Assembly: GCF_900302485.1 (NCBI RefSeq)
Contig: NZ_OMOI01000001.1
Span: forward strand, 930,001-994,000
Direction of reading: 5' to 3'
Origin: Aliiroseovarius pelagivivens
GTDB lineage: Bacteria; Pseudomonadota; Alphaproteobacteria; Rhodobacterales; Rhodobacteraceae
DNA length: 64,000 nucleotides
Each line of letters starts with the position of its first letter. The stretch's first letter is position 1. Positions 1 to 64,000 of this stretch are shown here, piece after piece. The translations under genes were made by a program, and so were the position numbers. The notes beneath the pieces are model-generated. The model made no database searches and was not told the origin of the DNA. It saw nothing but the letters and a program-made list of their open reading frames with translations.

Positions 1-199
1 GGCGCGCCAAAGGTTCCAAGACCAACGAAGCCGGTTCAGAATCCTTCGGACCAGACGCAAGGTAGGGGTTCAGAAGCGTCGGCGCCTGCCAATAGATCAG
101 GCCAAGATCCCCCTGCGATCCGCGCTCGGCATGGGCGGCGGATGTTAGAGCAACACAGCTTAGTGTTGTCAGGGTAAAATGTTTGAAGACAGCAGACAT
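1..199 (-). CDS. Peptide-type ABC transporter substrate-binding protein (N-terminal fragment)
   Basis: The gene runs off the left edge, so only the first 66 codons are present. The product opens with a Sec-type signal peptide (basic start, hydrophobic core, cleavage after SAAHA) and then reads GDLGLIYWQAPTLLNPYLA, the typical start of a family-5 solute-binding protein that captures oligopeptides, nickel or similar solutes in the periplasm. No strong Shine-Dalgarno is seen before the ATG at 199. It is divergent from the amidohydrolase at 576, which could process the imported substrate, but that link is inference. The substrate cannot be judged from the fragment. Confidence 0.7.
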   Translation of the reverse strand, partial: MSAVFKHFTLTTLSCVALTSAAHAERGSQGDLGLIYWQAPTLLNPYLASGPKDSEPASLVLEPLAR

Positions 200-575
200 T
201 TCTTGGTCATTTCCCTAAGTGATTCTGCAAGCCAGCCCCGCTAAGGAAGGGTGAATGGCAGTGCATGCGCGATTGTTCGTGGCAGAAAACAAACTCAAAC
301 ACTGGTGTCACGTGCTGCCAAACCTGTGATTAGTATGACACTGTATTACAAGCCAGTTGCAAGGGCTTGCGGGCGGGTTTCTTTGAATTCCCGATGCTGT
401 TGCATTTCTAATCTTGATAGAATTCGAAGATGTTTCGGACAGCAATCCGAATGATCTGGTGACATTTGCTTGGTGAGATATCAACTAGAGATGACTTGAG
501 CCAACGAGGGTTTCTGGGCATTGTCGACGGCAATGCGCAGGTGCCGCGATACCCCACATAGAAAAGGATGATCCT
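200..575. other. Divergent intergenic region with one inverted repeat
   Basis: No convincing gene lies in this 376-base gap between the divergent binding-protein and amidohydrolase genes. An open frame at 251-454 has no ribosome binding site and no recognisable sequence. The only clear structure is a perfect 6+6 inverted repeat, TTCGGA/TCCGAA, with a six-base spacer at 434-451. It could be an operator or the arm of an mRNA hairpin. The promoters of both flanking genes presumably lie here, but no good -35/-10 pair was found. Confidence 0.4.
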
Positions 576-1739
576 TTGCCGATCCGAAACCGTTTTGCCG
601 AGCTTCACAAGGACATCACTGCATGGCGTCAGGATTTCCATCAACATCCTGAACTGCAGTTTGACACCCACCGCACAGCGGGGATCGTGGCCGATAAGCT
701 GCGCGCCTTCGGCTGCGATGAAGTTGTCGAGGGTGTTGGGCGCACGGGCGTCGTCGGTGTGATCCGCGGGCGAAAGACAGATTCGGGCAAAGTGGTTGGA
801 TTGCGCGCGGATATGGATGCACTGCCAATACACGAGGCAACGGGGTTGGATTACGCCTCGGTCACGCCGGGAAAAATGCATGCGTGTGGCCATGATGGGC
901 ACACAGCGATGCTTTTGGGGGCGGCTCAGTATCTGGCGGAAACCCGTAATTTCGATGGCACATGCGTTGTTGTCTTCCAGCCTGCCGAAGAAGGCGGGGG
1001 TGGTGGACGCGTCATGTGCGAGGACGGGCTGATGGAGCGGTTCGGCGTGCAAGAGATATACGGGATGCACAATTGGCCCGGTCAGCCCTTGGGCGCGTTT
1101 GCGATCCGGCCCGGCCCATTCTTTGCCGCGGCGGACCTTCTGGATATCCAGTTCATCGGGCGCGGAGGGCATGCGGCCAAGCCCCATGACACGATTGACC
1201 CTGTTGTAATGGCGGCGCAAGCGGTGACGGCACTTCAGACCATTGCTTCACGCAATGCCGATCCAACGCTGCAGGTGGTCGTCTCGATCACCTCGGTCGA
1301 GACATCCTCGACCACGTTCAACGTGATCCCGCAGTCTGTGCAGCTGAAGGGCACTGTTCGTACGTTGTCTCCCGAGCTCCGCGATCTGGCCGAGGAACGG
1401 GTTGCGGCGATCTGCAACGGGATTGCGGCGACCTTTGGCGGCGAGGCCAAAGTTAAGTACGAGCGGAACTATCCGGTCATGGTTAACCACGACGCTGAAA
1501 CAGAATTCGCGGCCGAGGCCGCCCGCAAAGTGTCGGGAAATTGCGCCGATGCCCCCTATGTCATGGGTGGCGAGGACTTCGCTTTCATGCTGGAAGAGCG
1601 CCCCGGCGCCTATATTCTGGTGGGCAACGGGGACACCGCGATGGTTCACCACCCGGAATACAATTTCAACGACGAGGCCATCCCGCAGGGCTGTTCGTGG
1701 TGGGCGGAAATGGCGGAAAGCCGGATGCCGATCGGCTAA
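576..1739 (+). CDS. M20 family amidohydrolase (hippurate / N-acyl-amino-acid hydrolase type)
   Basis: A 387-residue M20D metallopeptidase, the usual length for hippurate hydrolase and N-acyl-L-amino-acid amidohydrolases, which cleave acyl-amide bonds in the cytoplasm with two metal ions. Visible motifs are GLRADMDALPI (about 75-85), HACGHDGH (102-109), the catalytic and metal-binding PAEEG (136-140), MHN (164-166) and a C-terminal MVHHPEYNFND with the last metal ligand. The start is a TTG at 576 behind AAAAGGA at about 562-568; the ATG at 568 is out of frame. The substrate is not predictable from sequence. It is divergent from a peptide ABC binding protein. Confidence 0.88.
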   Translation: MPIRNRFAELHKDITAWRQDFHQHPELQFDTHRTAGIVADKLRAFGCDEVVEGVGRTGVVGVIRGRKTDSGKVVGLRADMDALPIHEATGLDYASVTPGKMHACGHDGHTAMLLGAAQYLAETRNFDGTCVVVFQPAEEGGGGGRVMCEDGLMERFGVQEIYGMHNWPGQPLGAFAIRPGPFFAAADLLDIQFIGRGGHAAKPHDTIDPVVMAAQAVTALQTIASRNADPTLQVVVSITSVETSSTTFNVIPQSVQLKGTVRTLSPELRDLAEERVAAICNGIAATFGGEAKVKYERNYPVMVNHDAETEFAAEAARKVSGNCADAPYVMGGEDFAFMLEERPGAYILVGNGDTAMVHHPEYNFNDEAIPQGCSWWAEMAESRMPIG

Positions 1740-1759
1740 CAGGGCAGGGGCTTGGCCCC

Positions 1760-2767
1760 TTACCCACCCGTGTGGTTCATGTGCCGGATCGTCTGGCCTT
1801 GGATTTCCTGACGGCTATAGTCGAAATCATGGCCCTTGGGTTTGCGCCCGATTGCCGCGTGGATGGCATCAATCAGCACAGTATCGCTTTCGGACGACCG
1901 CAAGGGCGCGCGGAGATCGGACATGCCGTCATGACCTAGGCAGGTATAGATCTGACCGGTGCAGCTTATCCGAACGCGGTTGCAGCTTTCACAGAAATTA
2001 TGGGTCATTGGCGTGATAAAGCCAATTTTCTGGCCTGTCTCAGCGACGCGCACGTAACGGGCTGGGCCGCCAGTGTTGTCGTCCAAATCGGTCAGGGCTA
2101 GTCGGGTTTCGAGATGCTGGCGCAGCTCGGTCAGGGGCCAATATTGGTCTAACCGGTTCTCCTCGCCCATATCGCCCATGGGCATGACCTCGATAAAGGT
2201 CAGGTCCATGTCCTTTTGGGCGCACCATTCGGCTAGGGCGAAAACCTCGTCATCATTGAAGCCTTTCAGCGCCACCGCGTTGATCTTGACGCGCAGTCCG
2301 GCATTCTGGGCCGCTTCAATCCCGCGCAGAACTTGGGGAAGGCGACCCCAGCGGGTGATCTTGGCGAATTTGTCTTCGTCCAGCGTATCCAGAGAAATGT
2401 TGATCCGGCGCACGCCCGCCTTGAACAGATCGTCGGCAAAGCGATGTAGCTGTGACCCGTTGGTGGTCAGGGTAAGCTCGTCCAGCGCGCCACTGTCCAG
2501 ATGCCGTCCCATCGCGTCGAAAAAGCCCATGATACCCTTGCGGACCAGAGGTTCGCCCCCTGTGATGCGCAGCTTGCGAACACCTTGCCCGATGAAGGTG
2601 GAACATAGGCGGTCCAGTTCTTCGAGCGTCAGCAGATCCTTCTTGGGCAGAAAGGTCATGTTTTCAGCCATGCAATAGGTGCAACGGAAATCGCACCGGT
2701 CCGTCACGGACAGGCGCAGATAGGTCACCGGGCGGTGAAACGGGTCGACAAGCTTGGGCGTTTCCAT
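1760..2767 (-). CDS. moaA: GTP 3',8-cyclase MoaA
   Basis: Radical-SAM enzyme for the first step of molybdenum cofactor synthesis, converting GTP to 3',8-cyclo-7,8-dihydro-GTP in the cytoplasm. The 335-residue product has the N-terminal [15 protein letters not shown] motif with the SAM-cluster cysteines C25, C29 and C32. A second cluster motif, [13 protein letters not shown] followed by a further Cys, sits near residues 260-280, and the protein ends in the C-terminal Gly-Gly that MoaA needs for activity. ITGGEPL (about 69-75) is the SAM-contact motif. No moaC or moeA gene is adjacent. It is convergent with the amidohydrolase. Confidence 0.95.
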
Positions 2768-2861
2768 GAAGCGAACCTAAGCGTGAGCAAAGCTGTGCGC
2801 AAGTCACGGCCGCGTCATTTCAACCGTTGAATGCGGTGAAGAATTGCGCCAGTTTGCCTGT

Positions 2862-3326
2862 ATGAAACAGATTATTCTTATCACTGCCTCTTGTCTGGCC
2901 GTCACGGGATGTGCCGGTGTGGACGTGAACAATCTTTGGCCATCGCCGCCTCACCTGCGTCAGGCGCCAGCAGGACCGATCGTTAATCCGGATGCGCCTC
3001 CGGCGGATGCGACCACGGTGGATGAATTCGACACCGCCAGCGAGGGCGACAAGATGGCGGCCCTGTCATCAACCCCAACGCCAGCAGGTGCTCTGGGCAC
3101 GACGGTTGCCAATCTGGGCGACCCGACCATTCCAGGCTTCTGGGTTGAAACCCCGCTTGTCACCAGCGAGACCGATGGCCGCGTACAGTCCAAGGCGACT
3201 GGACGTACGGTCAAGGTTACGTTGAAACCGACCTCTACCGGAGGAAGCCGGATTTCGATCTCTGCGCTGCAGCTTTTGGATCTGGACCTGTCCGGCCTGC
3301 ATGAACTGGTGGTCTTCGGGTCGTGA
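2862..3326 (+). CDS. Small lipoprotein of unknown function
   Basis: A 154-residue product with a lipoprotein signal: a short basic start, a hydrophobic stretch and the lipobox VTGC, so the mature protein begins at the lipidated Cys (about residue 17). The ATG at 2862 is preferred to the upstream TTG at 2844 because it places the lipobox correctly, although no strong Shine-Dalgarno precedes either. The mature part is low in Cys, has a Pro/Ala/Thr-rich linker, then LGDPTIPGFWVETPLV and a hydrophobic C-terminal region ending in a LDLSGLHEL-like segment. Similar roseobacter proteins are, from memory, sometimes named D-galactarate dehydratase; nothing here supports an enzyme. It overlaps the next gene at TGATG. 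Confidence 0.65.
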   Translation: MKQIILITASCLAVTGCAGVDVNNLWPSPPHLRQAPAGPIVNPDAPPADATTVDEFDTASEGDKMAALSSTPTPAGALGTTVANLGDPTIPGFWVETPLVTSETDGRVQSKATGRTVKVTLKPTSTGGSRISISALQLLDLDLSGLHELVVFGS

Positions 3327-4987
3327 TGTCCGTGTCAGACGTGGCGTGGCTGGCCCATGGCCGCGCCCGCAAGCTTGTGTCGCCCTGGGGACCATGGCGG
3401 GACATGCAGGACGGGTTTTCATGGGATATCCCCGAGCACTTCAACATCGCGGAGCGCTGCTGTGACAGTTGGGCGGCGCTGGATCCCAACCGGATCGCGC
3501 TGACCCATGTGCGTCAGGATGGTACTTCTGAGGATTGGAGCTTTGGACGCCTGAAAGAGGCCTCGGACCGGTTTGCGACCGTGCTTCGCGATGCCGGGCT
3601 TGGCAAGGGCGACCGGATTGCGGTGTTGCTGGGGCAGGGGCCAGAGGTTCTGATCACCCATTTTGCGGCCTACAAGCTGGGTGCAGTGGTGTTGCCGCTG
3701 TTTACGCTCTTTGGCGCGGATGCTTTGGCCTATCGTCTGTCAGATAGCGGCGCCAAGCTGGTGGTCACTGACCCCGACAACATCTCGAAGCTGGCTGAAA
3801 TCCGTTCGGACTTGCCCACGCTACAGGCGGTTTTTTCGGTGGTGCCCTGTGATGGCGCCGAGGATATGTGGCGAGCGATGGATGCTGCGGATCCGCTTGT
3901 CGATCCGGTGGACACACTGTCTGAAGATCCGGCGGTGATGATCTACACCTCGGGGACAACCGGTCCGCCCAAAGGGGTGTTGCATGCCCATCGATTTCTA
4001 CTTGGGCATCTTCCCTGCGTCGAAACCTTTAACGAGGATTTTCCGCAGGCGGGCGACAAGGGCTGGACCCCAGCGGATTGGGCGTGGATCGGCGGATTGA
4101 TGGATCTGGCACTGCCGTTTCTGTATTACGGCGTGCCCATCGTCAGCCACCGCATGCGCAAATTCGAGGCCGAGCTGGCCTATCGCCTGATGGCGGCCCA
4201 TAACGTGCGCAACCTGTTCATGCCGCCAACCGCGCTGAAACTGCTGCGCCAGTCGGATGCAATGCCCGAGGGCGTCGATATCCGATCCATCGGGTCCGGC
4301 GGCGAAAGCCTTGGGGCGGGGCTGCTCGACTGGGCCGATCAGGCGCTGGGCGTGAAGATCAACGAATTCTACGGCCAGACCGAATGCAATCTGGTGCTGT
4401 CTTCGGTCGCTGGTGCGATGGAGGTCAAGCCCGGCAGCATGGGGCAACCCATTCCCGGTCATGAGGTGACGCTGCTGGCTGACGATGGTTCATCCGTTGG
4501 GCCGGGCGAGATGGGTGAGATCTGTGTGAAAGCGCCCGATCCCGTGATGTTCCTGCACTATTGGAACCTGCCCGAGAAGACACGCGACAAGTTCCACGAT
4601 GTGGACGGGGTAAAGTGGCTGCGCACGGGGGATTTGGCGACCCGAGACGCGGCGGGCTATTTCACCTTTGCCAGCCGGGATGACGATGTGATCACTTCGG
4701 CCGGATACCGCATCGGGCCCAGCGAGATCGAAAACTGCCTGATGACCCATCCTGACGTCACGATGGCGGCGGTGATTGGCGTGCCCGACCCGCTGAGGAC
4801 CGAAGCCGTCAAGGCGGTGGTGGTGCTGCGCGATGGCTGTGCGCGCGATGGCATGGAAGACGCGCTGATCCAACTGGTCCGCAACCGGATCAGCCCCCAT
4901 GTGGCTCCTCGGAGTGTCGCGTTTGTGGATCACCTGCCCATGACGGCGACAGGCAAGATCATGCGACGCGAGCTGCGGGACGGGTGA
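3326..4987 (+). CDS. AMP-dependent acyl-CoA synthetase
   Basis: A 553-residue member of the acyl-adenylate-forming family that activates a carboxylic acid with ATP and then transfers it to CoA. Core motifs in order: IYTSGTTGPPKG (about 205-216, AMP/phosphate binding), YGQTECN (about 350), RTGDLATRD (about 431), the hinge around SRDDDVITSAGYRIGP, and the C-terminal TATGKIMRREL whose Lys is catalytic. The sequence is of the acetyl/medium-chain (AcsM/prpE-like) class; substrate length cannot be fixed. ATG 3326 is taken rather than the GTG at 3323. The start overlaps the lipoprotein stop, suggesting co-transcription. Confidence 0.88.
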   Translation: MSVSDVAWLAHGRARKLVSPWGPWRDMQDGFSWDIPEHFNIAERCCDSWAALDPNRIALTHVRQDGTSEDWSFGRLKEASDRFATVLRDAGLGKGDRIAVLLGQGPEVLITHFAAYKLGAVVLPLFTLFGADALAYRLSDSGAKLVVTDPDNISKLAEIRSDLPTLQAVFSVVPCDGAEDMWRAMDAADPLVDPVDTLSEDPAVMIYTSGTTGPPKGVLHAHRFLLGHLPCVETFNEDFPQAGDKGWTPADWAWIGGLMDLALPFLYYGVPIVSHRMRKFEAELAYRLMAAHNVRNLFMPPTALKLLRQSDAMPEGVDIRSIGSGGESLGAGLLDWADQALGVKINEFYGQTECNLVLSSVAGAMEVKPGSMGQPIPGHEVTLLADDGSSVGPGEMGEICVKAPDPVMFLHYWNLPEKTRDKFHDVDGVKWLRTGDLATRDAAGYFTFASRDDDVITSAGYRIGPSEIENCLMTHPDVTMAAVIGVPDPLRTEAVKAVVVLRDGCARDGMEDALIQLVRNRISPHVAPRSVAFVDHLPMTATGKIMRRELRDG

Positions 4988-5125
4988 ACACTTGCGACCC
5001 GACCAAGGTGGCAATTCGTTTGGTGCATAGGGATACGGGCCGCGTTTCAGGGTGATTTGCTTGGGCGCGCCGCCTGTGCAAAGCTGGGCGATAGTTTCAG
5101 ATAGACTGTTCATGGAAAGGTTGCA

Positions 5126-5818
5126 TTGGCTCGCCGTCATTTACCCATCCTTGCCGTATTAAGTGTCGCGCTGTCAGGTGCACTGCCAGGATTGGCAGAG
5201 CAACACGCCTGCTCAGGCGTGGCGGTTGAGGTCAGCTCTGGTGACCCAGCCGCAAACAGAGATGTCTGTGATGCAGCACGCCTTGCCGCCCAGCTTTTTG
5301 CGTCATGCGAGCTTCCGGATCTGCAGCATGTGGTTCAGGTCGCGCTTGTGAAAGAGCTTCCCGAGGGATGTAATGCCCAATTTCACTGTGGTGAAAGCCG
5401 GATCGAGATGCTGACCCCTTCGGCAATGTCTCATCAACGCAGCAAGGACGGCGCGTTCAGCTTTGTTGAGGACGGGATATTTTTCAGAAGTGTTGTCGTC
5501 CACGAGCTTGCACATGCAGTGATGGACCCGGTGCCTTGCCCGTTTGACGACTGTATCGTTGCCGACGAATACATCGCCTATGCGATGCAGGTGATGTCGC
5601 TGCCCCCATCCCTGCAAAAGAAGTTCGGAGAGCGCCCGAGCGCGGGGCAGCCTGTTTCTCGTGACAAGTTGTCCGAGCTGATGCTGTTCATGTCCCCGGA
5701 TGGGTTCGCACAGGATGTCTGGGCGCATCTGAAGCAACGCCCAGATGCTTGCGACTACATCGGTAAAGTAGCCGGCCGAGACATCTTGCTGGACCGGGAA
5801 CGGTTCGACAGCGATTAG
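5126..5818 (+). CDS. Exported zincin-like protein, function unknown
   Basis: The product of 230 residues begins with a signal peptide ending near GLAEQ, so it is probably periplasmic. A metallopeptidase-like motif, VVVHELAHAVMD, lies near residues 124-135, and a downstream ADEYIAYAMQ could give the third metal ligand, the gluzincin pattern HExxH...E. Several Cys residues are spaced for disulfides. Substrate and role are unknown. The TTG start at 5126 follows GGAAAGG at 5114-5120 with good spacing. The 3' end overlaps the convergent gene by four bases. It could equally be a structural family that keeps the zincin motif without peptidase activity. Confidence 0.7.
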   Translation: MARRHLPILAVLSVALSGALPGLAEQHACSGVAVEVSSGDPAANRDVCDAARLAAQLFASCELPDLQHVVQVALVKELPEGCNAQFHCGESRIEMLTPSAMSHQRSKDGAFSFVEDGIFFRSVVVHELAHAVMDPVPCPFDDCIVADEYIAYAMQVMSLPPSLQKKFGERPSAGQPVSRDKLSELMLFMSPDGFAQDVWAHLKQRPDACDYIGKVAGRDILLDRERFDSD

Positions 5819-6615
5819 CTTGGTTCGTCTTCGTCCGTTTGCGGATGATCGTCCCGCTTTCGGCCCCAGCTTTCCTCGCGCAATTTCCGCTTCTCTGCAC
5901 GCCACTTGTCCTTGGCTTCTTTCTGAAGCTGGGCAGGGGGCGGAAGATGCTTGCGCGCCTCTTTCAAGGCGAAAGGCTGCAGGGTCTTGGCATGCGGTTT
6001 CAGGAAGGCGCGCGCCCGGTCCGGGTCATGTTTTGACAGATCCCGAACCCACCAAGCAATCGCCTTCTGGATGAACCAATCCGTGTCCGAGGCATAGCCG
6101 TCCGCCCAGCTCAACACCCGATCCCGAACGGCAAGATCTTCGTCCTTCGGGTTGTTTTGCTTGGTCCAAGGCAGGGTGATCACAAGCGCGGCACGGCGGG
6201 CCCACATGTGATCCGACGTGGTCCATTTTTCGACATCGTCAATCCGAGACGGATCAGCGACCAGACGCTTCTGTCCGGCCATGCAGACGTGATCGGCGAT
6301 GGCCCAGCTGTCGAAATCCGGCACCCAGCTTTGGATCAGCTCCCACGCAGCGTCATCTGGACGAATGCGCGCCTGCGTCAGAAGTTTCGCTGCAGCGATC
6401 CGCGCCTCGAACACATCGGTTTTCCAAAGCTGATCGGCCAGCGTCACGCGTTCGTCGACGCTCAACGACTGACGCCATTCTTTGGTCAGGTCGTTCAGCG
6501 CAGGGTTCGGGATGCCCCAAACCTCGCGTGTTTGCTTGTGATAGGCCTTCTGCCCTTCGGCGCGTCCCGGTTCGATCTGGGCGCGCAATTGCTCGAGGGC
6601 ATCATCCAGTGTCAT
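5815..6615 (-). CDS. AlkD-like DNA alkylation repair protein
   Basis: A 266-residue, helix-rich protein of the AlkD HEAT-like-repeat family, DNA glycosylases that remove alkylated bases without flipping them. Family features visible are the tandem helical repeats through most of the length, SWVPDFDSWAIAD (Trp/Asp of the DNA-contact cleft, about 95-107) and WWVRDLSKHDP near residue 190. The C-terminus carries a charged Lys/Arg/Glu-rich tail of about 45 residues beyond the repeats. Its start overlaps the stop of the upstream PPOX-family gene by four bases, so the two are likely translated from one message. Confidence 0.85.
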   Translation of the reverse strand: MTLDDALEQLRAQIEPGRAEGQKAYHKQTREVWGIPNPALNDLTKEWRQSLSVDERVTLADQLWKTDVFEARIAAAKLLTQARIRPDDAAWELIQSWVPDFDSWAIADHVCMAGQKRLVADPSRIDDVEKWTTSDHMWARRAALVITLPWTKQNNPKDEDLAVRDRVLSWADGYASDTDWFIQKAIAWWVRDLSKHDPDRARAFLKPHAKTLQPFALKEARKHLPPPAQLQKEAKDKWRAEKRKLREESWGRKRDDHPQTDEDEPS

Positions 6616-7160
6616 GTGTCATCTCCAAGGATGCCCGTTGGCAATCCGTCAATTGTGGTTGTGTTCTTTTCTGCCCAATAAGGGGTCAGATCGTCGCCCT
6701 TGCCCTTCAGAGCGGTGATCAATGTATCGCGCTGGCCGGTCAGTTCCATCTGCGGCACAGCATATCCGCAAGAGGTCTGCACCATCTCAACAGACATGTC
6801 ATAGATTTGGCGCGCGCCGAACGGAGCCCCGAAGGGGGCTGCCAGCTTGTCCCAATCCGCATCATAAGGATGCACAGTGCGGGCTGTGCCATAGGCGCGC
6901 AGGATCAAGGGGCGTTGGCCAAAGCTGCACCACATAAGGGTCATACGATTGGCTTGCAGCAGATGCCCCGCCGTTTCATTTCCTGAACCGGTGTAGTTCA
7001 GCCAAAGAACTTGGTTCGGTCCCATGACCCTCAGGCTGTCCATCCCCTTGGGCGAAACATTCACGCGGCCATCGGGTGCCGCAGACCCGACGAAGAACAT
7101 CGGCTGTTCTTCGATGAAACCGCGATGAACGGCTTCGATTTGGTCAAACTGCTTGGCCAT
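6612..7160 (-). CDS. Pyridoxamine 5'-phosphate oxidase-family flavoprotein
   Basis: A 182-residue split-barrel protein. The N-terminus has the PNPOx-like pattern FFVGSAAPDGRVNVSPKGMDS and VLWLNYTGSGNETAGHL, typical of small FMN or heme-binding members of unknown substrate rather than true PdxH. FMN contacts cannot be proved from sequence. It lies between glmS and the AlkD-like gene on the same strand and overlaps the latter, so it is probably the first gene of a two-gene unit or the third of a glmU-glmS run (18-base gap from glmS). Confidence 0.8.
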   Translation of the reverse strand: MAKQFDQIEAVHRGFIEEQPMFFVGSAAPDGRVNVSPKGMDSLRVMGPNQVLWLNYTGSGNETAGHLLQANRMTLMWCSFGQRPLILRAYGTARTVHPYDADWDKLAAPFGAPFGARQIYDMSVEMVQTSCGYAVPQMELTGQRDTLITALKGKGDDLTPYWAEKNTTTIDGLPTGILGDDT

Positions 7161-7178
7161 ATTGGGTACCTTTCCCGG

Positions 7179-8999
7179 CTACTCCACCGTCACAGATTTG
7201 GCGAGGTTGCGCGGCTGGTCCACATCAGTACCTTTTGCAATCGCTGTATGATAGGCCAAAAGCTGTGCCGGAACCGCATAAAGGATCGGTTGGATCAGTT
7301 CGGGCGCTTCAGGCATGGCAAGGGTTTGCCAGACACCACTGCCGGCCTCTTCCGCCGCACGCGCGTCGGATACCAGAACCACGCGGCCACCGCGGGCCAT
7401 GACTTCCTGCATGTTGGACACGGTCTTGTCGAACAGCCCGTCGTGGGGTGCCATGACAACCGTGGGCGTTGCCTTGTCGACCAGTGCGATGGGGCCGTGC
7501 TTCAGCTCGCCCGACGCATAACCTTCGGCATGGATATAGCTGATTTCTTTCAATTTCAGCGCGCCTTCCAGTGCCAGCGGGAACATCTGTCCACGGCCAA
7601 GGAACAGGACGTCACGAGCCTCGGCCAGTTTGCTGGCGATCGCTTTGGTGGCGGCGTCGATGGTCAGCGCGTGGCTCATCAGACCGGGCAATTGGCGCAG
7701 CTCGGACAGGCGCTGGGCCAGTCCGGCATCATCCAGATGTCCGCGATCATGAGCGGCCTTCAATGCCATGACGGCAAAGCTGGTCAGCTGACAAGTGAAC
7801 GCCTTGGTCGAGGCGACAGAGACCTCGACGCCTGCATGGATTTCGACCGCCACATCGCTTTCCCGCGCGATTGAGCTTTCGGGTACGTTGACCAAGGAAA
7901 CGACCTTGTCGACCTTCCCGGCGGAATAGCGCAATGCGGCAAGCGTATCAGCGGTTTCACCGGACTGGCTGACGAATACGCCCAGCGTTTTGGGTGCGAA
8001 AGGCGCTTCGCGATAGCGGAACTCTGACGCCACATCGATGTCGACCGGCAGGCGGGCGTGTTGCTCAAACCAGTATTTCGCGACAAGCCCCGCGTAGTAA
8101 GCGGTTCCGCAAGCCACGATCGAAAGGCGGTCTACATTTGCGAAGTTGATGCCACCAAGATCCATGTTGATCTGATCGCCGGATAGATAGGCGTTCAGAA
8201 CATTGCCAACAACTGTGGGCTGCTGGGCGATTTCTTTGGCCATGTAGTGCTTATAGCCGCCTTTCTCGATCCGGGCTGCGTCCAGCTTCACCTGTTTCAT
8301 CGGGCGGTTGGCACGGCGACCTTCGGCGTCAAAGATCTCGGCTCCGTCGCGGGTGATGACAGCCCAGTCGCCTTCTTCCAGATAGGTGATTTTGTCGGTC
8401 ATAGGGGCCAGAGCGATGGCGTCCGAGCCAACGAACATCTCGCCTTCGCCGTGACCAATGGCCAGTGGGCTGCCCTTTCGGGCAGCGATCATCAGGTCGT
8501 TTTCACCATCAAACAGGAAACACAGTGCAAAGGCACCGTCCAGTTGGGCAAGCGTAGACTCGACAGCCTCTTTCGGCGTTTTGCCTTGGGCGACAAAGCT
8601 TTGCGCCAGTAGGGCGACGGTCTCGGTGTCGGTCTCGGTCGAGAACTCAAGCCCCTCGGCGGCAAGCTTTTCGCGCAGCTCGCGGAAGTTCTCGATGATG
8701 CCGTTATGCACCACGGCCACATTGCCCGCGAGATGCGGGTGTGCGTTGTCGGTGGTGGGCGCGCCATGAGTGGCCCAGCGGGTGTGACCGATGCCGGATT
8801 TCCCCGCCAGCGGGTTGTGCACCAACGTGTCCGATAGGTTCACCAGCTTGCCCACGGCGCGGCGACGGCCCAGTTGGCCTTTTGCGTCAATGGTTGCAAT
8901 GCCCGCGCTGTCATAGCCGCGATATTCTAGACGTTTCAGCGCCTCGACCAAAATGGGCGCAGCTTCGTGATTGCCCAGAACCCCTACGATACCACACAT
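7179..8999 (-). CDS. glmS: Glutamine-fructose-6-phosphate aminotransferase (isomerizing) GlmS
   Basis: Makes glucosamine-6-phosphate from fructose-6-phosphate and glutamine, the entry to UDP-GlcNAc for peptidoglycan and LPS. The 606-residue product starts M-C-GIVGVLG with the N-terminal nucleophile Cys2 of the glutaminase domain, followed by HTRWATHG and two SIS sugar-isomerase domains (SQSGETADTL in the first, GRGQMFPLALEGALKLKE in the second). It ends in AKSVTVE, the usual C-terminus. The start is two bases downstream of the glmU stop, so it is co-transcribed with glmU. No glmS ribozyme is present between them. Confidence 0.97.
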   Translation of the reverse strand: MCGIVGVLGNHEAAPILVEALKRLEYRGYDSAGIATIDAKGQLGRRRAVGKLVNLSDTLVHNPLAGKSGIGHTRWATHGAPTTDNAHPHLAGNVAVVHNGIIENFRELREKLAAEGLEFSTETDTETVALLAQSFVAQGKTPKEAVESTLAQLDGAFALCFLFDGENDLMIAARKGSPLAIGHGEGEMFVGSDAIALAPMTDKITYLEEGDWAVITRDGAEIFDAEGRRANRPMKQVKLDAARIEKGGYKHYMAKEIAQQPTVVGNVLNAYLSGDQINMDLGGINFANVDRLSIVACGTAYYAGLVAKYWFEQHARLPVDIDVASEFRYREAPFAPKTLGVFVSQSGETADTLAALRYSAGKVDKVVSLVNVPESSIARESDVAVEIHAGVEVSVASTKAFTCQLTSFAVMALKAAHDRGHLDDAGLAQRLSELRQLPGLMSHALTIDAATKAIASKLAEARDVLFLGRGQMFPLALEGALKLKEISYIHAEGYASGELKHGPIALVDKATPTVVMAPHDGLFDKTVSNMQEVMARGGRVVLVSDARAAEEAGSGVWQTLAMPEAPELIQPILYAVPAQLLAYHTAIAKGTDVDQPRNLAKSVTVE

Positions 9000-9001
9000 A
9001 T

Positions 9002-10357
9002 TCAGGATCCTTTCTGACGGCGGGCTTTGGCCGCACGTAGTGTTGCAAACAGTTTCACTGCAAGACCGGGCTTGATTTCCAGCTTGGCGCGGGCAACGGC
9101 CATGGCCCCTGCCGGTACGTTTTTCGTCACGACGGTGCCGGTGGCGGTCATCGCCTCATCGCCGATCGAAACGGGGGCCACAAGACAGGTATTCGATCCG
9201 ATGAAGGCCCGTGCGCCAATGTCAGTGTGGTATTTCGAGACCCCATCATAGTTGCAGGTGATGGTCCCCGCACCGATATTTGCGCCTTCGCCCACGCGCG
9301 CGTCGCCCACATAGGACAGGTGGTTCACTTTCGCACCTTCTTCAATCTGGGCGTTTTTGATTTCGACAAAGTTGCCGATCTTGGCGTGTTCGGCCAGTTC
9401 GGCACCCGGGCGCAAGCGGGCGTAGGGTCCAACGACCCCGCCGCGCGAGACGTGGCAGCCCTCCAGATGCGAGAACGCGCGGATGCGAGTCTCGCTTTCG
9501 ACGGTCACTCCGGGGCCGAAGACCACATTGGGTTCCACGACAGTGTCGCGTCCAATGACCGTGTCATACGAGAAATAGACCGTGTCGCGGGCAACCAGCG
9601 TCACGCCGTTCTCCAGCGCCTCATCGCGGGCGTTGGCTTGGAAGACTTCTTCAGCCGCCGCCAGTTCTGCGCGGGAGTTGATGCCCAGTGTTTCGGCCTC
9701 GTCACAGGTGACAACGCGAGCAGTCAGCCCCTTGTTACGCGCGACTTCCACGATGTCGGTCAGATAGTATTCGCCCGAGGCATTGTCGTTGCCGACGCCG
9801 TCGATCAGATCGAAAAGGACTTGGGCCTTCGCGGCAACAACGCCGCTGTTGCAAAGCGTTACGGCGCGTTCTTCGTCTGATGCATCCTTGAATTCGACAA
9901 TGCGCTCCAGCGCGTCGTCTTTGACGATCAGGCGACCGTAACGACCCGGATCGTCGGCCTCGAAGCCCAAAACGACAACATCGGCCCCAGACGCACGCTC
10001 GGCCGCCATGGCTTCCAGCGTCTCAGTGCGAATAAATGGCGTATCTCCGTACAGAACAATCGCGTCCCCGTCGAACCCGTCCAGCGCTGGGCGGGCCTGT
10101 GCGACGGCATGACCGGTGCCCAGCTGTTCTTCTTGCACGGCGATGGTGATCTCGGGGTCCAGATCAGCGGCAGCTTTGCCCACCAGTTCAGCGCCGTGGC
10201 CGACGACCAGAACGGCGCGTTCCGGCTGAAGTGCCGCGCCCGAGGCAAGCGCATGCGCAAACAGCGGTGCCCCCGCAACTTCATGCATCACCTTGGGAAG
10301 GTCCGAATTCATCCGTGTTCCCTTGCCAGCGGCAAGGATAATCAAGGCTGTTGCCAT
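9002..10357 (-). CDS. glmU: Bifunctional UDP-GlcNAc pyrophosphorylase / glucosamine-1-P acetyltransferase GlmU
   Basis: Catalyses the last two steps to UDP-N-acetylglucosamine. The N-terminal half carries the uridylyltransferase motif LAAGKGTRMNSDLPKV (about 8-23) and YGDTPFI. The C-terminal half is a left-handed beta-helix with hexapeptide repeats and GAGTITCNYDGVSKY. The start is set at ATG 10357 (451 residues, normal length) because the family starts MxTALIILAAGKGTR; a TTG 18 bases upstream is also open but has a badly spaced Shine-Dalgarno. It pairs with glmS in one operon and is divergent from gph. Confidence 0.96.
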   Translation of the reverse strand: MATALIILAAGKGTRMNSDLPKVMHEVAGAPLFAHALASGAALQPERAVLVVGHGAELVGKAAADLDPEITIAVQEEQLGTGHAVAQARPALDGFDGDAIVLYGDTPFIRTETLEAMAAERASGADVVVLGFEADDPGRYGRLIVKDDALERIVEFKDASDEERAVTLCNSGVVAAKAQVLFDLIDGVGNDNASGEYYLTDIVEVARNKGLTARVVTCDEAETLGINSRAELAAAEEVFQANARDEALENGVTLVARDTVYFSYDTVIGRDTVVEPNVVFGPGVTVESETRIRAFSHLEGCHVSRGGVVGPYARLRPGAELAEHAKIGNFVEIKNAQIEEGAKVNHLSYVGDARVGEGANIGAGTITCNYDGVSKYHTDIGARAFIGSNTCLVAPVSIGDEAMTATGTVVTKNVPAGAMAVARAKLEIKPGLAVKLFATLRAAKARRQKGS

Positions 10358-10432
10358 GTCGATCTGCTCTTTCAATTCCTTTTGGCCCGTTTTACCCCTT
10401 GAGGCGAGGCTCGCAAGGGAAACCGGTTCAAT

Positions 10433-10450
10433 TAACCTTACGCGAGGTTA
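10433..10450. repeat. Inverted repeat between glmU and gph
   Basis: TAACCT and AGGTTA form a perfect 6+6 inverted repeat with a six-base spacer in the divergent glmU/gph promoter region. It may be a binding site for a dimeric regulator; the TTAACC half resembles a CtrA half-site, but no full CtrA spacing is present. Confidence 0.3.
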
Positions 10451-10489
10451 CAGGCTTCGGCGGGGAATTGCCAAAGAAGGATTGATGGA

Positions 10490-11173
10490 ATGACGCAGGG
10501 CAACGGAAAACGCACGGTGATCTTTGATCTGGATGGCACGCTGGCGGACACGTCGGGTGATTTGATTGCTGCTGCAAATGCTTGCTTTGAAGGGCTAGGG
10601 CATGGGGCGTTACTGGATCCGGTGGCCGATGCGCTGACCGCGTTTCACGGCGGGCGCGCAATGCTGCGTCTGGGGTTCGAAAGATTGAACGGCACTGCGG
10701 ACGAAACGGATGTTGATCGCGAGTTTCCCAACCTGCTGACCGCCTATGAGGTCGATATCGATCGGCATACTGTGATCTATCCCGGCACGATGGCGGCGGT
10801 GGAGCGGCTGCATGTCGCGGGTTATGCGGTTGGGATCTGTACCAACAAGCCCGAAGGGCTGGCGCGGCTCTTGCTTACCCGTCTGGGTATTCTTGACCGC
10901 TTCACCTCGCTGATCGGGGCGGATACGTTGCCGACCCGCAAGCCCGATCCGGCGCCATTTGTGGCCGCAGCTTTACAGGCCGGAGGGGATCCGACGTGTG
11001 CACTTCTGGTCGGCGACACCGTGACGGATCGCGAGACCGCTCGTGCCGCCAATGCCCCCTGCATTCTTGTTGGGTTCGGCCCCGAAGGGCCGGGCGTTGC
11101 ACGGTTAGAGCCAGAGGCAATGCTGAACCACTATGATGACCTTGACGAAACGGTCGCGCGGCTGATTGGCTAA
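10490..11173 (+). CDS. gph: Phosphoglycolate phosphatase-like HAD hydrolase
   Basis: A 227-residue HAD-superfamily phosphatase. Motif I FDLDGTLADTSGDL with both catalytic Asp is at residues about 10-23, a helical cap follows, motif II is CTNKP (about 117), and motifs III/IV are KPDPAPF and VGDTVTD. Length and cap match Gph, which hydrolyses 2-phosphoglycolate formed in DNA repair or photorespiration-like reactions. Related HAD enzymes share these motifs, so the exact substrate is less certain than the fold. It is followed by the DegT-type aminotransferase gene. Confidence 0.85.
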   Translation: MTQGNGKRTVIFDLDGTLADTSGDLIAAANACFEGLGHGALLDPVADALTAFHGGRAMLRLGFERLNGTADETDVDREFPNLLTAYEVDIDRHTVIYPGTMAAVERLHVAGYAVGICTNKPEGLARLLLTRLGILDRFTSLIGADTLPTRKPDPAPFVAAALQAGGDPTCALLVGDTVTDRETARAANAPCILVGFGPEGPGVARLEPEAMLNHYDDLDETVARLIG

Positions 11174-11216
11174 CCGTTTCATTGACCTTCCCACTCGGGC
11201 TACGCACTCTACGACC

Positions 11217-12419
11217 ATGACACAGCGATTCACCGGAAATTTCACCCAGCAAGAGCCTATCCCCGACGAAGGGATCGACGCCGCATTGGACGTCCTACGC
11301 CATGGGCGTCTGCACCGATACAACGTGGCCGAGGGCGAAACCGCGCATGCCGCCCTGCTGGAACAGGAATTCGCTGCCCAGATGGGATCGAAATACGCTT
11401 TGGCGGTGTCCTCGGGCGGGTATGCGATCGCGACGGCTTTGCGCGCCGTTGGCGTTGCGGCAGGTGACCGCGTTCTGACCAATGCTTTCACGCTGGCCCC
11501 GGTGCCGGGTGCGATTGCCTCACTTGGTGCGACGCCGGTTTTCGTTGGTGTGACCGAGGCGCTGACCATCGACCTGGACCATCTGGTAGGCATTCTGGCG
11601 GTGAAGGACGCGCCACGCGTTCTGCTGCTGAGCCATATGCGCGGGCATATTTGTGACATGGACCGTCTGATGCAGATCTGCGACGGGGCAGGAGTGAAGG
11701 TGATCGAGGATTGCGCACACACGATGGGCGCACGCTGGAATGGCACCTTGTCCGGGCGACACGGCGCGATGGCGGCCTATTCGACCCAGACCTATAAGCA
11801 CGTAAACTCGGGCGAGGGCGGGCTGCTGATCTCGGACGATCCTGACCTGATGGCCCGTGCGATCATCCTGTCGGGCAGCTATATGCTGTATGAACGCCAC
11901 CTTGCGGGACCGCCGCCCGAGGCGTTCGAGAAGGTGAAATACATCACCCCCAATATCTCTGGCCGGATGGACAATCTGCGGGCGGCAATCCTAAGGCCTC
12001 AGCTGGCAAAGCTAGACGTACAAAGCGCGGCGTGGAATGCACGCTATCGCGTCGTCGAAGAGGGGCTTCGTAATACGCCGGGTTTGACGGTGATCGAACG
12101 CCCTGAGGCGGAAGACTATGTCATGTCCTCGTTCCAATTCCTGCTGTTGGATTGGTCGGAAGAGGCAGTGACCGAGGTGGTCAGTCAATGCGCAGAGTGT
12201 GGTGTCGAGCTGAAATGGTTTGGCGGCGCAGAGCCTGCGGGCTTTACCAGCCGCTATGACAGCTGGCGCTATGCTGACACGCCCGAACTGCCCAAGACCG
12301 ACCGGATCCTGAAAGGCATTCTGGATCTGCGCCTGCCGCTGACCTTCTCGCTGGACGATTGCGCCCTGATTGCGCGGATCATCCGTGACGTGGTGGGGCG
12401 GGTTCATCAGGCAGGCTGA
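11217..12419 (+). CDS. DegT/DnrJ/EryC1/StrS-family PLP aminotransferase
   Basis: A 400-residue fold-type I PLP enzyme of the sugar-aminotransferase (SMAT) family. VLTNAFTLAPVPGAI and VIEDCAHTMGA (Asp that contacts PLP) precede TQTYKHVNSGEGGL, whose Lys is the Schiff-base residue. Such enzymes aminate nucleotide-linked keto-sugars or, in some branches, other ketones. No sugar-nucleotide genes are nearby, so the substrate is unknown. The ATG at 11217 is chosen; an in-frame TTG at 11166 would overlap gph and adds an unlikely tail. Confidence 0.82.
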   Translation: MTQRFTGNFTQQEPIPDEGIDAALDVLRHGRLHRYNVAEGETAHAALLEQEFAAQMGSKYALAVSSGGYAIATALRAVGVAAGDRVLTNAFTLAPVPGAIASLGATPVFVGVTEALTIDLDHLVGILAVKDAPRVLLLSHMRGHICDMDRLMQICDGAGVKVIEDCAHTMGARWNGTLSGRHGAMAAYSTQTYKHVNSGEGGLLISDDPDLMARAIILSGSYMLYERHLAGPPPEAFEKVKYITPNISGRMDNLRAAILRPQLAKLDVQSAAWNARYRVVEEGLRNTPGLTVIERPEAEDYVMSSFQFLLLDWSEEAVTEVVSQCAECGVELKWFGGAEPAGFTSRYDSWRYADTPELPKTDRILKGILDLRLPLTFSLDDCALIARIIRDVVGRVHQAG

Positions 12420-12487
12420 GCCCCTCGAAAACCAGACAGAAAACGAGGCCCGCGCGCATTGTGACGCTGCGTGAATTTGCGCGCGTA

Positions 12488-12532
12488 TTGACGCGAATCG
12501 TGCTTTCGGCGCATTAACTGAACAAGCGTTCA
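12488..12532 (+). promoter_or_regulatory. Candidate promoter with overlapping palindromic operator for the leucine-degradation operon
   Basis: TTGACG at 12488-12493 could be a -35 box, followed after 18 bases by a weak -10 CATTAA (12512-12517). Immediately downstream lies the palindrome TGAAC-AAGC-GTTCA (12519-12532), placed where a repressor would block initiation. Its form resembles TetR-type operators, the regulator class (with MerR-type LiuR) that often controls acyl-CoA catabolism. No regulator gene is adjacent, so the assignment is an inference. Confidence 0.4.
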
Positions 12533-12572
12533 ATAATACGATCCCGAATATCTGATCCGGAAGGAAGCCGCC

Positions 12573-13733
12573 ATGTTCAACAACTCTATGAATTTCGACC
12601 TGGGCGAAGACGTCAACGCAATCCGCGAGATGGTGCACCGCTTTGCACAAGATCGGATCAAGCCGATCGCGGCCGAGGTTGATGCGAAAAATGAATTTCC
12701 CAACGAGCTGTGGAAAGAGTTCGGCGACCTGGGTCTGTTGGGTGTAACCACGCCCGAGGAATACGGCGGGTCGGACATGTCGTACTTGGCGCATGTTGTG
12801 GCCGTGGAAGAGATTGCGCGCGCTTCGGCCTCGGTCTCTCTGTCTTATGGCGCACACTCGAACCTTTGTGTGAACCAGATCCGTCGCAACGCCACGGACG
12901 AACAGAAAGCGAAATACCTGCCGAAGCTGTGTTCGGGTGAACATATCGGTGCACTGGCCATGTCGGAAGCAGGCGCTGGTTCGGATGTTGTGGGCATGAA
13001 GCTGCGTGCCGAGAAGCGCAACGGTTATTACGTGCTGAACGGCACCAAGTTCTGGATCACCAACGGCCCGGACGCGGATACGCTGGTTGTCTATGCCAAG
13101 ACCGATCCGGAAGCTGGCCCCAAAGGCATCACCACCTTCATCATCGAAAAAGGTATGAAGGGTTTCTCGACCTCGGAGCATTTCGACAAACTGGGCATGC
13201 GTGGGTCGAACACCGCCGAGCTGATTTTTGAAGACGTGGAAGTGCCGTTCGAAAATGTGCTGGGCGAGGAAGGTAAGGGCGTGAAGGTCCTTATGTCGGG
13301 TCTGGATTACGAACGTGTGGTTCTGTCGGGCATCGGCACCGGCATCATGGCCGCCTGTCTGGACGAGATCATGCCCTACATGAAAGAGCGCAAGCAGTTC
13401 GGTCGCCCGATTGGGGACTTCCAGCTGATGCAGGCCAAGATTGCGGACATGTACACCGCGATGAACTCGGCCCGCGCGTATGTCTATGAAGTCGCCAAAG
13501 CCTGTGACCGTGGCGAAGTGACCCGTCAGGACGCTGCAGCCTGTGTGCTGTATGCCTCGGAAGAAGCAATGAAACAGGCGCATCAGGCTGTTCAGGCCAT
13601 GGGTGGCGCGGGCTTCATGAACGAAACCCCCGTCAGCCGCCTGTTCCGTGACGCCAAGCTGATGGAAATCGGCGCGGGTACTTCGGAAATCCGCCGCATG
13701 CTGATCGGCCGCGAGCTGATGGGCGCCCAGTGA
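12573..13733 (+). CDS. ivd: Isovaleryl-CoA dehydrogenase
   Basis: FAD-dependent acyl-CoA dehydrogenase of leucine catabolism, oxidising isovaleryl-CoA to 3-methylcrotonyl-CoA and passing electrons to ETF. The 386-residue product is of normal length with [16 protein letters not shown] and [18 protein letters not shown] in the FAD/substrate region. [11 protein letters not shown] places the catalytic Glu at 247, the helix-G position characteristic of isovaleryl-CoA dehydrogenases rather than the C-terminal position of medium-chain enzymes. [20 protein letters not shown] is at the C-terminus. It heads the operon with mccB, mccA, the lyase and the hydratase, which supports the substrate call. Confidence 0.94.
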
Positions 13734-14269
13734 TGAAAAAACTGGTCGGCGCATTAATCTTGTTTGGTGCTGTGGCACAACCAGCCACGGCGCAGGACAT
13801 GGTCTATTCCTTTGCGCCGACCACTGATTGTCTTGCTGAAAAAGGCCCCGATGGCGAAGCGCATCAGTGTTACGGGGTCGCCGCCAACGCCTGTATGGAG
13901 AACACCCAAGGGGGTTGGAGCACAGTAGGAATGTCTCGTTGCCTTGGCTTGGAACTGGACGACTGGGATCGTCGGTTGAACCATGCTTACGGCCTTTTGA
14001 TGACGAAGCTTAAAGCCGAAGACGAAGAGATGGCGGTACTTGGGTCCTCTGCGCCAAAGCAAGCCCCGGCACTGCTTGAAATGCAGCGGGCGTGGATCAC
14101 GTTTCGCGACACCGCTTGTTCTTATGAACGCACGAAATGGGGCGGCGGCACGGGTGGCGGTCCTGCTGCCACATCCTGCCACTTGTTTATGACGGCCCGC
14201 CAGGCCTGGTCGCTGGAAGCTGACCTGAATGGCTATGGCGAACCAATCTGCAACCACGAAGGATGCTGA
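13733..14269 (+). CDS. Exported LprI-like (DUF1311) protein
   Basis: A 178-residue protein with a signal peptide ending ATAQD and a Cys-rich mature domain. The stretch [16 protein letters not shown] ... [16 protein letters not shown] matches the DUF1311/LprI N-terminal family, whose best-known members inhibit lysozyme, though most are of unknown role. At least seven Cys residues suggest disulfides in the periplasm. The ATG overlaps the ivd stop (TGATG) and only one base separates its stop from the mccB start, so it is fully embedded in the catabolic operon. A functional link to leucine use is not evident. Confidence 0.78.
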
Positions 14270-14270
14270 G

Positions 14271-15875
14271 ATGAAACTGACTTCTCAAGCTACGCCCGGT
14301 TCCGAGGCGTATAAAGCAAATCGCGAGGGCCATCTTGAAGCCCTGAAAGTAGTAGCGAATGCTGCTGAAGCAGCCGTTGGCGGCGGGGGGCAGAAGTCCC
14401 GTGATCGTCACCTGAGCCGCGGCAAGATGCTGCCACGTGACCGCGTGTCGAACCTGCTCGATCCGGGCTCGCCTTTCCTTGAGGTTGGCGCGACTGCTGC
14501 CCATGACATGTATGATAACTCTGCGCCGTGCGCCGGTGTGATCGCGGGTATCGGTCAGGTACATGGTCAGGAATGTATGATCGTGTGCAACGATGCCACC
14601 GTGAAGGGTGGCACCTATTATCCGATGACGGTGAAGAAGCATCTACGCGCGCAAGAGATCGCGGAAGAGTGCAATCTCCCCTGTATCTATCTGGTCGACA
14701 GCGGCGGCGCGAACCTGCCGCAGCAGGACGAGGTCTTCCCGGATCGCGACCACTTTGGCCGTATCTTCTATAACCAAGCGCGCATGTCCTCGAAGGGCAT
14801 TCCGCAGATCGCGGTTGTGATGGGATCCTGTACCGCTGGCGGCGCATATGTGCCCGCCATGTCGGACGTGACCATCATCGTGAAAGAGCAGGGGACCATC
14901 TTCCTTGCGGGTCCGCCCTTGGTGAAAGCCGCAACCGGCGAGGTCGTTTCGGCCGAAGACCTTGGTGGCGGCGACGTGCACACGCGCTTGTCTGGTGTGG
15001 CAGACTATCTGGCCGAAGACGACGCACATGCGCTGGCACTGGCCCGTCGTGCGGTCGAAAGCCTGAACCGCCAGAGACCCGCCACTGTGAAGTGGCAGGA
15101 ACCGGAAGAACCCGCCTATGACGCCGAGGAACTGCTGGGCGTAGTCCCCGCAGACCTGAAGACGCCTTACGACATCCGCGAAGTGATCATGCGCATCGTC
15201 GACGGCTCGCGCTTTGACGAATTCAAACCGCGCTTTGGCGAAACGCTGGTCACTGGCTTTGCGCACCTGAAAGGCTGTCCCATCGGGATCATCGCCAACA
15301 ATGGCGTGATCTTCTCGGAAGCTGCTCAGAAAGGCGCGCATTTCGTTGAACTGTGCAGCCAGCGGAATATCCCACTGGTCTTCCTGCAGAACATCACCGG
15401 CTTCATGGTAGGCCGCAAATATGAAAACGAAGGCATTGCCCGCCATGGCGCCAAAATGGTGACCGCAGTTGCCACCACAAACGTCCCGAAAGTGACGATG
15501 GTTGTTGGCGGCTCGTATGGCGCTGGTAACTACGGCATGGCCGGGCGCGCCTATCAGCCGCGCTTCATGTGGTCGTGGCCGAACTCGCGGATTTCCGTGA
15601 TGGGTGGTGAACAGGCCGCAGGCGTGTTGGCGACCGTGAAGCGCGATGCGATCGAGCGTCAGGGCGGCGAATGGTCGGCAGACGAAGAAGCCGCTTTCAA
15701 GCAACCCACCATCGACATGTTCGAGGAGCAAAGCCATCCGCTCTACGCCTCGGCGCGTCTGTGGGATGACGGCATCATCGACCCGCGCAAATCGCGCGAG
15801 GTGCTGTACTTGTCGCTTCTGGCAGCCCTGAATGCCCCGATCGAAGAAACCAAGTTCGGCGTCTTCCGGATGTAA
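14271..15875 (+). CDS. mccB: 3-methylcrotonyl-CoA carboxylase beta (carboxyltransferase) subunit
   Basis: The 534-residue carboxyltransferase subunit transfers CO2 from carboxybiotin to 3-methylcrotonyl-CoA. It shows both crotonase-fold halves: [18 protein letters not shown] and [15 protein letters not shown] in the first, and [30 protein letters not shown] and [18 protein letters not shown] in the second. These sequences are typical of MCC rather than propionyl-CoA carboxylase. The start at 14271 has AAGGA at 14259-14263; in-frame ATGs at 14229 and 14235 would overlap the preceding gene. Its partner mccA lies two genes downstream. Confidence 0.95.
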
Positions 15876-15878
15876 GCC

Positions 15879-16319
15879 TTGGACACGAACCTCGTCATAT
15901 ATTGCGGGCTGACGCTGTTGATCTTTTACACGCTGGCCGAGCGCATCGCGCCTGTGCCGCGCGTCAACGAGATCGACGGTTGTCGGCTGGGCTATGTCTA
16001 TGACGGGGATACGGTCGAGCTGAAATGCCCGGACCGCAAACGCACGGCGCGGTTGGTCGGCTTTGACACACCGGAAACTAAAGATCCGGGCTGTGCGGCG
16101 GAAAAGGCGCTGGGCGACCGGGCTACAGCCCGCCTGCGTCAGATCGTGGATGGGGCCAGCATCAGTTTTCAGCACGAAGGTTACGACAAGTTTGGTCGTG
16201 AGTTAGTCCGCATGACCGCCGACGGTCGCGACGTGGGGGACGCGTTGATCAGCGAAGGGCTGGCGGTGCGCTATGACCGCGGCAGCCGGATCAACTGGTG
16301 CAAGCGTCTGAACGGATAA
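15879..16319 (+). CDS. Membrane-anchored thermonuclease-like (SNase) protein
   Basis: A 146-residue protein with one N-terminal hydrophobic segment (about 5-20) followed by a staphylococcal-nuclease domain. The catalytic set is intact: YDGDTVEL (D44), ARLVGFDTPET (R58, D63, E66) and KFGRELVRM (R107). This predicts a Ca2+-dependent nuclease held at the outer face of the inner membrane. The start is a TTG at 15879, three bases after the mccB stop. Its position between mccB and mccA is odd for a nuclease but resembles the insertion of other small genes in this operon. Confidence 0.82.
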   Translation: MDTNLVIYCGLTLLIFYTLAERIAPVPRVNEIDGCRLGYVYDGDTVELKCPDRKRTARLVGFDTPETKDPGCAAEKALGDRATARLRQIVDGASISFQHEGYDKFGRELVRMTADGRDVGDALISEGLAVRYDRGSRINWCKRLNG

Positions 16320-16389
16320 CAGAATTTTCGCCCTCTCGCGGGGCGAGCCACACAAGCGGGGCAGGGCCCCACCCGAAGGAGGAACAGAG

Positions 16390-18330
16390 ATGTTCACGAA
16401 GATCCTGATTGCAAACCGCGGCGAGATTGCCTGCCGCGTCATCGACACTGCCCGCAAGCTGGGCGTGGCCACTGTGGCTGTTTATTCAGATGCCGATGCA
16501 AACTCGCGCCATGTGAAACTGGCGGATGAGGCTGTCCACATCGGCCCGCCCCAACCAGCACAGTCCTATCTGCTGGGCGACCGGATCATCCAGGCCGCGC
16601 TGGACACCGGCGCACAGGGCATCCACCCGGGCTATGGCTTCCTGTCTGAGAACCCCGACTTTGTGGATTCAGTTGAAAAGGCTGGTCTGACCTTCATCGG
16701 CCCGTCTTCGGACGCGATCCGCAAGATGGGTCTGAAAGATGCCGCCAAGAAGCTGATGGTGGACGCAGGCGTACCTGTCGTTCCGGGCTATCACGGCGAA
16801 GATCAGGATCCGACGCTTCTGGCCGCTGAGGCGGACAAGATGGGTTACCCGGTGCTGATCAAGGCTGTCGCAGGTGGCGGCGGCAAAGGGATGCGTCGCG
16901 TGGACGACCCTGCAGATTTCGCCGACGCGCTGAAATCTGCACAGGGCGAAGCCCAGACCGCTTTCGGCAATCCCGATGTGTTGGTCGAGAAATACATCCT
17001 CTCTCCGCGCCATATCGAGGTGCAGGTCTTCGGCGACGGCACCCAAGCGGTGCATCTGTTTGAACGCGATTGCTCGCTTCAGCGCCGCCACCAGAAAGTG
17101 ATCGAGGAAGCTCCGGCCCCCGGCATGACTGAAGAAGTCCGCGAGGCAATGGGTATGGCTGGCGTGCGCGCAGCCGAGGCCATTGGCTATAAGGGTGCCG
17201 GCACAGTTGAGTTCATCGTGGATGGCGCCGATGGCCTGCGCACCGACGGGTTCTGGTTCATGGAAATGAACACCCGCCTTCAGGTCGAGCATCCCGTCAC
17301 CGAAGCCATCACCGGCGTCGATCTGGTTGAATGGCAGCTGCGTGTGGCGTCAGGCGAAGGCTTGCCAAAACAACAGGACGAACTGACCATCAACGGCCAT
17401 TCGTTTGAGGCTCGCCTTTATGCCGAGGACGTACCAAAGGGCTTCCTGCCGGCCACTGGTACGCTGTCCCACCTGAAGTTTCCTGAAGGCGCGCGCGCCG
17501 ATACCGGTGTGCGGGCAGGCGACACGATCAGCCCCTTCTATGATCCGATGATCGCCAAGCTGACCGTGCATGCAGGATCGCGTGCCGCGGCGCTGCGGAT
17601 GCTTTCGTCAGCTCTGTCGCATACGGAAGTGGCTGGATCGGTCACCAACTTGGCTTTCCTTGGCGCCTTGACGCGTCACGAAGGCTTTGCGGCAGGGGAC
17701 GTGGACACCGGCCTGATCGAGCGCGACCTGGACGCGCTGACCGCCGAACCCGGACCCAGCCTAAGCGATATTGGCGCAGCTGCCCTTTGTGCACTGGATC
17801 TGCTGAAACGCGAAGGCACCGGTTTTACCCTGTGGGGTGGCCAGAACCATTTCGTCACCCTGACCCATGCTGAAGAGCAATTCGACGTGGTTGTGACCTC
17901 GTACGGCGCTGATCGTCATATGATCACCGTGGGTGAAGACCAGATCGAGGCCCTGTGTCTGAACGGCCAGTGGAAAATGGGCGGTGATCGTGGTCCGCGC
18001 GTGGCCAAGGCAGGCAACGTTGTAACGGTCTTTGCGCAGTCGGGGCTGGAATTCTACGTATCTGACCCTCTCGATCAGGACGCAGGTGCCGGCGCTGGGG
18101 CAGGCGTAATCGAAGCCCCGATGCCGGGCCTTGTGAAAGCCGTCTTCGCGACCGCTGGCCAAGAAGTGAAGGAAGGCGACCGCCTTGCGATCCTTGAAGC
18201 CATGAAGATGGAGCATTCGCTGGAAGCAGCACGCGATGGTGTGGTTGCCGAAGTGCTGTGTGCCGATGGCGATCAAGTGGAAGCTGGCGCGCCGCTCATC
18301 CGTCTGGAAGACGAAGAGGAAGACGCATGA
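16390..18330 (+). CDS. mccA: 3-methylcrotonyl-CoA carboxylase alpha (biotin carboxylase/carrier) subunit
   Basis: A 646-residue biotin-dependent subunit. The N-terminal biotin carboxylase has ILIANRGEIACRVIDTARKLG, the glycine-rich ATP loop AVAGGGGKGMRRV, and FMEMNTRLQVEHPVTEAITG near 285-305. A BT-type linker region follows, and the biotinyl domain has EAMKMEHS with the biotin-accepting Lys at 606. It carboxylates biotin with bicarbonate and ATP for MccB. AAGGAGG precedes the ATG. The biotin ligase gene birA lies in the same window at 38388. The next gene overlaps by four bases (ATGA). Confidence 0.95.
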   Translation: MFTKILIANRGEIACRVIDTARKLGVATVAVYSDADANSRHVKLADEAVHIGPPQPAQSYLLGDRIIQAALDTGAQGIHPGYGFLSENPDFVDSVEKAGLTFIGPSSDAIRKMGLKDAAKKLMVDAGVPVVPGYHGEDQDPTLLAAEADKMGYPVLIKAVAGGGGKGMRRVDDPADFADALKSAQGEAQTAFGNPDVLVEKYILSPRHIEVQVFGDGTQAVHLFERDCSLQRRHQKVIEEAPAPGMTEEVREAMGMAGVRAAEAIGYKGAGTVEFIVDGADGLRTDGFWFMEMNTRLQVEHPVTEAITGVDLVEWQLRVASGEGLPKQQDELTINGHSFEARLYAEDVPKGFLPATGTLSHLKFPEGARADTGVRAGDTISPFYDPMIAKLTVHAGSRAAALRMLSSALSHTEVAGSVTNLAFLGALTRHEGFAAGDVDTGLIERDLDALTAEPGPSLSDIGAAALCALDLLKREGTGFTLWGGQNHFVTLTHAEEQFDVVVTSYGADRHMITVGEDQIEALCLNGQWKMGGDRGPRVAKAGNVVTVFAQSGLEFYVSDPLDQDAGAGAGAGVIEAPMPGLVKAVFATAGQEVKEGDRLAILEAMKMEHSLEAARDGVVAEVLCADGDQVEAGAPLIRLEDEEEDA

Positions 18331-19004
18331 CCTTCCGTCTACATCACGTCCAATATGGCCGTTCGGTCCGCGTCTTGTGGCTGATCGAAGAAATCGGGCT
18401 GGAAGAAAAGCTGGGCGAGACGCTCGAGGTGGTCGAATACAAGATCGGCTCACGCGAGATGTTCGAAAGCGACCTGCGCAAGGTTTCTCCTGCGACCCGC
18501 ATTCCTGCGTTGGAAATCGGCGACATCACCATGTCGGAAAGCGGGGCCATCGTCGAATACCTGACCGAGACCTATGCGCCCGAGCTAGGCGTGTCCCCCG
18601 GACAACCTGAACGCACCGATTATCTGCAGTGGATTCACTATACAGAAACCATGGCTAGTCTGATCGAGCAGCTGAACATGCAGATGGTATTCCTGCGACC
18701 TCCGGTCAAACCCAGCCCGGTTGTGATCAAGATCAACGTCGCGCGGTTGCGCCACACGGTGGCCGGGCTCGAGAAACATCTGGAGGGCCGCGAATGGCTT
18801 CTGGATCGCGGTTTCTCGGCGGCGGACATCATGATGGGGTTCAACATCTTCGCCGCACCTTACTATGTGAAGCTGGACGAATTCCCGAATGTCACCGCCT
18901 ACAAAACGCGGGTCGAAGCTTTGCCGTCCTATCAGCGCGTGATTTCGCGCGAAGGCGAACAACGTTTCTATGCACAGGATTTCTATCCTGTCCCCGAGGA
19001 GTAA
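18327..19004 (+). CDS. Glutathione S-transferase family protein
   Basis: The 225-residue product has a thioredoxin-like N-terminal domain (SRVR-like YGRSVRVLWLIEEIG), the cis-Pro region ATRIPALEIGD and the glutathione-contact ESGAIVEYL (about 72-80). An all-helical C-terminal domain ends with a short FYAQDFYPV tail. The start ATG 18327 overlaps the mccA stop, which argues for translational coupling and rules out longer upstream starts. GSTs often ride in catabolic operons; whether this one detoxifies a reactive enoyl-CoA intermediate is speculation. Confidence 0.85.
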   Translation: MTFRLHHVQYGRSVRVLWLIEEIGLEEKLGETLEVVEYKIGSREMFESDLRKVSPATRIPALEIGDITMSESGAIVEYLTETYAPELGVSPGQPERTDYLQWIHYTETMASLIEQLNMQMVFLRPPVKPSPVVIKINVARLRHTVAGLEKHLEGREWLLDRGFSAADIMMGFNIFAAPYYVKLDEFPNVTAYKTRVEALPSYQRVISREGEQRFYAQDFYPVPEE

Positions 19005-19008
19005 CCCT

Positions 19009-19863
19009 ATGGAATACGTGGAAATTTTCGAAGTCGGCCCGCGCGACGGACTGCAAAACGAAAAGCGTCAGATCCCGACCGAGGAGAAGATCGCACTGGT
19101 CGATCTGTTGTCAGGTGCCGGCTTCAAGCGGATCGAGATCGCCAGCTTTGTCAGCCCCAAATGGGTGCCGCAAATGGCCGACAGCGCCGACGTTCTGGCA
19201 GGCATCACCCGCACGCCGGGCATATCCTATGCAGCCCTGACCCCGAATATGCGGGGCTTTGAAGGGGCCGTGGTAGCAAAAGCCGACGAGATTGCCATCT
19301 TTGGCTCGGCCTCGGAAGGATTCTCGAAGGCCAATATCAACTGCACCATTGCCGAAAGCCTCGAGCGGTTTCAGCCGGTGGCCGAGGCCGCTAAAGCGGC
19401 GGGCCTTCCCATGCGCGGCTACATTTCCTGCGTGACGGACTGCCCTTATGACGGGCCGACCGATCCTGCGCAGGTGGCGTGGGTTGCGAAAGAGCTGCTG
19501 GCTATGGGCTGCTATGAAATCTCGCTGGGCGACACGATCGGACAGGCCACGCCAGACAGCATCTCGACCATGCTGGATGCGGTGTTGGGCGAAGGCGAAG
19601 CGTCGAAGTTTGCAGGCCACTACCATGACACCAGTGGGCGGGCTTGCGACAATGTCGAGGCCTCGCTGGCCAAGGGCATTCGCGTGTTTGACGCCGCTGT
19701 CGGCGGGCTGGGCGGCTGTCCTTACGCGCCGGGCGCGCAAGGCAATGTGGCGACCGAAGCCGTATATGACCGCGTGACCGCGCTGGGCTACACCACCGGA
19801 CTGGACCGGGACATTCTTGAAAAAGCTGCCGTGATGGCGCGGCAAATGCGGGCAGGGGACTAA
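19009..19863 (+). CDS. Hydroxymethylglutaryl-CoA lyase
   Basis: A 284-residue DRE-TIM metallolyase that cleaves HMG-CoA to acetoacetate and acetyl-CoA, the last step of leucine degradation. FEVGPRDGLQNEKRQIP carries the catalytic Arg/Asp, IEIASFVSPKWVPQMADS is typical of the family, and GGLGGCPYAPGAQGNVATE near the C-terminus contains the conserved Cys loop. The ATG at 19009 follows CGAGGAG with good spacing and lies four bases after the GST stop. It corresponds to mvaB/liuE of other bacteria. Confidence 0.94.
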   Translation: MEYVEIFEVGPRDGLQNEKRQIPTEEKIALVDLLSGAGFKRIEIASFVSPKWVPQMADSADVLAGITRTPGISYAALTPNMRGFEGAVVAKADEIAIFGSASEGFSKANINCTIAESLERFQPVAEAAKAAGLPMRGYISCVTDCPYDGPTDPAQVAWVAKELLAMGCYEISLGDTIGQATPDSISTMLDAVLGEGEASKFAGHYHDTSGRACDNVEASLAKGIRVFDAAVGGLGGCPYAPGAQGNVATEAVYDRVTALGYTTGLDRDILEKAAVMARQMRAGD

Positions 19864-19865
19864 TC

Positions 19866-20648
19866 ATGGGTTATGAAACCATTTCGATCACCACGGATGA
19901 ACGCGGCGTAGCCGCGCTGCTTTTGGACCGTGCGGACAAGCACAACGCCATGTCTGCCACGATGATTGAAGAGCTGACAGACGCCGCGAACAAACTGGGT
20001 GCGGATGATGCAGTGCGCGTGGTGATCTTGACCGGCGACGGCAAAAGCTTCTGCGCGGGCGGTGATTTGCGCTGGATGCAAGACCAGATGGCGGCTGATC
20101 CAGTGACCCGTGGCGTCGAGGCCAAGAAGCTGGCTATGATGCTGAATGCATTGAATGAAATGCCCAAACCCTTGATTGCGAAAGTGCAGGGGCAAGCATT
20201 TGGCGGTGGGGTCGGGATGGCCTCGGTGTCCGATGTTTCAATTGGTGTGCAGGGGGCAAAATTTGGCCTGACCGAAACCCGTCTGGGCCTGATTCCGGCC
20301 ACGATCGGACCCTACGTTCTGGCCCGACTGGGCGAGGCGATGGCACGTCGCGTCTTCATGTCGGCGCGTATTTTCGATGCAGATGAAGCCGTGACACTGG
20401 GCCTTCTGGCCAAGGCTGTTGCGCCGGAAGATCTGGACGCTGCTGTTGAGGCCGAGGTGAAACCCTACCTGTCGGTGGCCCCCGGCGCGGTGGCCGAAGC
20501 CAAAGCCTTGGCACGCCGCCTTGGCCCGCCCATCACGGAAGAGATCATCGACGAAACCATTGCCGGTCTGGTCGCGCGTTGGGAAAGCGCCGAAGCACAG
20601 GAAGGCATCGCAGCCTTCTTCGCAAAAGAGAAGCCAAGCTGGGCGTGA
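19866..20648 (+). CDS. Methylglutaconyl-CoA hydratase-type enoyl-CoA hydratase
   Basis: A 260-residue crotonase-fold protein. Oxyanion-hole segments are GDGKSFCAGGDLRWMQ (about 57-72) and KVQGQAFGGGVGMASVSD (about 104-121), and GLTETRLGLIPATIGPYVLARLG follows with the second catalytic acidic residue. The operon context (isovaleryl-CoA dehydrogenase, MCC, HMG-CoA lyase) supports hydration of 3-methylglutaconyl-CoA, the liuC step; from sequence alone another enoyl-CoA substrate is possible. Two bases separate it from the lyase stop. Confidence 0.88.
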   Translation: MGYETISITTDERGVAALLLDRADKHNAMSATMIEELTDAANKLGADDAVRVVILTGDGKSFCAGGDLRWMQDQMAADPVTRGVEAKKLAMMLNALNEMPKPLIAKVQGQAFGGGVGMASVSDVSIGVQGAKFGLTETRLGLIPATIGPYVLARLGEAMARRVFMSARIFDADEAVTLGLLAKAVAPEDLDAAVEAEVKPYLSVAPGAVAEAKALARRLGPPITEEIIDETIAGLVARWESAEAQEGIAAFFAKEKPSWA

Positions 20649-20665
20649 TCTGCTAGGCTCTGCCC

Positions 20666-21031
20666 ATGATCTGGGCTGGCTGGATATACGTGGCGTTGAT
20701 CGCTGTCCTTGTGTGTTTCCAAGCCTGTATGGCGTTGGGGGCACCCTGGGGGCATCTGGCAAACGGAGGCCGTTGGCGCGGCCGCTTGCCTGCCGGGATG
20801 CGCGTGGCGGCCATCGGGCAGGGCGCAATTCTTATCTTCATGGGGACAGCGATGGCGGCGCGGGCTGGCATCGCACCCGATCTGCCGAGCTGGACGTTCT
20901 GGGTAGCGCTTGCCATCACAGTTTTGACCACGATTGCCAACCTTGCCACGCCCTCACGCGCTGAACGTATGTTGTGGGGTCCGGTGACCGTTGTCCTGAC
21001 GTTGTGCGCCCTGCGCCTTGCGTTTGGCTAG
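20666..21031 (+). CDS. Small four-helix membrane protein, unknown
   Basis: A 121-residue hydrophobic protein with about four predicted transmembrane segments (roughly 4-26, 47-67, 75-93 and 103-119) separated by short Arg-containing loops. No conserved catalytic motif is recognisable. It sits 17 bases after the hydratase gene on the same strand and is the last gene before the long nuo leader region, so it may be the tail of the leucine operon. The function is not known. Confidence 0.6.
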   Translation: MIWAGWIYVALIAVLVCFQACMALGAPWGHLANGGRWRGRLPAGMRVAAIGQGAILIFMGTAMAARAGIAPDLPSWTFWVALAITVLTTIANLATPSRAERMLWGPVTVVLTLCALRLAFG

Positions 21032-21341
21032 GCGGCGAGGCCCATATGGTGAGTCTCTTTTCCGATCCGTCTTTGAGGCGGAAATGCTGCAGATGCTCGG
21101 ACGCGCTGCAAGGTGGCAAGGAAAATTGATTAACACGTGATGGAATATTCGGGTGCGATTTCATGAGGAACATCGCCCAACCCCCTTACTTTCAACGCGA
21201 TTGCGACGTGTTATCGACGTTATGCGCTCTTGAATTCAAATGATTGAATGCGATGGCCGGTCGGTTGACCCTGCACCGGTGCGGCGGTAAACCGCACATA
21301 GCTAACGAAAGGCGGGAAATCCGCTTTATAAGGAGCCACAC
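21032..21341 (+). promoter_or_regulatory. Upstream/leader region of the nuo operon with two hairpins
   Basis: A 310-base gap without a supportable gene, expected to hold the promoter of the complex I operon. A perfect palindrome TTGAATTCAA lies at about 21232-21241. Close to the start codon, GTGCGG/CCGCAC can pair (21279-21297), and AAAG-CGG/CCGCTTT (with one bulged G) can pair around 21308-21327, just before AAGGAG (21330-21335). No convincing -35/-10 pair was found. The hairpins could influence nuoA translation or message stability. Confidence 0.35.
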
Positions 21342-21707
21342 GTGGAAGATCTTCTCAGGGAATACCTCCCCATCATCATTTTCCTCGGACTCGCCATTGT
21401 TATCGGACTTGTTCTGATCCTTGCCGCCGTTGTGCTGGCAGTCCGCAATCCCGACCCCGAAAAACTTAGTGCTTACGAATGCGGTTTCAATGCCTTCGAT
21501 GACGCGCGGATGAAATTTGATAGCCGGTTTTATCTGGTGGCGATCCTGTTCATCATTTTCGATCTGGAAATCGCCTTCCTGTTCCCTTGGGCTGTGGCCT
21601 TCAAGGACGTCGGGCTCTTGGGTTTCTGGTCAATGATGGTGTTCCTGGCCGTTCTGACGATCGGCTTTGCGTACGAATGGAAGAAAGGGGCACTCGAATG
21701 GGAGTGA
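21342..21707 (+). CDS. nuoA: NADH-quinone oxidoreductase subunit A
   Basis: A 121-residue membrane subunit of complex I with three transmembrane helices. The conserved loop [32 protein letters not shown] (motifs YECG and FDLE) is diagnostic. The start is GTG at 21342 behind AAGGAG at 21330-21335. It is the first of fourteen nuo genes in the canonical A-to-N order. Its end overlaps nuoB by ten bases. Confidence 0.97.
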
Positions 21708-22231
21708 TGACTGGAGCCAACACGGCTGGCGGTGACCGCGAACACGCGACCCGTCTTCTGAATGATCAGTTGGCCGACAAGGGCTTTCTGCTGACCACCA
21801 CCGACGACATTATCAACTGGGCCCGTACCGGGTCGCTGCACTGGATGACCTTTGGTCTGGCCTGCTGCGCGGTTGAGATGATGCACTCGGCCATGGCACA
21901 TTATGACCTTGAGCGTTTCGGGACTGCCCCGCGCGCCTCTCCGCGTCAGTCGGACCTGATGATCGTGGCCGGCACGTTGACCAACAAGATGGCGCCTGCG
22001 CTGCGCAAGGTTTACGACCAGATGCCTGATCCGCGTTACGTGATCTCGATGGGATCCTGCGCAAACGGCGGTGGCTATTACCACTATTCCTATTCGGTTG
22101 TGCGTGGCTGTGACCGTATCGTTCCTGTGGACGTCTATGTTCCGGGCTGCCCGCCGACCGCAGAGGCGCTGCTTTACGGCATCCTGCAACTGCAACGCAA
22201 AATCCGCCGCACCGGCACGATTGTGAGGTAA
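21698..22231 (+). CDS. nuoB: NADH-quinone oxidoreductase subunit B
   Basis: A 177-residue peripheral-arm subunit holding the terminal [4Fe-4S] cluster N2 that reduces quinone. Cluster ligands are seen in [20 protein letters not shown] and [15 protein letters not shown] 21698 (following AAAGGGG) is chosen, overlapping nuoA; ATG 21707 inside the overlap is a possible alternative giving three residues less. Confidence 0.97.
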
Positions 22232-22234
22232 GCG

Positions 22235-22846
22235 ATGAGCGAAGCCCTGAACGAACTTGGCGCCACCATCGAGGCAAAGCGTCCAGACTGCGTCCTCAGC
22301 TGGGATATCGCCTATGGCGAGCTGACCGTGAATGTCCCGCTGTCCGGAATTGTACCGTTCATCGAGTTCCTGAAGACGGACACTGCCTGCAAGTTCTCGT
22401 CGCTGGTGGACATCACCGCTGTGGACCTGCCAGAACGCGAGCCCCGTTTCGACGTGGTGTACCACTTCTTGTCGATGTACACGAACCAGCGCATCCGTGT
22501 GAAAGTGGCCGTGCGCGAAGACGATATGGTGCCCTCGATCACCGAGGTCCACAAATCCGCCAACTGGTTCGAACGCGAAGTTTTCGACATGTTCGGGATC
22601 CTGTTTTCGGGCCACCCGGATCTGCGTCGCATCCTGACCGACTATGGCTTCCGTGGCTTCCCGCTGCGCAAAGATTTCCCGACCACCGGCTATACCGAAG
22701 TGCGGTATGACGAAGTCGAGAAACGCGTAGTTTATGAACCCGTGACCCTGACGCAGGACTATCGCCAGTTCGACTTCATGTCCCCATGGGAGGGTGCAAA
22801 CTACATCCTGCCGGGCGACGAGAAAACGGAAGAGGCCAAAGGCTGA
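22235..22846 (+). CDS. nuoC: NADH-quinone oxidoreductase subunit C
   Basis: A 203-residue 30-kDa subunit of the hydrophilic arm. Conserved features are [27 protein letters not shown] and [31 protein letters not shown], the family signature near residues 110-140. NuoC and NuoD are separate proteins here, unlike the NuoCD fusion of enterobacteria. Three bases separate it from nuoB. The next gene is not nuoD but a sulfotransferase gene. Confidence 0.97.
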
Positions 22847-22851
22847 TCCTG

Positions 22852-23709
22852 ATGAGTGGGCAAACCTTCATATTCTGCATTGGGGCAACGAAGGCCGGCA
22901 CCAGCTGGCTGTACGACTACCTCAATTCGCATCGGGAGTGTCAGCTTCCGGCGGTGAAGGAGCTTCACTATTTTGACGCGCTCGAGCATGGCAGCGGGGC
23001 ATGGCACCGCAAGCAGCTTGAAGAGCGGCTGGAAGGCGTGCGCGCCAAACTGGCCGCAGACGACACCCCGAAGCCGCATCAGAAGCGCTTGCTGGCTGAT
23101 GGCGAGGATTGGCTGAACGCATTTGACGGGGAAACCCGCGATGATGAAGCCTATCTGCAGTTTGTTCGCAAAGCTTCGGGTGATGCAAAGCTGATCGGCG
23201 ACTTCACTCCGGCCTATGGCATGCTGAAAGAAGCGACCTTCCGTGCAATGGCTGGGCTGACGGACAAGGTGCGCTTTGTCTTTTTGATGCGTGACCCGGT
23301 GGAACGCATCTGGTCGAACATCCGCATGGTTGTGGGCAACCAGGGACGTGCCGCATTGGACGCCAAGATCAAGGGCGTTCTGGACGGGACGGCTACGAAT
23401 ATCCTTGAGCGGTCGAACTATCGCCGCACTCTGAACCGTCTCAGCGCGGCCATGCCGTCCGAGATGTTTCACATTGAATTTTACGAACGGCTGTTTACGC
23501 CTGATGCAATCGCCCGTCTCTGTGCCTTTTTGGGGATCACCCCGGAACCTGCACAGTACGAACGCGTGGTACATCGCAGCGTGTCTGCCGATCTGCCTGC
23601 GGCCCAACGGGCCCAACTTCAGGCAGCACTGAAACCGCAATACAATTTCGTCGAGAAGTTCATGGGTGAGCTTCCGTCGGAATGGACCCAGAAGATGGTG
23701 AGCGTATGA
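22852..23709 (+). CDS. Sulfotransferase-domain protein inserted between nuoC and nuoD
   Basis: A 285-residue PAPS-dependent sulfotransferase-like protein. The N-terminal [19 protein letters not shown] matches the 5'-phosphosulfate loop and [14 protein letters not shown] (about 143-156) the 3'-phosphate site, as in deacetylase/sulfotransferase and Stf0-like bacterial members. The acceptor is unknown; no carbohydrate genes are near. It starts six bases after the nuoC stop and its TGA overlaps the nuoD start (ATGATG), so it is translated as part of the complex I message. No complex I role is known for this family. Confidence 0.85.
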
Positions 23710-24929
23710 TGGACGGATCCAAGAGCTTCGAAGACGCCAAAACCGGCGAACAGAAGATCCGAAACTTTAACATCAACTTCGGGCCTCAGCACCCGGCGGC
23801 ACACGGCGTGCTGCGCATGGTGCTTGAGCTGGACGGCGAGATTGTCGAGCGGGCCGACCCGCATATCGGCCTTCTGCACCGTGGCACCGAAAAGCTGATG
23901 GAAAGCCGCACGTATCTGCAGAACCTGCCGTATTTTGACCGTCTGGACTATGTGGCTCCGATGAACCAGGAACACGCTTGGTGTCTGGCGATCGAGAAAC
24001 TGGCCGGCGTTGAAGTGCCGCGTCGCGGTCAGCTGATCCGCGTGCTGTACTCGGAAATCGGCCGTATTCTGAACCACCTTCTGAACATCACCACTCAGGC
24101 AATGGACGTGGGTGCGTTGACCCCGCCACTTTGGGGTTTTGTCGAACGTGAAGCCCTGATGGGTTTTTACGAACGTGCTTGTGGCGCCCGTCTGCACGCT
24201 GCCTATTTCCGTCCCGGTGGTGTGCATCAGGATCTGCCGCCCGAGCTGATCGACGATATCGAGACGTGGGCGCATCATTTCCCGACCCGTATCAAGGATC
24301 TGGACGAGCTTCTGACCGAAAACCGCATCTTCAAACAGCGTAACGCTGATATTGGCGTGGTGGACGAACAGGACATTCTGGATTGGGGCTTCTCGGGGGT
24401 GATGGTCCGTGGATCCGGTCTGGCATGGGATTTGCGCCGCGCGCAGCCTTACGAATGCTATGACGAGTTCGAGTTCCAGATCCCCGTCGGCAAAAACGGC
24501 GACTGCTATGACCGCTATCTTGTCCGCATGGAAGAGATGCGCCAGTCGCTGTCGATCATCCTGCAATGTGTTGAAAAACTGCGTGCCCCCGAAGGGCAGG
24601 GCGACGTTTTGGCCCGTGGCAAGCTGACCCCGCCCAAGCGCAGCGACATGAAACAGTCGATGGAAAGCCTGATCCACCATTTCAAGCTTTACACCGAAGG
24701 CTTTAAACTGCCCGAAGGCGAGGTATATGCCGCCGTTGAAGCGCCCAAGGGCGAATTCGGTGTGTATCTGGTGTCGGACGGGTCCAACAAACCCTACCGC
24801 TCGAAAATCCGCGCGCCCGGGTTCTTGCACCTTCAGGCAATGGACTATGTGGCCAGTGGCCACCAACTGGCAGACGTCGCCGCCATCATCGGCACCATGG
24901 ACGTCGTGTTTGGGGAGATCGACCGCTAA
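23706..24929 (+). CDS. nuoD: NADH-quinone oxidoreductase subunit D
   Basis: A 407-residue 49-kDa subunit that forms the quinone cavity with NuoB. Conserved segments include [22 protein letters not shown] (about 22-43), [31 protein letters not shown] and the C-terminal VFGEIDR. Two adjacent ATGs (23706, 23709) are possible starts; the first overlaps the sulfotransferase stop. Its TAA overlaps the nuoE start (TAATG). Confidence 0.97.
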
Positions 24930-26104
24930 TGCTTCGCCGTCTGCATCATGAACAGCCCGAAAGCTTTGCTTTCACGCCAGCCAACCTTGCTTGGGCGGAA
25001 GGGCAGATCACGAAATATCCCGAGGGACGTCAGGCCTCGGCTGTGATTCCGCTTTTGTGGCGTGCACAGGAACAGGAAGGCTGGCTGACCAAGCCCGCGA
25101 TTGAAGCTGTGGCCGACATGCTGGGCATGGCCTATATCCGCGTGCTGGAAGTGGCCTCGTTCTATTTCATGTTCCAACTGCAGCCTGTTGGCTCGGTCGC
25201 GCATATCCAGATTTGCGGCACCACGGGTTGCATGATCTGCGGCGCGGAAGACCTGATCGCGGTCTGTCGCGAGAAGATCGCCGACAAGCCGCATGTTGTG
25301 TCCGATGACGGCAAGCTGAGCTGGGAAGAGGTCGAGTGCCTTGGATCCTGCACCAACGCGCCGATGGCCCAAATCGGTAAGGACTATTACGAAGATTTGA
25401 CCGCCGAGAGCTTCGCCAAGATCGTGGACGAGCTACGTGCAGGCAATGTACCCACGCCCGGCCCGCAGAATGGTCGCTATGCGGCAGAGCCTCTGTCCGG
25501 TCTGACCTCGTTGACCGAGTATGATAGCGGCAAGACGCAGTATAACGCGTCGGTTCAGCTGGCCACGGATATCGGCGACACGGTCAAGCGCATCGACGGC
25601 ACCGAAGTTCCGCTTCTGACGCCGTGGATCGGTAAGGATGGGATCGTGGCTGGTCGCAATGCCGCCGCCCCGACGCCGAAAGCGCCCGAGACCGGCAAGA
25701 CGGCTGCTCAGCAGGCCAAACCGGCTGCCAAGAAAGCGGCGCCCAAGAAGGTCGCACCGAAGAATGCCGCACCGAAGAAAGCCGAGAAGGCCGAGGCCGC
25801 TCCCGCAGCGACTGGCACGGCAAAGAAACCTCGTACCCTGAAAGCCCCCCGCAAAGCCGGTGCGGATGATCTGAAACAGCTCAAGGGCGTCGGTCCCAAG
25901 CTGGAGCAGACCTTGAACGAGCTTGGGTTCTGGCATTTCGACCAGGTCGCCAAATGGGGCGCGGACGAGATCGCCTGGGTCGACGATAATCTGAAATTCA
26001 AAGGCCGGATCGAACGGGACGGCTGGGTAGAACAAGCCAAAATTCTGGCCGAGGGCGGAGAGACCGAATTCTCGTCCAAGGTCAAAAAAGGCAAGGTCTA
26101 CTAA
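24929..26104 (+). CDS. nuoE: NADH-quinone oxidoreductase subunit E with C-terminal extension
   Basis: A 391-residue 24-kDa subunit with the N1a [2Fe-2S] ligands in [15 protein letters not shown] (C-x4-C) and [10 protein letters not shown] (C-x3-C). The thioredoxin-like core ends near residue 170. It is followed by an Ala/Lys/Pro-rich linker (about 245-310) and a helix-hairpin-helix-like domain with [17 protein letters not shown] (about 315-331). E. coli NuoE has about 166 residues; a long version is known in Rhodobacter. The extra domain resembles nucleic-acid or protein-binding HhH modules, but its role in complex I is unknown. Confidence 0.93.
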
Positions 26105-26113
26105 GGAATGAAC

Positions 26114-26338
26114 ATGGCAACCGACTCGCAAAACAACATCAGACGTCAGGGGCGTATGGCAGCACTTGTCATAGCTGCGACGGGGCTGTTGTGGGTCGGT
26201 GGCACGTTTGCTGGCAACAGCCTTGGCTGGTCCAATCGGACCATGGCATTGGTGGATATGCTGGCACTGGCCGGTTTTGTTTTCGGACTGGTCGTAACGT
26301 ATCGGATCTGGCGTCAGCGTCAGACGGATGAAGGATAG
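26114..26338 (+). CDS. DUF5337-type small membrane protein
   Basis: A 74-residue protein with two transmembrane segments (about 16-36 and 44-62) and a basic C-terminus, matching my recollection of the DUF5337 family found inside Rhodobacterales nuo operons. The ATG at 26114 is preferred over the one at 26108 because TAAGGA (26102-26107) touches the latter and leaves no spacer. It lies between nuoE and nuoF with gaps under ten bases. A role in complex I assembly is plausible but unproven. Confidence 0.75.
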   Translation: MATDSQNNIRRQGRMAALVIAATGLLWVGGTFAGNSLGWSNRTMALVDMLALAGFVFGLVVTYRIWRQRQTDEG

Positions 26339-26344
26339 AAGCGA

Positions 26345-27640
26345 ATGCTGCAGGATAAAGACCGGATCTTTACCAACCTCTATGGCATGCACGAACGCAC
26401 CCTTGCGGGCGCCAAAGCGCGCGGCCACTGGGACGGCACAGCCGGGATCATCAAAAAAGGCCGTGACTGGATCATCGACCAGATGAAAGCCTCGGGCCTG
26501 CGGGGCCGTGGTGGGGCGGGCTTCCCGACCGGTCTGAAATGGTCTTTCATGCCGAAGGAAAGCGATGGGCGTCCGGCCTATCTGGTGATCAACGCGGACG
26601 AATCCGAACCCGGCACCTGTAAAGACCGCGAGATCATGCGCCATGATCCGCACACGCTGATCGAAGGCGCGCTGATTGCGTCTTTCGCGATGAATGCCAA
26701 CACCGCCTACATCTATATCCGCGGCGAGTTCATCCGCGAGCGTGAAGCGCTGCAAGCGGCGATTGACGAAGCCTATGACGCGGGTCTTCTGGGCAAGAAC
26801 GCTGCGAAATCTGGCTGGGACTTCGACCTGTTCCTGCATCACGGGGCAGGCGCGTACATCTGCGGTGAAGAAACCGCGCTGATCGAAAGCCTTGAAGGCA
26901 AGAAGGGCATGCCCCGCATGAAGCCTCCTTTCCCGGCAGGCGCGGGCCTGTATGGTTGCCCGACTACGGTAAACAACGTGGAATCGATTGCGGTTGTGCC
27001 GACCATTCTGCGCCGTGGTCCGGAATGGTTTGCGGGCTTTGGCCGCCCCAACAATGCGGGCACCAAACTGTTTGGCATTTCGGGCCACGTGAACAACCCA
27101 TGCGTGGTTGAAGAGGCCATGTCGATCAGCTTCGAAGAGCTGATTGAAAAGCATTGCGGCGGTATTCGCGGTGGTTGGGACAATCTGAAAGCGGTTATTC
27201 CCGGTGGATCGTCCGTGCCCTGTGTTCGCGCTGAAAACATGCGCGACGCGATCATGGATTTCGATTACCTGCGCGGCGAGCTGGGTTCGGGTCTTGGGAC
27301 TGCGGCGGTGATTGTGATGGATCAATCCACCGACATGATCAAAGCGATCTGGCGCCTGTCGAAATTCTATAAGCACGAAAGCTGCGGCCAGTGTACGCCG
27401 TGCCGTGAAGGCACCGGCTGGATGATGCGCGTGATGGATCGTCTGGTTAAAGGCGAGGCAGATGTCGAGGAAATCGACATGCTGTGGGACGTGACCAAGC
27501 AGGTCGAAGGCCACACAATCTGTGCGCTTGGTGACGCGGCTGCGTGGCCGATCCAGGGCCTGATCCGCAATTTCCGAGACGAAATCGAAGACCGTATCCG
27601 TGTGAATAAGCAGGGTAAAGTCAGCATCGCTGCCGAGTAA
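26345..27640 (+). CDS. nuoF: NADH-quinone oxidoreductase subunit F
   Basis: A 431-residue 51-kDa subunit that binds NADH, FMN and cluster N3. [15 protein letters not shown] (about 52-66) is the NADH/FMN glycine loop, AYIYIRGEF and [19 protein letters not shown] follow, and [15 protein letters not shown] (about 346-360) with a later Cys binds the [4Fe-4S] cluster. The length is normal. The next nuo gene, nuoG, is 617 bases further on, after the DUF5333 gene. Confidence 0.97.
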
Positions 27641-27668
27641 GCGCGAACTGTAGAGAGAAACCAGTACG

Positions 27669-27788
27669 ATGAACAAGCAACGCAACATACTGAAAATAGG
27701 CGATTTTACGCCCGTTTTGGCGTGTTGTTATTGCATGACAACGCCTCTGCTTCCCATCTCCTTTGTAAACAAAGGAGTTTTGAGATGA
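27669..27788 (+). CDS. Candidate 39-codon leader ORF coupled to the DUF5333 gene
   Basis: An ATG at 27669 opens a frame of 39 codons whose stop TGA (27786-27788) overlaps the ATG of the DUF5333 gene (27785) as ATGA. A weak GAGAG lies upstream. The peptide is basic at its start and contains ACCYC near residues 18-22. Translation would run through two stem-loops, including the one that sequesters the downstream ribosome site. It may be a regulatory leader or an uncharacterised small protein; conservation cannot be checked here. Confidence 0.4.
   Translation: MNKQRNILKIGDFTPVLACCYCMTTPLLPISFVNKGVLR
27719..27745 (+). promoter_or_regulatory. Stem-loop in the nuoF-DUF5333 spacer
   Basis: GGCG(TG)TTGT can pair with ACAACGCC around a nine-base loop, with a two-base bulge in the 5' arm. 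It precedes the stronger hairpin at 27758-27777 by twelve bases. Together they look like an mRNA control or processing element rather than a terminator, because no U-tract follows. Confidence 0.35.
27758..27777 (+). promoter_or_regulatory. Hairpin sequestering the ribosome binding site of the DUF5333 gene
   Basis: CTCCTTTG and CAAAGGAG form a perfect 8-bp stem with a TAAA loop. The 3' arm contains the Shine-Dalgarno AAAGGAG (27771-27777), seven bases before the ATG at 27785. Translation of the overlapping 39-codon frame would open the stem, giving a simple coupling switch. Confidence 0.6.
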
Positions 27789-28198
27789 TGAGTATTCGTA
27801 CTGTTTTTCTGGCCGCTGGCCTGTCCGCAACTGCCGGGATGGCACACGCCACAGACTATGATCCGCTGCGTAGCGACAGCCGCATGCATGCCGAACTGCT
27901 TGGCGCGTCTGTTGCCTATCTGATCGACGAAAACTGTGACGCGCTGAGCTTGCGTAAGCTGCGCCTTCTGAACAAGGCGTTTTCTCTGCGTAAACACGCC
28001 ATGTCGCTGGGGTTCTCGCACAGCGAGGTCATGGACTATGTGGACAGCGATACCGAACAAGACCGTTTCCGCGCCATTGCCGAGCCTCTTTTGGCGTCGA
28101 AAGGTGTGGTTGAGGGTCAGGAAGAAACTTATTGCACGGTTGGCCGTGCAGAGATTGAAAAGCGCTCTTTTACGGGCTCGTTACTATACGAGCGCTGA
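27785..28198 (+). CDS. DUF5333-type exported protein between nuoF and nuoG
   Basis: A 137-residue protein with a signal peptide ending MAHAT, so probably periplasmic. Two Cys are seen in the mature part (YLIDENCDALSLRK and ETYCTVGR), which could form one disulfide. From memory it matches DUF5333, a family restricted to Rhodobacterales nuo operons. The start has a strong but hairpin-buried AAAGGAG, and the ATG overlaps the stop of an upstream 39-codon frame. Function unknown; a periplasmic protein in a complex I operon might help assembly, but this is inference. Confidence 0.75.
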   Translation: MMSIRTVFLAAGLSATAGMAHATDYDPLRSDSRMHAELLGASVAYLIDENCDALSLRKLRLLNKAFSLRKHAMSLGFSHSEVMDYVDSDTEQDRFRAIAEPLLASKGVVEGQEETYCTVGRAEIEKRSFTGSLLYER

Positions 28199-28257
28199 GG
28201 GCATGAACGTGTGGGCACGGTGAAAACACCGGCTCATGGAACGAAAAAGGGACCGTG

Positions 28258-30279
28258 ATGAGCGACCTGAAAAAGATCGTCATTGACGACATGGAAGTCG
28301 AAGTGGACGGCGCGATGACGCTGATCCAGGCATGTGAAGTGGCCGGGATCGAGGTTCCGCGTTTCTGCTATCACGAACGTCTGTCGATTGCGGGCAACTG
28401 CCGCATGTGTCTGGTCGAGGTCGTGGGCGGTCCGCCCAAGCCGGCAGCTTCCTGTGCCATGCAGGTGCGCGATTTGCGCCCCGGTCCAGAAGGGCAACCT
28501 CCGGTCGTGAAAACCAACTCGCCCATGGTCAAGAAGGCCCGCGAAGGCGTGATGGAATTCATGCTGATCAACCACCCGCTGGATTGCCCGATTTGCGATC
28601 AGGGCGGCGAATGCGATCTGCAGGATCAGGCCATGGCATATGGCATGGCTGGCACGCGCTTTAACGAGATGAAGCGCTCGGTCGACGATCTGGACCTTGG
28701 GCCGCTGGTCGGCACCGCGATGACCCGTTGCATCAGCTGCACCCGCTGCGTTCGCTTTACCTCGGAAATCGCAGGTATCACGCAGATGGGCCAAACCGGT
28801 CGCGGTGAAGATGCCGAGATCACTAGCTATCTGAACCAGACGCTGGACAGCAATCTTCAGGGCAACATCATCGACCTCTGCCCGGTCGGTGCTCTGACTT
28901 CGAAACCTTACGCCTTCACCGCCCGCCCGTGGGAACTGACCAAGACCGAGACCATCGACGTGATGGACGCGCTTGGATCGAACATCCGCGTGGACACCAA
29001 GGGTCGCGAAGTCATGCGTGTGCTGCCGCGCAACCATGACGGCGTGAATGAAGAATGGATTTCCGACAAGACGCGTTTCATCTGGGACGGTCTGCGTCGT
29101 CAGCGTTTGGACACGCCTTATATCCGCGAAAACGGCAAATTGCGCAAAGCCACCTGGGGGGAGGCTCTGACGAAAACTGCCGAAGCGATGAAGGGTGCGA
29201 CCAAGGTTGCCGGCCTGATCGGTGATCTGGCGTCTGCCGAGGCAGCGTTCTCGCTGAAGACCCTGATCGAGGGGCTTGGCGGCAACGTCGAATGCCGCAC
29301 CGACAATGCGCGTCTGCCGATTGGCAACCGTTCGGGTTACGTCGGTACGGCGTCGATCGAAGACATCGACAACGCCAAGTTCATCCAGCTGATCGGTACC
29401 AACCCGCGTGTTGAAGCTCCGGTCCTGAACGCCCGGATCCGGAAGGCCTGGCTGAAAGGTGCTGAGGTTGGTCTGGTCGGTGAAGCCGTTGATCTGACCT
29501 ATGACTACGCGCACGTGGGCACTGACCGCGCCGCGTTGGAAAGCATCGTGGGCAAGGACTACGGCGCCGTGAAAGACGCGCCGTCGGTGGTGATCGTCGG
29601 GCAGGGTGCCTTGCGTGAAGCCGATGGTCTGGCGGTTCTGTCCAATGCCATGAAGCTGGCCGAGGACACGGGCTCGAAACTCATGATCCTGCACACCGCT
29701 GCTGGTCGTGTGGGCGCGATGGATCTGGGCGCTGTTACCGAAGGTGGCATGGAAGCCGCCACAACCGGCGCCGATGTGATCTTTAACATGGGTGCGGACG
29801 AGATCGAAATCGCTGATGGCCCGTTCGTGATCTATCAGGGTAGCCACGGTGATCGCGGTGCAATGCGCGCCGATGTGATCCTGCCGGGTGCGGCCTATAC
29901 CGAGGAAAGCGGCCTGTTCGTGAACACCGAAGGCCGCCCGCAGGTTGCACTGCGCGCCAATTTCGCACCGGGTGAGGCCAAGGAAAACTGGGCCATCCTG
30001 CGTGCGCTGTCGGCTGAGCTGGGTGCGACCCTGCCTTGGGACACCCAAGCAGGCCTGCGCCGCGCAATGGTCGAAGCCGCTCCGGTTCTGGGTGGTGTAG
30101 ATCAGGTGACTGACAACGAATGGCAGGCTTTGCCGGTCGAAAAAATGGGCAATGCGTCCTTCCGCTATGTGATTGGCGATTTCTATCTGACCAACCCGAT
30201 TGCACGGGCGTCGGAAGTGATGGCCGAACTGTCCGCGCAGGCTCGTGCCCGCTCGGGTGCGCAGCTCGCTGCTGAATGA
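28258..30279 (+). CDS. nuoG: NADH-quinone oxidoreductase subunit G
   Basis: A 673-residue 75-kDa subunit with several Fe-S clusters. The N-terminal [2Fe-2S] ligands are C37, C48, C51 and C66. [18 protein letters not shown] supplies the His-containing [4Fe-4S] site (N5), and [10 protein letters not shown]...C supplies N4. A molybdopterin-oxidoreductase-like C-terminal half without cofactor follows. ATG 28258 is chosen over GTG 28255, with AAAAAGGGA upstream. A short CGGTG-AAAA-CACCG hairpin (28218-28231) lies in the spacer before it. Confidence 0.96.
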
Positions 30280-30316
30280 AATATGGAATACCTACGGTCT
30301 GAGGGCATGAAGAGAT

Positions 30317-31354
30317 ATGTATGAATTCTTCACCACAACAAACTTAGGCATCGCGCTTTTGATCATTGGTCAGTGTCTGCTGATCGTGGTTCCGCTTTTG
30401 GTGGCGCTGGCCTTTCTGCTCTATTTCGACCGCAAGGTCTGGGCAGCCGTTCAGCTGCGCAAAGGTCCCAACGTTGTTGGGGCTTTCGGCGTGCTGCAAT
30501 CCTTTGCGGACTTCCTGAAATACGTGCTGAAGGAAATCGTGGTGCCTGCGGGCGCGGACCGGTTTGTCTTCATGCTGGCACCGCTGCTCAGCTTCGTCTT
30601 GGCGATGGTCGCCTGGGCGGTGATCCCGTTCAACGATGACTGGGTGCTGGCCGATGTGAACGTGGCGATCCTGTTCGTTTTCGCGGTCTCCTCGCTTGAG
30701 GTGTACGGCGTGATCATGGGTGGTTGGGCGTCGAACTCGAAATATCCGTTCCTTGGCTCGCTGCGCTCGGCGGCACAGATGATTTCCTACGAAGTCTCGA
30801 TCGGTCTGATCATCATCGGTGTGATCATCTCGACCGGGTCGATGAACTTCGGCGACATCGTGAACGCGCAAGACGGCGCAGGGCTGCTTAGCTGGTACTG
30901 GCTGCCGCACTTCCCGATGGTCTTCCTGTTTCTGATCTCGGCATTGGCGGAAACAAACCGCCCACCGTTTGACCTTCCGGAAGCGGAATCGGAACTCGTC
31001 GCGGGTTACCAGGTTGAATACTCGTCGACCCCGTTCCTGCTGTTCATGATCGGCGAATATGTGGCCATCGTTCTGATGTGTACGCTGATCTCGATCCTGT
31101 TCTTCGGCGGCTGGCTGTCGCCGGTCGAGGCCCTGCCGGATGGTATCCTGTGGCTGTTTGCGAAGATCTTCTTCTTCTTCTTCGTCTTCTCAATGGTGAA
31201 AGCCATCACGCCGCGCTATCGCTATGACCAACTGATGCGCATTGGCTGGAAAGTCTTCCTGCCGCTGTCGCTGGGCTGGGTCGTTCTGGTCGCATTCTTC
31301 GCCCAATACGGGGCATTCTGGGGCGCTTATGCCCGCTGGACCGTGGGGGGCTGA
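30317..31354 (+). CDS. nuoH: NADH-quinone oxidoreductase subunit H
   Basis: A 345-residue polytopic subunit (about eight transmembrane helices) at the junction of the arms, lining the quinone channel. Conserved segments are [18 protein letters not shown] (about 36-53), [29 protein letters not shown] and [21 protein letters not shown]. The 37-base spacer after nuoG contains nothing notable. Confidence 0.97.
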
Positions 31355-31357
31355 TCA

Positions 31358-31849
31358 ATGGCATTCGATTACGCACGCGCAACGAAATACTTCCTGCTGA
31401 TGGACTTTATGAAAGGGTTCCAGCTGGGCCTGAAGTATTTCTTCGCCAAGAAGGCAACGATCAACTACCCGTTTGAGAAGGGCCCGCTGTCCCCGCGTTT
31501 CCGCGGCGAACACGCACTGCGCCGTTATCCGAACGGGGAAGAGCGTTGCATCGCCTGTAAACTGTGCGAGGCTATCTGCCCCGCGCAAGCGATCACCATC
31601 GACGCGGAACCCCGCGAAGACGGATCGCGCCGCACCACGCGCTATGACATCGACATGACCAAATGCATCTATTGCGGTTTCTGCCAGGAAGCTTGCCCGG
31701 TGGATGCGGTCGTCGAAGGTCCGAATTTCGAGTTCGCGACGGAAACCCGCGAAGAGCTGTTCTATGACAAGGCAAAACTGCTTGAGAACGGCGAACGCTG
31801 GGAAGCCGAGATCGCGCGCAACATCGAACTTGACGCGCCTTACCGCTGA
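31358..31849 (+). CDS. nuoI: NADH-quinone oxidoreductase subunit I
   Basis: A 163-residue ferredoxin-like subunit carrying clusters N6a and N6b through two CxxCxxCxxxCP motifs: [14 protein letters not shown] (about 64-77) and [14 protein letters not shown] (about 103-116). It lies three bases after nuoH. The next gene is not nuoJ but a small carboxymuconolactone-decarboxylase-like gene. Confidence 0.97.
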
Positions 31850-31858
31850 GGAAATCCA

Positions 31859-32266
31859 ATGGACGACTTTTCTAAGAAATACGCTGAAATGGTGGAGCAG
31901 GGCACGCTGATGCTCCGCGCCTTCAACCCTGCGCTCGAGAAGTTCGTTCCCGAGGGTCTGGACAAGCTGATGCCCACCATGCCGAAAGACATGATGGACA
32001 TGATGTTCGGCAATACCTTCAACAAAGACGGGCTGGATTCAAAAACCCGTATGTTGGTGGGCCTTGCCGGGCTTGTCGCAGCCGGCGCGCAAGCCGGACC
32101 TCAGCTGAAAGTGACCGTGCGCCATGCTTTGGAAGCGGGTGCCACCGAAAAAGAGATCGCGGAAGTGATCTATCAAATGTCCATGTTGGGCGGCCTGCCG
32201 GCGATGAACCGGGCGCTTGAAGAAGCAAATGCCGTCTTTGCCGAAAACGAGGAGGGGAACGCATGA
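31859..32266 (+). CDS. Carboxymuconolactone decarboxylase / AhpD-like protein within the nuo operon
   Basis: A 135-residue all-helical protein of the CMD family. [54 protein letters not shown] spans the family core; the AhpD CxxC peroxidase motif is absent (GAQAG at that region), so peroxidase activity is unlikely. True gamma-carboxymuconolactone decarboxylase activity is not supported by context, since no protocatechuate genes are adjacent. Its end overlaps nuoJ by four bases (ATGA), tying its translation to complex I. Confidence 0.82.
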
Positions 32267-32877
32267 GCGTTGCCGATTTCGCCTTTTACCTCTTTGCCAT
32301 GACCACCGTGGTCGGCGGGTTCTTTACCGTGATGGCAAGAAACCCCGTCCACTCGGTCCTGTGGCTGATCACTGCCTTCATCGGCGCAACGGGCCTGTTT
32401 GTCCTGCTGGGCGCCGAGTTCGTGGCGATGCTTCTGATGATCGTCTATGTGGGCGCGGTTGCGGTGCTGTTCCTGTTCGTCGTCATGATGCTGGATGTGG
32501 ACTTCGCGGCCCTGAAGGCCGAGATGTCGAAGTCTCTACCGCTGGCGCTCTTGATCGGGGTCATCCTGCTGATGGAACTGGGCACGATCTTCGGCGTTTG
32601 GCAGTTTGCTGACGGGGCCGAGGCCGCACGCGCAGCCGTCACCCCCGCGCTGGATGTGGCTCATAACACCGAAGCTCTGGGGCAGATCCTCTACACCCAA
32701 TACATTCTGCTTTTCCAGTTGGCTGGTTTGATCCTGCTGGTCGCCATGATCGGCGCCATCGTCCTGACCTTGCGCCACCGTACGAATGTGAAGCGCCAGA
32801 ACGTAATGGCCCAGATGCACCGCGACCCGGCCAAAGCGATGGAGATCATCGACGTGAAACCGGGGCAGGGGCTTTAA
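32263..32877 (+). CDS. nuoJ: NADH-quinone oxidoreductase subunit J
   Basis: A 204-residue membrane subunit with five transmembrane helices. The N-terminal [28 protein letters not shown] and [29 protein letters not shown] (pi-bulge helix 3 region) are typical of NuoJ/ND6. A hydrophilic C-terminal tail of about 35 residues follows the last helix. Confidence 0.96.
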
Positions 32878-32886
32878 GAGGCTGAG

Positions 32887-32952
32887 ATGAACAAGAACAA
32901 AACGATGTGGGTGCCAAACGAAGCACCCGGAATGGAAGGGACAAAATGGTAG
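32887..32952 (+). CDS. Possible 21-codon ORF overlapping the nuoK start
   Basis: An ATG at 32887 opens 21 codons ending in TAG (32950-32952), which overlaps the nuoK ATG (32946). The weak GAGG upstream and lack of a known homologue make coding doubtful. It could serve only to bring ribosomes to nuoK. Reported because the same overlap design occurs before the DUF5333 gene. Confidence 0.25.
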
Positions 32953-33251
32953 GTCTTGAACACTATCTCGCAGTTGGTGCGGCGCTGTTCGTCATCGGCA
33001 TTTTCGGGCTCTTCCTGAACCGTAAGAACGTCATCATTTTGCTGATGTCGATCGAACTGATGCTTCTTTCCGTGAACATCAACCTCGTCGCCTTTTCGTC
33101 CTATCTGGGCGATCTGACGGGGCAGGTCTTCACGCTCTTTGTACTGACTGTGGCCGCTGCTGAAGCCGCCATTGGTCTGGCGATCCTTGTCAGCTTCTTC
33201 CGCAACCGCGGCACGATTGCTGTCGAAGATGTCAACGTGATGAAAGGCTAA
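32946..33251 (+). CDS. nuoK: NADH-quinone oxidoreductase subunit K
   Basis: A 101-residue ND4L homologue with three transmembrane helices and the conserved acidic residues of the proton path in [30 protein letters not shown] (Glu of IELML). The ATG at 32946 follows GGAAGGGA and gives the normal length; an upstream ATG at 32907 would add a non-conserved hydrophilic tail. Confidence 0.96.
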
Positions 33252-33257
33252 CCAAAG

Positions 33258-35405
33258 ATGGTACAGTTCATCCTTTTTGCCCCGCTGATTGGCGCGTTGA
33301 TCGCTGGCTTTGGCCACCGCTTCATCGGAGACAAGGGCGCGCAGATCCTGACGACAGCCCTGCTGTTCTGGTCGGCGTTCCTGTCCTGGATCACTTTCCT
33401 TGGTCTTGGGTCCGAGACACAGATCATTCACCTGATGGATTGGGTGCAGTCGGGCAGCCTGTCGGTTGATTGGTCGATCCGTCTGGACCGTCTGACCGCG
33501 ATCATGTTGATCGTCGTGACCTCGGTCTCGTCGCTGGTTCACCTTTATTCGATGGGCTATATGGCCCATGATCCGCAGTTCGAGGGCGAAAGCTATCGCC
33601 CCCGTTTCTTCGCCTATCTCTCCTTCTTTACCTTCACCATGTTGATGCTGGTGACCTCGGACAACCTGCTGCAGATGTTCTTCGGCTGGGAAGGTGTGGG
33701 TGTGGCCTCGTATCTGCTGATCGGCTTTTACTATAAGAAGCCCTCGGCCAACGCGGCGGCGATCAAAGCCTTCGTGGTCAACCGTGTGGGTGACTTTGGC
33801 TTCGCGCTGGGGATCTTCGGCCTGTTCTACATGACCGACAGCATCCGCTTTGACGATGTATTCGCAGCAGCGCCTGCGCTGGCGGAAACCAACCTCCACT
33901 TCCTGTGGCGTGACTGGAACGCGGCGAACCTGCTGGCCTTCTTGCTGTTCGTCGGTGCGATGGGTAAATCGGCGCAGCTGATCCTGCACACCTGGCTTCC
34001 GGATGCGATGGAAGGCCCGACCCCTGTGTCGGCTCTGATCCACGCTGCAACCATGGTGACTGCGGGTGTCTTCCTTGTCTGCCGCATGTCGCCCCTGATG
34101 GAATACGCCCCCGAGGCCACAAACTTCATCGTCTTCCTTGGCGCCACCACCGCGTTCTTCGCGGCGACTGTGGGCCTTGTGCAGAACGACATCAAACGCG
34201 TGATCGCATATTCGACCTGTTCGCAGCTGGGCTACATGTTCGTGGCTGCGGGCGTCGGCGTCTACTCGGTCGCTATGTTCCACCTGTTCACCCACGCTTT
34301 CTTCAAGGCGATGCTGTTCCTTGGGGCCGGTTCGGTCATCCACGGAATGCATCACGAACAGGACATGCGGAACTACGGTAACCTGCGTAAGAAGCTGCCC
34401 ATTACTTTCTGGGCGATGATGATCGGTACGCTGGCCATCACCGGTGTCGGCATCCCGCTGACCACCATCGGCTTTGCGGGCTTCCTGTCGAAAGACGCAG
34501 TAATCGAGAGCGCTTATGCTGGCACCCAAGGCGGATATGCCTTCTGGATGCTGGTCATCGCGGCGCTGTTCACCAGCTTCTACAGCTGGCGCCTGATGTT
34601 CATGACGTTCTACGGCAAGGCACGCGGCGACAAGCATACGCATGAGCACGCACATGAAAGCCCGCTGGTTATGACCATCCCGCTGGGTATTCTGGCGTTG
34701 GGTGCGATCTTCTCTGGCATGATCTGGTACGGCTCGTTCTTTGGCGATCACCACAAGGTCAACCACTTCTTCGGGATCGAAAGCCACGCGGAGGCGGATG
34801 CCGGTCACGGTGACGCTGCTGTCACACATGACGATGATCATGCGGCAGACACGCATTCCGACGAAGGTCATGCCACGGACGAGGCACATGCCGAAACCAT
34901 GGCAGATCCGGCGCATGCGCCTGTCGCTGCTGCCCATCACGGAGAGGCCCCGAAAGGCGCGATCTTCATGGCAGCCGATAACCATGTCATGGACGAGGCT
35001 CACCACGCTCCGAAGTGGGTGAAAGTGTCGCCCTTCGTTGCGATGATCATCGGTTTCGTCACGGCCTATTGGTTCTACATTGTGAACCCGTCGCTGCCCA
35101 AACGCCTCGCGGCCACATTCCCGCTGGTCTACAACTTCCTGCTGAACAAATGGTACTTCGACGAGATCTACGACATCCTTTTCGTCAAGCCTGCCTTTGC
35201 GATCGGACGGTTCTTGTGGAAACGCGGTGACGGCAACGTGATTGACGGCTTCCTGAATGGAGTGGCGATGGGCGTCGTGCCTTGGTTCACCAAAATGGCG
35301 GGCCGTGCACAGACCGGTTACGTCTTCTCTTATGCCTTCGCGATGGTCCTTGGCATCGTCGCTCTGGTGACAATCATGATTATCTTCAGCGGTGGAGCGC
35401 ACTAA
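33258..35405 (+). CDS. nuoL: NADH-quinone oxidoreductase subunit L with His-rich insertion
   Basis: A 715-residue antiporter-like proton-pumping subunit. The Mrp-type core shows [19 protein letters not shown] (about 141-159), [27 protein letters not shown] (about 246-272) and the C-terminal lateral helix ending at the last transmembrane segment. Between residues about 494 and 585 there is an extra hydrophilic stretch containing more than twenty His with many Asp/Glu. This explains the length beyond the roughly 613 residues of E. coli NuoL. The stop overlaps nuoM (TAATG). Confidence 0.95.
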
Positions 35406-36949
35406 TGAACAACCTGCTTTCCATCATCACCTTCCTGCCGCTGGTCGCGGCGGTGATCCTCGCGCTGTTCCTGCGCGGAGATGACGAAGCGGCCGGGCGC
35501 AACGCGAAATACCTTGCGCTGGCAGCGACGGTTGCAACCTTCCTTTTCTCGCTTTTGGTGCTCATCGGGTTTGATTCTGCTGACACCGGCTTCCAGTTCG
35601 TGGAAGAGGGCGAGTGGATCATGGGCCTGAAGTACAAGATGGGTGTCGACGGGATCTCGGTCCTGTTCGTGATGCTCACCACCTTCATGATGCCGCTGAC
35701 CATCTGGGCCAGCTGGGGTGTTACGTCCCGCGTGAAGGAATACATGATTGCCTTCCTGCTGCTCGAGACCCTGATGCTGGGCGTCTTCATGGCACTGGAT
35801 CTGGTGCTGTTCTACCTGTTCTTCGAAGCAGGTCTGATCCCGATGTTCCTGATCATCGGTATCTGGGGCGGCAAAGAGCGCATCTATGCGTCCTTCAAGT
35901 TCTTCCTCTATACGTTCCTTGGCTCGGTCCTGATGTTGGTTGCGATGATCTATATGTTCGTCGACGCAGGCACGACGGATATTCCGACCCTGATGAACCA
36001 CAGCTTCGGCTCGGAAGACTTCAGCCTACTGGGCATTCAGGTCGTGGGCGGCGCTCAGACGCTGCTGTTCCTGGCCTTCTTCGCAAGCTTCGCGGTCAAG
36101 ATGCCGATGTGGCCGGTGCACACCTGGTTGCCTGATGCACACGTTCAGGCCCCGACCGCTGGTTCGGTTGTTCTGGCTGCGATCCTGTTGAAAATGGGTG
36201 GCTATGGCTTCCTGCGGTTCTCGCTTCCGATGTTCCCCATTGGGGCAGACACGATGGCCTGCTTTGTCCTGTGGATGTCGGCGATCGCCATTGTTTACAC
36301 CTCGCTAGTGGCGCTGGTTCAGGAAGACATGAAAAAGCTGATCGCGTATTCGTCGGTTGCTCACATGGGCTATGTCACTGCCGGTATCTTCTCGTTGAAC
36401 CAACAAGGTTTGGACGGCGCGATCTTCCAGATGCTGAGCCACGGCTTCATCTCGGGCGCGCTCTTCCTGTGTGTTGGCGTGATCTATGACCGTATGCACA
36501 CCCGCGAGATCTCGGCCTATGGCGGCCTTGTGAACCGGATGCCAGCTTACGCGCTGATCTTCATGTTCTTCACCATGGCAAACGTAGGCCTGCCGGGCAC
36601 TTCGGGTTTCGTCGGTGAATTCCTGACGCTGGTCGGCATGTTCAAAGCCAACACCTGGGTAGCTCTGGTTGCGACCTCGGGCGTGATCTTCTCGGCCGCT
36701 TACGCGCTTTACCTTTACCGTCGTGTCGTCTTTGGCGACCTGATCAAGGAAAGCCTGAAGTCGATCACCGAGATGAACGCACGCGAGAAAGCAATCTTCG
36801 CACCGCTCGTCTTCATGACCCTGCTTCTGGGTGTCTACCCGTCGCTGGTCACGGACATCATTGGCCCCTCGGTCGAGGCGCTTCTGACCAATTTCCACGC
36901 CGCCGTTCCTGCAGATGCTGCAGAGATGGCTCAGGCCGCAGCGCATTAA
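35405..36949 (+). CDS. nuoM: NADH-quinone oxidoreductase subunit M
   Basis: A 514-residue antiporter-like subunit (ND4). [29 protein letters not shown] (about 139-167) carries the essential Glu and Lys, and [35 protein letters not shown] is diagnostic. ATG 35405 overlaps the nuoL stop; earlier in-frame codons lie inside nuoL and are discounted. Confidence 0.97.
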
Positions 36950-36961
36950 GGAGAGCGAAAG

Positions 36962-38398
36962 ATGAGCTCTGTTGATATTCAAACGGTTCTGCCTGAGCTG
37001 ATCCTTGCGGTCTATGCGATGGTGGCGCTTCTGGGCGCGGTCTATACATCGAAGGACGCGCTGGCCAAACCGATCACCTGGATCACCGGCGCCGTGATGG
37101 TTGTCGTGGCCCTGATGGTCGCCGGCGGAGACGGAAACACCGCTGCCTTCGGCGGTATGTTCCTGGACGACGCTTATTCGCGGTTCGCCAAGGTTGCGAT
37201 CTTGCTGGCCGCAGCTGCTGTGTTGGTCATGGGCGAGGCGACCATGTCGCGTCGTGGTCTGCTGAAATTCGAATACCCCATTCTGATCACGCTGGGAACA
37301 GTTGGCATGTTGGTCATGGTTTCGGCTGGCGATCTGATGACGCTGTATATGGGCCTCGAGCTTCAGTCGTTGTCGCTCTATGTCGTCGCCTCGTTGAATC
37401 GAGACAGCGTGAAGTCGACCGAAGCCGGTCTGAAATACTTCGTGCTGGGTGCTCTGTCGTCAGGCCTTCTGCTCTACGGTTCGTCGTTGGTATATGGCTA
37501 TTCGGGTACGACGTTGTTCTCGGGCATCATAGAAGCCGCGAACCACGGTCAGGTTGGCCTCGGAATGCTGATCGGTCTGGTCTTCGTGACTGCCGGTCTG
37601 GCTTTCAAGGTTTCGGCCGTGCCGTTCCACATGTGGACGCCGGACGTCTATGAAGGCGCGCCGACCCCGGTCACCGCCTTCTTCGCCACAGCGCCGAAAC
37701 TGGCCGCAATGGGCCTGTTTGCCCGCGTTCTGTTTGACGCTTTCGGTCAAGCCGTAGGCGACTGGCAGCAGATCATCGCGCTTCTGGCCGTACTGTCGAT
37801 GTTCCTTGGCGCGTTCGCTGCGATTGGTCAAACCAACATCAAGCGTCTGATGGCGTATTCGTCCATTGCGCATATGGGCTTCGCCCTGCTGGGTCTTGCC
37901 GCGGGCAGTGAGTATGGCGTTCAGGCCATGCTGCTTTACATGGCTGTCTATCTGACCATGAACATCGGCACCTTCGCTTTCATCATGTCGATGGAGCGTG
38001 ATGGTCGCGCGGTCACCGACATCGCGTCGCTAAACCAGTTTGCCGTGAACGACAAGCTGAAGGGTCTGGCCATGCTGATCCTGCTGTTCTCGCTGGCCGG
38101 TGTGCCGCCGATGCTTGGCTTCTTTGCCAAATATGGTGTTCTTGTCGCGGCCGTTCAGGCCGGAATGGCGTGGTTGGCTGTGGCTGGTGTGATCGCATCC
38201 GTCATCGGTGCCTTCTATTACCTGCGTATCGTCTACTTCATGTATTTCGGTGCGGAAGGTGAGGGCGTCGAGCTGAATATGTCGCCTGCAGCATGGGCCG
38301 CCCTGATGGGATCGGCTGCGATCATCCTGCTGGGTGTTGTAAACTTCTTCGGCATCGAAGGAGCCGCAGCAGCGGCGGCAGAAGCTCTTGTCAAATAA
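36962..38398 (+). CDS. nuoN: NADH-quinone oxidoreductase subunit N
   Basis: A 478-residue antiporter-like subunit (ND2), last of the complex I genes. [39 protein letters not shown] (about 131-169) and [20 protein letters not shown] are the family hallmarks, with the pumping Lys/Glu present. Its 3' end overlaps birA by eleven bases. Confidence 0.97.
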
Positions 38399-39155
38399 CG
38401 GTCTGCCCCATTGGCCCGAAGGTGTTGAAAAGCGCATTCTGGCCAGTGTGGACAGCACAAACGAAGAGGCCCGGCGTATCGCGCCGGGCCTTTTGGGCCC
38501 CGCATGGGTGCTGGCGCTAAAGCAGACTGCTGGGCGCGGGCGCCGGGGCCGGCCTTGGGCCGCGCCGCGCGGCCACTTCTCGGCCACGCTGGTTATGCGT
38601 CCGAATGAGACTCCAGATAAGGTTGCGCTGCGCAGCTTTGTGGCGTCCTTGGCGCTTTATGATGCGTTTGCCGCAGCTACCGGACGTACAAGTGGGCTTT
38701 CGCTAAAATGGCCCAATGATGTGCTGCTGAATGGTGGCAAGGTTGCGGGCATCCTTCTAGAAAGCGCAGGCTTGGCCGGTGGACAGGTCAGCCACATCGC
38801 CATCGGGATCGGTGTGAATCTGATCGACGCGCCACAAACAGAACAGGTCGAAGCCACCGCCTTGGCCCCAGTCAGTCTGGCGGGCGAAACGGGTGTGCAG
38901 CTTACCCCTGAAGAGTTTCTGGGTTTTCTGGCCCCTGCTTACCAGCATTATGAAACCCAATTTACCACCTATGGGTTCGAGCCAATTCGCGAGGCTTGGC
39001 TGGCCCGCGCCGCCCGTCTGGGCGAGGTCATCACAGCCCGCACCACCCGCGACGAATACGTGGGACGATTTGAAACAGTAGACGCGCAGGGCAACCTTGT
39101 CCTATCAACAGCAAAATCCCGCGAGGTCATCCCCGCGGCAGAGATCTTTTTCTGA
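38388..39155 (+). CDS. birA: Biotin-[acetyl-CoA-carboxylase] ligase
   Basis: A 255-residue monofunctional biotin protein ligase without the N-terminal DNA-binding domain of E. coli BirA, so it should not act as a repressor. The ATP/biotin loop [12 protein letters not shown] (about 45-56) and [20 protein letters not shown] (about 104-123) are intact, and a small C-terminal SH3-like domain follows. The TTG start at 38388 lies inside the nuoN end. Its substrates should include the BCCP proteins and the MccA subunit encoded at 16390. Confidence 0.93.
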
Positions 39156-39166
39156 AGGAGTGGCCC

Positions 39167-39946
39167 ATGCTTTTGGCCATTGATTGCGGCAACACGAACA
39201 CCGTTTTCTCGATCTGGGATGGCGAGAAATTCCTGTGCACGCTCAGGACCTCGACCCACCATTCGCGCACGGCGGATGCTTATTTCACGTGGTTCTCGAC
39301 GCTGATCAGCCACTATAAGATCGACCCGGACATCACCGGCGTGGTGGTCAGCTCGACTGTGCCACGCGTGGTGTGGAACCTGCGTGTCTTTGCGGATCGT
39401 TTCTTTGGTTGCCGCCCGCTTGTCGTTGGCAGGCCGGATTGTCTTCTGCCAGTAGCCCCTCGTGTTGATCAGGGGACCACACCGGGGCCGGACCGTTTGG
39501 CCAACGCAGTGGCCGCGTTTGAAAGCTATGGCGGCGACTGCATGGTCGTGGATTTCGGCACCGCCACGAATATTGATGTGGTGGCGCATGACGGTGCCTA
39601 TATCGGAGGTGTGATCGCGCCGGGTGTAAACCTGTCGCTTGAAGCTTTGCACCAAGGGGCGGCGGCACTGCCCCATGTCGACGTGACCCAGCCCGAAAAG
39701 GTCATTGGAACCAACACTGTGGGCTGCATCCAATCTGGTATCTTCTGGGGCTATGTGGGCCTGGTGCAGGGATTGGTGCAGAAAATCAAAGACGAATACG
39801 GCCTTACAATGAAGGTCATCGGAACAGGAGGGCTGGCGCCGCTCTTTGAACAAGGCGCCCATCTATATGACGAGATCGATCATGATCTGACCATGCACGG
39901 GCTTGTGCGCATCTATGACTACAACAAGGAACAGGGCAACATATGA
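39167..39946 (+). CDS. coaX: Type III pantothenate kinase
   Basis: A 259-residue ASKHA-fold kinase, first step of CoA synthesis. IDCGNTNTVFSIWDG (about 4-18) is the phosphate loop, DQGTTPGPDRLANAVAAFE (about 101-119) binds pantothenate, and MVVDFGTATNIDVV is the third motif. Twelve bases separate it from birA, and its stop overlaps the RNase J start. The birA-coaX-rnj order downstream of nuoN is common in alphaproteobacteria as far as I recall. Confidence 0.95.
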   Translation: MLLAIDCGNTNTVFSIWDGEKFLCTLRTSTHHSRTADAYFTWFSTLISHYKIDPDITGVVVSSTVPRVVWNLRVFADRFFGCRPLVVGRPDCLLPVAPRVDQGTTPGPDRLANAVAAFESYGGDCMVVDFGTATNIDVVAHDGAYIGGVIAPGVNLSLEALHQGAAALPHVDVTQPEKVIGTNTVGCIQSGIFWGYVGLVQGLVQKIKDEYGLTMKVIGTGGLAPLFEQGAHLYDEIDHDLTMHGLVRIYDYNKEQGNI

Positions 39947-41604
39947 GTGCTGACCGTCTGATTTACCTCCCGTTGGGGGGCGCCGGCGAGATCGGCATGA
40001 ACGCCTATGTCTATGGCTATGGCAAGCCCGGCAAGGAACGTCTGATCCTTGTGGATCTGGGCGTCACCTTCCCGGATATGGATACGACACCGGGTGTAAA
40101 CCTGATTATGCCCGATATTTCGTGGCTTGCGGCAAATGTCGACCGTTTGGAAGCGATTTTCATCACCCACGCGCACGAGGATCACGTGGGCGCAGTGGGT
40201 CGGTTGTATTCGAAACTGAAGGCGCCGATCCATGCACGTCCATTCACCCGATATCATGCGCAGCGCAAGATGGAGGAAGCAGGACAGGTGCCCGAAGCGG
40301 TGATCACGGCTGGTGTCTATCCACAGGTAATCGAAGCTGGGCCGTTTAAAGTCAGCTATCTTCCGCTCAGCCATTCGATTCCCGAAAGTGCGGGTTTGAT
40401 CATCGACACACCTGCGGGCCGGATCGTGCATACGGGCGATTTCAAACTGGATGAAACACCGGTTCTGGGCGACGCATTTGATGAAGAGCTGTGGCGCGAG
40501 GTGGCGAAGCCCGGTGTGAAAGCACTGGTCTGCGACTCGACCAACGTGTTTTCCCCCGCTCCGGGCCGCTCGGAAGCCGAGGTCGGCCCCGAGCTGGTAA
40601 CGCTGTTGAAAGACGCCCCCCATATGGTGGTAGCAACCACATTTGCCTCGAACGTGGCGCGGGTAAAGCAGCTCGCGGACGCGGGTAAGGCTGCAGGCCG
40701 CTCGGTCTGTCTGTTGGGACGCGCCATGCGGCGGATGGTTCAGGCGGGGATCGAGACCTCGGTTCTTCACGACTTCCCAACCACGGTGACGCCGGAAGAC
40801 GCGCGCGATATTCCTCGCGAGAACCTGATGCTGATCGTGACCGGATCGCAGGGCGAACGCCGTGCCGCTTCGGCGCAATTGGCGCGCGGAAAATATATGG
40901 GCTTATCGATGGCGGAAGGGGACATGTTCCTGTTCTCGTCCAAGACCATTCCGGGCAACGAACGCGGTGTAATCCGCATTATGAACGCGTTTTCCGAGAT
41001 GGGAGTCGAACTGGTAGCCGAAAACGATCGCTATCACGTGTCCGGTCACGCCAATCGCCCCGATTTGCTACGTGTGCACGAGATCATTGACCCGCAGATG
41101 GTTATCCCAATGCACGGCGAGCACCGCCATCTGCGCGAACACGCCAAACTGGCCGAACAGGGCGGACGGTCCTCGTTGGTCGTGGTGAATGGCGCGGTCT
41201 GTGACCTGACCGGCGATGTGCCACATGTGGTGGAACATGTTGAAACGGATCGGATCTATCTGGACGGAGACATCCTGATCGGTGCCCTGGACGGGATCGT
41301 CCGCGACCGGATCCGGTTGGCGTTGAATGGCCATGTGATTGTGAATGTCATTTTGGATGGCAACGAACCGCTGGGCGAACCGTGGGTCGAGCTGATGGGC
41401 CTGCCCGAGGTCGGCAAATCCAAAGCGCCGCTTGTCGACGTGTTGGAACAGGATCTGGGCCAGTTCCTGATGCGTGCGTCAAACAAGACGTTGCGTGACG
41501 AAGACAAGCTGGGCGATGAACTGAAACGCATCGCACGCAAGTCCACCAATGACGAGATTGGGCGCAAGCCGGAAGTGACCATCGTGGTCAGCCGGTTGGA
41601 GTGA
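39943..41604 (+). CDS. rnj: Ribonuclease J
   Basis: A 553-residue beta-CASP metallo-beta-lactamase ribonuclease with 5'-exo and endonuclease activity in mRNA turnover and rRNA maturation. The zinc motif ITHAHEDHVGAVG (HxHxDH, about 74-82), SHSIPESAG, HTGDFKLDETPV and the beta-CASP segment ending in GHANRPDL and PMHGEHRHL are present. The N-terminal PLGGAGEIGMNAYVYGYG is typical of RNase J. ATGA overlap with coaX. A strong terminator follows. Confidence 0.94.
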   Translation: MSADRLIYLPLGGAGEIGMNAYVYGYGKPGKERLILVDLGVTFPDMDTTPGVNLIMPDISWLAANVDRLEAIFITHAHEDHVGAVGRLYSKLKAPIHARPFTRYHAQRKMEEAGQVPEAVITAGVYPQVIEAGPFKVSYLPLSHSIPESAGLIIDTPAGRIVHTGDFKLDETPVLGDAFDEELWREVAKPGVKALVCDSTNVFSPAPGRSEAEVGPELVTLLKDAPHMVVATTFASNVARVKQLADAGKAAGRSVCLLGRAMRRMVQAGIETSVLHDFPTTVTPEDARDIPRENLMLIVTGSQGERRAASAQLARGKYMGLSMAEGDMFLFSSKTIPGNERGVIRIMNAFSEMGVELVAENDRYHVSGHANRPDLLRVHEIIDPQMVIPMHGEHRHLREHAKLAEQGGRSSLVVVNGAVCDLTGDVPHVVEHVETDRIYLDGDILIGALDGIVRDRIRLALNGHVIVNVILDGNEPLGEPWVELMGLPEVGKSKAPLVDVLEQDLGQFLMRASNKTLRDEDKLGDELKRIARKSTNDEIGRKPEVTIVVSRLE

Positions 41605-41625
41605 TCCAGTCTTAAGAGCTGAAAC

Positions 41626-41661
41626 AAAAAAACGCGACGCCTGATTGGGCGTCGCGTTTTT
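41626..41661. terminator. Intrinsic, probably bidirectional terminator
   Basis: CGCGACGCC and GGCGTCGCG form a perfect 9-bp GC-rich stem (41633-41641 and 41648-41656) with a six-base loop. An A-run precedes it and a T-run follows, so it can end both the rnj transcript and the convergent helicase transcript. Confidence 0.92.
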
Positions 41662-41684
41662 AGTTGTGCAGAGTGGCGCTGGAG

Positions 41685-43148
41685 TTATCCCGCGCGCCGC
41701 TCATCAAAACTTTTGGCGATGAACTCGGGCAGGTGATCGCCCATGCCAACAACCTTATTGCCGCCGCCGCGATTGTTGCCACGGCCACGAGGTTTGTTAC
41801 GCTCGTTACGCTCGTTACGCTCGTTACGCTCGTTGCGTTCTGGCTTGGCTTCGGGCTGTGGCTGTTCCGCAGGCGCGGCCTCGACCACGTCTTCTTTAGG
41901 CTTCTCGGTCCTGCGCTTACGGACGGGCTTTTCGGCCTTTTCTTCATCCGGCTTTGCGCGGCTGCGCTTGGGCTTTTCGTCCTTCAATGGGCTATCGGCC
42001 TTCAGAGGATTGTCGACTCGCGGAACGGCGTTCTCGATCAAGCGCTCAATAGCATCCAGGTTCTTTTCGTCGCGCGGCTCGCAGATCATGATGGCTTTGC
42101 CTTCACGCCCGGCGCGCCCGGTGCGCCCGATACGGTGAACGTAGTCTTCCGCATGGCCCGGCACATCATAGTTGAACACGTGGCTGACATTCGGAATATC
42201 AAGCCCACGGGCCGCCACATCCGACGCACACAAGAACCGAAGCGTGCCTGCACGGAACCCATCAAGTACTTCCATGCGCTTGGACTGTTCCAGATCCCCG
42301 TGGATTGGGGCCGCGTCATAGCCGTACTTGCTAAGAGATTTCGCGCAGATATCTACATCTGTCTTCCGGTTGCAGAAAATGATCGCGTTGGAGCATTTAT
42401 CGCCTTCACGGTCGATCAGAGCCCGAAGAAGCTTGCGCTTTTCGCTGGCAGCTCGATCACGACGCGACGCTTTGAACATGCACAATTCCTGCGTGATCGT
42501 CTCGGATGTGGTGGCCTGACGGGCAACCTCGATCCGTTCGGGGTTCGACAGGAAGGTGTTGGTGATCCGTTCGATTTCCGGAGCCATCGTGGCCGAGAAG
42601 AACAGCGTCTGGCGGGTGAACGGTGTCAGGCCAAAGATGCGTTCGATATCGGGGATGAAACCCATGTCCAGCATACGGTCGGCTTCGTCTACCACCATAA
42701 TCTGCACGCCAGTCAGCAGCAGCTTCCCACGTTCGAAATGGTCCAGCAAACGACCCGGCGTGGCAATCAGAACATCGACACCACGGTCGATCAGCTGATC
42801 TTGTTCTTTAAAGCTGACTCCGCCGATCAACAGCGCTTTGGTCAGTTTTACGTGTTTTGCGTAAACGTCGAAGTTTTCGGCAACCTGCGCGGCCAGCTCG
42901 CGAGTTGGGCAGAGCACCAGAGATCGCGGCATCCGCGCCCGTGCCCGACCGCGCGCAAGCGCAGAAATCATGGGCAGCGTGAACGAGGCTGTCTTGCCGG
43001 TGCCGGTCTGGGCGATGCCCAGCACGTCGCGGCCTTCAAGGGCAGGGGGAATAGCGCCTGCTTGAATGGGGGTGGGGCTTTCATAGCCCGCTTCGTCAAT
43101 AGCTTTCAGCACCTTGGGGCTGAGTTTCAAGTCAGAAAATTTGGTCAT
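41685..43148 (-). CDS. rhlE: DEAD-box RNA helicase, RhlE type
   Basis: A 487-residue ATP-dependent RNA helicase. Motifs in order: Q motif ESPTPIQAGAIP, AQTGTGKTASFTLP (I), PTRELA (Ia), TPGRLLDH (Ib), VVDEADRMLDMGF (II), FSATM (III), and YVHRIGRTGRAGREG (VI). Overall sequence is closest to RhlE-like helicases used in ribosome assembly and RNA decay. The C-terminal 110 residues are basic and low-complexity, with Ala/Pro/Glu/Lys runs and five tandem Asn-Glu-Arg triplets before an RGRGNNRGGG box. Its end faces rnj across the shared terminator. Confidence 0.92.
   Translation of the reverse strand: MTKFSDLKLSPKVLKAIDEAGYESPTPIQAGAIPPALEGRDVLGIAQTGTGKTASFTLPMISALARGRARARMPRSLVLCPTRELAAQVAENFDVYAKHVKLTKALLIGGVSFKEQDQLIDRGVDVLIATPGRLLDHFERGKLLLTGVQIMVVDEADRMLDMGFIPDIERIFGLTPFTRQTLFFSATMAPEIERITNTFLSNPERIEVARQATTSETITQELCMFKASRRDRAASEKRKLLRALIDREGDKCSNAIIFCNRKTDVDICAKSLSKYGYDAAPIHGDLEQSKRMEVLDGFRAGTLRFLCASDVAARGLDIPNVSHVFNYDVPGHAEDYVHRIGRTGRAGREGKAIMICEPRDEKNLDAIERLIENAVPRVDNPLKADSPLKDEKPKRSRAKPDEEKAEKPVRKRRTEKPKEDVVEAAPAEQPQPEAKPERNERNERNERNERNKPRGRGNNRGGGNKVVGMGDHLPEFIAKSFDERRAG
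41796..41840. repeat. 9-bp tandem repeat in the helicase C-terminus
   Basis: Four perfect copies of GTTACGCTC (plus strand) and a fifth with two mismatches, in frame with the helicase gene. Each encodes Asn-Glu-Arg on the minus strand. The perfect DNA identity suggests recent slippage expansion and possible length variation between strains. Confidence 0.9.
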
Positions 43149-43324
43149 GTATGTCCTGTTTCACGGACATCCTGCGCCCGTGCGGCTTAATAAGGGAAGC
43201 CCGTTTGGCGTGCGCTTTCGCGTCCCTTCTGATGACGAAGTGCCTAAAGAAAAAAGGCGCTAGGGTCAATGACATGGGTCAGATTGCGTGAATTACGGAC
43301 GAAAACTCGCCGCTGTTGCACGGA

Positions 43325-43948
43325 TCACGCGCCAGAATGCAGCTTTGGCCGGAACCCGGCGCGCAATATAGCGACCGTTGGGGCTGGGGTCAGAACCTCT
43401 ACCATTGTGTTTGGGCGGGCAGCAGAGGTGCTGTATCCGTGCTTGGAAAAGCGACGGGCGAGGGCACCAAGCAATAGGTGCGGATTCTGGTCCAGCAAAA
43501 TGAACGTCCCGTCAGGCAGATCCGAGCAATGGGCCATATGTCGGACCTGCTGTCGGCTGCGGGTCACGCGGGCTTTGTGCAGCATGCGATCGATCTGTTG
43601 GTGCCCCATAAGGCCATACGCTTCTTCCCACGCAGACTTGAAGGCGCGGTAGGCGTCAGGACGACAATAGGCGCAGGGACGATGGCCGGCGGCAAGTCCG
43701 ACGGCTTCATCAAGGAAGAATAAAGGTGTCCACGCGCGCACAGGCATCGGGCCGTGATAGCGTCCCCTGGGATGCGTCAGGTCGCAGATGATCCAGTGTT
43801 GGTGCTTCCAACGCGACGTACCAAGACGCCCTTCAGTGAAAGGCAGAATACCCCGGTTCCCGGTGAACATGCCGCGTGCGGGATCCGCCACGATCTCGCC
43901 CGTTGGCAAAACGCGGTTTTGCAGGGGCGAAGGGCGTGGCGGGCACAT
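43325..43948 (-). CDS. Conserved hypothetical protein downstream of prfC
   Basis: A 207-residue protein I recognise only as a recurring bacterial hypothetical that starts MCPPRPSPLQNRVLPTGEI. Features are a Trp/His-rich middle (SRWKHQHWIICDLTHPRGRYHG), a CxxC in GHRPCAYCRPDAY that may bind metal, and a basic C-terminal third with DGTFILLDQNPHLLL. No catalytic signature can be named. It begins four bases after the prfC stop, so it is probably co-transcribed with prfC. Whether it takes part in translation is unknown. Confidence 0.72.
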   Translation of the reverse strand: MCPPRPSPLQNRVLPTGEIVADPARGMFTGNRGILPFTEGRLGTSRWKHQHWIICDLTHPRGRYHGPMPVRAWTPLFFLDEAVGLAAGHRPCAYCRPDAYRAFKSAWEEAYGLMGHQQIDRMLHKARVTRSRQQVRHMAHCSDLPDGTFILLDQNPHLLLGALARRFSKHGYSTSAARPNTMVEVLTPAPTVAILRAGFRPKLHSGA

Positions 43949-43951
43949 GGC

Positions 43952-45559
43952 TTACACCATCATTTCCTTGGTGGCGGACAATGTCAGATCGGGATAATCG
44001 CGTTCAACCCGGTCGATATCCCATTGAAGGCGCGTCAAAAACACCGGATCGCCATCGTTGTCATGGGCGATGTGCTGTTTATTGGAATTCACCAGCTTCT
44101 CGACCTCGTCCTTGTCGCCAAGGATCCAGCGGGCCGAGGTGAACTGTGACTGTTCAAAGCGTACCGGCAGACCGTATTCCAGCTCGATCCGGCTGGCGAG
44201 CACTTCGAACTGAAGCGCGCCGACAACGCCGACGATGAAGCCCGAGCCGATGTTCGGTTTGAATACCTTGGCGGCACCTTCTTCCGCAAACTGCATCAGC
44301 GCCTTTTCGAGGTGCTTGGCTTTCATAGGATCGCCCGCCCGCACGACTTGCAGCAGTTCGGGCGCGAAAGACGGAATGCCGGTGGCGCGGATCATCTCGC
44401 CTTCGGTCAGAGTGTCACCAATGCGCAGTTGTCCGTGGTTCGGAATACCGATGATGTCGCCCGCCCATGCCTCTTCCGCCAGTTCACGGTCTGAAGCAAG
44501 GAACAACACAGGGTTCGACACGGCCATCGGTTTTTTCGATCGCACATGGGTCAGTTTCATACCACGTTTGAAATGTCCCGAGGCCAGACGCATGAACGCC
44601 ACACGGTCGCGGTGCTTCGGGTCCATGTTCGCTTGAACTTTGAAGACAAAGCCAGCGACCTTCTTTTCCTCGGGTGCAATGGTGCGAGGAGAAGCCTGTT
44701 GGGGTTGGGGTTCGGGGCCATAATTGGCGATACCCTGCATCAGTTCCTGCACGCCGAACGAGTTGATGGCCGAGCCGAACCAGATCGGCGTCATATGGCC
44801 TTCGAGCACCGACTGCGGGTCGATCGTGGGCAGAAGCTCTTTGGCCATCTCGACCTCTTCCAAGAACTTCTCAAGCAGGTGCTCGGGCACGTGCTCGGCC
44901 AGTTTTGGGTCGTCCAGACCGTTGATCTCGATGGTCTCGGCGACGACGTTTCGGTCGGCGCGGTCCATCAGTTCCAGACGGTCATTCAGAAGGTCATAGG
45001 TGCCCATGAAATCGCGACCCATGCCGATGGGCCAGCTGGCAGGGGATACGTCGATGGCCAGGTTCTCTTGGATTTCATCAATAATATCAAATGTATCGCG
45101 GCTTTCGCGGTCCATTTTGTTACAGAAGGTCAGGATCGGAAGGTCACGCAGGCGGCAGACCTCGAACAGTTTCTGCGTCTGGCTTTCCACACCTTTCGCG
45201 CCGTCGATCACCATGACGGCCGCGTCCACGGCAGTCAGCGTGCGATAGGTGTCTTCCGAGAAGTCGGAGTGGCCGGGCGTGTCGACAAGGTTGAAGCGAT
45301 ACTTGCCGAAATCGAACGACATGGCCGAGGCGGAAACCGAAATCCCCCGGTCTTGCTCCATCTTCATGAAGTCAGATCGCGTGCGTCGTGCTTCGCCCTT
45401 TGCGCGTACCTGTCCGGCCATCTGAATGGCGCCACCATACAGAAGGAATTTTTCAGTCAGGGTCGTCTTGCCGGCGTCCGGGTGGCTGATGATCGCAAAT
45501 GTGCGACGGCGCGCAATCTCGGGCGGCAATTCGGGGCGGTTTGTGTTCGTATCCAACAT
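43952..45559 (-). CDS. prfC: Peptide chain release factor 3
   Basis: A 535-residue translational GTPase that recycles RF1/RF2 from the ribosome. The GTP-binding set is clear: P-loop SHPDAGKTT (about 25-33), RGISVSASAM switch region, DTPGHSDFSEDTYR and NKMD. The ending near residue 530 matches RF3. The ATG at 45559 gives the family N-terminus (short leader then RRRTFAIISHPDAG); in-frame ATGs at 45568 and 45601 would add a Pro/Arg-rich tail not expected in RF3. Confidence 0.95.
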   Translation of the reverse strand: MLDTNTNRPELPPEIARRRTFAIISHPDAGKTTLTEKFLLYGGAIQMAGQVRAKGEARRTRSDFMKMEQDRGISVSASAMSFDFGKYRFNLVDTPGHSDFSEDTYRTLTAVDAAVMVIDGAKGVESQTQKLFEVCRLRDLPILTFCNKMDRESRDTFDIIDEIQENLAIDVSPASWPIGMGRDFMGTYDLLNDRLELMDRADRNVVAETIEINGLDDPKLAEHVPEHLLEKFLEEVEMAKELLPTIDPQSVLEGHMTPIWFGSAINSFGVQELMQGIANYGPEPQPQQASPRTIAPEEKKVAGFVFKVQANMDPKHRDRVAFMRLASGHFKRGMKLTHVRSKKPMAVSNPVLFLASDRELAEEAWAGDIIGIPNHGQLRIGDTLTEGEMIRATGIPSFAPELLQVVRAGDPMKAKHLEKALMQFAEEGAAKVFKPNIGSGFIVGVVGALQFEVLASRIELEYGLPVRFEQSQFTSARWILGDKDEVEKLVNSNKQHIAHDNDGDPVFLTRLQWDIDRVERDYPDLTLSATKEMMV

Positions 45560-45661
45560 GGGTCGCATATAGCGGCGAGGGCAGGGTGGTGCAACATGCA
45601 TGGACGCTTCCCTCGCGCCCGGTGCGCTGTTAGGTCTTGATCAAACACGGTGGAGGATAAG

Positions 45662-46441
45662 ATGGATCTGGGAATCTCTGGAAAACGCGCGCTGGTTTGC
45701 GCATCGTCCAAAGGATTGGGTTTTGGCTGCGCGCAGGCGCTGGCGCGCGAAGGCGTGTCGCTTGTGATGAATGCGCGTACCGAAGGACCGTTGCTTGAAG
45801 CGGCCGAGGTGATCCGCGCCGAAACAGGTGTCGAGGTCGTAACTGTTGCAGCCGACATCACCTCGGACGAGGGTCGAGCACGGGTTTTGGAAGCAGCGGG
45901 CGACGTTGATATCCTTGTGACCAATGCGGGCGGGCCGCCTCCGGGTACGTGGACGGACTGGGAACGCGATGCGTTCATTGCGGCGTTTGAGGCCAACATG
46001 CTGACACCAATTGCCTTGATGCAGGCGCTGATCCCGGGCATGGCAGATCGCGGCTGGGGCCGGGTTGTGAACATTACCAGCGTGTCCGTGAAAGCGCCGA
46101 TTGCCGTTCTGGGGCTGTCCAATACAGCGCGCACCGGACTGACCGGTTTTGTCGCCGGCGTGTCGCGTCAGATGGCGGGACAGGGTGTCATCATCAACAA
46201 TCTTCTGCCGGGGCTGCACGACACAGATCGCATGATCTCGTTGGATCAGGCTGCTGCGGATGCTGGCGGAATTTCTTTCGATGAAGCGCGGGCTGAAAAA
46301 TACAACACGCTTCCCGCAGGTCGCTATGGCACCAAGGAAGAGTTCGGCGCCACTTGTGCGTTCATGTGTTCGCAGCATGCTGGCTTCATGGTTGGCCAAA
46401 ATGTGCTGTTGGATGGTGGTGCCACGAATACGACGCTCTAA
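45662..46441 (+). CDS. Atypical SDR-family oxidoreductase lacking the YxxxK motif
   Basis: A 259-residue Rossmann-fold protein. The NAD(P) loop is CASSKGLGFG (13-22), DVDILVTNAGGPPPG carries the NAG motif (88-90) and NITS provides Ser140. Where catalytic Tyr and Lys are expected, thirteen residues after Ser140, the sequence is S153-N-T-A-R157, so the classical proton-relay pair is missing. The protein may have a shifted active site, a non-catalytic role or a different reaction. GGAGG at 45652-45656 supports ATG 45662. It is divergent from prfC. Confidence 0.85.
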   Translation: MDLGISGKRALVCASSKGLGFGCAQALAREGVSLVMNARTEGPLLEAAEVIRAETGVEVVTVAADITSDEGRARVLEAAGDVDILVTNAGGPPPGTWTDWERDAFIAAFEANMLTPIALMQALIPGMADRGWGRVVNITSVSVKAPIAVLGLSNTARTGLTGFVAGVSRQMAGQGVIINNLLPGLHDTDRMISLDQAAADAGGISFDEARAEKYNTLPAGRYGTKEEFGATCAFMCSQHAGFMVGQNVLLDGGATNTTL

Positions 46442-46545
46442 ATCTACTGGAATGGCAGGAAATGCCGGTGACGACTTGTGATTTTCACTGGCGTACATAA
46501 CTTTGCCGTCACACCAGTTTGACCGTCCGATAAGGGAGACGCAGA

Positions 46546-47589
46546 ATGCGAATGAATAAGCTTGCCAATGGTGCACTTGAGGTTAGTGCGCTTTCTCTGG
46601 GCTCGATGCTGTGGGGGTCAACGAATTCCGAGGCCGAAGGTCACGCTCAGATCGACATGTTTCTGGATCACGGCGGCAACTTCATCGACACGGCCGAGAT
46701 GTATCCGGTGAACCCGATCAAGGCAGAACGCTGCGGTGCATCCGAGGCCGTCATTGGCACATGGCTGGCCAAGACTGGGCGGCGTGACGATGTGGTCATC
46801 GCGACGAAAGTGTCTGGTGACAACCCCGGTTGGAAACGCGATGGCAAGGGCTATGACAGCGCGATCATCCATCAGGCGGTGGATGAGTCGCTGGATAAGC
46901 TGCAGACCGACTATATCGACATCTACCAGACCCACTGGCCTCTGCGTGGCAGTTATGCCTTCCGTCAGAACTGGACTTTTGATCCGTCGAACCAGAACCG
47001 CGAAGAAACAGAAGCCCATATGCGTGACGTTCTGACTGCCATGGCCGAGGTCGTGGCCGCGGGCAAAGTACGCCACTTCGGCCTGTCGAATGAAAGCGCT
47101 TGGGGCACGGCCCAATGGTTGCGTCTGGCCCGTGAAATGGGCGCGCCTGAGGTGATCTCGATCCAGAATGAATACAGCCTGATGTGCCGTCTGGCCGACA
47201 CCGATCTGGCCGAGATGTGCATGCAGGAAGGCGCGCGTGTTTTGTCTTATTCGCCGTTGGCGACGGGCCTTTTGTCCGGGAAGTACCAGAAAGGTGCCGT
47301 TCCTGATGGGTCTCGGCTTTCGATCTACCCCGGACTTGGTGGGCGTGTGACCGATCGTGCGTTCCCGGCCGTGGATGCCTATCAGGCGGTTGCGGACAAG
47401 CATGGCCTTGATCTGGTCCAGATGGCGTTGGCCTTCTCGGTCGGTCGGCCCTTCATGGGCTCTACGATCTTCGGTGCGTCCTCGATGGAGCAGCTGGGGC
47501 ATATTCTGGATGGTAAAGATCTGGTCTTGTCGGACGATGTTCTGGCCGATATCGACGCGGCACATCGCGCGCATCCTATGCCCTACTAA
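46546..47589 (+). CDS. Aldo/keto reductase (Tas-like)
   Basis: A 347-residue TIM-barrel oxidoreductase using NADPH. The catalytic tetrad is visible as D48 and Y53 in NFIDTAEMY, K88 in VVIATKVSG and H130 in DIYQTHWP. The C-terminal SVGRPFMGSTIFGASSMEQL forms the cofactor-binding end. Overall it resembles E. coli Tas and related AKR proteins with no firm substrate. AAGGGAG precedes the start. Genes on either side are not obviously linked to it. Confidence 0.9.
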   Translation: MRMNKLANGALEVSALSLGSMLWGSTNSEAEGHAQIDMFLDHGGNFIDTAEMYPVNPIKAERCGASEAVIGTWLAKTGRRDDVVIATKVSGDNPGWKRDGKGYDSAIIHQAVDESLDKLQTDYIDIYQTHWPLRGSYAFRQNWTFDPSNQNREETEAHMRDVLTAMAEVVAAGKVRHFGLSNESAWGTAQWLRLAREMGAPEVISIQNEYSLMCRLADTDLAEMCMQEGARVLSYSPLATGLLSGKYQKGAVPDGSRLSIYPGLGGRVTDRAFPAVDAYQAVADKHGLDLVQMALAFSVGRPFMGSTIFGASSMEQLGHILDGKDLVLSDDVLADIDAAHRAHPMPY

Positions 47590-47625
47590 GGGCTGGTGTG
47601 TTGGAACTCACGGACGGAGTTTGGA

Positions 47626-48147
47626 ATGATTGATCGACGATCTGTGTTGAAACTGGGGATGGTTGCCGCTGCGCCATCCTTGGTCGCGGCCTGCGTCAGC
47701 AATGGCGGTGTTGAATTTCACCGCAATACCAAACGTCCCATCAGTTCGACCACGCGCTTTGATGCGGCTCGTTTTGCCGGAGACTGGGTGATCCGGGGCG
47801 AGTTTGTGCATCCCGGTCAGAAGCCCCTTTACGGCAATGTCTCGGTCGAACACGGCGCAGGCGGCATCACTGGTATCACGCTGAGCAATGCAGCGAGCGC
47901 ACGAGAACGGTATGACGCACGGATGAGCACCCCTGGCCGGATCACCGTAGGCACCCCGCCTTTCGGCACGGAATACTGGGTGCTTTGGGTGGATGCTGAC
48001 TTTCGCACGGCTGCGATCGGTACACCTTCGGGAAGTTTCGGCTGGATCATCGACCGAAGCCGCACTGGCGGTGAAGATCGGATCAAGGCCGCGGCCGAGG
48101 TGCTGGCCTTCAACGGTTACGCCAAAGATCGGTTGCAAACGCGGTAG
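47626..48147 (+). CDS. Tat/lipoprotein lipocalin-like protein
   Basis: A 173-residue protein with a hybrid N-terminal signal: twin Arg at 4-5 (DRRSVLKLG) and the lipobox LVAAC with lipidated Cys23. This suggests export folded by Tat and anchoring in a membrane. The mature part has ARFAGDWVIRGEF, resembling the GxW signature at the start of lipocalin barrels, and WVLWVDADFRTAAIGTPSGSFGWIIDR, matching a late barrel strand pair. Blc-like lipocalins bind lipids in the envelope. The similarity is modest, so the family call is tentative. Confidence 0.68.
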   Translation: MIDRRSVLKLGMVAAAPSLVAACVSNGGVEFHRNTKRPISSTTRFDAARFAGDWVIRGEFVHPGQKPLYGNVSVEHGAGGITGITLSNAASARERYDARMSTPGRITVGTPPFGTEYWVLWVDADFRTAAIGTPSGSFGWIIDRSRTGGEDRIKAAAEVLAFNGYAKDRLQTR

Positions 48148-48191
48148 AGCACGCGCTTGCGAAGGAGCGTGGGACATGCGAAGCCGTGATC

Positions 48192-49094
48192 ATGCAAGCT
48201 TGGATCCCCATCACCATACTGGCCGCGTTCTCGCAGAACCTGCGATTTATGCTGCAAAAGCGGCTGAAGGATACACGGCTTAGCGCGACAGGGGCCACCT
48301 TCGCGCGGTTTGTCTATTCGGCCCCGCTGGTGGCGGTGCTGATGGCGGGCTATTTCGCGGTCACCGGGCTGGATGTACCACGGCCCGACGCGCGATTTTT
48401 TGTCTTTGCCTTCACCGGCGGAATTGCCCAGATTCTGGCGACGATCTGTGTGGTTGCGCTGTTTGCTGAACGCAATTTCGCTGTTGGGATCACCTTCAAA
48501 AAGACCGAGGTCGTACTAACCGCCTTGACCGGACTTTTGGTGCTTGGCGAAGGGATCGGAATGGCCGGAGCGCTGGCGATTGGCATCGGGTTCTTCGGGT
48601 TGATCCTTCTGTCTGACCCACCGGAGGGTGGGAAAGGCTGGCGCCGGTTTTTCAACAAGGCGGCCGCCTTGGGGCTTGGGGCTGGGCTGCTCTTTTCCTT
48701 TTCGGCCATCGGGTACCGCGGCGCATCCCTGTCGTTGGGTGTCGAGGATGTGGTGTCGCGTGCAGGCTTCACCTTGGCCATTGTCACTGCGTTTCAGTCG
48801 CTTGTCATGGCCAGCTGGATGGTCCTGCGCGAGAAAGGCGAAGTCACCCGCGTGCTCAAAGCGTGGCGCGTGGGCGTGCTGGTTGGGCTAAGCTCGATGA
48901 TCGGCAGTTTCTGCTGGTTCACAGCCTTCACGCTGCAAAACGCGGCCCTTGTCAAAGCGCTTGGTCAGGTTGAGCTTCTGTTTTCCTACGCCGCCACGCT
49001 TTTCGTGTTCCGAGAAAAGGTCAGCGGGCGCGAGTATGCGGGAACCGCGCTGATCCTTGCCTCGGTCCTCGTGCTGGTTCTGTACTTGAAATAG
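48192..49094 (+). CDS. DMT-superfamily (EamA-type) transporter
   Basis: A 300-residue inner-membrane protein with about ten transmembrane helices in two repeated halves, the architecture of EamA drug/metabolite exporters. FKKTEVVLTALTGLLVLGEG in the first half and ALGQVELLFSYAATLFVFREKVSGREYAGTALI in the second are equivalent family segments. The exported compound is unknown. Start at ATG 48192; a GTG at 48186 is in frame but no ribosome site distinguishes the two. Confidence 0.85.
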   Translation: MQAWIPITILAAFSQNLRFMLQKRLKDTRLSATGATFARFVYSAPLVAVLMAGYFAVTGLDVPRPDARFFVFAFTGGIAQILATICVVALFAERNFAVGITFKKTEVVLTALTGLLVLGEGIGMAGALAIGIGFFGLILLSDPPEGGKGWRRFFNKAAALGLGAGLLFSFSAIGYRGASLSLGVEDVVSRAGFTLAIVTAFQSLVMASWMVLREKGEVTRVLKAWRVGVLVGLSSMIGSFCWFTAFTLQNAALVKALGQVELLFSYAATLFVFREKVSGREYAGTALILASVLVLVLYLK

Positions 49095-49099
49095 CGCCG

Positions 49100-49801
49100 T
49101 TACAGCGTGGCGGACAGAGGGCCGACGCCGCCCAACCGCTCGAACAGGCTTTCTTCGTCCGAGTTGTTGAAGAACGGAACCTGTGCGGGGGCACCCAGAT
49201 CAGGCAGGTTGCCCACGATCTCGGCCAGCACAACTTCGGTGATGAAAGGCAGGTCAAAGCGGCGCACATCATCCAGCGGGATCCATTGCAGGTGGCTCAG
49301 CTCGTCCGAGGCGCGCGAGAAGTTGTCGACATCCGTCTTCAGCTCGTCCGCGTCCACTGCAAAGAAACGCGCATCAAAGCGACGCGGACGGCCTTTGGGC
49401 GTGATGGCGCGGAAGACAAAGGACATGCCTTTGGCGGACGGAATGAACCCGGACTCTGCAAAGCTCATCCAATCGCTTGGAATGTCGCCGGACCATGCGC
49501 CAGCTTCGCCAAGGATTTGGCCGGTTTCTTCCCAAAGTTCACGAATGGCAGCGACCAAGAGTGCCTGAGCTTTCGATGCATCAGCTTGCACACCCAGACG
49601 GGTCAGGCAGGGTTCTGCCCCTGCGTCCGCCAGAGGGACTTGCGCATCGGTCGCGTCCAGCGCGCCGCCCGGAAAGACGAATTTATTGGGCATGAAGGCT
49701 GCATTCGCGCCGCGTTGCCCCATCAAAACCTGTGGGCGCGTGGCTTTGTCCCGGATCAGAATGACGGTAGCTGCGTCGCGGATGATCTTGGATTTGTCCA
49801 T
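49100..49801 (-). CDS. NUDIX hydrolase (NUDT7/NUDT19-like CoA or nucleotide pyrophosphatase type)
   Basis: A 233-residue Nudix protein. The Nudix helix is AAIRELWEETGQILGE (about 84-99), with the REUXEEXG core intact. The preceding glycine FVFPGGALDATDA lies about 40 residues earlier, so the usual 23-residue box is split by an insertion containing another conserved segment. This layout is seen in the NUDT19-like group. The substrate is undetermined; CoA derivatives or nucleoside diphosphates are typical. It is convergent with the DMT gene, five bases apart. Confidence 0.85.
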   Translation of the reverse strand: MDKSKIIRDAATVILIRDKATRPQVLMGQRGANAAFMPNKFVFPGGALDATDAQVPLADAGAEPCLTRLGVQADASKAQALLVAAIRELWEETGQILGEAGAWSGDIPSDWMSFAESGFIPSAKGMSFVFRAITPKGRPRRFDARFFAVDADELKTDVDNFSRASDELSHLQWIPLDDVRRFDLPFITEVVLAEIVGNLPDLGAPAQVPFFNNSDEESLFERLGGVGPLSATL

Positions 49802-49823
49802 GTCGGCCCCTTATGGCGTGATT

Positions 49824-50243
49824 TTACTTCTTCCCAGCAAACCCGTGCATACGCTTCGCCCACTGAAAGGCAATCATAAAGCCTTTGAAACGGGGCAGAA
49901 GGTAAAGTGACGCAGCGACAGTCCCGACCGAGAAAATGGTGGCCAGCATCAGCGGGTCTTGCACGACGTGCACATAGAAGATGTGCAGCAGGGGGGCCAT
50001 GACGTGGCCGACCACAATAATGGTCAGATAAGCCGGGCCATCATCAGCGCGCTGGTGGTGCAATTCTTCTCCGCAAACCGTGCAGTCGTGATGGACCTTC
50101 AGATAGCCTTGAAACAGCTTTCCTGTGCCGCAGCTTGGGCAACGTTTCGCCCAGCCCGTGCGTAGGGCGGGCTTTAGCTCACGTTCAGTTTCGGCAACTG
50201 CGGGCATCATTTCATCCGCAGTCATCTGAGCGTTATCGGTCAT
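49824..50243 (-). CDS. DUF983-family membrane protein with zinc ribbon
   Basis: A 139-residue protein. CPSCGTGKLF and CTVCGEEL (about 36-60) make a four-Cys zinc ribbon, followed by two transmembrane helices (about 72-92 and 97-117) and a basic tail. This is the DUF983 arrangement, common in alphaproteobacteria and without known function. It is 22 bases upstream of the NUDIX gene on the same strand, a pairing often seen in the Rhodobacterales as I recall. Confidence 0.85.
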   Translation of the reverse strand: MTDNAQMTADEMMPAVAETERELKPALRTGWAKRCPSCGTGKLFQGYLKVHHDCTVCGEELHHQRADDGPAYLTIIVVGHVMAPLLHIFYVHVVQDPLMLATIFSVGTVAASLYLLPRFKGFMIAFQWAKRMHGFAGKK

Positions 50244-50437
50244 CGGAGACTCCTTATTCGCGCGTCAGACCATCATACAGAACTTCACATGTAAATCAGG
50301 CCTAGAAATGCGCTTGCGTCGGGATGTCGCGGAAAAATGCACGGAACTGCGACGGAAACCTGATTGCCGCGCGTTGAAGATACATAGCGACACAGAAACG
50401 CGGTGTCGCAAGAGGCAAGAAACCTTAGGAGACTATT

Positions 50438-51019
50438 ATGAAACTGAACAAGAAAACCGCCGCGACTGCCATTGCTCTGGGTCTTGGAGCTGTGCTGACG
50501 CTGAGCTCGACCGCTGCGATGGCTTTCGGCGGCAAAGACGGTGACCGTGGTGCGATGGGACGTAAAGGCGGGTTCATGCAGATGGAATTCGTGGACGTTG
50601 ATTTGGACAAGAATGGTCAGATCACCGTCGAGGATCTGCAAGCCGCTGCTAAGGCACGCTTCGACACGGCTGACGCTGATGGCGATGGTGCATTGACGCT
50701 GGACGAGATGAAAGCCCAGGCAGAAACGCGCATGGCCGAGCGGATGGCCGCAAAAGGCGACGGCAAAGGCGAGCGCAAAGGCAAGATGTTCCAGAAGCGC
50801 ATGGGCTGGAAGCTGGAAGAGATGCTGGCCAAAAAAGACGCTGATGGAAATGGCAACCTGAGCTTTGAAGAAGCCTCGCCCGAGCAAGCCATGCTTGAGC
50901 GCATGATCGACCGGTTCGACACGGATGATGACAATGCGATCTCGGCAGCCGAGTTCGACGCGGCCCAGAAAGAGATGTTCATGCGTCATGGCGGAAAAGA
51001 CCGCGACCGCAAGGGCTAA
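50438..51019 (+). CDS. Exported EF-hand calcium-binding protein
   Basis: A 193-residue protein with a signal peptide ending AAMAFGG. Four EF-hand-type loops are visible in the mature part: DVDLDKNGQITVEDL, DADGDGALTLDEM, DADGNGNLSFEEA and DTDDDNAISAAEF, arranged as two pairs separated by a Lys/Arg/Gly-rich linker. It should bind Ca2+ in the periplasm. It precedes an ECF sigma operon on the same strand (79-base gap) and the last gene of that operon encodes another periplasmic metal-sensor-like protein, so a sensing role is plausible. AGGAG lies before the ATG. Confidence 0.88.
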   Translation: MKLNKKTAATAIALGLGAVLTLSSTAAMAFGGKDGDRGAMGRKGGFMQMEFVDVDLDKNGQITVEDLQAAAKARFDTADADGDGALTLDEMKAQAETRMAERMAAKGDGKGERKGKMFQKRMGWKLEEMLAKKDADGNGNLSFEEASPEQAMLERMIDRFDTDDDNAISAAEFDAAQKEMFMRHGGKDRDRKG

Positions 51020-51098
51020 ATCTAACGTGGGTGCCCTGCCTGACGGGGTGGGGCATCCGCACATTGTCTTAGGTCAGGGAACGGGCTAGGCAGGACGT

Positions 51099-51686
51099 AT
51101 GAACATGGCCTTGGACGCGTATGAAGGTGCTTCGGATGAAGCGTTGCTGGTGCTTTACGGCAATGGCGATCCCGCAGCCGCGCAGCTGTTAACCCATCGG
51201 CTTGCGCCGAGGGCTCTGGGATATGCTACGCGTCTTCTGGGGGGTGACCGAGCCGAGGCCGAGGACGTGACGCAAGAAGCGATGTTGCGTCTTTGGAAAC
51301 AGGCAGCAAGCTGGCGCAGTGGGGAAGCACAAGTGTCTACCTGGCTGTACCGTGTGGTGTCGAACCTGTGCACCGACCGGCTTAGAAAACGACGGACCGT
51401 TGATCTGGATGCGGCGGGTGAGCCCGAGGATGGGAAACCATCAGTGGTCGAGAACATGATGGATGTCGACCGGGCGACAGCCTTGCAGGGTGCGTTGAAC
51501 CGGTTGCCGGAACGACAACGCGTTGCGGTGACACTCCGGCATATTGAAGGGGCGACGAACCCTGAAATTGCCCAGATTATGGATATCAGCATCGAGGCGG
51601 TCGAAAGCTTGACCGCCCGAGGCAAAAGGGCACTGGCCAAGGACTTGGCCGAGCGACGTGAGGAGTTGGGATATGGCGAAGACTGA
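51099..51686 (+). CDS. ECF-family RNA polymerase sigma factor
   Basis: A 195-residue extracytoplasmic-function sigma factor. Region 2 includes LGYATRLLGGDRAEAEDVTQEAMLRLWKQAASWRSGEAQVSTWLYRVVSNLCTDRLR (about 39-95), binding core polymerase and the -10 element. Region 4 is LPERQRVAVTLRHIEGATNPEIAQIMDISIEAVESLTARGKRAL (about 135-180), recognising the -35 element. The gene overlaps the next by fourteen bases, and that gene encodes a membrane-anchored protein in the position of an anti-sigma factor. Confidence 0.92.
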   Translation: MNMALDAYEGASDEALLVLYGNGDPAAAQLLTHRLAPRALGYATRLLGGDRAEAEDVTQEAMLRLWKQAASWRSGEAQVSTWLYRVVSNLCTDRLRKRRTVDLDAAGEPEDGKPSVVENMMDVDRATALQGALNRLPERQRVAVTLRHIEGATNPEIAQIMDISIEAVESLTARGKRALAKDLAERREELGYGED

Positions 51687-52080
51687 CAATCAGCCAATTC
51701 AGGAAAACGAGCTGGACCTGTTCTTTGATGCGGCCCGGCAGGATGCCGTTGAACCTTCAGACACGCTGATGGCGGCGATTTTGGCCGACGCACAGGCGCA
51801 CTTGCCCGTGGTTGACCCGTTGCCGACACCCAAGGCACACAAGAACAGTTGGATTTCGTCCGTTTTTGCCACAATAGGCGGATGGCCCGCCGCTGCCAGC
51901 TTGGCGACGGCGACTGTCGCCGGCGTCTGGATCGGGTTCACACAGCCAGTTCAGCTTGAAACGCTGTCCGGCGGTTTGGTTCTGGCGGGTGACTATGCCA
52001 CCACGGATACGTCTTATGCGTTGGAAGACCTTGCGCCCGGATATTTGGGAACAACCCTGTTTGCAGAGGATGAGGGATAA
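51673..52080 (+). CDS. Candidate membrane-anchored anti-sigma factor
   Basis: A 135-residue protein with a short N-terminal cytoplasmic part rich in Asp/Glu (LDLFFDAARQDAVEPSDTLMAAILADAQ), one transmembrane helix (about 72-90) and a small periplasmic tail. This topology and the overlap with the sigma gene fit an anti-sigma factor. No HxxxCxxC zinc motif is present and no family is certain; similar proteins have, I recall, been misnamed dihydroorotate dehydrogenase. GAGGAG (51660-51665) supports ATG 51673. Confidence 0.6.
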   Translation: MAKTDNQPIQENELDLFFDAARQDAVEPSDTLMAAILADAQAHLPVVDPLPTPKAHKNSWISSVFATIGGWPAAASLATATVAGVWIGFTQPVQLETLSGGLVLAGDYATTDTSYALEDLAPGYLGTTLFAEDEG

Positions 52081-52082
52081 TC

Positions 52083-52607
52083 ATGTCAGACCAGACACCA
52101 CAGACGCCGACCTCTGAACCGCGTCAGCCTCGTCGCTGGATGCGCTTTGTGTTGGTTGCCTCGTTGACCCTGAACCTTCTAGTGCTGGGCCTGATCGTTG
52201 GGGCCAAGGTTTCGGGACATCGCGGAGACGATTTTGATCACCGAGGCCCGGAACGCGGTTCGATCCGCGATTTGGGATTTGGCCCAATTGCCAAGGCTTT
52301 GGATCACAAGGACCGGCGTCAAATCGGCCGTGACTTTAAGCGCGAAAGCGGTTCGTTCAAGGACAACCGCGCAGTGCTAGAGCGCGACTTCGAGGCGCTT
52401 CTGCAGATCCTACGGAACGACAGTTTCGACGCCACCGCCTTTGAAGCAACCATGCTGCAGCAAGCAGAGCGGCTACGTACGCGCGGCGAGACCTTGCGTC
52501 GTCTACTGGTCGAACGGATCGGCGCAATGTCTGTTGAAGACCGCAAAGAGTTTGCCGATCGGTTGGAAAGCGCGGTCGACCGAGGGCGACCTGCTAAAGA
52601 TCGCTGA
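52083..52607 (+). CDS. Periplasmic heavy-metal-sensor (CpxP/ZraP-like) membrane protein
   Basis: A 174-residue protein with one N-terminal transmembrane segment (about 21-42) and an extended helical, highly charged periplasmic domain: LDHKDRRQIGRDFKRESGSFKDNRAVLERDFEALLQILRNDSFDATAFEAT and later LRRLLVERIGAMSVEDRKEFADRLE. This is the Spy/CpxP/ZraP-like pattern of metal or misfolding sensors. It begins three bases after the candidate anti-sigma gene. Together with the EF-hand protein and sigma factor it suggests a cation or envelope-stress response, not yet demonstrated. Confidence 0.78.
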   Translation: MSDQTPQTPTSEPRQPRRWMRFVLVASLTLNLLVLGLIVGAKVSGHRGDDFDHRGPERGSIRDLGFGPIAKALDHKDRRQIGRDFKRESGSFKDNRAVLERDFEALLQILRNDSFDATAFEATMLQQAERLRTRGETLRRLLVERIGAMSVEDRKEFADRLESAVDRGRPAKDR

Positions 52608-52642
52608 TGTAAGTAGATTTCGCAGGGGCGCCACCTACTTGA

Positions 52643-54028
52643 TCAAGCGGCAGTACGTCCAAACGTGACGACATTCCGGCCATCGGATTTGGCTTCATAA
52701 AGCGCTTGATCGGCGGCTTGTGTCAGTTCGCGTGCGCTGCGGGTATCATCCCGTAGATCACCCCAAACAGCGACGCCGACCGAGACCGTAACGTTAATCG
52801 GGAACGCCGTCTCGGTGATAGAAAACGGGTCATCTCCGATGGCACGTCGCAGTCGCTCTGCCATTGCCGCGACATCCTTGCGACTGACATCAGGCAGGGC
52901 GACCATAAACTCCTCACCACCAAATCGGGCTAAAAGATCAAACTCGCGCAGATTGTTGCGCAGGCGATCTGCGACTTCGATCAACACCTGATCACCGACG
53001 CCGTGACCGAACCGGTCATTGATGGATTTGAAGTGGTCCAGATCCAGGAATAGGATCGCATAGGGCTGGCCGTTGGTTTGGGCCTCTTGTTCCAAACGGT
53101 TCAGATAGCTTTGTGCGTAGCGGCGATTGTGAAGACCAGTCAGCGGATCCTGCGCTGCAAGCGACAGGTTATAGTCAAAGCGATTGCGCAGAGCGTCCAG
53201 TTCCAACTTGCGGGCTAGAAGGGATTTCAGACGCAAGGCAAGCTCTGTTGACTCGAAACCGCAATGCAGGATTGCATTGGCGCCCAGATCCAGTGCCATC
53301 GCACCGTCATGAGGGCGATCTTGATCGTGAATAACCACGATGATCGCGTTCCGGGTACGTATGCGTGAACGCAGCTCGCTGACCAGACGAAGCCCATCTG
53401 TTTCCTCGGCCAGAGATGCGCTGATGACAAAGGCATCAGGAACATTGCTAACCGCGTTCACATCGCAAAGGGCCTGTGATTTCGTCATGACATCCAAGCG
53501 GTGGGGAAGCTCGGTACCAAGCTTGCGGCGCCAGAGCAGCCCTTGTTCCGGCTCTGGTGCGATCAGGGCGATGTGTGCGGCGGGGACAAATTGCGCAGCG
53601 TCCTCGGCGCAGCCAAACTCAACCGAGATGTCGCGATGGCGCATGATCTCGTCATATGTGCCGCGCGTGCGGATCAAGTTCCGAACCATAGCTGATAGGG
53701 TGCTTTCCTCAACGCCGCTTGAATAGACATCGTCGGCCCCAGCATGCAAAGCGGCAATGCGGGCATTCTGGCTGTCCTTGTCGGCGAACAGAATGACCGG
53801 AATCGCACGCAGGTTTGGGTCGTTTTTCAGGGCAGAGCAGATGGTTAGGCTTTGGCCAGCTTTTCCACGTCCCAAAATGATCAGGTCAGGCTGAGCACGC
53901 CGCGCCGTTTCCAGCACAGCGTCAACTTGCTCGACCTGAATCACATCATATCCTGATACAGTCAGTTTGACCTTCAGGACGATGCGATTGGTCGCAAGAT
54001 CATCTGCAATCAGGATCCTTCCGCTCAT
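52643..54028 (-). CDS. PleD-like diguanylate cyclase with two degenerate receivers
   Basis: A 461-residue REC-REC-GGDEF protein with the layout of PleD. The output domain is intact: GGEEF at 370-374 and the inhibitory I-site R361-E-F-D364, so it should make c-di-GMP under product inhibition. The first receiver keeps the acidic pair (ADD, 8-10) but has Gly53 where PleD has its phosphoacceptor Asp53, and Ser104-Gly105 where Lys-Pro is expected. The second receiver has Ser203 at the matching position. Phosphorylation-driven activation is therefore unlikely. It is divergent from the DUF3572 gene. Confidence 0.9.
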   Translation of the reverse strand: MSGRILIADDLATNRIVLKVKLTVSGYDVIQVEQVDAVLETARRAQPDLIILGRGKAGQSLTICSALKNDPNLRAIPVILFADKDSQNARIAALHAGADDVYSSGVEESTLSAMVRNLIRTRGTYDEIMRHRDISVEFGCAEDAAQFVPAAHIALIAPEPEQGLLWRRKLGTELPHRLDVMTKSQALCDVNAVSNVPDAFVISASLAEETDGLRLVSELRSRIRTRNAIIVVIHDQDRPHDGAMALDLGANAILHCGFESTELALRLKSLLARKLELDALRNRFDYNLSLAAQDPLTGLHNRRYAQSYLNRLEQEAQTNGQPYAILFLDLDHFKSINDRFGHGVGDQVLIEVADRLRNNLREFDLLARFGGEEFMVALPDVSRKDVAAMAERLRRAIGDDPFSITETAFPINVTVSVGVAVWGDLRDDTRSARELTQAADQALYEAKSDGRNVVTFGRTAA

Positions 54029-54082
54029 CTAACCATTTCTCTAAGTGTTGAAATTGAGTTGCAGACATCCTGCCGCAGATTG

Positions 54083-54092
54083 GTTAAGAAAT
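54083..54092 (+). promoter_or_regulatory. Decamer GTTAAGAAAT upstream of the DUF3572 gene (also at 55162-55171)
   Basis: The ten-base sequence GTTAAGAAAT occurs 37 bases before the DUF3572 start and again 33-51 bases before the H-NOX-like start. It may be a shared regulator site or chance in AT-rich gaps. The GTTAA part resembles a CtrA half-site, but the full TTAA-N7-TTAA pattern is missing. Confidence 0.25.
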
Positions 54093-54119
54093 CCTTTCCA
54101 AATGAAAAGGAGTGTTAAG

Positions 54120-54398
54120 TTGACGTCAGATCAAGCCGAACGGATTGCGCTGAATATGCTGGCCTGGCTGGTGTCAAATGAGGAGCTCTTACCGGTGTTT
54201 ATGGGGGCAACAGGGGCGGGGCAGGACACGCTTCGTGACAGTGCTGGCAATCCCGAGTTTCTTGCCGCGATGCTGGATTTTTTGATGATGGATGATCGCT
54301 GGATCATGCAGGCATGTGACGCTCAGGGGCTGGCCTATGATCAGGTCTCACAGGTTCGACATGCTTTGCCGGGTGGGTCAGAAACGCACTGGACCTGA
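54120..54398 (+). CDS. DUF3572-family protein
   Basis: A 92-residue helical protein matching DUF3572 (QAERIALNMLAWLVSNEELLPVFMGATG and AAMLDFLMMDDRWIMQACDAQGL), an alphaproteobacterial family of unknown function. The start is set at TTG 54120 because AAGGAG (54107-54112) sits seven bases before it and family members begin with this segment; ATG 54102 lies upstream of that ribosome site. It is often found next to response-regulator genes, here divergent from the PleD-like gene. A HAD phosphatase gene follows. Confidence 0.75.
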   Translation: MTSDQAERIALNMLAWLVSNEELLPVFMGATGAGQDTLRDSAGNPEFLAAMLDFLMMDDRWIMQACDAQGLAYDQVSQVRHALPGGSETHWT

Positions 54399-54445
54399 TG
54401 GGCAGTTATAGGCAGTGTGCCAAGGAAACTCAGGTAGGATTACCC

Positions 54446-55138
54446 ATGACCATCAAGGCTCTTCTTTTTGATAAAGACGGAACGCTTTTTCAGTTTAAAG
54501 CCACGTGGGAGGCTTGGGCACATGCGGTGCTTTTGCGACTGACGAATGGCGACCATTCTCGAGCGGCAGAGGTCGGACGGGATATTGGGTTCGATATGGA
54601 AACCCAGACCTTTGCGCGTGACAGTGTTGTGATCGCTGGCACCCCAGCCGAGATCGTTTCGGCACTGCAGAAGCACTTTGATTTGTCGGCGGGTGCACTG
54701 GAAACTATTCTTAACGACGAAGCTGAAACCGCTCCGCAGGTCGAGGCTGTGGCCTTGGTGCCGTTGTTGGAAAATTTGCGCGCCCGAGGATTGGCACTTG
54801 GGGTTGCAACCAATGACGCCGAGCGCCCTGCGCGACAACATTTGGAAGGGGCGGGGGTGTCGGATCTGTTCGATTTCATCTCGGGCTATGACAGCGGCAA
54901 CGGTGTTAAGCCTGACGCGGCTCCCTGTCTGGCCTTCGCGCGGCAAGTGGACATAGAAGCGGGTCAGGTAGCAATGGTGGGTGACAGCTTACATGATTTG
55001 AAGGCTGGCCGTGCAGCTGGGATGCAGACAATTGGTGTGCTGACAGGATTGGCCACCCAAGGCGAGTTGTCTTCCTTTGCAGATGTGGTTCTGGATGACA
55101 TCGGGCAAATCCCTGATTGGTTGGATCAACAGGCGTAG
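54446..55138 (+). CDS. HAD-superfamily phosphatase
   Basis: A 230-residue haloacid-dehalogenase-fold hydrolase. Motif I is LLFDKDGTLFQF (Asp9 and Asp11 as nucleophile and acid/base), motif II VATNDAE, motif III KPDAAP, and motif IV MVGDSLHDLKAG. The helical cap resembles Gph/phosphonatase-type members. Substrate unknown. The start at ATG 54446 gives the usual short run before motif I; the ATG at 54398 would overlap DUF3572 and add an unusual leader. Confidence 0.87.
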   Translation: MTIKALLFDKDGTLFQFKATWEAWAHAVLLRLTNGDHSRAAEVGRDIGFDMETQTFARDSVVIAGTPAEIVSALQKHFDLSAGALETILNDEAETAPQVEAVALVPLLENLRARGLALGVATNDAERPARQHLEGAGVSDLFDFISGYDSGNGVKPDAAPCLAFARQVDIEAGQVAMVGDSLHDLKAGRAAGMQTIGVLTGLATQGELSSFADVVLDDIGQIPDWLDQQA

Positions 55139-55212
55139 ATCGAAGCGCGCCTTTTCTAATTGTTAAGAAATGAGCCTTAGAACATTACCGTGAAATGACG
55201 CGTGTGATGATG

Positions 55213-55800
55213 ATGCATGGCTTGATACTATGGATATTCGAATCCTTTGTGCGCCTGACCTATGGGGAACAGGTCTGGGAAAAGGTGCTTGCGGATCTGG
55301 ACCTTCACCTGCAGTCCGTCGAGCCGATGTTTCACTATGATGATCAGATCTGTCTATCGATTCTAAGGCAGCTGTCGATCGAGCAAAGCCGCGACAGAAA
55401 TTCTCTGCTGGAAGATTTCGGAACGTTTCTTGTTACTGATCCGCGTGTCGAGCGGGTGCGGCGATTACTTCGGTTCGGAGGGGTCGATTTTACCGAGTTC
55501 TTACATTCGCTTGAAGATCTCAAGGGGCGCGCGCGCCTTGCCGTGCCAGATTTGACCTTACCCGATGTGCAGGTGGATGAAACCCAGCCGCATTGCTTTG
55601 AAATTACATGCGAAAACAGTCCTAGCGGTGCGCCTTACGTCCTGTTGGGCGTTCTGCGTGCGTTGGCAGATGACTACGGTTCGCTGGTGTTTCTCGAAGT
55701 GTTTTCCGAAAGTCGAGACGGTGTCATTATCTCGGCGCGCCTGTTGGATCGTCAACATGCTCAGGGGCGGGAATTTCTTTGGGCAACAGATGGTGCATAA
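55213..55800 (+). CDS. H-NOX-fold protein lacking the heme ligands
   Basis: A 195-residue protein with the H-NOX (heme NO/O2-binding) fold. It begins MHGLIL, aligns along the helices GEQVWEKVL and LLEDFGTFLV, and has FTEFLHSLEDLKGRARLAVP. Canonical H-NOX proteins read NLDNLHARV...P here, and the proximal heme His is replaced by Lys104, eight residues before the conserved Pro112. The heme-propionate motif YxSxR is also gone (C133-E-N-S-P137). It is therefore unlikely to bind heme in the normal way. Three in-frame ATGs upstream (from 55195) are possible starts; 55213 restores the family N-terminus. The stop overlaps the cyclase start (TAATG). Confidence 0.8.
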   Translation: MHGLILWIFESFVRLTYGEQVWEKVLADLDLHLQSVEPMFHYDDQICLSILRQLSIEQSRDRNSLLEDFGTFLVTDPRVERVRRLLRFGGVDFTEFLHSLEDLKGRARLAVPDLTLPDVQVDETQPHCFEITCENSPSGAPYVLLGVLRALADDYGSLVFLEVFSESRDGVIISARLLDRQHAQGREFLWATDGA

Positions 55801-56813
55801 TGAATATCGAACGCCCGATACCCTTCACCTGTGGTGCGCTGGATCATGTGTTACCCTTGCACATGATGATCGACAGCTCTGGGTTAGTGCAACATGCGGG
55901 TCCGACCATCCAAAAGGTGTTCGCCAATCGTAGGTTGGTTGGGCGCAACGTATTTGGCTTGCTTGAGCTAAAGCGGCCCCGAAACATCAAACGCATAGAA
56001 GATGTAGCTAAGTTTGATGCCAAGCGGGTGCAGTTGAAAATTCGTGATGAATACGGAACACCGGTGACTGGGGCGGTGGCGCTGATGCCTTATATGGACA
56101 GCGTACTGTTAAACCTCTCCTTCGGGTATTCCATTGCAGAAGCGGTGGCGCGTTATGAATTGACCGGGTCTGACTTTGCGCCGACCGACCTTACGGTCGA
56201 AATGCTGTATCTGGTCGAAGCCAAATCTGCCGCAATGGATATTGCCAGTCAGTTGGCGCACCGCCTTCAGGATGAAAAAGAAGTTGCCCAAACTCAGGCG
56301 CTGACAGATGGGTTGACGGGATTGGCCAATAGACGCGCCCTTGAGGCGCGGCTAGAGCGGCAGTTTCGTCGCAACGTACCTTTCTCGCTGATGCATCTGG
56401 ATCTGGATTTTTTCAAGTCGGTCAATGACACGCATGGGCATGCCGCAGGGGACGCGGTACTCGAGGTTGTGGCTCAGATCCTGCGAGAAGAAACACGCAA
56501 AGAGGATCTAGTGGCGCGTGTTGGTGGGGACGAATTCGTGATTGTTCTGGACAATCAGGTCTTCCCCATGCGGCTTGAAAAAATAGCTGCTCGCCTGATC
56601 AAGCGGATTGAAGCCCCGATCAAGTACCGGGGTATGGACTGCCGGATTTCAGCCAGCATCGGTGTTGTGTCATCCTCCAATTATCTGAAGCCGGATCAAA
56701 CTTTGATGTCCGAAGAAGCGGATAAAGCGCTTTATGCCTCGAAACACGCAGGGCGCGCAGCGTATACGATTGCAGGGTATTCTGGAAAAACTGGTAATTC
56801 TCTGACTGGTTGA
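55800..56813 (+). CDS. HNOBA-GGDEF diguanylate cyclase partner of the H-NOX-like protein
   Basis: A 337-residue protein. Residues about 10-125 (CGALDHVLPLHMMIDSSGLVQHAGPTI, then VFGLLELKRP and ALMPYMDSVLLNLSF) match the HNOBA (H-NOX-associated PAS-like) domain of soluble guanylate cyclases. A helical linker (about 133-170) leads to a GGDEF domain with GGDEF at 242-246 and the I-site R233-K-E-D236, both intact, so c-di-GMP synthesis is expected. It overlaps the H-NOX-like gene by one base. The pair mirrors the architecture of NO-regulated cyclases, with the upstream partner lacking heme residues. Confidence 0.88.
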   Translation: MNIERPIPFTCGALDHVLPLHMMIDSSGLVQHAGPTIQKVFANRRLVGRNVFGLLELKRPRNIKRIEDVAKFDAKRVQLKIRDEYGTPVTGAVALMPYMDSVLLNLSFGYSIAEAVARYELTGSDFAPTDLTVEMLYLVEAKSAAMDIASQLAHRLQDEKEVAQTQALTDGLTGLANRRALEARLERQFRRNVPFSLMHLDLDFFKSVNDTHGHAAGDAVLEVVAQILREETRKEDLVARVGGDEFVIVLDNQVFPMRLEKIAARLIKRIEAPIKYRGMDCRISASIGVVSSSNYLKPDQTLMSEEADKALYASKHAGRAAYTIAGYSGKTGNSLTG

Positions 56814-56869
56814 CAGGTTCTTGTATTGGCCTTAGCACAACCTTGATCCCCATTATGTCAGAGGCCCCT

Positions 56870-57238
56870 ATGCCATTGTTATGTCGCGCGATTACCTTTG
56901 CTTCAGGCGTTGCGGTCGGGGTGTTGTCTATGTCGAATACGGGGATGGCCCAGACTGGGGAAATTGTTCGATCTATCCTAGGGCGCCAATTAAACAGCAC
57001 GCAGGTATCTCAATCCTATATTCACGCCGATGGAACGCTTGAAGGTGTGTTCAACGGCATTTCTTTTGCAGGAACATGGACTTTGGAGGACGGCAAGTAT
57101 TGCCGCAAGTTTACACGTGGTCTGACAGGTGCGCCGATTTGCATGACGGTCACTGCTGAGTATGCGTCTGATGGTGAAATCCGCGTGGTGGTATTCGAAG
57201 GCCCGGGCGGTCGCGCAAAGTTTCAGGTGGGGCACTAA
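56870..57238 (+). CDS. Small exported protein, unknown
   Basis: A 122-residue product with a signal peptide ending near GMAQT. The mature part contains SILGRQLNSTQVSQSYIHADGTLEGVFNGISFAGTWTLEDGKYCRKF, a beta-rich repeat-like stretch, and two Cys that could pair (YCRKF, PICMTV). A WxxxxGxYCR pattern of this kind occurs in small periplasmic proteins of Rhodobacterales. Function unknown. ATG 56870 with GAGG five bases upstream is favoured over ATG 56855. It lies 56 bases after the cyclase gene. Confidence 0.65.
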   Translation: MPLLCRAITFASGVAVGVLSMSNTGMAQTGEIVRSILGRQLNSTQVSQSYIHADGTLEGVFNGISFAGTWTLEDGKYCRKFTRGLTGAPICMTVTAEYASDGEIRVVVFEGPGGRAKFQVGH

Positions 57239-57319
57239 GAAGGTCGCGCTGAACATCTTACATCCAGCCATCGGCTCGGTTGCTATTCCAGTCACAGTAT
57301 TTTTTGAGAAGATCCCAAC

Positions 57320-57394
57320 TGGCAGCCCGTAGGGGAATCGAACCCCTCTTTCCAGGTTGAAAACCTGGCGTCCTAACCGATAGACGAACGGGCC
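57320..57394 (-). tRNA. tRNA-Glu (UUC anticodon)
   Basis: Read on the minus strand, the sequence folds as a standard cloverleaf. The acceptor arms GGCCCGT and ACGGGCT pair with one G-U, the anticodon stem CCAGG/CCTGG encloses TTTTCAA with anticodon TTC, and the T arm is GGGGTTCGATTCCCC. Discriminator G and a genomically encoded CCA end are at 57320-57323. It decodes GAA/GAG. Confidence 0.97.
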
Positions 57395-57412
57395 ACGCTG
57401 TTGGTAGGCGGC

Positions 57413-57441
57413 TTATTAGGCGAGCCTATTTGCAAGCGCAA
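57413..57441 (-). promoter_or_regulatory. Promoter of tRNA-Glu
   Basis: On the minus strand, TTGCGC (-35) and TAATAA (-10) are separated by exactly 17 bases. Initiation would fall about 12 bases upstream of the tRNA 5' end. Both boxes are close to sigma-70 consensus as used in alphaproteobacteria. Confidence 0.6.
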
Positions 57442-57592
57442 GGGCTGAAATGCGCGAAGTGCAAAAAAGTTTCACAATGACAGAATGGAACAGAAGGCAT
57501 GGCACCGGATGTGTATCGGGTGCATGAACGGTTTCTATTGTCGGAAATAAATGGCAGTGCGCCCAGTCTCGAGCTAGCCAGTCTCACCTGAA

Positions 57593-57784
57593 TTTCCCTG
57601 TTTTACAGGGAAAGAACAGGGAATTTAGTCGGTTTGGGGGTTCTTTCACACATCTGGATCAGTATTTCCCGTGTGTAGGCAATGACTTGACAGAGAATTC
57701 CCTGCAAATGCTAACAGGGAAATTCTTTGAGAAAACAGGGAAGGAAGTCAGATTAACAGGGAAGTGGCGACAAGGGACAGGGTG
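57593..57784. repeat. Phased ACAGGGAA repeat array in a gene-free segment
   Basis: The 531-base gap 57395-57926 has no supportable gene. It contains many copies of ACAGGGAA. On the left, TTTCCCTGT (57593) and ACAGGGAAA (57605) make a 9-bp inverted repeat with a three-base loop, and a further ACAGGGAA starts at 57616; successive octamers begin 11 bases apart. On the right, direct copies start at 57714, 57735 and 57756, with a weaker copy (ACAGGGTG) at 57777, each exactly 21 bases apart. An inverted TTCCCTGC lies at 57698. This regular spacing, one or two helical turns, resembles an iteron or arm-type protein-binding array. Confidence 0.8.
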
Positions 57785-57926
57785 AGACCCAAACCGGTCA
57801 CTCGAACGATGTGCGGCAAATGACGGCATCGAGCCCGAAGCGGACACTGATGATAAGCGTGGCATCCGCCTTGCCCGAAAGTCGTGGGGCAACGGAGTGA
57901 CGTGCAGTGCCGTCGCGAACTGCAGA

Positions 57927-58814
57927 TTATGTCAGGTATGTGTTGAACCAAGCTATGGTTCGTTGCCACGCGAGCGTCGCTTTGGCTTCATCGTAACGTG
58001 GAGTGCTGTCATTGTGGAAACCATGGTTTGCGCCCTCGTAAATATGGGCCTCGTACACTTTATTGTTCGCTTTAAGAGCGGCCTCGAAGTCCGGCCAGCC
58101 CGCATTGATGCGTTCGTCAAGCTCGCCCATCTGGATCAACAGGGGGGCTTCGATTTTGGGTACATCGTCAGCGGCAGGTTGGCGTCCGTAAAACGGCACT
58201 CCTGCGGACAATTCCGGATAGGCAACCGCAATCGCGCTTACGACCCCGCCGCCATAGCAGAACCCTACGGCCCCGACTTTTCCGGTGCTGTCATCCCGTG
58301 CAAGGAGATGTTCAAAACCAGCAAAGAAATCGTTCATAAGCTCAGCGCGATCAACCGTGCGCTGAAGCTCTCGACCGTCGGCGTCATTGCCGGGATAGCC
58401 GCCAACCGAAGTCAAACCATCCGGGGCAAGCGCCATGAAGCCTGCCTTCGCCAAGCGTCTGGCGACATCCTCGATGTAAGGGTTTAGGCCCCGGTTCTCG
58501 TGGATCACCAAGACTGCGGGCAAAGGCCCTTCGGTGTTTGCGGGACGTACCAGATACCCACGGACATCACCGGTCCCGTTTGGCGACGGGTACGTGATAT
58601 AATCGGCATGGATATCGGGGTCGTTGAAGGACACCTGTTCTGCCAAGGCATAATTCGGGCTGAGCATGCTTAAAAGCGCAGCAGCGGTTATGCCTCCAAC
58701 CGCGAACTTTCCGGCGCGATCAAGGAATTCGCGTTTCGTTATCTTCCCGTGAGCGTAGAAATCATAAAGATCCAACAGCTCTTGATCAAAGTCCTTTGCG
58801 GTCATGCGGTTCAT
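57927..58814 (-). CDS. Dienelactone hydrolase-family alpha/beta hydrolase, probably exported
   Basis: A 295-residue protein. The N-terminal 60 residues ([20 protein letters not shown] then a hydrophobic run) look like a Tat-like or anchored signal. The alpha/beta hydrolase core has [32 protein letters not shown], nucleophile motif GFCYGGG (Cys as in dienelactone hydrolase), and C-terminal [11 protein letters not shown] with the catalytic His. Related to YghX and carboxymethylenebutenolidase-like proteins; the substrate is unknown. A 7-bp inverted repeat (TCGCCTG/CAGGCGA, 58846-58862) lies in its 5' leader. Confidence 0.87.
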
Positions 58815-58845
58815 GGTGTTCCTCCCGGTCAGCGTGTATTGAATG

Positions 58846-58862
58846 TCGCCTGAAACAGGCGA
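58846..58862 (-). repeat. Inverted repeat upstream of the dienelactone hydrolase gene
   Basis: TCGCCTG and CAGGCGA form a perfect 7+7 inverted repeat with an AAA loop, 32-48 bases before the start codon of the minus-strand hydrolase. It could be an operator or a 5'-leader hairpin. No T-run follows in either direction, so it is not a terminator. Confidence 0.4.
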
Positions 58863-59021
58863 TCTGGCCTAATCAATTTTTCAAATGCCGTCATTTGTGC
58901 AGAGCATTGCCAGTTTTACAGACACCAGTTTCGGGGGGTGTACGGCCCAACCAATATCACGAAACATTGAGCATGAATTGGCGCATTTGCCGGCATCCGG
59001 CTCTCGGAAACTTACGCAATC

Positions 59022-59030
59022 TGCTATAGT
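59022..59030 (+). promoter_or_regulatory. Candidate extended -10 promoter
   Basis: TGCTATAGT matches the extended -10 pattern TGnTATAAT with one mismatch, 68 bases before the next start codon at 59098. No good -35 box is seen 17-18 bases upstream, which is acceptable for extended -10 promoters. It would drive the Tat-exported dioxygenase-like gene and the ferric-reductase-like gene. Confidence 0.35.
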
Positions 59031-59097
59031 ATCATGGTCCTGCGACTGGTCTTTTCAGACAGCGCGACAAGAGAAATTCGATATTGGAGCAAGTGCC

Positions 59098-59586
59098 ATG
59101 CCCAACTTTCTGTTTACCCGTCGATCGTTCATTACGGCCGGATGCGTGGTTGCGGGGCTGGGGTATTCAGGCAGTCTTGCACCCGCCAGAGCCAAGGGTC
59201 TGGCGCCGACTCCCTCAATGCGGGGTGGCGCAAACAACTACCGCCCAGGCGCTCCGATTGTGGACCGGATCGGCAATGGCGGTTTTCTGATGCACGGGAC
59301 CGTGCGGCGCGCAGGTGACGGCATGCCGCTTGAGGGACAGCGTATTCAGATCTGGGCACACACAACTGAAGGGCACGAACGAGACTTGCGAAGCCACGGC
59401 GCAACGCTGACCGATGCCAACGGTGAGTTCCACCTGGAAATGCCACAAATCGTGCCTGCGTTTGGGCAGGCGCACGGCCACCTTGCCTATGACAGTGGTG
59501 CGTTTGAAACCGTCTACCTGCGTCCAGTGATGCCCAATTCGAAAGACACCACTCTCAGCGCCCACTTCGTGCTTCAACCCAAGTAA
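59098..59586 (+). CDS. Tat-exported intradiol-dioxygenase-like protein
   Basis: A 162-residue protein with a twin-arginine signal (TRRSFITAG, 7-15). The mature domain resembles the beta-sandwich core of intradiol ring-cleavage dioxygenases: QRIQIWAHTTEGHERD (about 81-96), LTDANGEFHLEMP (about 104-116) and a His pair H126-G-H128 at the iron-ligand position. The two Tyr iron ligands of true catechol/protocatechuate dioxygenases are not seen at their expected places. It may bind metal differently or have another role. GGAGC precedes the ATG. The next gene starts four bases after its stop. Confidence 0.75.
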   Translation: MPNFLFTRRSFITAGCVVAGLGYSGSLAPARAKGLAPTPSMRGGANNYRPGAPIVDRIGNGGFLMHGTVRRAGDGMPLEGQRIQIWAHTTEGHERDLRSHGATLTDANGEFHLEMPQIVPAFGQAHGHLAYDSGAFETVYLRPVMPNSKDTTLSAHFVLQPK

Positions 59587-59590
59587 TCTG

Positions 59591-60199
59591 ATGGACAGCA
59601 AAAACGTGAGCCCCACTCAACGTATATTGGTTTGGGGAGTTCTTGCCACGGCAATTGTCGTTCCACTAGCCCTGTCGGCGTCAAGCCCGCTACTTGCGTG
59701 GCGCCAACCAATATACATCGCGGCTGGGTTCGCGGGTGTGTCTGCTATGGTACTTATGCTCCTACAGCCCTTGTTGGCGGGTGTCCATCTGCCCGGGCTG
59801 CCGCCCCGGTGGGGGCGGTCGGCGCACCGCTTGGTCGGCGGCATTCTGGTTGCGACGATCATTGTCCACGTCGCAGGTCTTTGGATCACCAGTCCTCCAG
59901 ACGTGATCGACGCGCTGCTTTTTCGTTCTCCCACACCGTTTTCCGTTTGGGGGGTTCTTGCTATGTGGGCGATATTCGGAGCCGCAGGTCTGGCAGCCTT
60001 TCGCAAGAGCTTGGGGCTAAGTCCGCGCAATTGGCGCCGCGTCCACACCGCCCTCATTACTGTTGCCGTGGCCAGTAGCGTGTTTCATGCCATGCTGATC
60101 GAAGGGACGATGGAGATCATCTCGAAATTCGGGCTTTGTGTTCTCGTCGTTGGAGCAACTGCGAAGACTGTGGCCGATCGCCGGGTCTGGAAAAACTAG
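59591..60199 (+). CDS. Ferric-reductase-like heme-b membrane protein
   Basis: A 202-residue inner-membrane protein with about six transmembrane helices. His residues in RSAHRLVGG and IIVHVAGLW, and in WRRVHTALI and VFHAMLIE, are spaced for two b-type hemes as in the ferric reductase-like/MsrQ fold. No cytoplasmic FAD/NADH domain is attached. The gene follows the Tat-exported dioxygenase-like gene by four bases, suggesting that it passes electrons to or from that periplasmic protein, an inference from position. Confidence 0.8.
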   Translation: MDSKNVSPTQRILVWGVLATAIVVPLALSASSPLLAWRQPIYIAAGFAGVSAMVLMLLQPLLAGVHLPGLPPRWGRSAHRLVGGILVATIIVHVAGLWITSPPDVIDALLFRSPTPFSVWGVLAMWAIFGAAGLAAFRKSLGLSPRNWRRVHTALITVAVASSVFHAMLIEGTMEIISKFGLCVLVVGATAKTVADRRVWKN

Positions 60200-60241
60200 C
60201 TGCGGCGCGACCCGATTCATCCAAACCGATATGTCGGCTTC

Positions 60242-60256
60242 GTCCGCGTAGCGGAC
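60242..60256. repeat. Inverted repeat in the gap before the unrecognised 274-codon gene
   Basis: GTCCGC and GCGGAC form a perfect 6+6 inverted repeat with a GTA loop. It lies in the 174-base gap after the ferric-reductase-like gene, where core genes may give way to prophage-like DNA. It could be a hairpin or an operator. Confidence 0.35.
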
Positions 60257-60373
60257 CTTGATGCAAACCGCAGCGAATGACAGCTGCTTACCCCTCAGCT
60301 TGGAAATGCGTGATCTCCGCCCGCTGTTTTTTCCGTCTCTGTCCGTTGGCATTGGGATCTGCTAAGTTTGGCC

Positions 60374-61198
60374 ATGTCTTGCCCTGATGATTATTGCCCC
60401 GCGCTTGAGGAAACCTTACTGACAAGTCTGGGAATAGCGGATTTCGGGTGGGTCGCAGATCGTGCCGCTATTTCCGAGCCCAGTTTGGAAACTATCCGGA
60501 AACTTCTTGAGACCCGGCTCACTCAGGATCAAATTGGCCTCTTGATGGCGGACTTGGGGCGTGGCTTTGCCAGTGCAGTGGATATGGCTCAATTCCAGAT
60601 CGGGTTGTGGCAAGAGCTGGCGACCCACGCTGAGCAAATAAGCTACACCAAACCTGTGCCAGTGAAGCTGGGCGTTCTGCTGCGGGATTATATACGCAAC
60701 TTGCGGCTGGTTCTGGAGAGGGCGCAAAGAGGTGAACAGCGGGTTCCGCTGGATCAATTCGTGCGAGATATTGAACAGTTCCCTGTGCTGGAGCGGCTGG
60801 TCACCATCCATTTGGAGGAGTGCCTGCGGTGGGAGGTCATTAATCCTCTGCGAAACGCGCCAGAACAGGCGGCTGAATTCCTGCCGCAGGTCCTGGAGTT
60901 GTTGGACGTTTCCATTGCAGCTGGTGTGAAACGCGGCCCTAGCGAGCCGGCACTGGCCTATCTGGCTGGGTATTTTGCCCAGTCTTATTGGTGCGCATCC
61001 GGCACCGTGCCAGGACGGACTTACAACGCTTATGAAGAGCGTGACACTGGCATGGGGCTGGAAATATGCCGTCTTTTGGCAGGCGATTTGCATGCAGTGC
61101 TGCCGGAGAAATACCGCCCGAAAACTCCGGCTGATATGGCGAAACCGTATCGAAAAGCCATAGAACATCTGCGGGAACTAGACCGCTCGAGGTCCTGA
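60374..61198 (+). CDS. Unrecognised hypothetical protein
   Basis: A 274-residue protein that I cannot assign. It is mostly helical with Leu/Arg/Glu-rich stretches (LGVLLRDYIRNLRLVLERAQRG, FLPQVLELLDVSIAAGVKRG), lacks a signal peptide and has no transmembrane helix. ATG 60374 is taken over TTG 60368; no ribosome site separates them. It lies between the ferric-reductase-like gene and the phage-like module, on the same strand as both, so it may belong to the element or be a chromosomal neighbour. Confidence 0.6.
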   Translation: MSCPDDYCPALEETLLTSLGIADFGWVADRAAISEPSLETIRKLLETRLTQDQIGLLMADLGRGFASAVDMAQFQIGLWQELATHAEQISYTKPVPVKLGVLLRDYIRNLRLVLERAQRGEQRVPLDQFVRDIEQFPVLERLVTIHLEECLRWEVINPLRNAPEQAAEFLPQVLELLDVSIAAGVKRGPSEPALAYLAGYFAQSYWCASGTVPGRTYNAYEERDTGMGLEICRLLAGDLHAVLPEKYRPKTPADMAKPYRKAIEHLRELDRSRS

Positions 61199-61284
61199 GG
61201 GCGGTAAAGAATTAACCGGTCCATTATCGCTCGACTGGAAGGTCGGATTTGCTTGAGTAGCCTTTGACAGAAGGAGACAGGCAC

Positions 61285-62601
61285 ATGCATTCCCTTTCCA
61301 TCAGCTACCACCCACCGTCCTTCCTGACGGCCAATCCGCACAATGCACGAACGCATGACCGGCGCCAGTTGCGCCAGATTGCGGACAGTATCCGGGCTTT
61401 CGGGTTCACCAATCCGATCCTTGTCGACGAGAGCAACGTGCTGATTGCCGGCCACGGACGTCTGGCGGCCGCGAAGGAGGTTGGGCTGGAGCAGGTACCG
61501 GTGATTGTTATGGGCCATCTGAGTTCGGAGCAGAAACGGGGTCTGATGCTGGCGGACAACAAGATCGCGCTGAATGCTGGTTGGGATATGAACCTTCTGG
61601 CGGCAGAACTGGCGGATCTGAGTGCGATGGAAATCGGCTTTGACGTGGATCTGACCGGGTTTGAGGTTGGTGAGATTGACGTGATCCTGGAAGGCCGAAG
61701 TAAAGTCGCTTGCGATCAACCAGACGTGGTTAAAACGCCTGAGGTCGGTGCGGAGACTGTCACCCAGGTCGGCGATCTCTGGCAGCTTGGCGTCCACCGC
61801 GTTCTTTGCGGTGATGCGCGTTCAAAGGAAGACATGCAGCGATTGATGGGTGACGAACGCGCAGATGCTGGTTTTACCGATCCACCATACAACGTGCGCA
61901 TCAATGGCCATGTCTCTGGCAAAGGCGCCATTCAGCATCGGGAGTTTGCCGAGGCCTCGGGCGAGATGTCGAAGCCTGAATTCACGGAATTCCTTAGAGC
62001 CACGATGGGTCTGGCGTCAGAGTTCAGTCGCGATGGCGCGGTTTGGTTCGCTTGTATGGATTGGCGCCACATGGGGGAAATGCTGGTGGCTGGCAACGAT
62101 GCATTCAGCAACCTTCTGAACTTGTGTGTCTGGGCCAAGACCAATGGCGGCATGGGATCTCTTTACCGCTCACAACACGAGCTGGTCTTTGTGTTCCGCA
62201 AAGGCAAAGCGCGCCATCGCAACAACGTGCAGCTGGGCCATTATGGCCGCAACCGCACCAATATCTGGACCTATGCCGGGGTGAACACGTTCCGTGCGGG
62301 CCGGATGGAAGAGCTGCATGCGCACCCGACCGCCAAACCGGTGACGATGGTCAAAGACGCGCTACTGGACGTCACCAGGCGTGGCGACATCGTGCTGGAT
62401 CCGTTTCTTGGGGCGGGTGCCACGGTGATTGCCGCCGAACAATCTGGCCGGGTGGCACGCGGCCTGGAGATCGATCTGGCTTATGTCGATGTGATCCTGC
62501 GCAGATGGCGCAAGGAGACTGGCGAAGATCCGGTGCGCATCGGTGATGGTATGTCGTTCAGCGCCCTCGAAGAGCAATGCGAGGCGCGAGGCGAGTCATG
62601 A
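61285..62601 (+). CDS. ParB-domain DNA (adenine/cytosine-N4) methyltransferase
   Basis: A 438-residue fusion. Residues about 1-100 form a ParB/Spo0J nuclease-like domain (ANPHNARTHDRRQLRQIADSIRAFGFTNPILVDE and the GHGRLAAAKEVG motif at 57-68). Residues about 160-430 form an N6_N4-type DNA methylase with DPPY at 199-202 placed before the SAM motif DPFLGAGATVIAAE near 376-390, the beta-class order. It probably methylates phage or host DNA; the target site is unknown. No restriction enzyme is adjacent. GGAG (61272-61275) supports ATG 61285. The stop overlaps the next gene by four bases. Confidence 0.9.
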   Translation: MHSLSISYHPPSFLTANPHNARTHDRRQLRQIADSIRAFGFTNPILVDESNVLIAGHGRLAAAKEVGLEQVPVIVMGHLSSEQKRGLMLADNKIALNAGWDMNLLAAELADLSAMEIGFDVDLTGFEVGEIDVILEGRSKVACDQPDVVKTPEVGAETVTQVGDLWQLGVHRVLCGDARSKEDMQRLMGDERADAGFTDPPYNVRINGHVSGKGAIQHREFAEASGEMSKPEFTEFLRATMGLASEFSRDGAVWFACMDWRHMGEMLVAGNDAFSNLLNLCVWAKTNGGMGSLYRSQHELVFVFRKGKARHRNNVQLGHYGRNRTNIWTYAGVNTFRAGRMEELHAHPTAKPVTMVKDALLDVTRRGDIVLDPFLGAGATVIAAEQSGRVARGLEIDLAYVDVILRRWRKETGEDPVRIGDGMSFSALEEQCEARGES

Positions 62602-63032
62602 GGAAGAAAGACTATGAAATCGGGTTTGGAAAACCGCCGGAAATATCCCGGTTCAAAAAGGGCAAATCGGGCAATCCGAAGGGTCGCCCAAAGGGCTCGA
62701 AGGACTTTGGCAGCGACCTGCGCGATGTTCTGAATGCCAAAGTCACCGTCAGTGAGAATGGCAAATCGCGTAAAGTGAGCAGTCAGAGGGCCACCCTGAT
62801 GCGACTTCGTGAACAGGCGCTGAAGGGCAATGCCCGGGCGATTGACAGGATGCTTGATCTTGCGAAGGCGCAATCCTTTGAAGAGGGCTCTCGCGAGACA
62901 GAGCGCCAGCTGAGCGCCACCGAAGACGGAATTCTGGAGCGCTACGCGGACTGCTTGATTGGCCAGACACAAAATGGAGAGCAGGACAGAGAAAACTCGG
63001 AGGTTGAGCAGGATGATGATGGGAGATCTTGA
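62598..63032 (+). CDS. DUF5681-family phage protein (possible small terminase)
   Basis: A 144-residue protein with the DUF5681 signature FKKGKSGNPKGRPKGSKDFG (about 20-39) followed by a helical region with KVSSQRATLMRLREQALKGNARAIDRML. The basic N-terminal motif and its place directly before the large terminase suggest a DNA-binding role like that of a small terminase subunit, but this is inference. The C-terminus is acidic. It overlaps the methyltransferase stop (ATGA) and its own stop overlaps the terminase start region. Confidence 0.83.
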   Translation: MRKKDYEIGFGKPPEISRFKKGKSGNPKGRPKGSKDFGSDLRDVLNAKVTVSENGKSRKVSSQRATLMRLREQALKGNARAIDRMLDLAKAQSFEEGSRETERQLSATEDGILERYADCLIGQTQNGEQDRENSEVEQDDDGRS

Positions 63033-64000
63033 CCGAGCCGAGATCCTGCGCGCCCTGTTGCGCAAGGATCTGTCGAGCTTCATTCAGCGCACGGTTGCCA
63101 CCGTCGATCCCGGCGCCAGTTATCAGCACAACTGGCATATCGATGCCATCGCTTATCAATTGGACCAGGTGGCGGCTGGGAAGATCAACCGTCTGATTAT
63201 CACCATTCCGCCGCGTTGCCTGAAGTCGATCTCGGCGTCGGTGGCGTTTCCGGCCTGGATGCTGGGGCACCGCCCCGACCTCAACATTCTGGCGGTGTCC
63301 TATGCGGATGGTCTTTCGGAAAAGCTGGCGCTAGACTGCCTGAAGGTGCTGGGCACCGGGTGGTACCGGGACGCGTTCCCCGCAACCCGGATCGCAAAAG
63401 GCCAGGGGGCCCGCGCCGACTTTGGCACCACAAGGGGCGGCGGGCGCTACTCGACCACAGTCGGCGGCACGCTGACCGGCCGGGGTGGTGACATCATCCT
63501 CATTGACGATCCGCACAAGCCCGAAGACGCAACGTCGGAAGTGAAACGCAACGCGGTCCTCAACTGGTATCGGTCCACCTTGTTGAGCCGACTGAATGAT
63601 TCGGCCAATTCCGCCATCATCCTGATCCAGCAGCGGGTGCATGAGGCCGATCTGGCAGGCGTCCTGCTGGAGCAGGGCGGTTGGCATCATCTTGACCTTC
63701 CGGCCATCGCCGAAGACCCGTGTGGGATTGATATTGGCTGGCGGGGTAGGGTGGTGCGGGAACCCGGCCACCTGCTGCATCCAGAGCGCCTGCCGCGCAC
63801 CCTTCTGGAGGAGCGCAAATCCGAACTTGGCTCCTATGTCTTTGCCGCCCAGTATCAACAGCGCCCGGCACCGCTGGGCGGTGGCCTGGTCAAATGGGAC
63901 TGGTTCCAGGCCTATGAGGCCGTCCCGAGCCAGCGTTCCGGTGACCGGATCGTTCAAAGCTGGGACACGGCCTCAAAGGCGGATCAAGCCAATGATTGGT
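63013..64000 (+). CDS. Phage terminase large subunit (N-terminal part)
   Basis: The frame is open from 63013 to the right edge (329 codons). The ATPase region shows RLIITIPPRCLKSISASVAFPAWMLG, where the usual PPRxGKS loop reads PPRCLKS, then LTGRGGDIILIDDPHKPEDA with Walker B IILIDD, and a coupling segment AIILIQQRVHEADLAG. SWDTASK near the end begins the nuclease domain with its first Asp. It packages DNA into phage heads. Three consecutive ATGs (63013, 63016, 63019) could start it. Glycine-to-Leu change in the loop is noted but not proof of inactivity. Confidence 0.9.
   Translation, partial: MMMGDLDRAEILRALLRKDLSSFIQRTVATVDPGASYQHNWHIDAIAYQLDQVAAGKINRLIITIPPRCLKSISASVAFPAWMLGHRPDLNILAVSYADGLSEKLALDCLKVLGTGWYRDAFPATRIAKGQGARADFGTTRGGGRYSTTVGGTLTGRGGDIILIDDPHKPEDATSEVKRNAVLNWYRSTLLSRLNDSANSAIILIQQRVHEADLAGVLLEQGGWHHLDLPAIAEDPCGIDIGWRGRVVREPGHLLHPERLPRTLLEERKSELGSYVFAAQYQQRPAPLGGGLVKWDWFQAYEAVPSQRSGDRIVQSWDTASKADQANDW

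Follow-up and report, generated by a model that had tools for sequence, protein, structure and literature searches.

A Group 5-type H-NOX protein with lysine in place of the axial heme histidine, encoded beside an HNOBA-GGDEF diguanylate cyclase in Aliiroseovarius pelagivivens

The window analysed here, a stretch of 64,000 nucleotides of Aliiroseovarius pelagivivens DNA, carries two overlapping genes for an H-NOX protein and an HNOBA-GGDEF diguanylate cyclase, preceded by a second, divergently oriented cyclase gene. The features are as follows:

52643-54028, minus strand: PleD-type receiver-GGDEF protein, located 1.2 kb ahead of the H-NOX gene
55195, plus strand: second in-frame ATG of the H-NOX gene, alternative start
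55213..55800, plus strand: H-NOX gene (HNOB, PF07700), 195 amino acids, Group 5 type, stop codon TAA
55216..55218, plus strand: codon of His2, group signature
55453..55482, plus strand: RVRRLLRFGG block, residues 81-90, group signature, immediately ahead of the residue-104 helix
55522..55524, plus strand: Lys104 codon AAG, at the position of the proximal heme His
55609..55623, plus strand: remnant of the YxSxR motif, Cys133, Asn135 and Pro137 (C-N-P), from alignments
55798..55802, plus strand: TAATG, stop/start overlap of the H-NOX and cyclase genes, read from the sequence
55800..56813, plus strand: HNOBA-GGDEF diguanylate cyclase gene, 337 amino acids
55824..56120, plus strand: HNOBA region, residues 9-107 (Pfam match 9-84), alpha/beta order PAS-like in the predicted model
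56181..56303, plus strand: long helix 128-168 of the model, likely a coiled coil, aligning with the pre-GGDEF helix of PleD and others
56298..56756, plus strand: GGDEF domain, with RxxD at 56496-56507 and GGDEF at 56523-56537

An earlier sequence-only reading of this DNA had recognized an H-NOX fold, and the HNOB profile (PF07700) bears it out with 71 bits against a cut-off of 25.5, while NCBIfam returned no match for the protein at E 0.01. The start at 55213, also chosen in that reading, is favoured because the methionine of MHGLI is the start in most of the nearest proteins. The two genes share a single base (55800), in agreement with the overlap described earlier. The predicted HNOBA-GGDEF architecture of the partner is likewise recovered, both Pfam scores lying above their cut-offs: 138.5 bits for GGDEF and 27.3 bits for HNOBA (PF07701), the latter match spanning only 76 of the 216 profile positions. 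The active site, previously described as intact, retains RxxD and GGDEF, which are invariant in 38 aligned sequences including that of the window. The PAS-like reading of the HNOBA region derives from the strand order in the model, with no fold match of the HNOBA part alone; the fold search with the cyclase model was dominated by GGDEF matches and barely tested this part.

Canonical heme H-NOX proteins, such as Alr2278 of Nostoc and the beta1 subunit of human soluble guanylate cyclase, share the fold and the conserved pocket Pro with the protein of the window. Unlike it, they possess the axial His and the YxSxR motif. Lys104 aligns with the proximal His105 of Alr2278 and the motif reads C-N-P, so that both losses proposed from the sequence are upheld by alignment. 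A sequencing error or an odd single mutation is ruled out, as all seven of the nearest named Aliiroseovarius genes encode Lys (AAG or AAA) at this residue. Within the genus, residue 104 is His at two loci (L043 and L116) and Lys, Arg, Pro or Ser at others. Soluble guanylate cyclase unites H-NOX, HNOBA and a guanylate cyclase domain in one chain. Here, in contrast, HNOBA and the cyclase lie on a separate gene and GGDEF replaces the guanylate cyclase domain; the suggestion that the pair copies soluble guanylate cyclase is therefore loose.

Relatives were surveyed across the family in 394 genomes from 393 genera. PF07700 is present in 296 of them, and the H-NOX protein of the window, used as query, finds a match in 286, a few of which are canonical H-NOX proteins. 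Among the best 120 proteins, residue 104 is Arg in 54 rows, Pro in 24, Lys in 12, Ala in 10, Ser in 9, His in 6 and another residue in 6, the 121 rows comprising these proteins (the window's own included) and the query once more. A wider, non-random sample was assembled from the 80 best named loci, the best rows of the PF07700 and window-protein lists and further rows thereof; it is weighted toward close relatives and high HNOB scores, with weaker matches outside. Identical domains were merged, although near-copies may count twice, since named and other genomes could not be matched to each other. The 287 distinct domains, less two fragments of one interrupted gene (L227), were split into 254 with an RRLLR-type block (Group 5-type) and 31 without it (canonical).

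At residue 104, the 254 Group 5-type domains have Pro (181), His (17), Arg (16), Lys (9), Ser (8), Gln (7), Ala (6), Asn (3), Asp (2), Gly (2), Thr (2) or Glu (1). The axial His is therefore absent in 237 of 254, replaced by 11 other residues, and present in 31/31 canonical domains, of which only two deviate from YxSxR (one with Ser, one with Arg replaced). The tally of lysines among homologues, proposed earlier as a check, thus comes to nine including the window's own copy, and the rule is the loss of His, which is already in print. An HNOBA-GGDEF frame with its motif follows in 247/247 Group 5-type domains with more than 900 nt downstream, compared with 3/31 canonical ones; an earlier, smaller pass under a narrower definition gave 191/191 and 4/33. 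To find partners, an HNOBA profile built up from the window's cyclase was run against frames on the same strand that start at most 1.5 kb past the H-NOX frame. Given that all 247 are paired and only 17 of 254 retain His, the partner is conserved and the heme ligand is not.

With its cofactor ligand lost, the H-NOX gene might be imagined as a decaying remnant of a sensor that no longer has a role, and in one relative (L227, G271) an in-frame stop codon indeed breaks the H-NOX gene, which is nevertheless followed by HNOBA-GGDEF. For the gene of the window we regard this as very improbable. In eight Lys-bearing genes, the median dN/dS is 0.051 for H-NOX, from the 21 of 28 pairs in which dS was defined, and for the cyclase 0.069, from 19 of 28 pairs; these values are rough because dS is near saturation (mean above 1). 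Moreover, 38 positions are at least 95% identical across 195 rows of the group, and the matches in 286 family genomes also speak against decay, which was rejected on the median dN/dS. The H-NOX gene is under purifying selection and is not dying.

Arrangements of this kind have been described before. Kumar and Spiro reported in 2017 that the H-NOX of Paracoccus denitrificans has no axial His and that its gene overlaps a GGDEF gene, and that the H-NOX of Rhodobacter sphaeroides also has no axial His (PMC5588039). In 2022, Lee-Lopez and Yukl defined 'Group 5' H-NOX, fewer than 10% of which have the proximal His, in a sequence-similarity network whose cluster was seeded by the P. denitrificans protein, and asked how its members sense anything (PMC8738867). 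By its HNOB match, missing proximal His and adjoining GGDEF gene, the protein of the window fits Group 5. The resemblance to Pden_3719/Pden_3720 extends from the missing axial His and the overlapping or adjoining GGDEF gene to the presence of another cyclase that has a receiver domain. The residue at the axial place differs, however, being usually Pro in Group 5 and Lys in the window. In addition, no conserved Cys was reported for Group 5 (PMC8738867), whereas Cys133 occurs in 166/254 domains here, so the published statement holds only in a strict sense. The His-less H-NOX with a GGDEF partner is thus already in print and the window is a further case. In the literature searched, which mostly left subscription papers outside, we found no report solving how Group 5 works and no mention of the universal HNOBA pairing, of a basal Dinoroseobacter shibae or of the His2 signature, although the GGDEF pairing may already show in the neighbourhood frequencies of figure 6 of PMC8738867.

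In P. denitrificans, too little biofilm is formed by the hnoX mutant and too much by the dgcAB mutant, which led the authors to suggest inhibition of DgcA by H-NOX (PMC5588039). By their account, loss of hnoX does not prevent NirS-derived NO from stimulating biofilm; c-di-GMP levels could not be determined, and NO was kept as the trigger (PMC5588039). These results have been explained in print by NO-bound H-NOX (PMC5588039, PMC8738867).

A second point of comparison is D. shibae DFL 12, whose genome gives one H-NOX match in a PF07700 search (Dshi_2815). It has the same signature blocks as the protein of the window, an HNOBA-GGDEF partner (Dgc1) and Cys at the YxSxR Tyr. In contrast to the window's protein, its axial His and YxSxR Arg are kept (C-W-R) and NO binding is reported; it is cited as a heme NO sensor whose NO-bound form inhibits Dgc1 (PMC7232146, PMC8846402). 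A rooted tree was built from 116 rows (all non-Pro rows then in the sample, every third Pro row and 14 canonical), with the residue-104 column removed and L225, L226 and L234 (long or odd) and the loci gathered last left out. Its first group branches, L232, L228 and L230, are His-bearing, followed by a pair of L107 (Gly) and D. shibae; Fitch parsimony places His at the group root, on a backbone with mixed and in several cases low supports (99, 0, 86, 28, 97). Because D. shibae keeps His and branches near the base, the axial His is probably ancestral in the group, as judged from these sequences. His recurs in scattered later branches, Aliiroseovarius included, so residue 104 looks free to vary; the later-branch His may be retained or regained. 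Of the 120 proteins nearest D. shibae, which served as a second sample, 25 carry His; Tyr survives at the first YxSxR place in 10 (5 with His and 5 without). The mechanism of D. shibae should not be carried over to the H-NOX of the window.

Since the group keeps its partner throughout but not its heme ligand, a heme-independent regulatory subunit is the simplest reading. We propose, with a probability of roughly 0.6, that the pair is a two-subunit c-di-GMP synthase with a heme-free, most likely inhibitory Group 5-type H-NOX subunit. With its axial ligand gone, this subunit would most likely work without heme, bind the neighbouring diguanylate cyclase at its HNOBA/PAS-like end and set that enzyme's activity via the coiled coil, most likely by inhibition. 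Heme H-NOX proteins signal when the proximal His comes off the iron; a protein lacking this His would stay permanently close to the His-released state, or its state would be governed by another input. By analogy, inhibition is the likelier sign, because it agrees both with the reports on D. shibae and with the mutant phenotypes of P. denitrificans. A locked NO-activated conformation was dropped as an explanation: the predicted structure, compared without a control model, appears only slightly nearer the activated states, which is too little. The H103G mutant (2kil) is taken by us as a mimic of the activated state; no paper on it in this role was found in the literature searched.

Alternatively, the protein may still bind heme, through Lys104, His2, His98, Cys133 or no protein ligand at all, and sense NO or another gas by unusual chemistry. 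The sequence-only reading had called NO sensing through heme seemingly impossible, which is too strong, as Lys could in principle ligate heme. The loss of YxSxR alone does not exclude heme either: the D. shibae protein, which shares the type but keeps the axial His, also lacks the Tyr and Ser of the motif and is nonetheless reported as a heme sensor (PMC8846402). The pocket Pro is kept in 182/182 His-less rows. His2 occurs in 242/254 Group 5-type domains, in 120/120 proteins of the second sample and in 0/31 canonical domains, and in simulations of Nostoc and human H-NOX, residue 2 and YxSxR hydrogen-bond the carboxylates of heme-replacing drugs (PMC6225106). Residue 2 nevertheless maps to the propionate edge, off the iron axis, and His98 is found in only 180/254 domains; thus, although both histidines are common, neither stands out as a clear new axial ligand. 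Furthermore, residue 104 is mostly Pro, which is unable to ligate. The YxSxR Arg, kept in 29/95 His-less proteins nearest D. shibae, does not track His, since it is also kept in just 8/25 His-bearing ones, and in the first sample in 1/13 His-bearing and 10/181 His-less domains (YxSxR counts were taken from earlier alignments because the third YxSxR column was shifted for canonical proteins in the last one). A joint loss of the axial His and this Arg was accordingly seen in neither sample. Loss of the counterpart of Nostoc R116 was dropped as a group mark, as canonical proteins of the family are also without it. We consider heme binding unlikely. The emptied pocket might instead bind another ligand, such as a lipid, an iron-free tetrapyrrole or a metal ion held by His2 and Cys133, which the pair would then sense; this, too, we hold to be rather improbable.

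Beyond the window, the heme-free regulatory subunit could reflect a switch across the Rhodobacteraceae, which we put forward tentatively and at somewhat less than even odds. In this scenario the heme ligand of a D. shibae-type NO sensor would have disappeared, possibly on several occasions, while the protein remained attached to its cyclase. It would then either have gained a new input at what was once the propionate site (His2, in many cases together with Cys133) or have become fixed in the His-released inhibitory state. The Rhodobacteraceae are a large and common marine bacterial family, and annotation treats H-NOX proteins as heme NO sensors. Should Group 5 proteins mostly be heme-free, the explanation by NO-bound H-NOX fails for most family members, and the real input to one of the family's few diguanylate cyclases would have to be another. 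The D. shibae protein, which has the His, and its relatives that lack it form a natural pair for direct comparison.

Three GGDEF loci were found in the genome at E 0.001. In the third (L248, G000:C1:2470696-2471157), RGRF replaces GGDEF and an EAL-type tail is seen by eye, so two apparently intact cyclases are left; judging by its sequence, L248 is probably a phosphodiesterase only. Both apparently intact diguanylate cyclases (52643-54028, minus strand; 55800-56813, plus strand) fall inside a single segment of 4.2 kb. Two GGDEF proteins are also known from P. denitrificans (PMC5588039). Elsewhere in the genome, a FIST-domain gene (L245, G000:C1:474124-474708) may encode a separate heme NO sensor, FIST being the family of the NO sensor NosP (PMC8738867). 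Among 78 named loci, some of them partial, a protein resembling the PleD-type one (>60 bits) occurs in 43, DUF3572 in 47 and a HAD gene in 52. Finally, the first possible start of a small open reading frame (56810-57238), which has no Pfam match, overlaps the cyclase stop, and similar frames occur in 10 of the 78 named loci.
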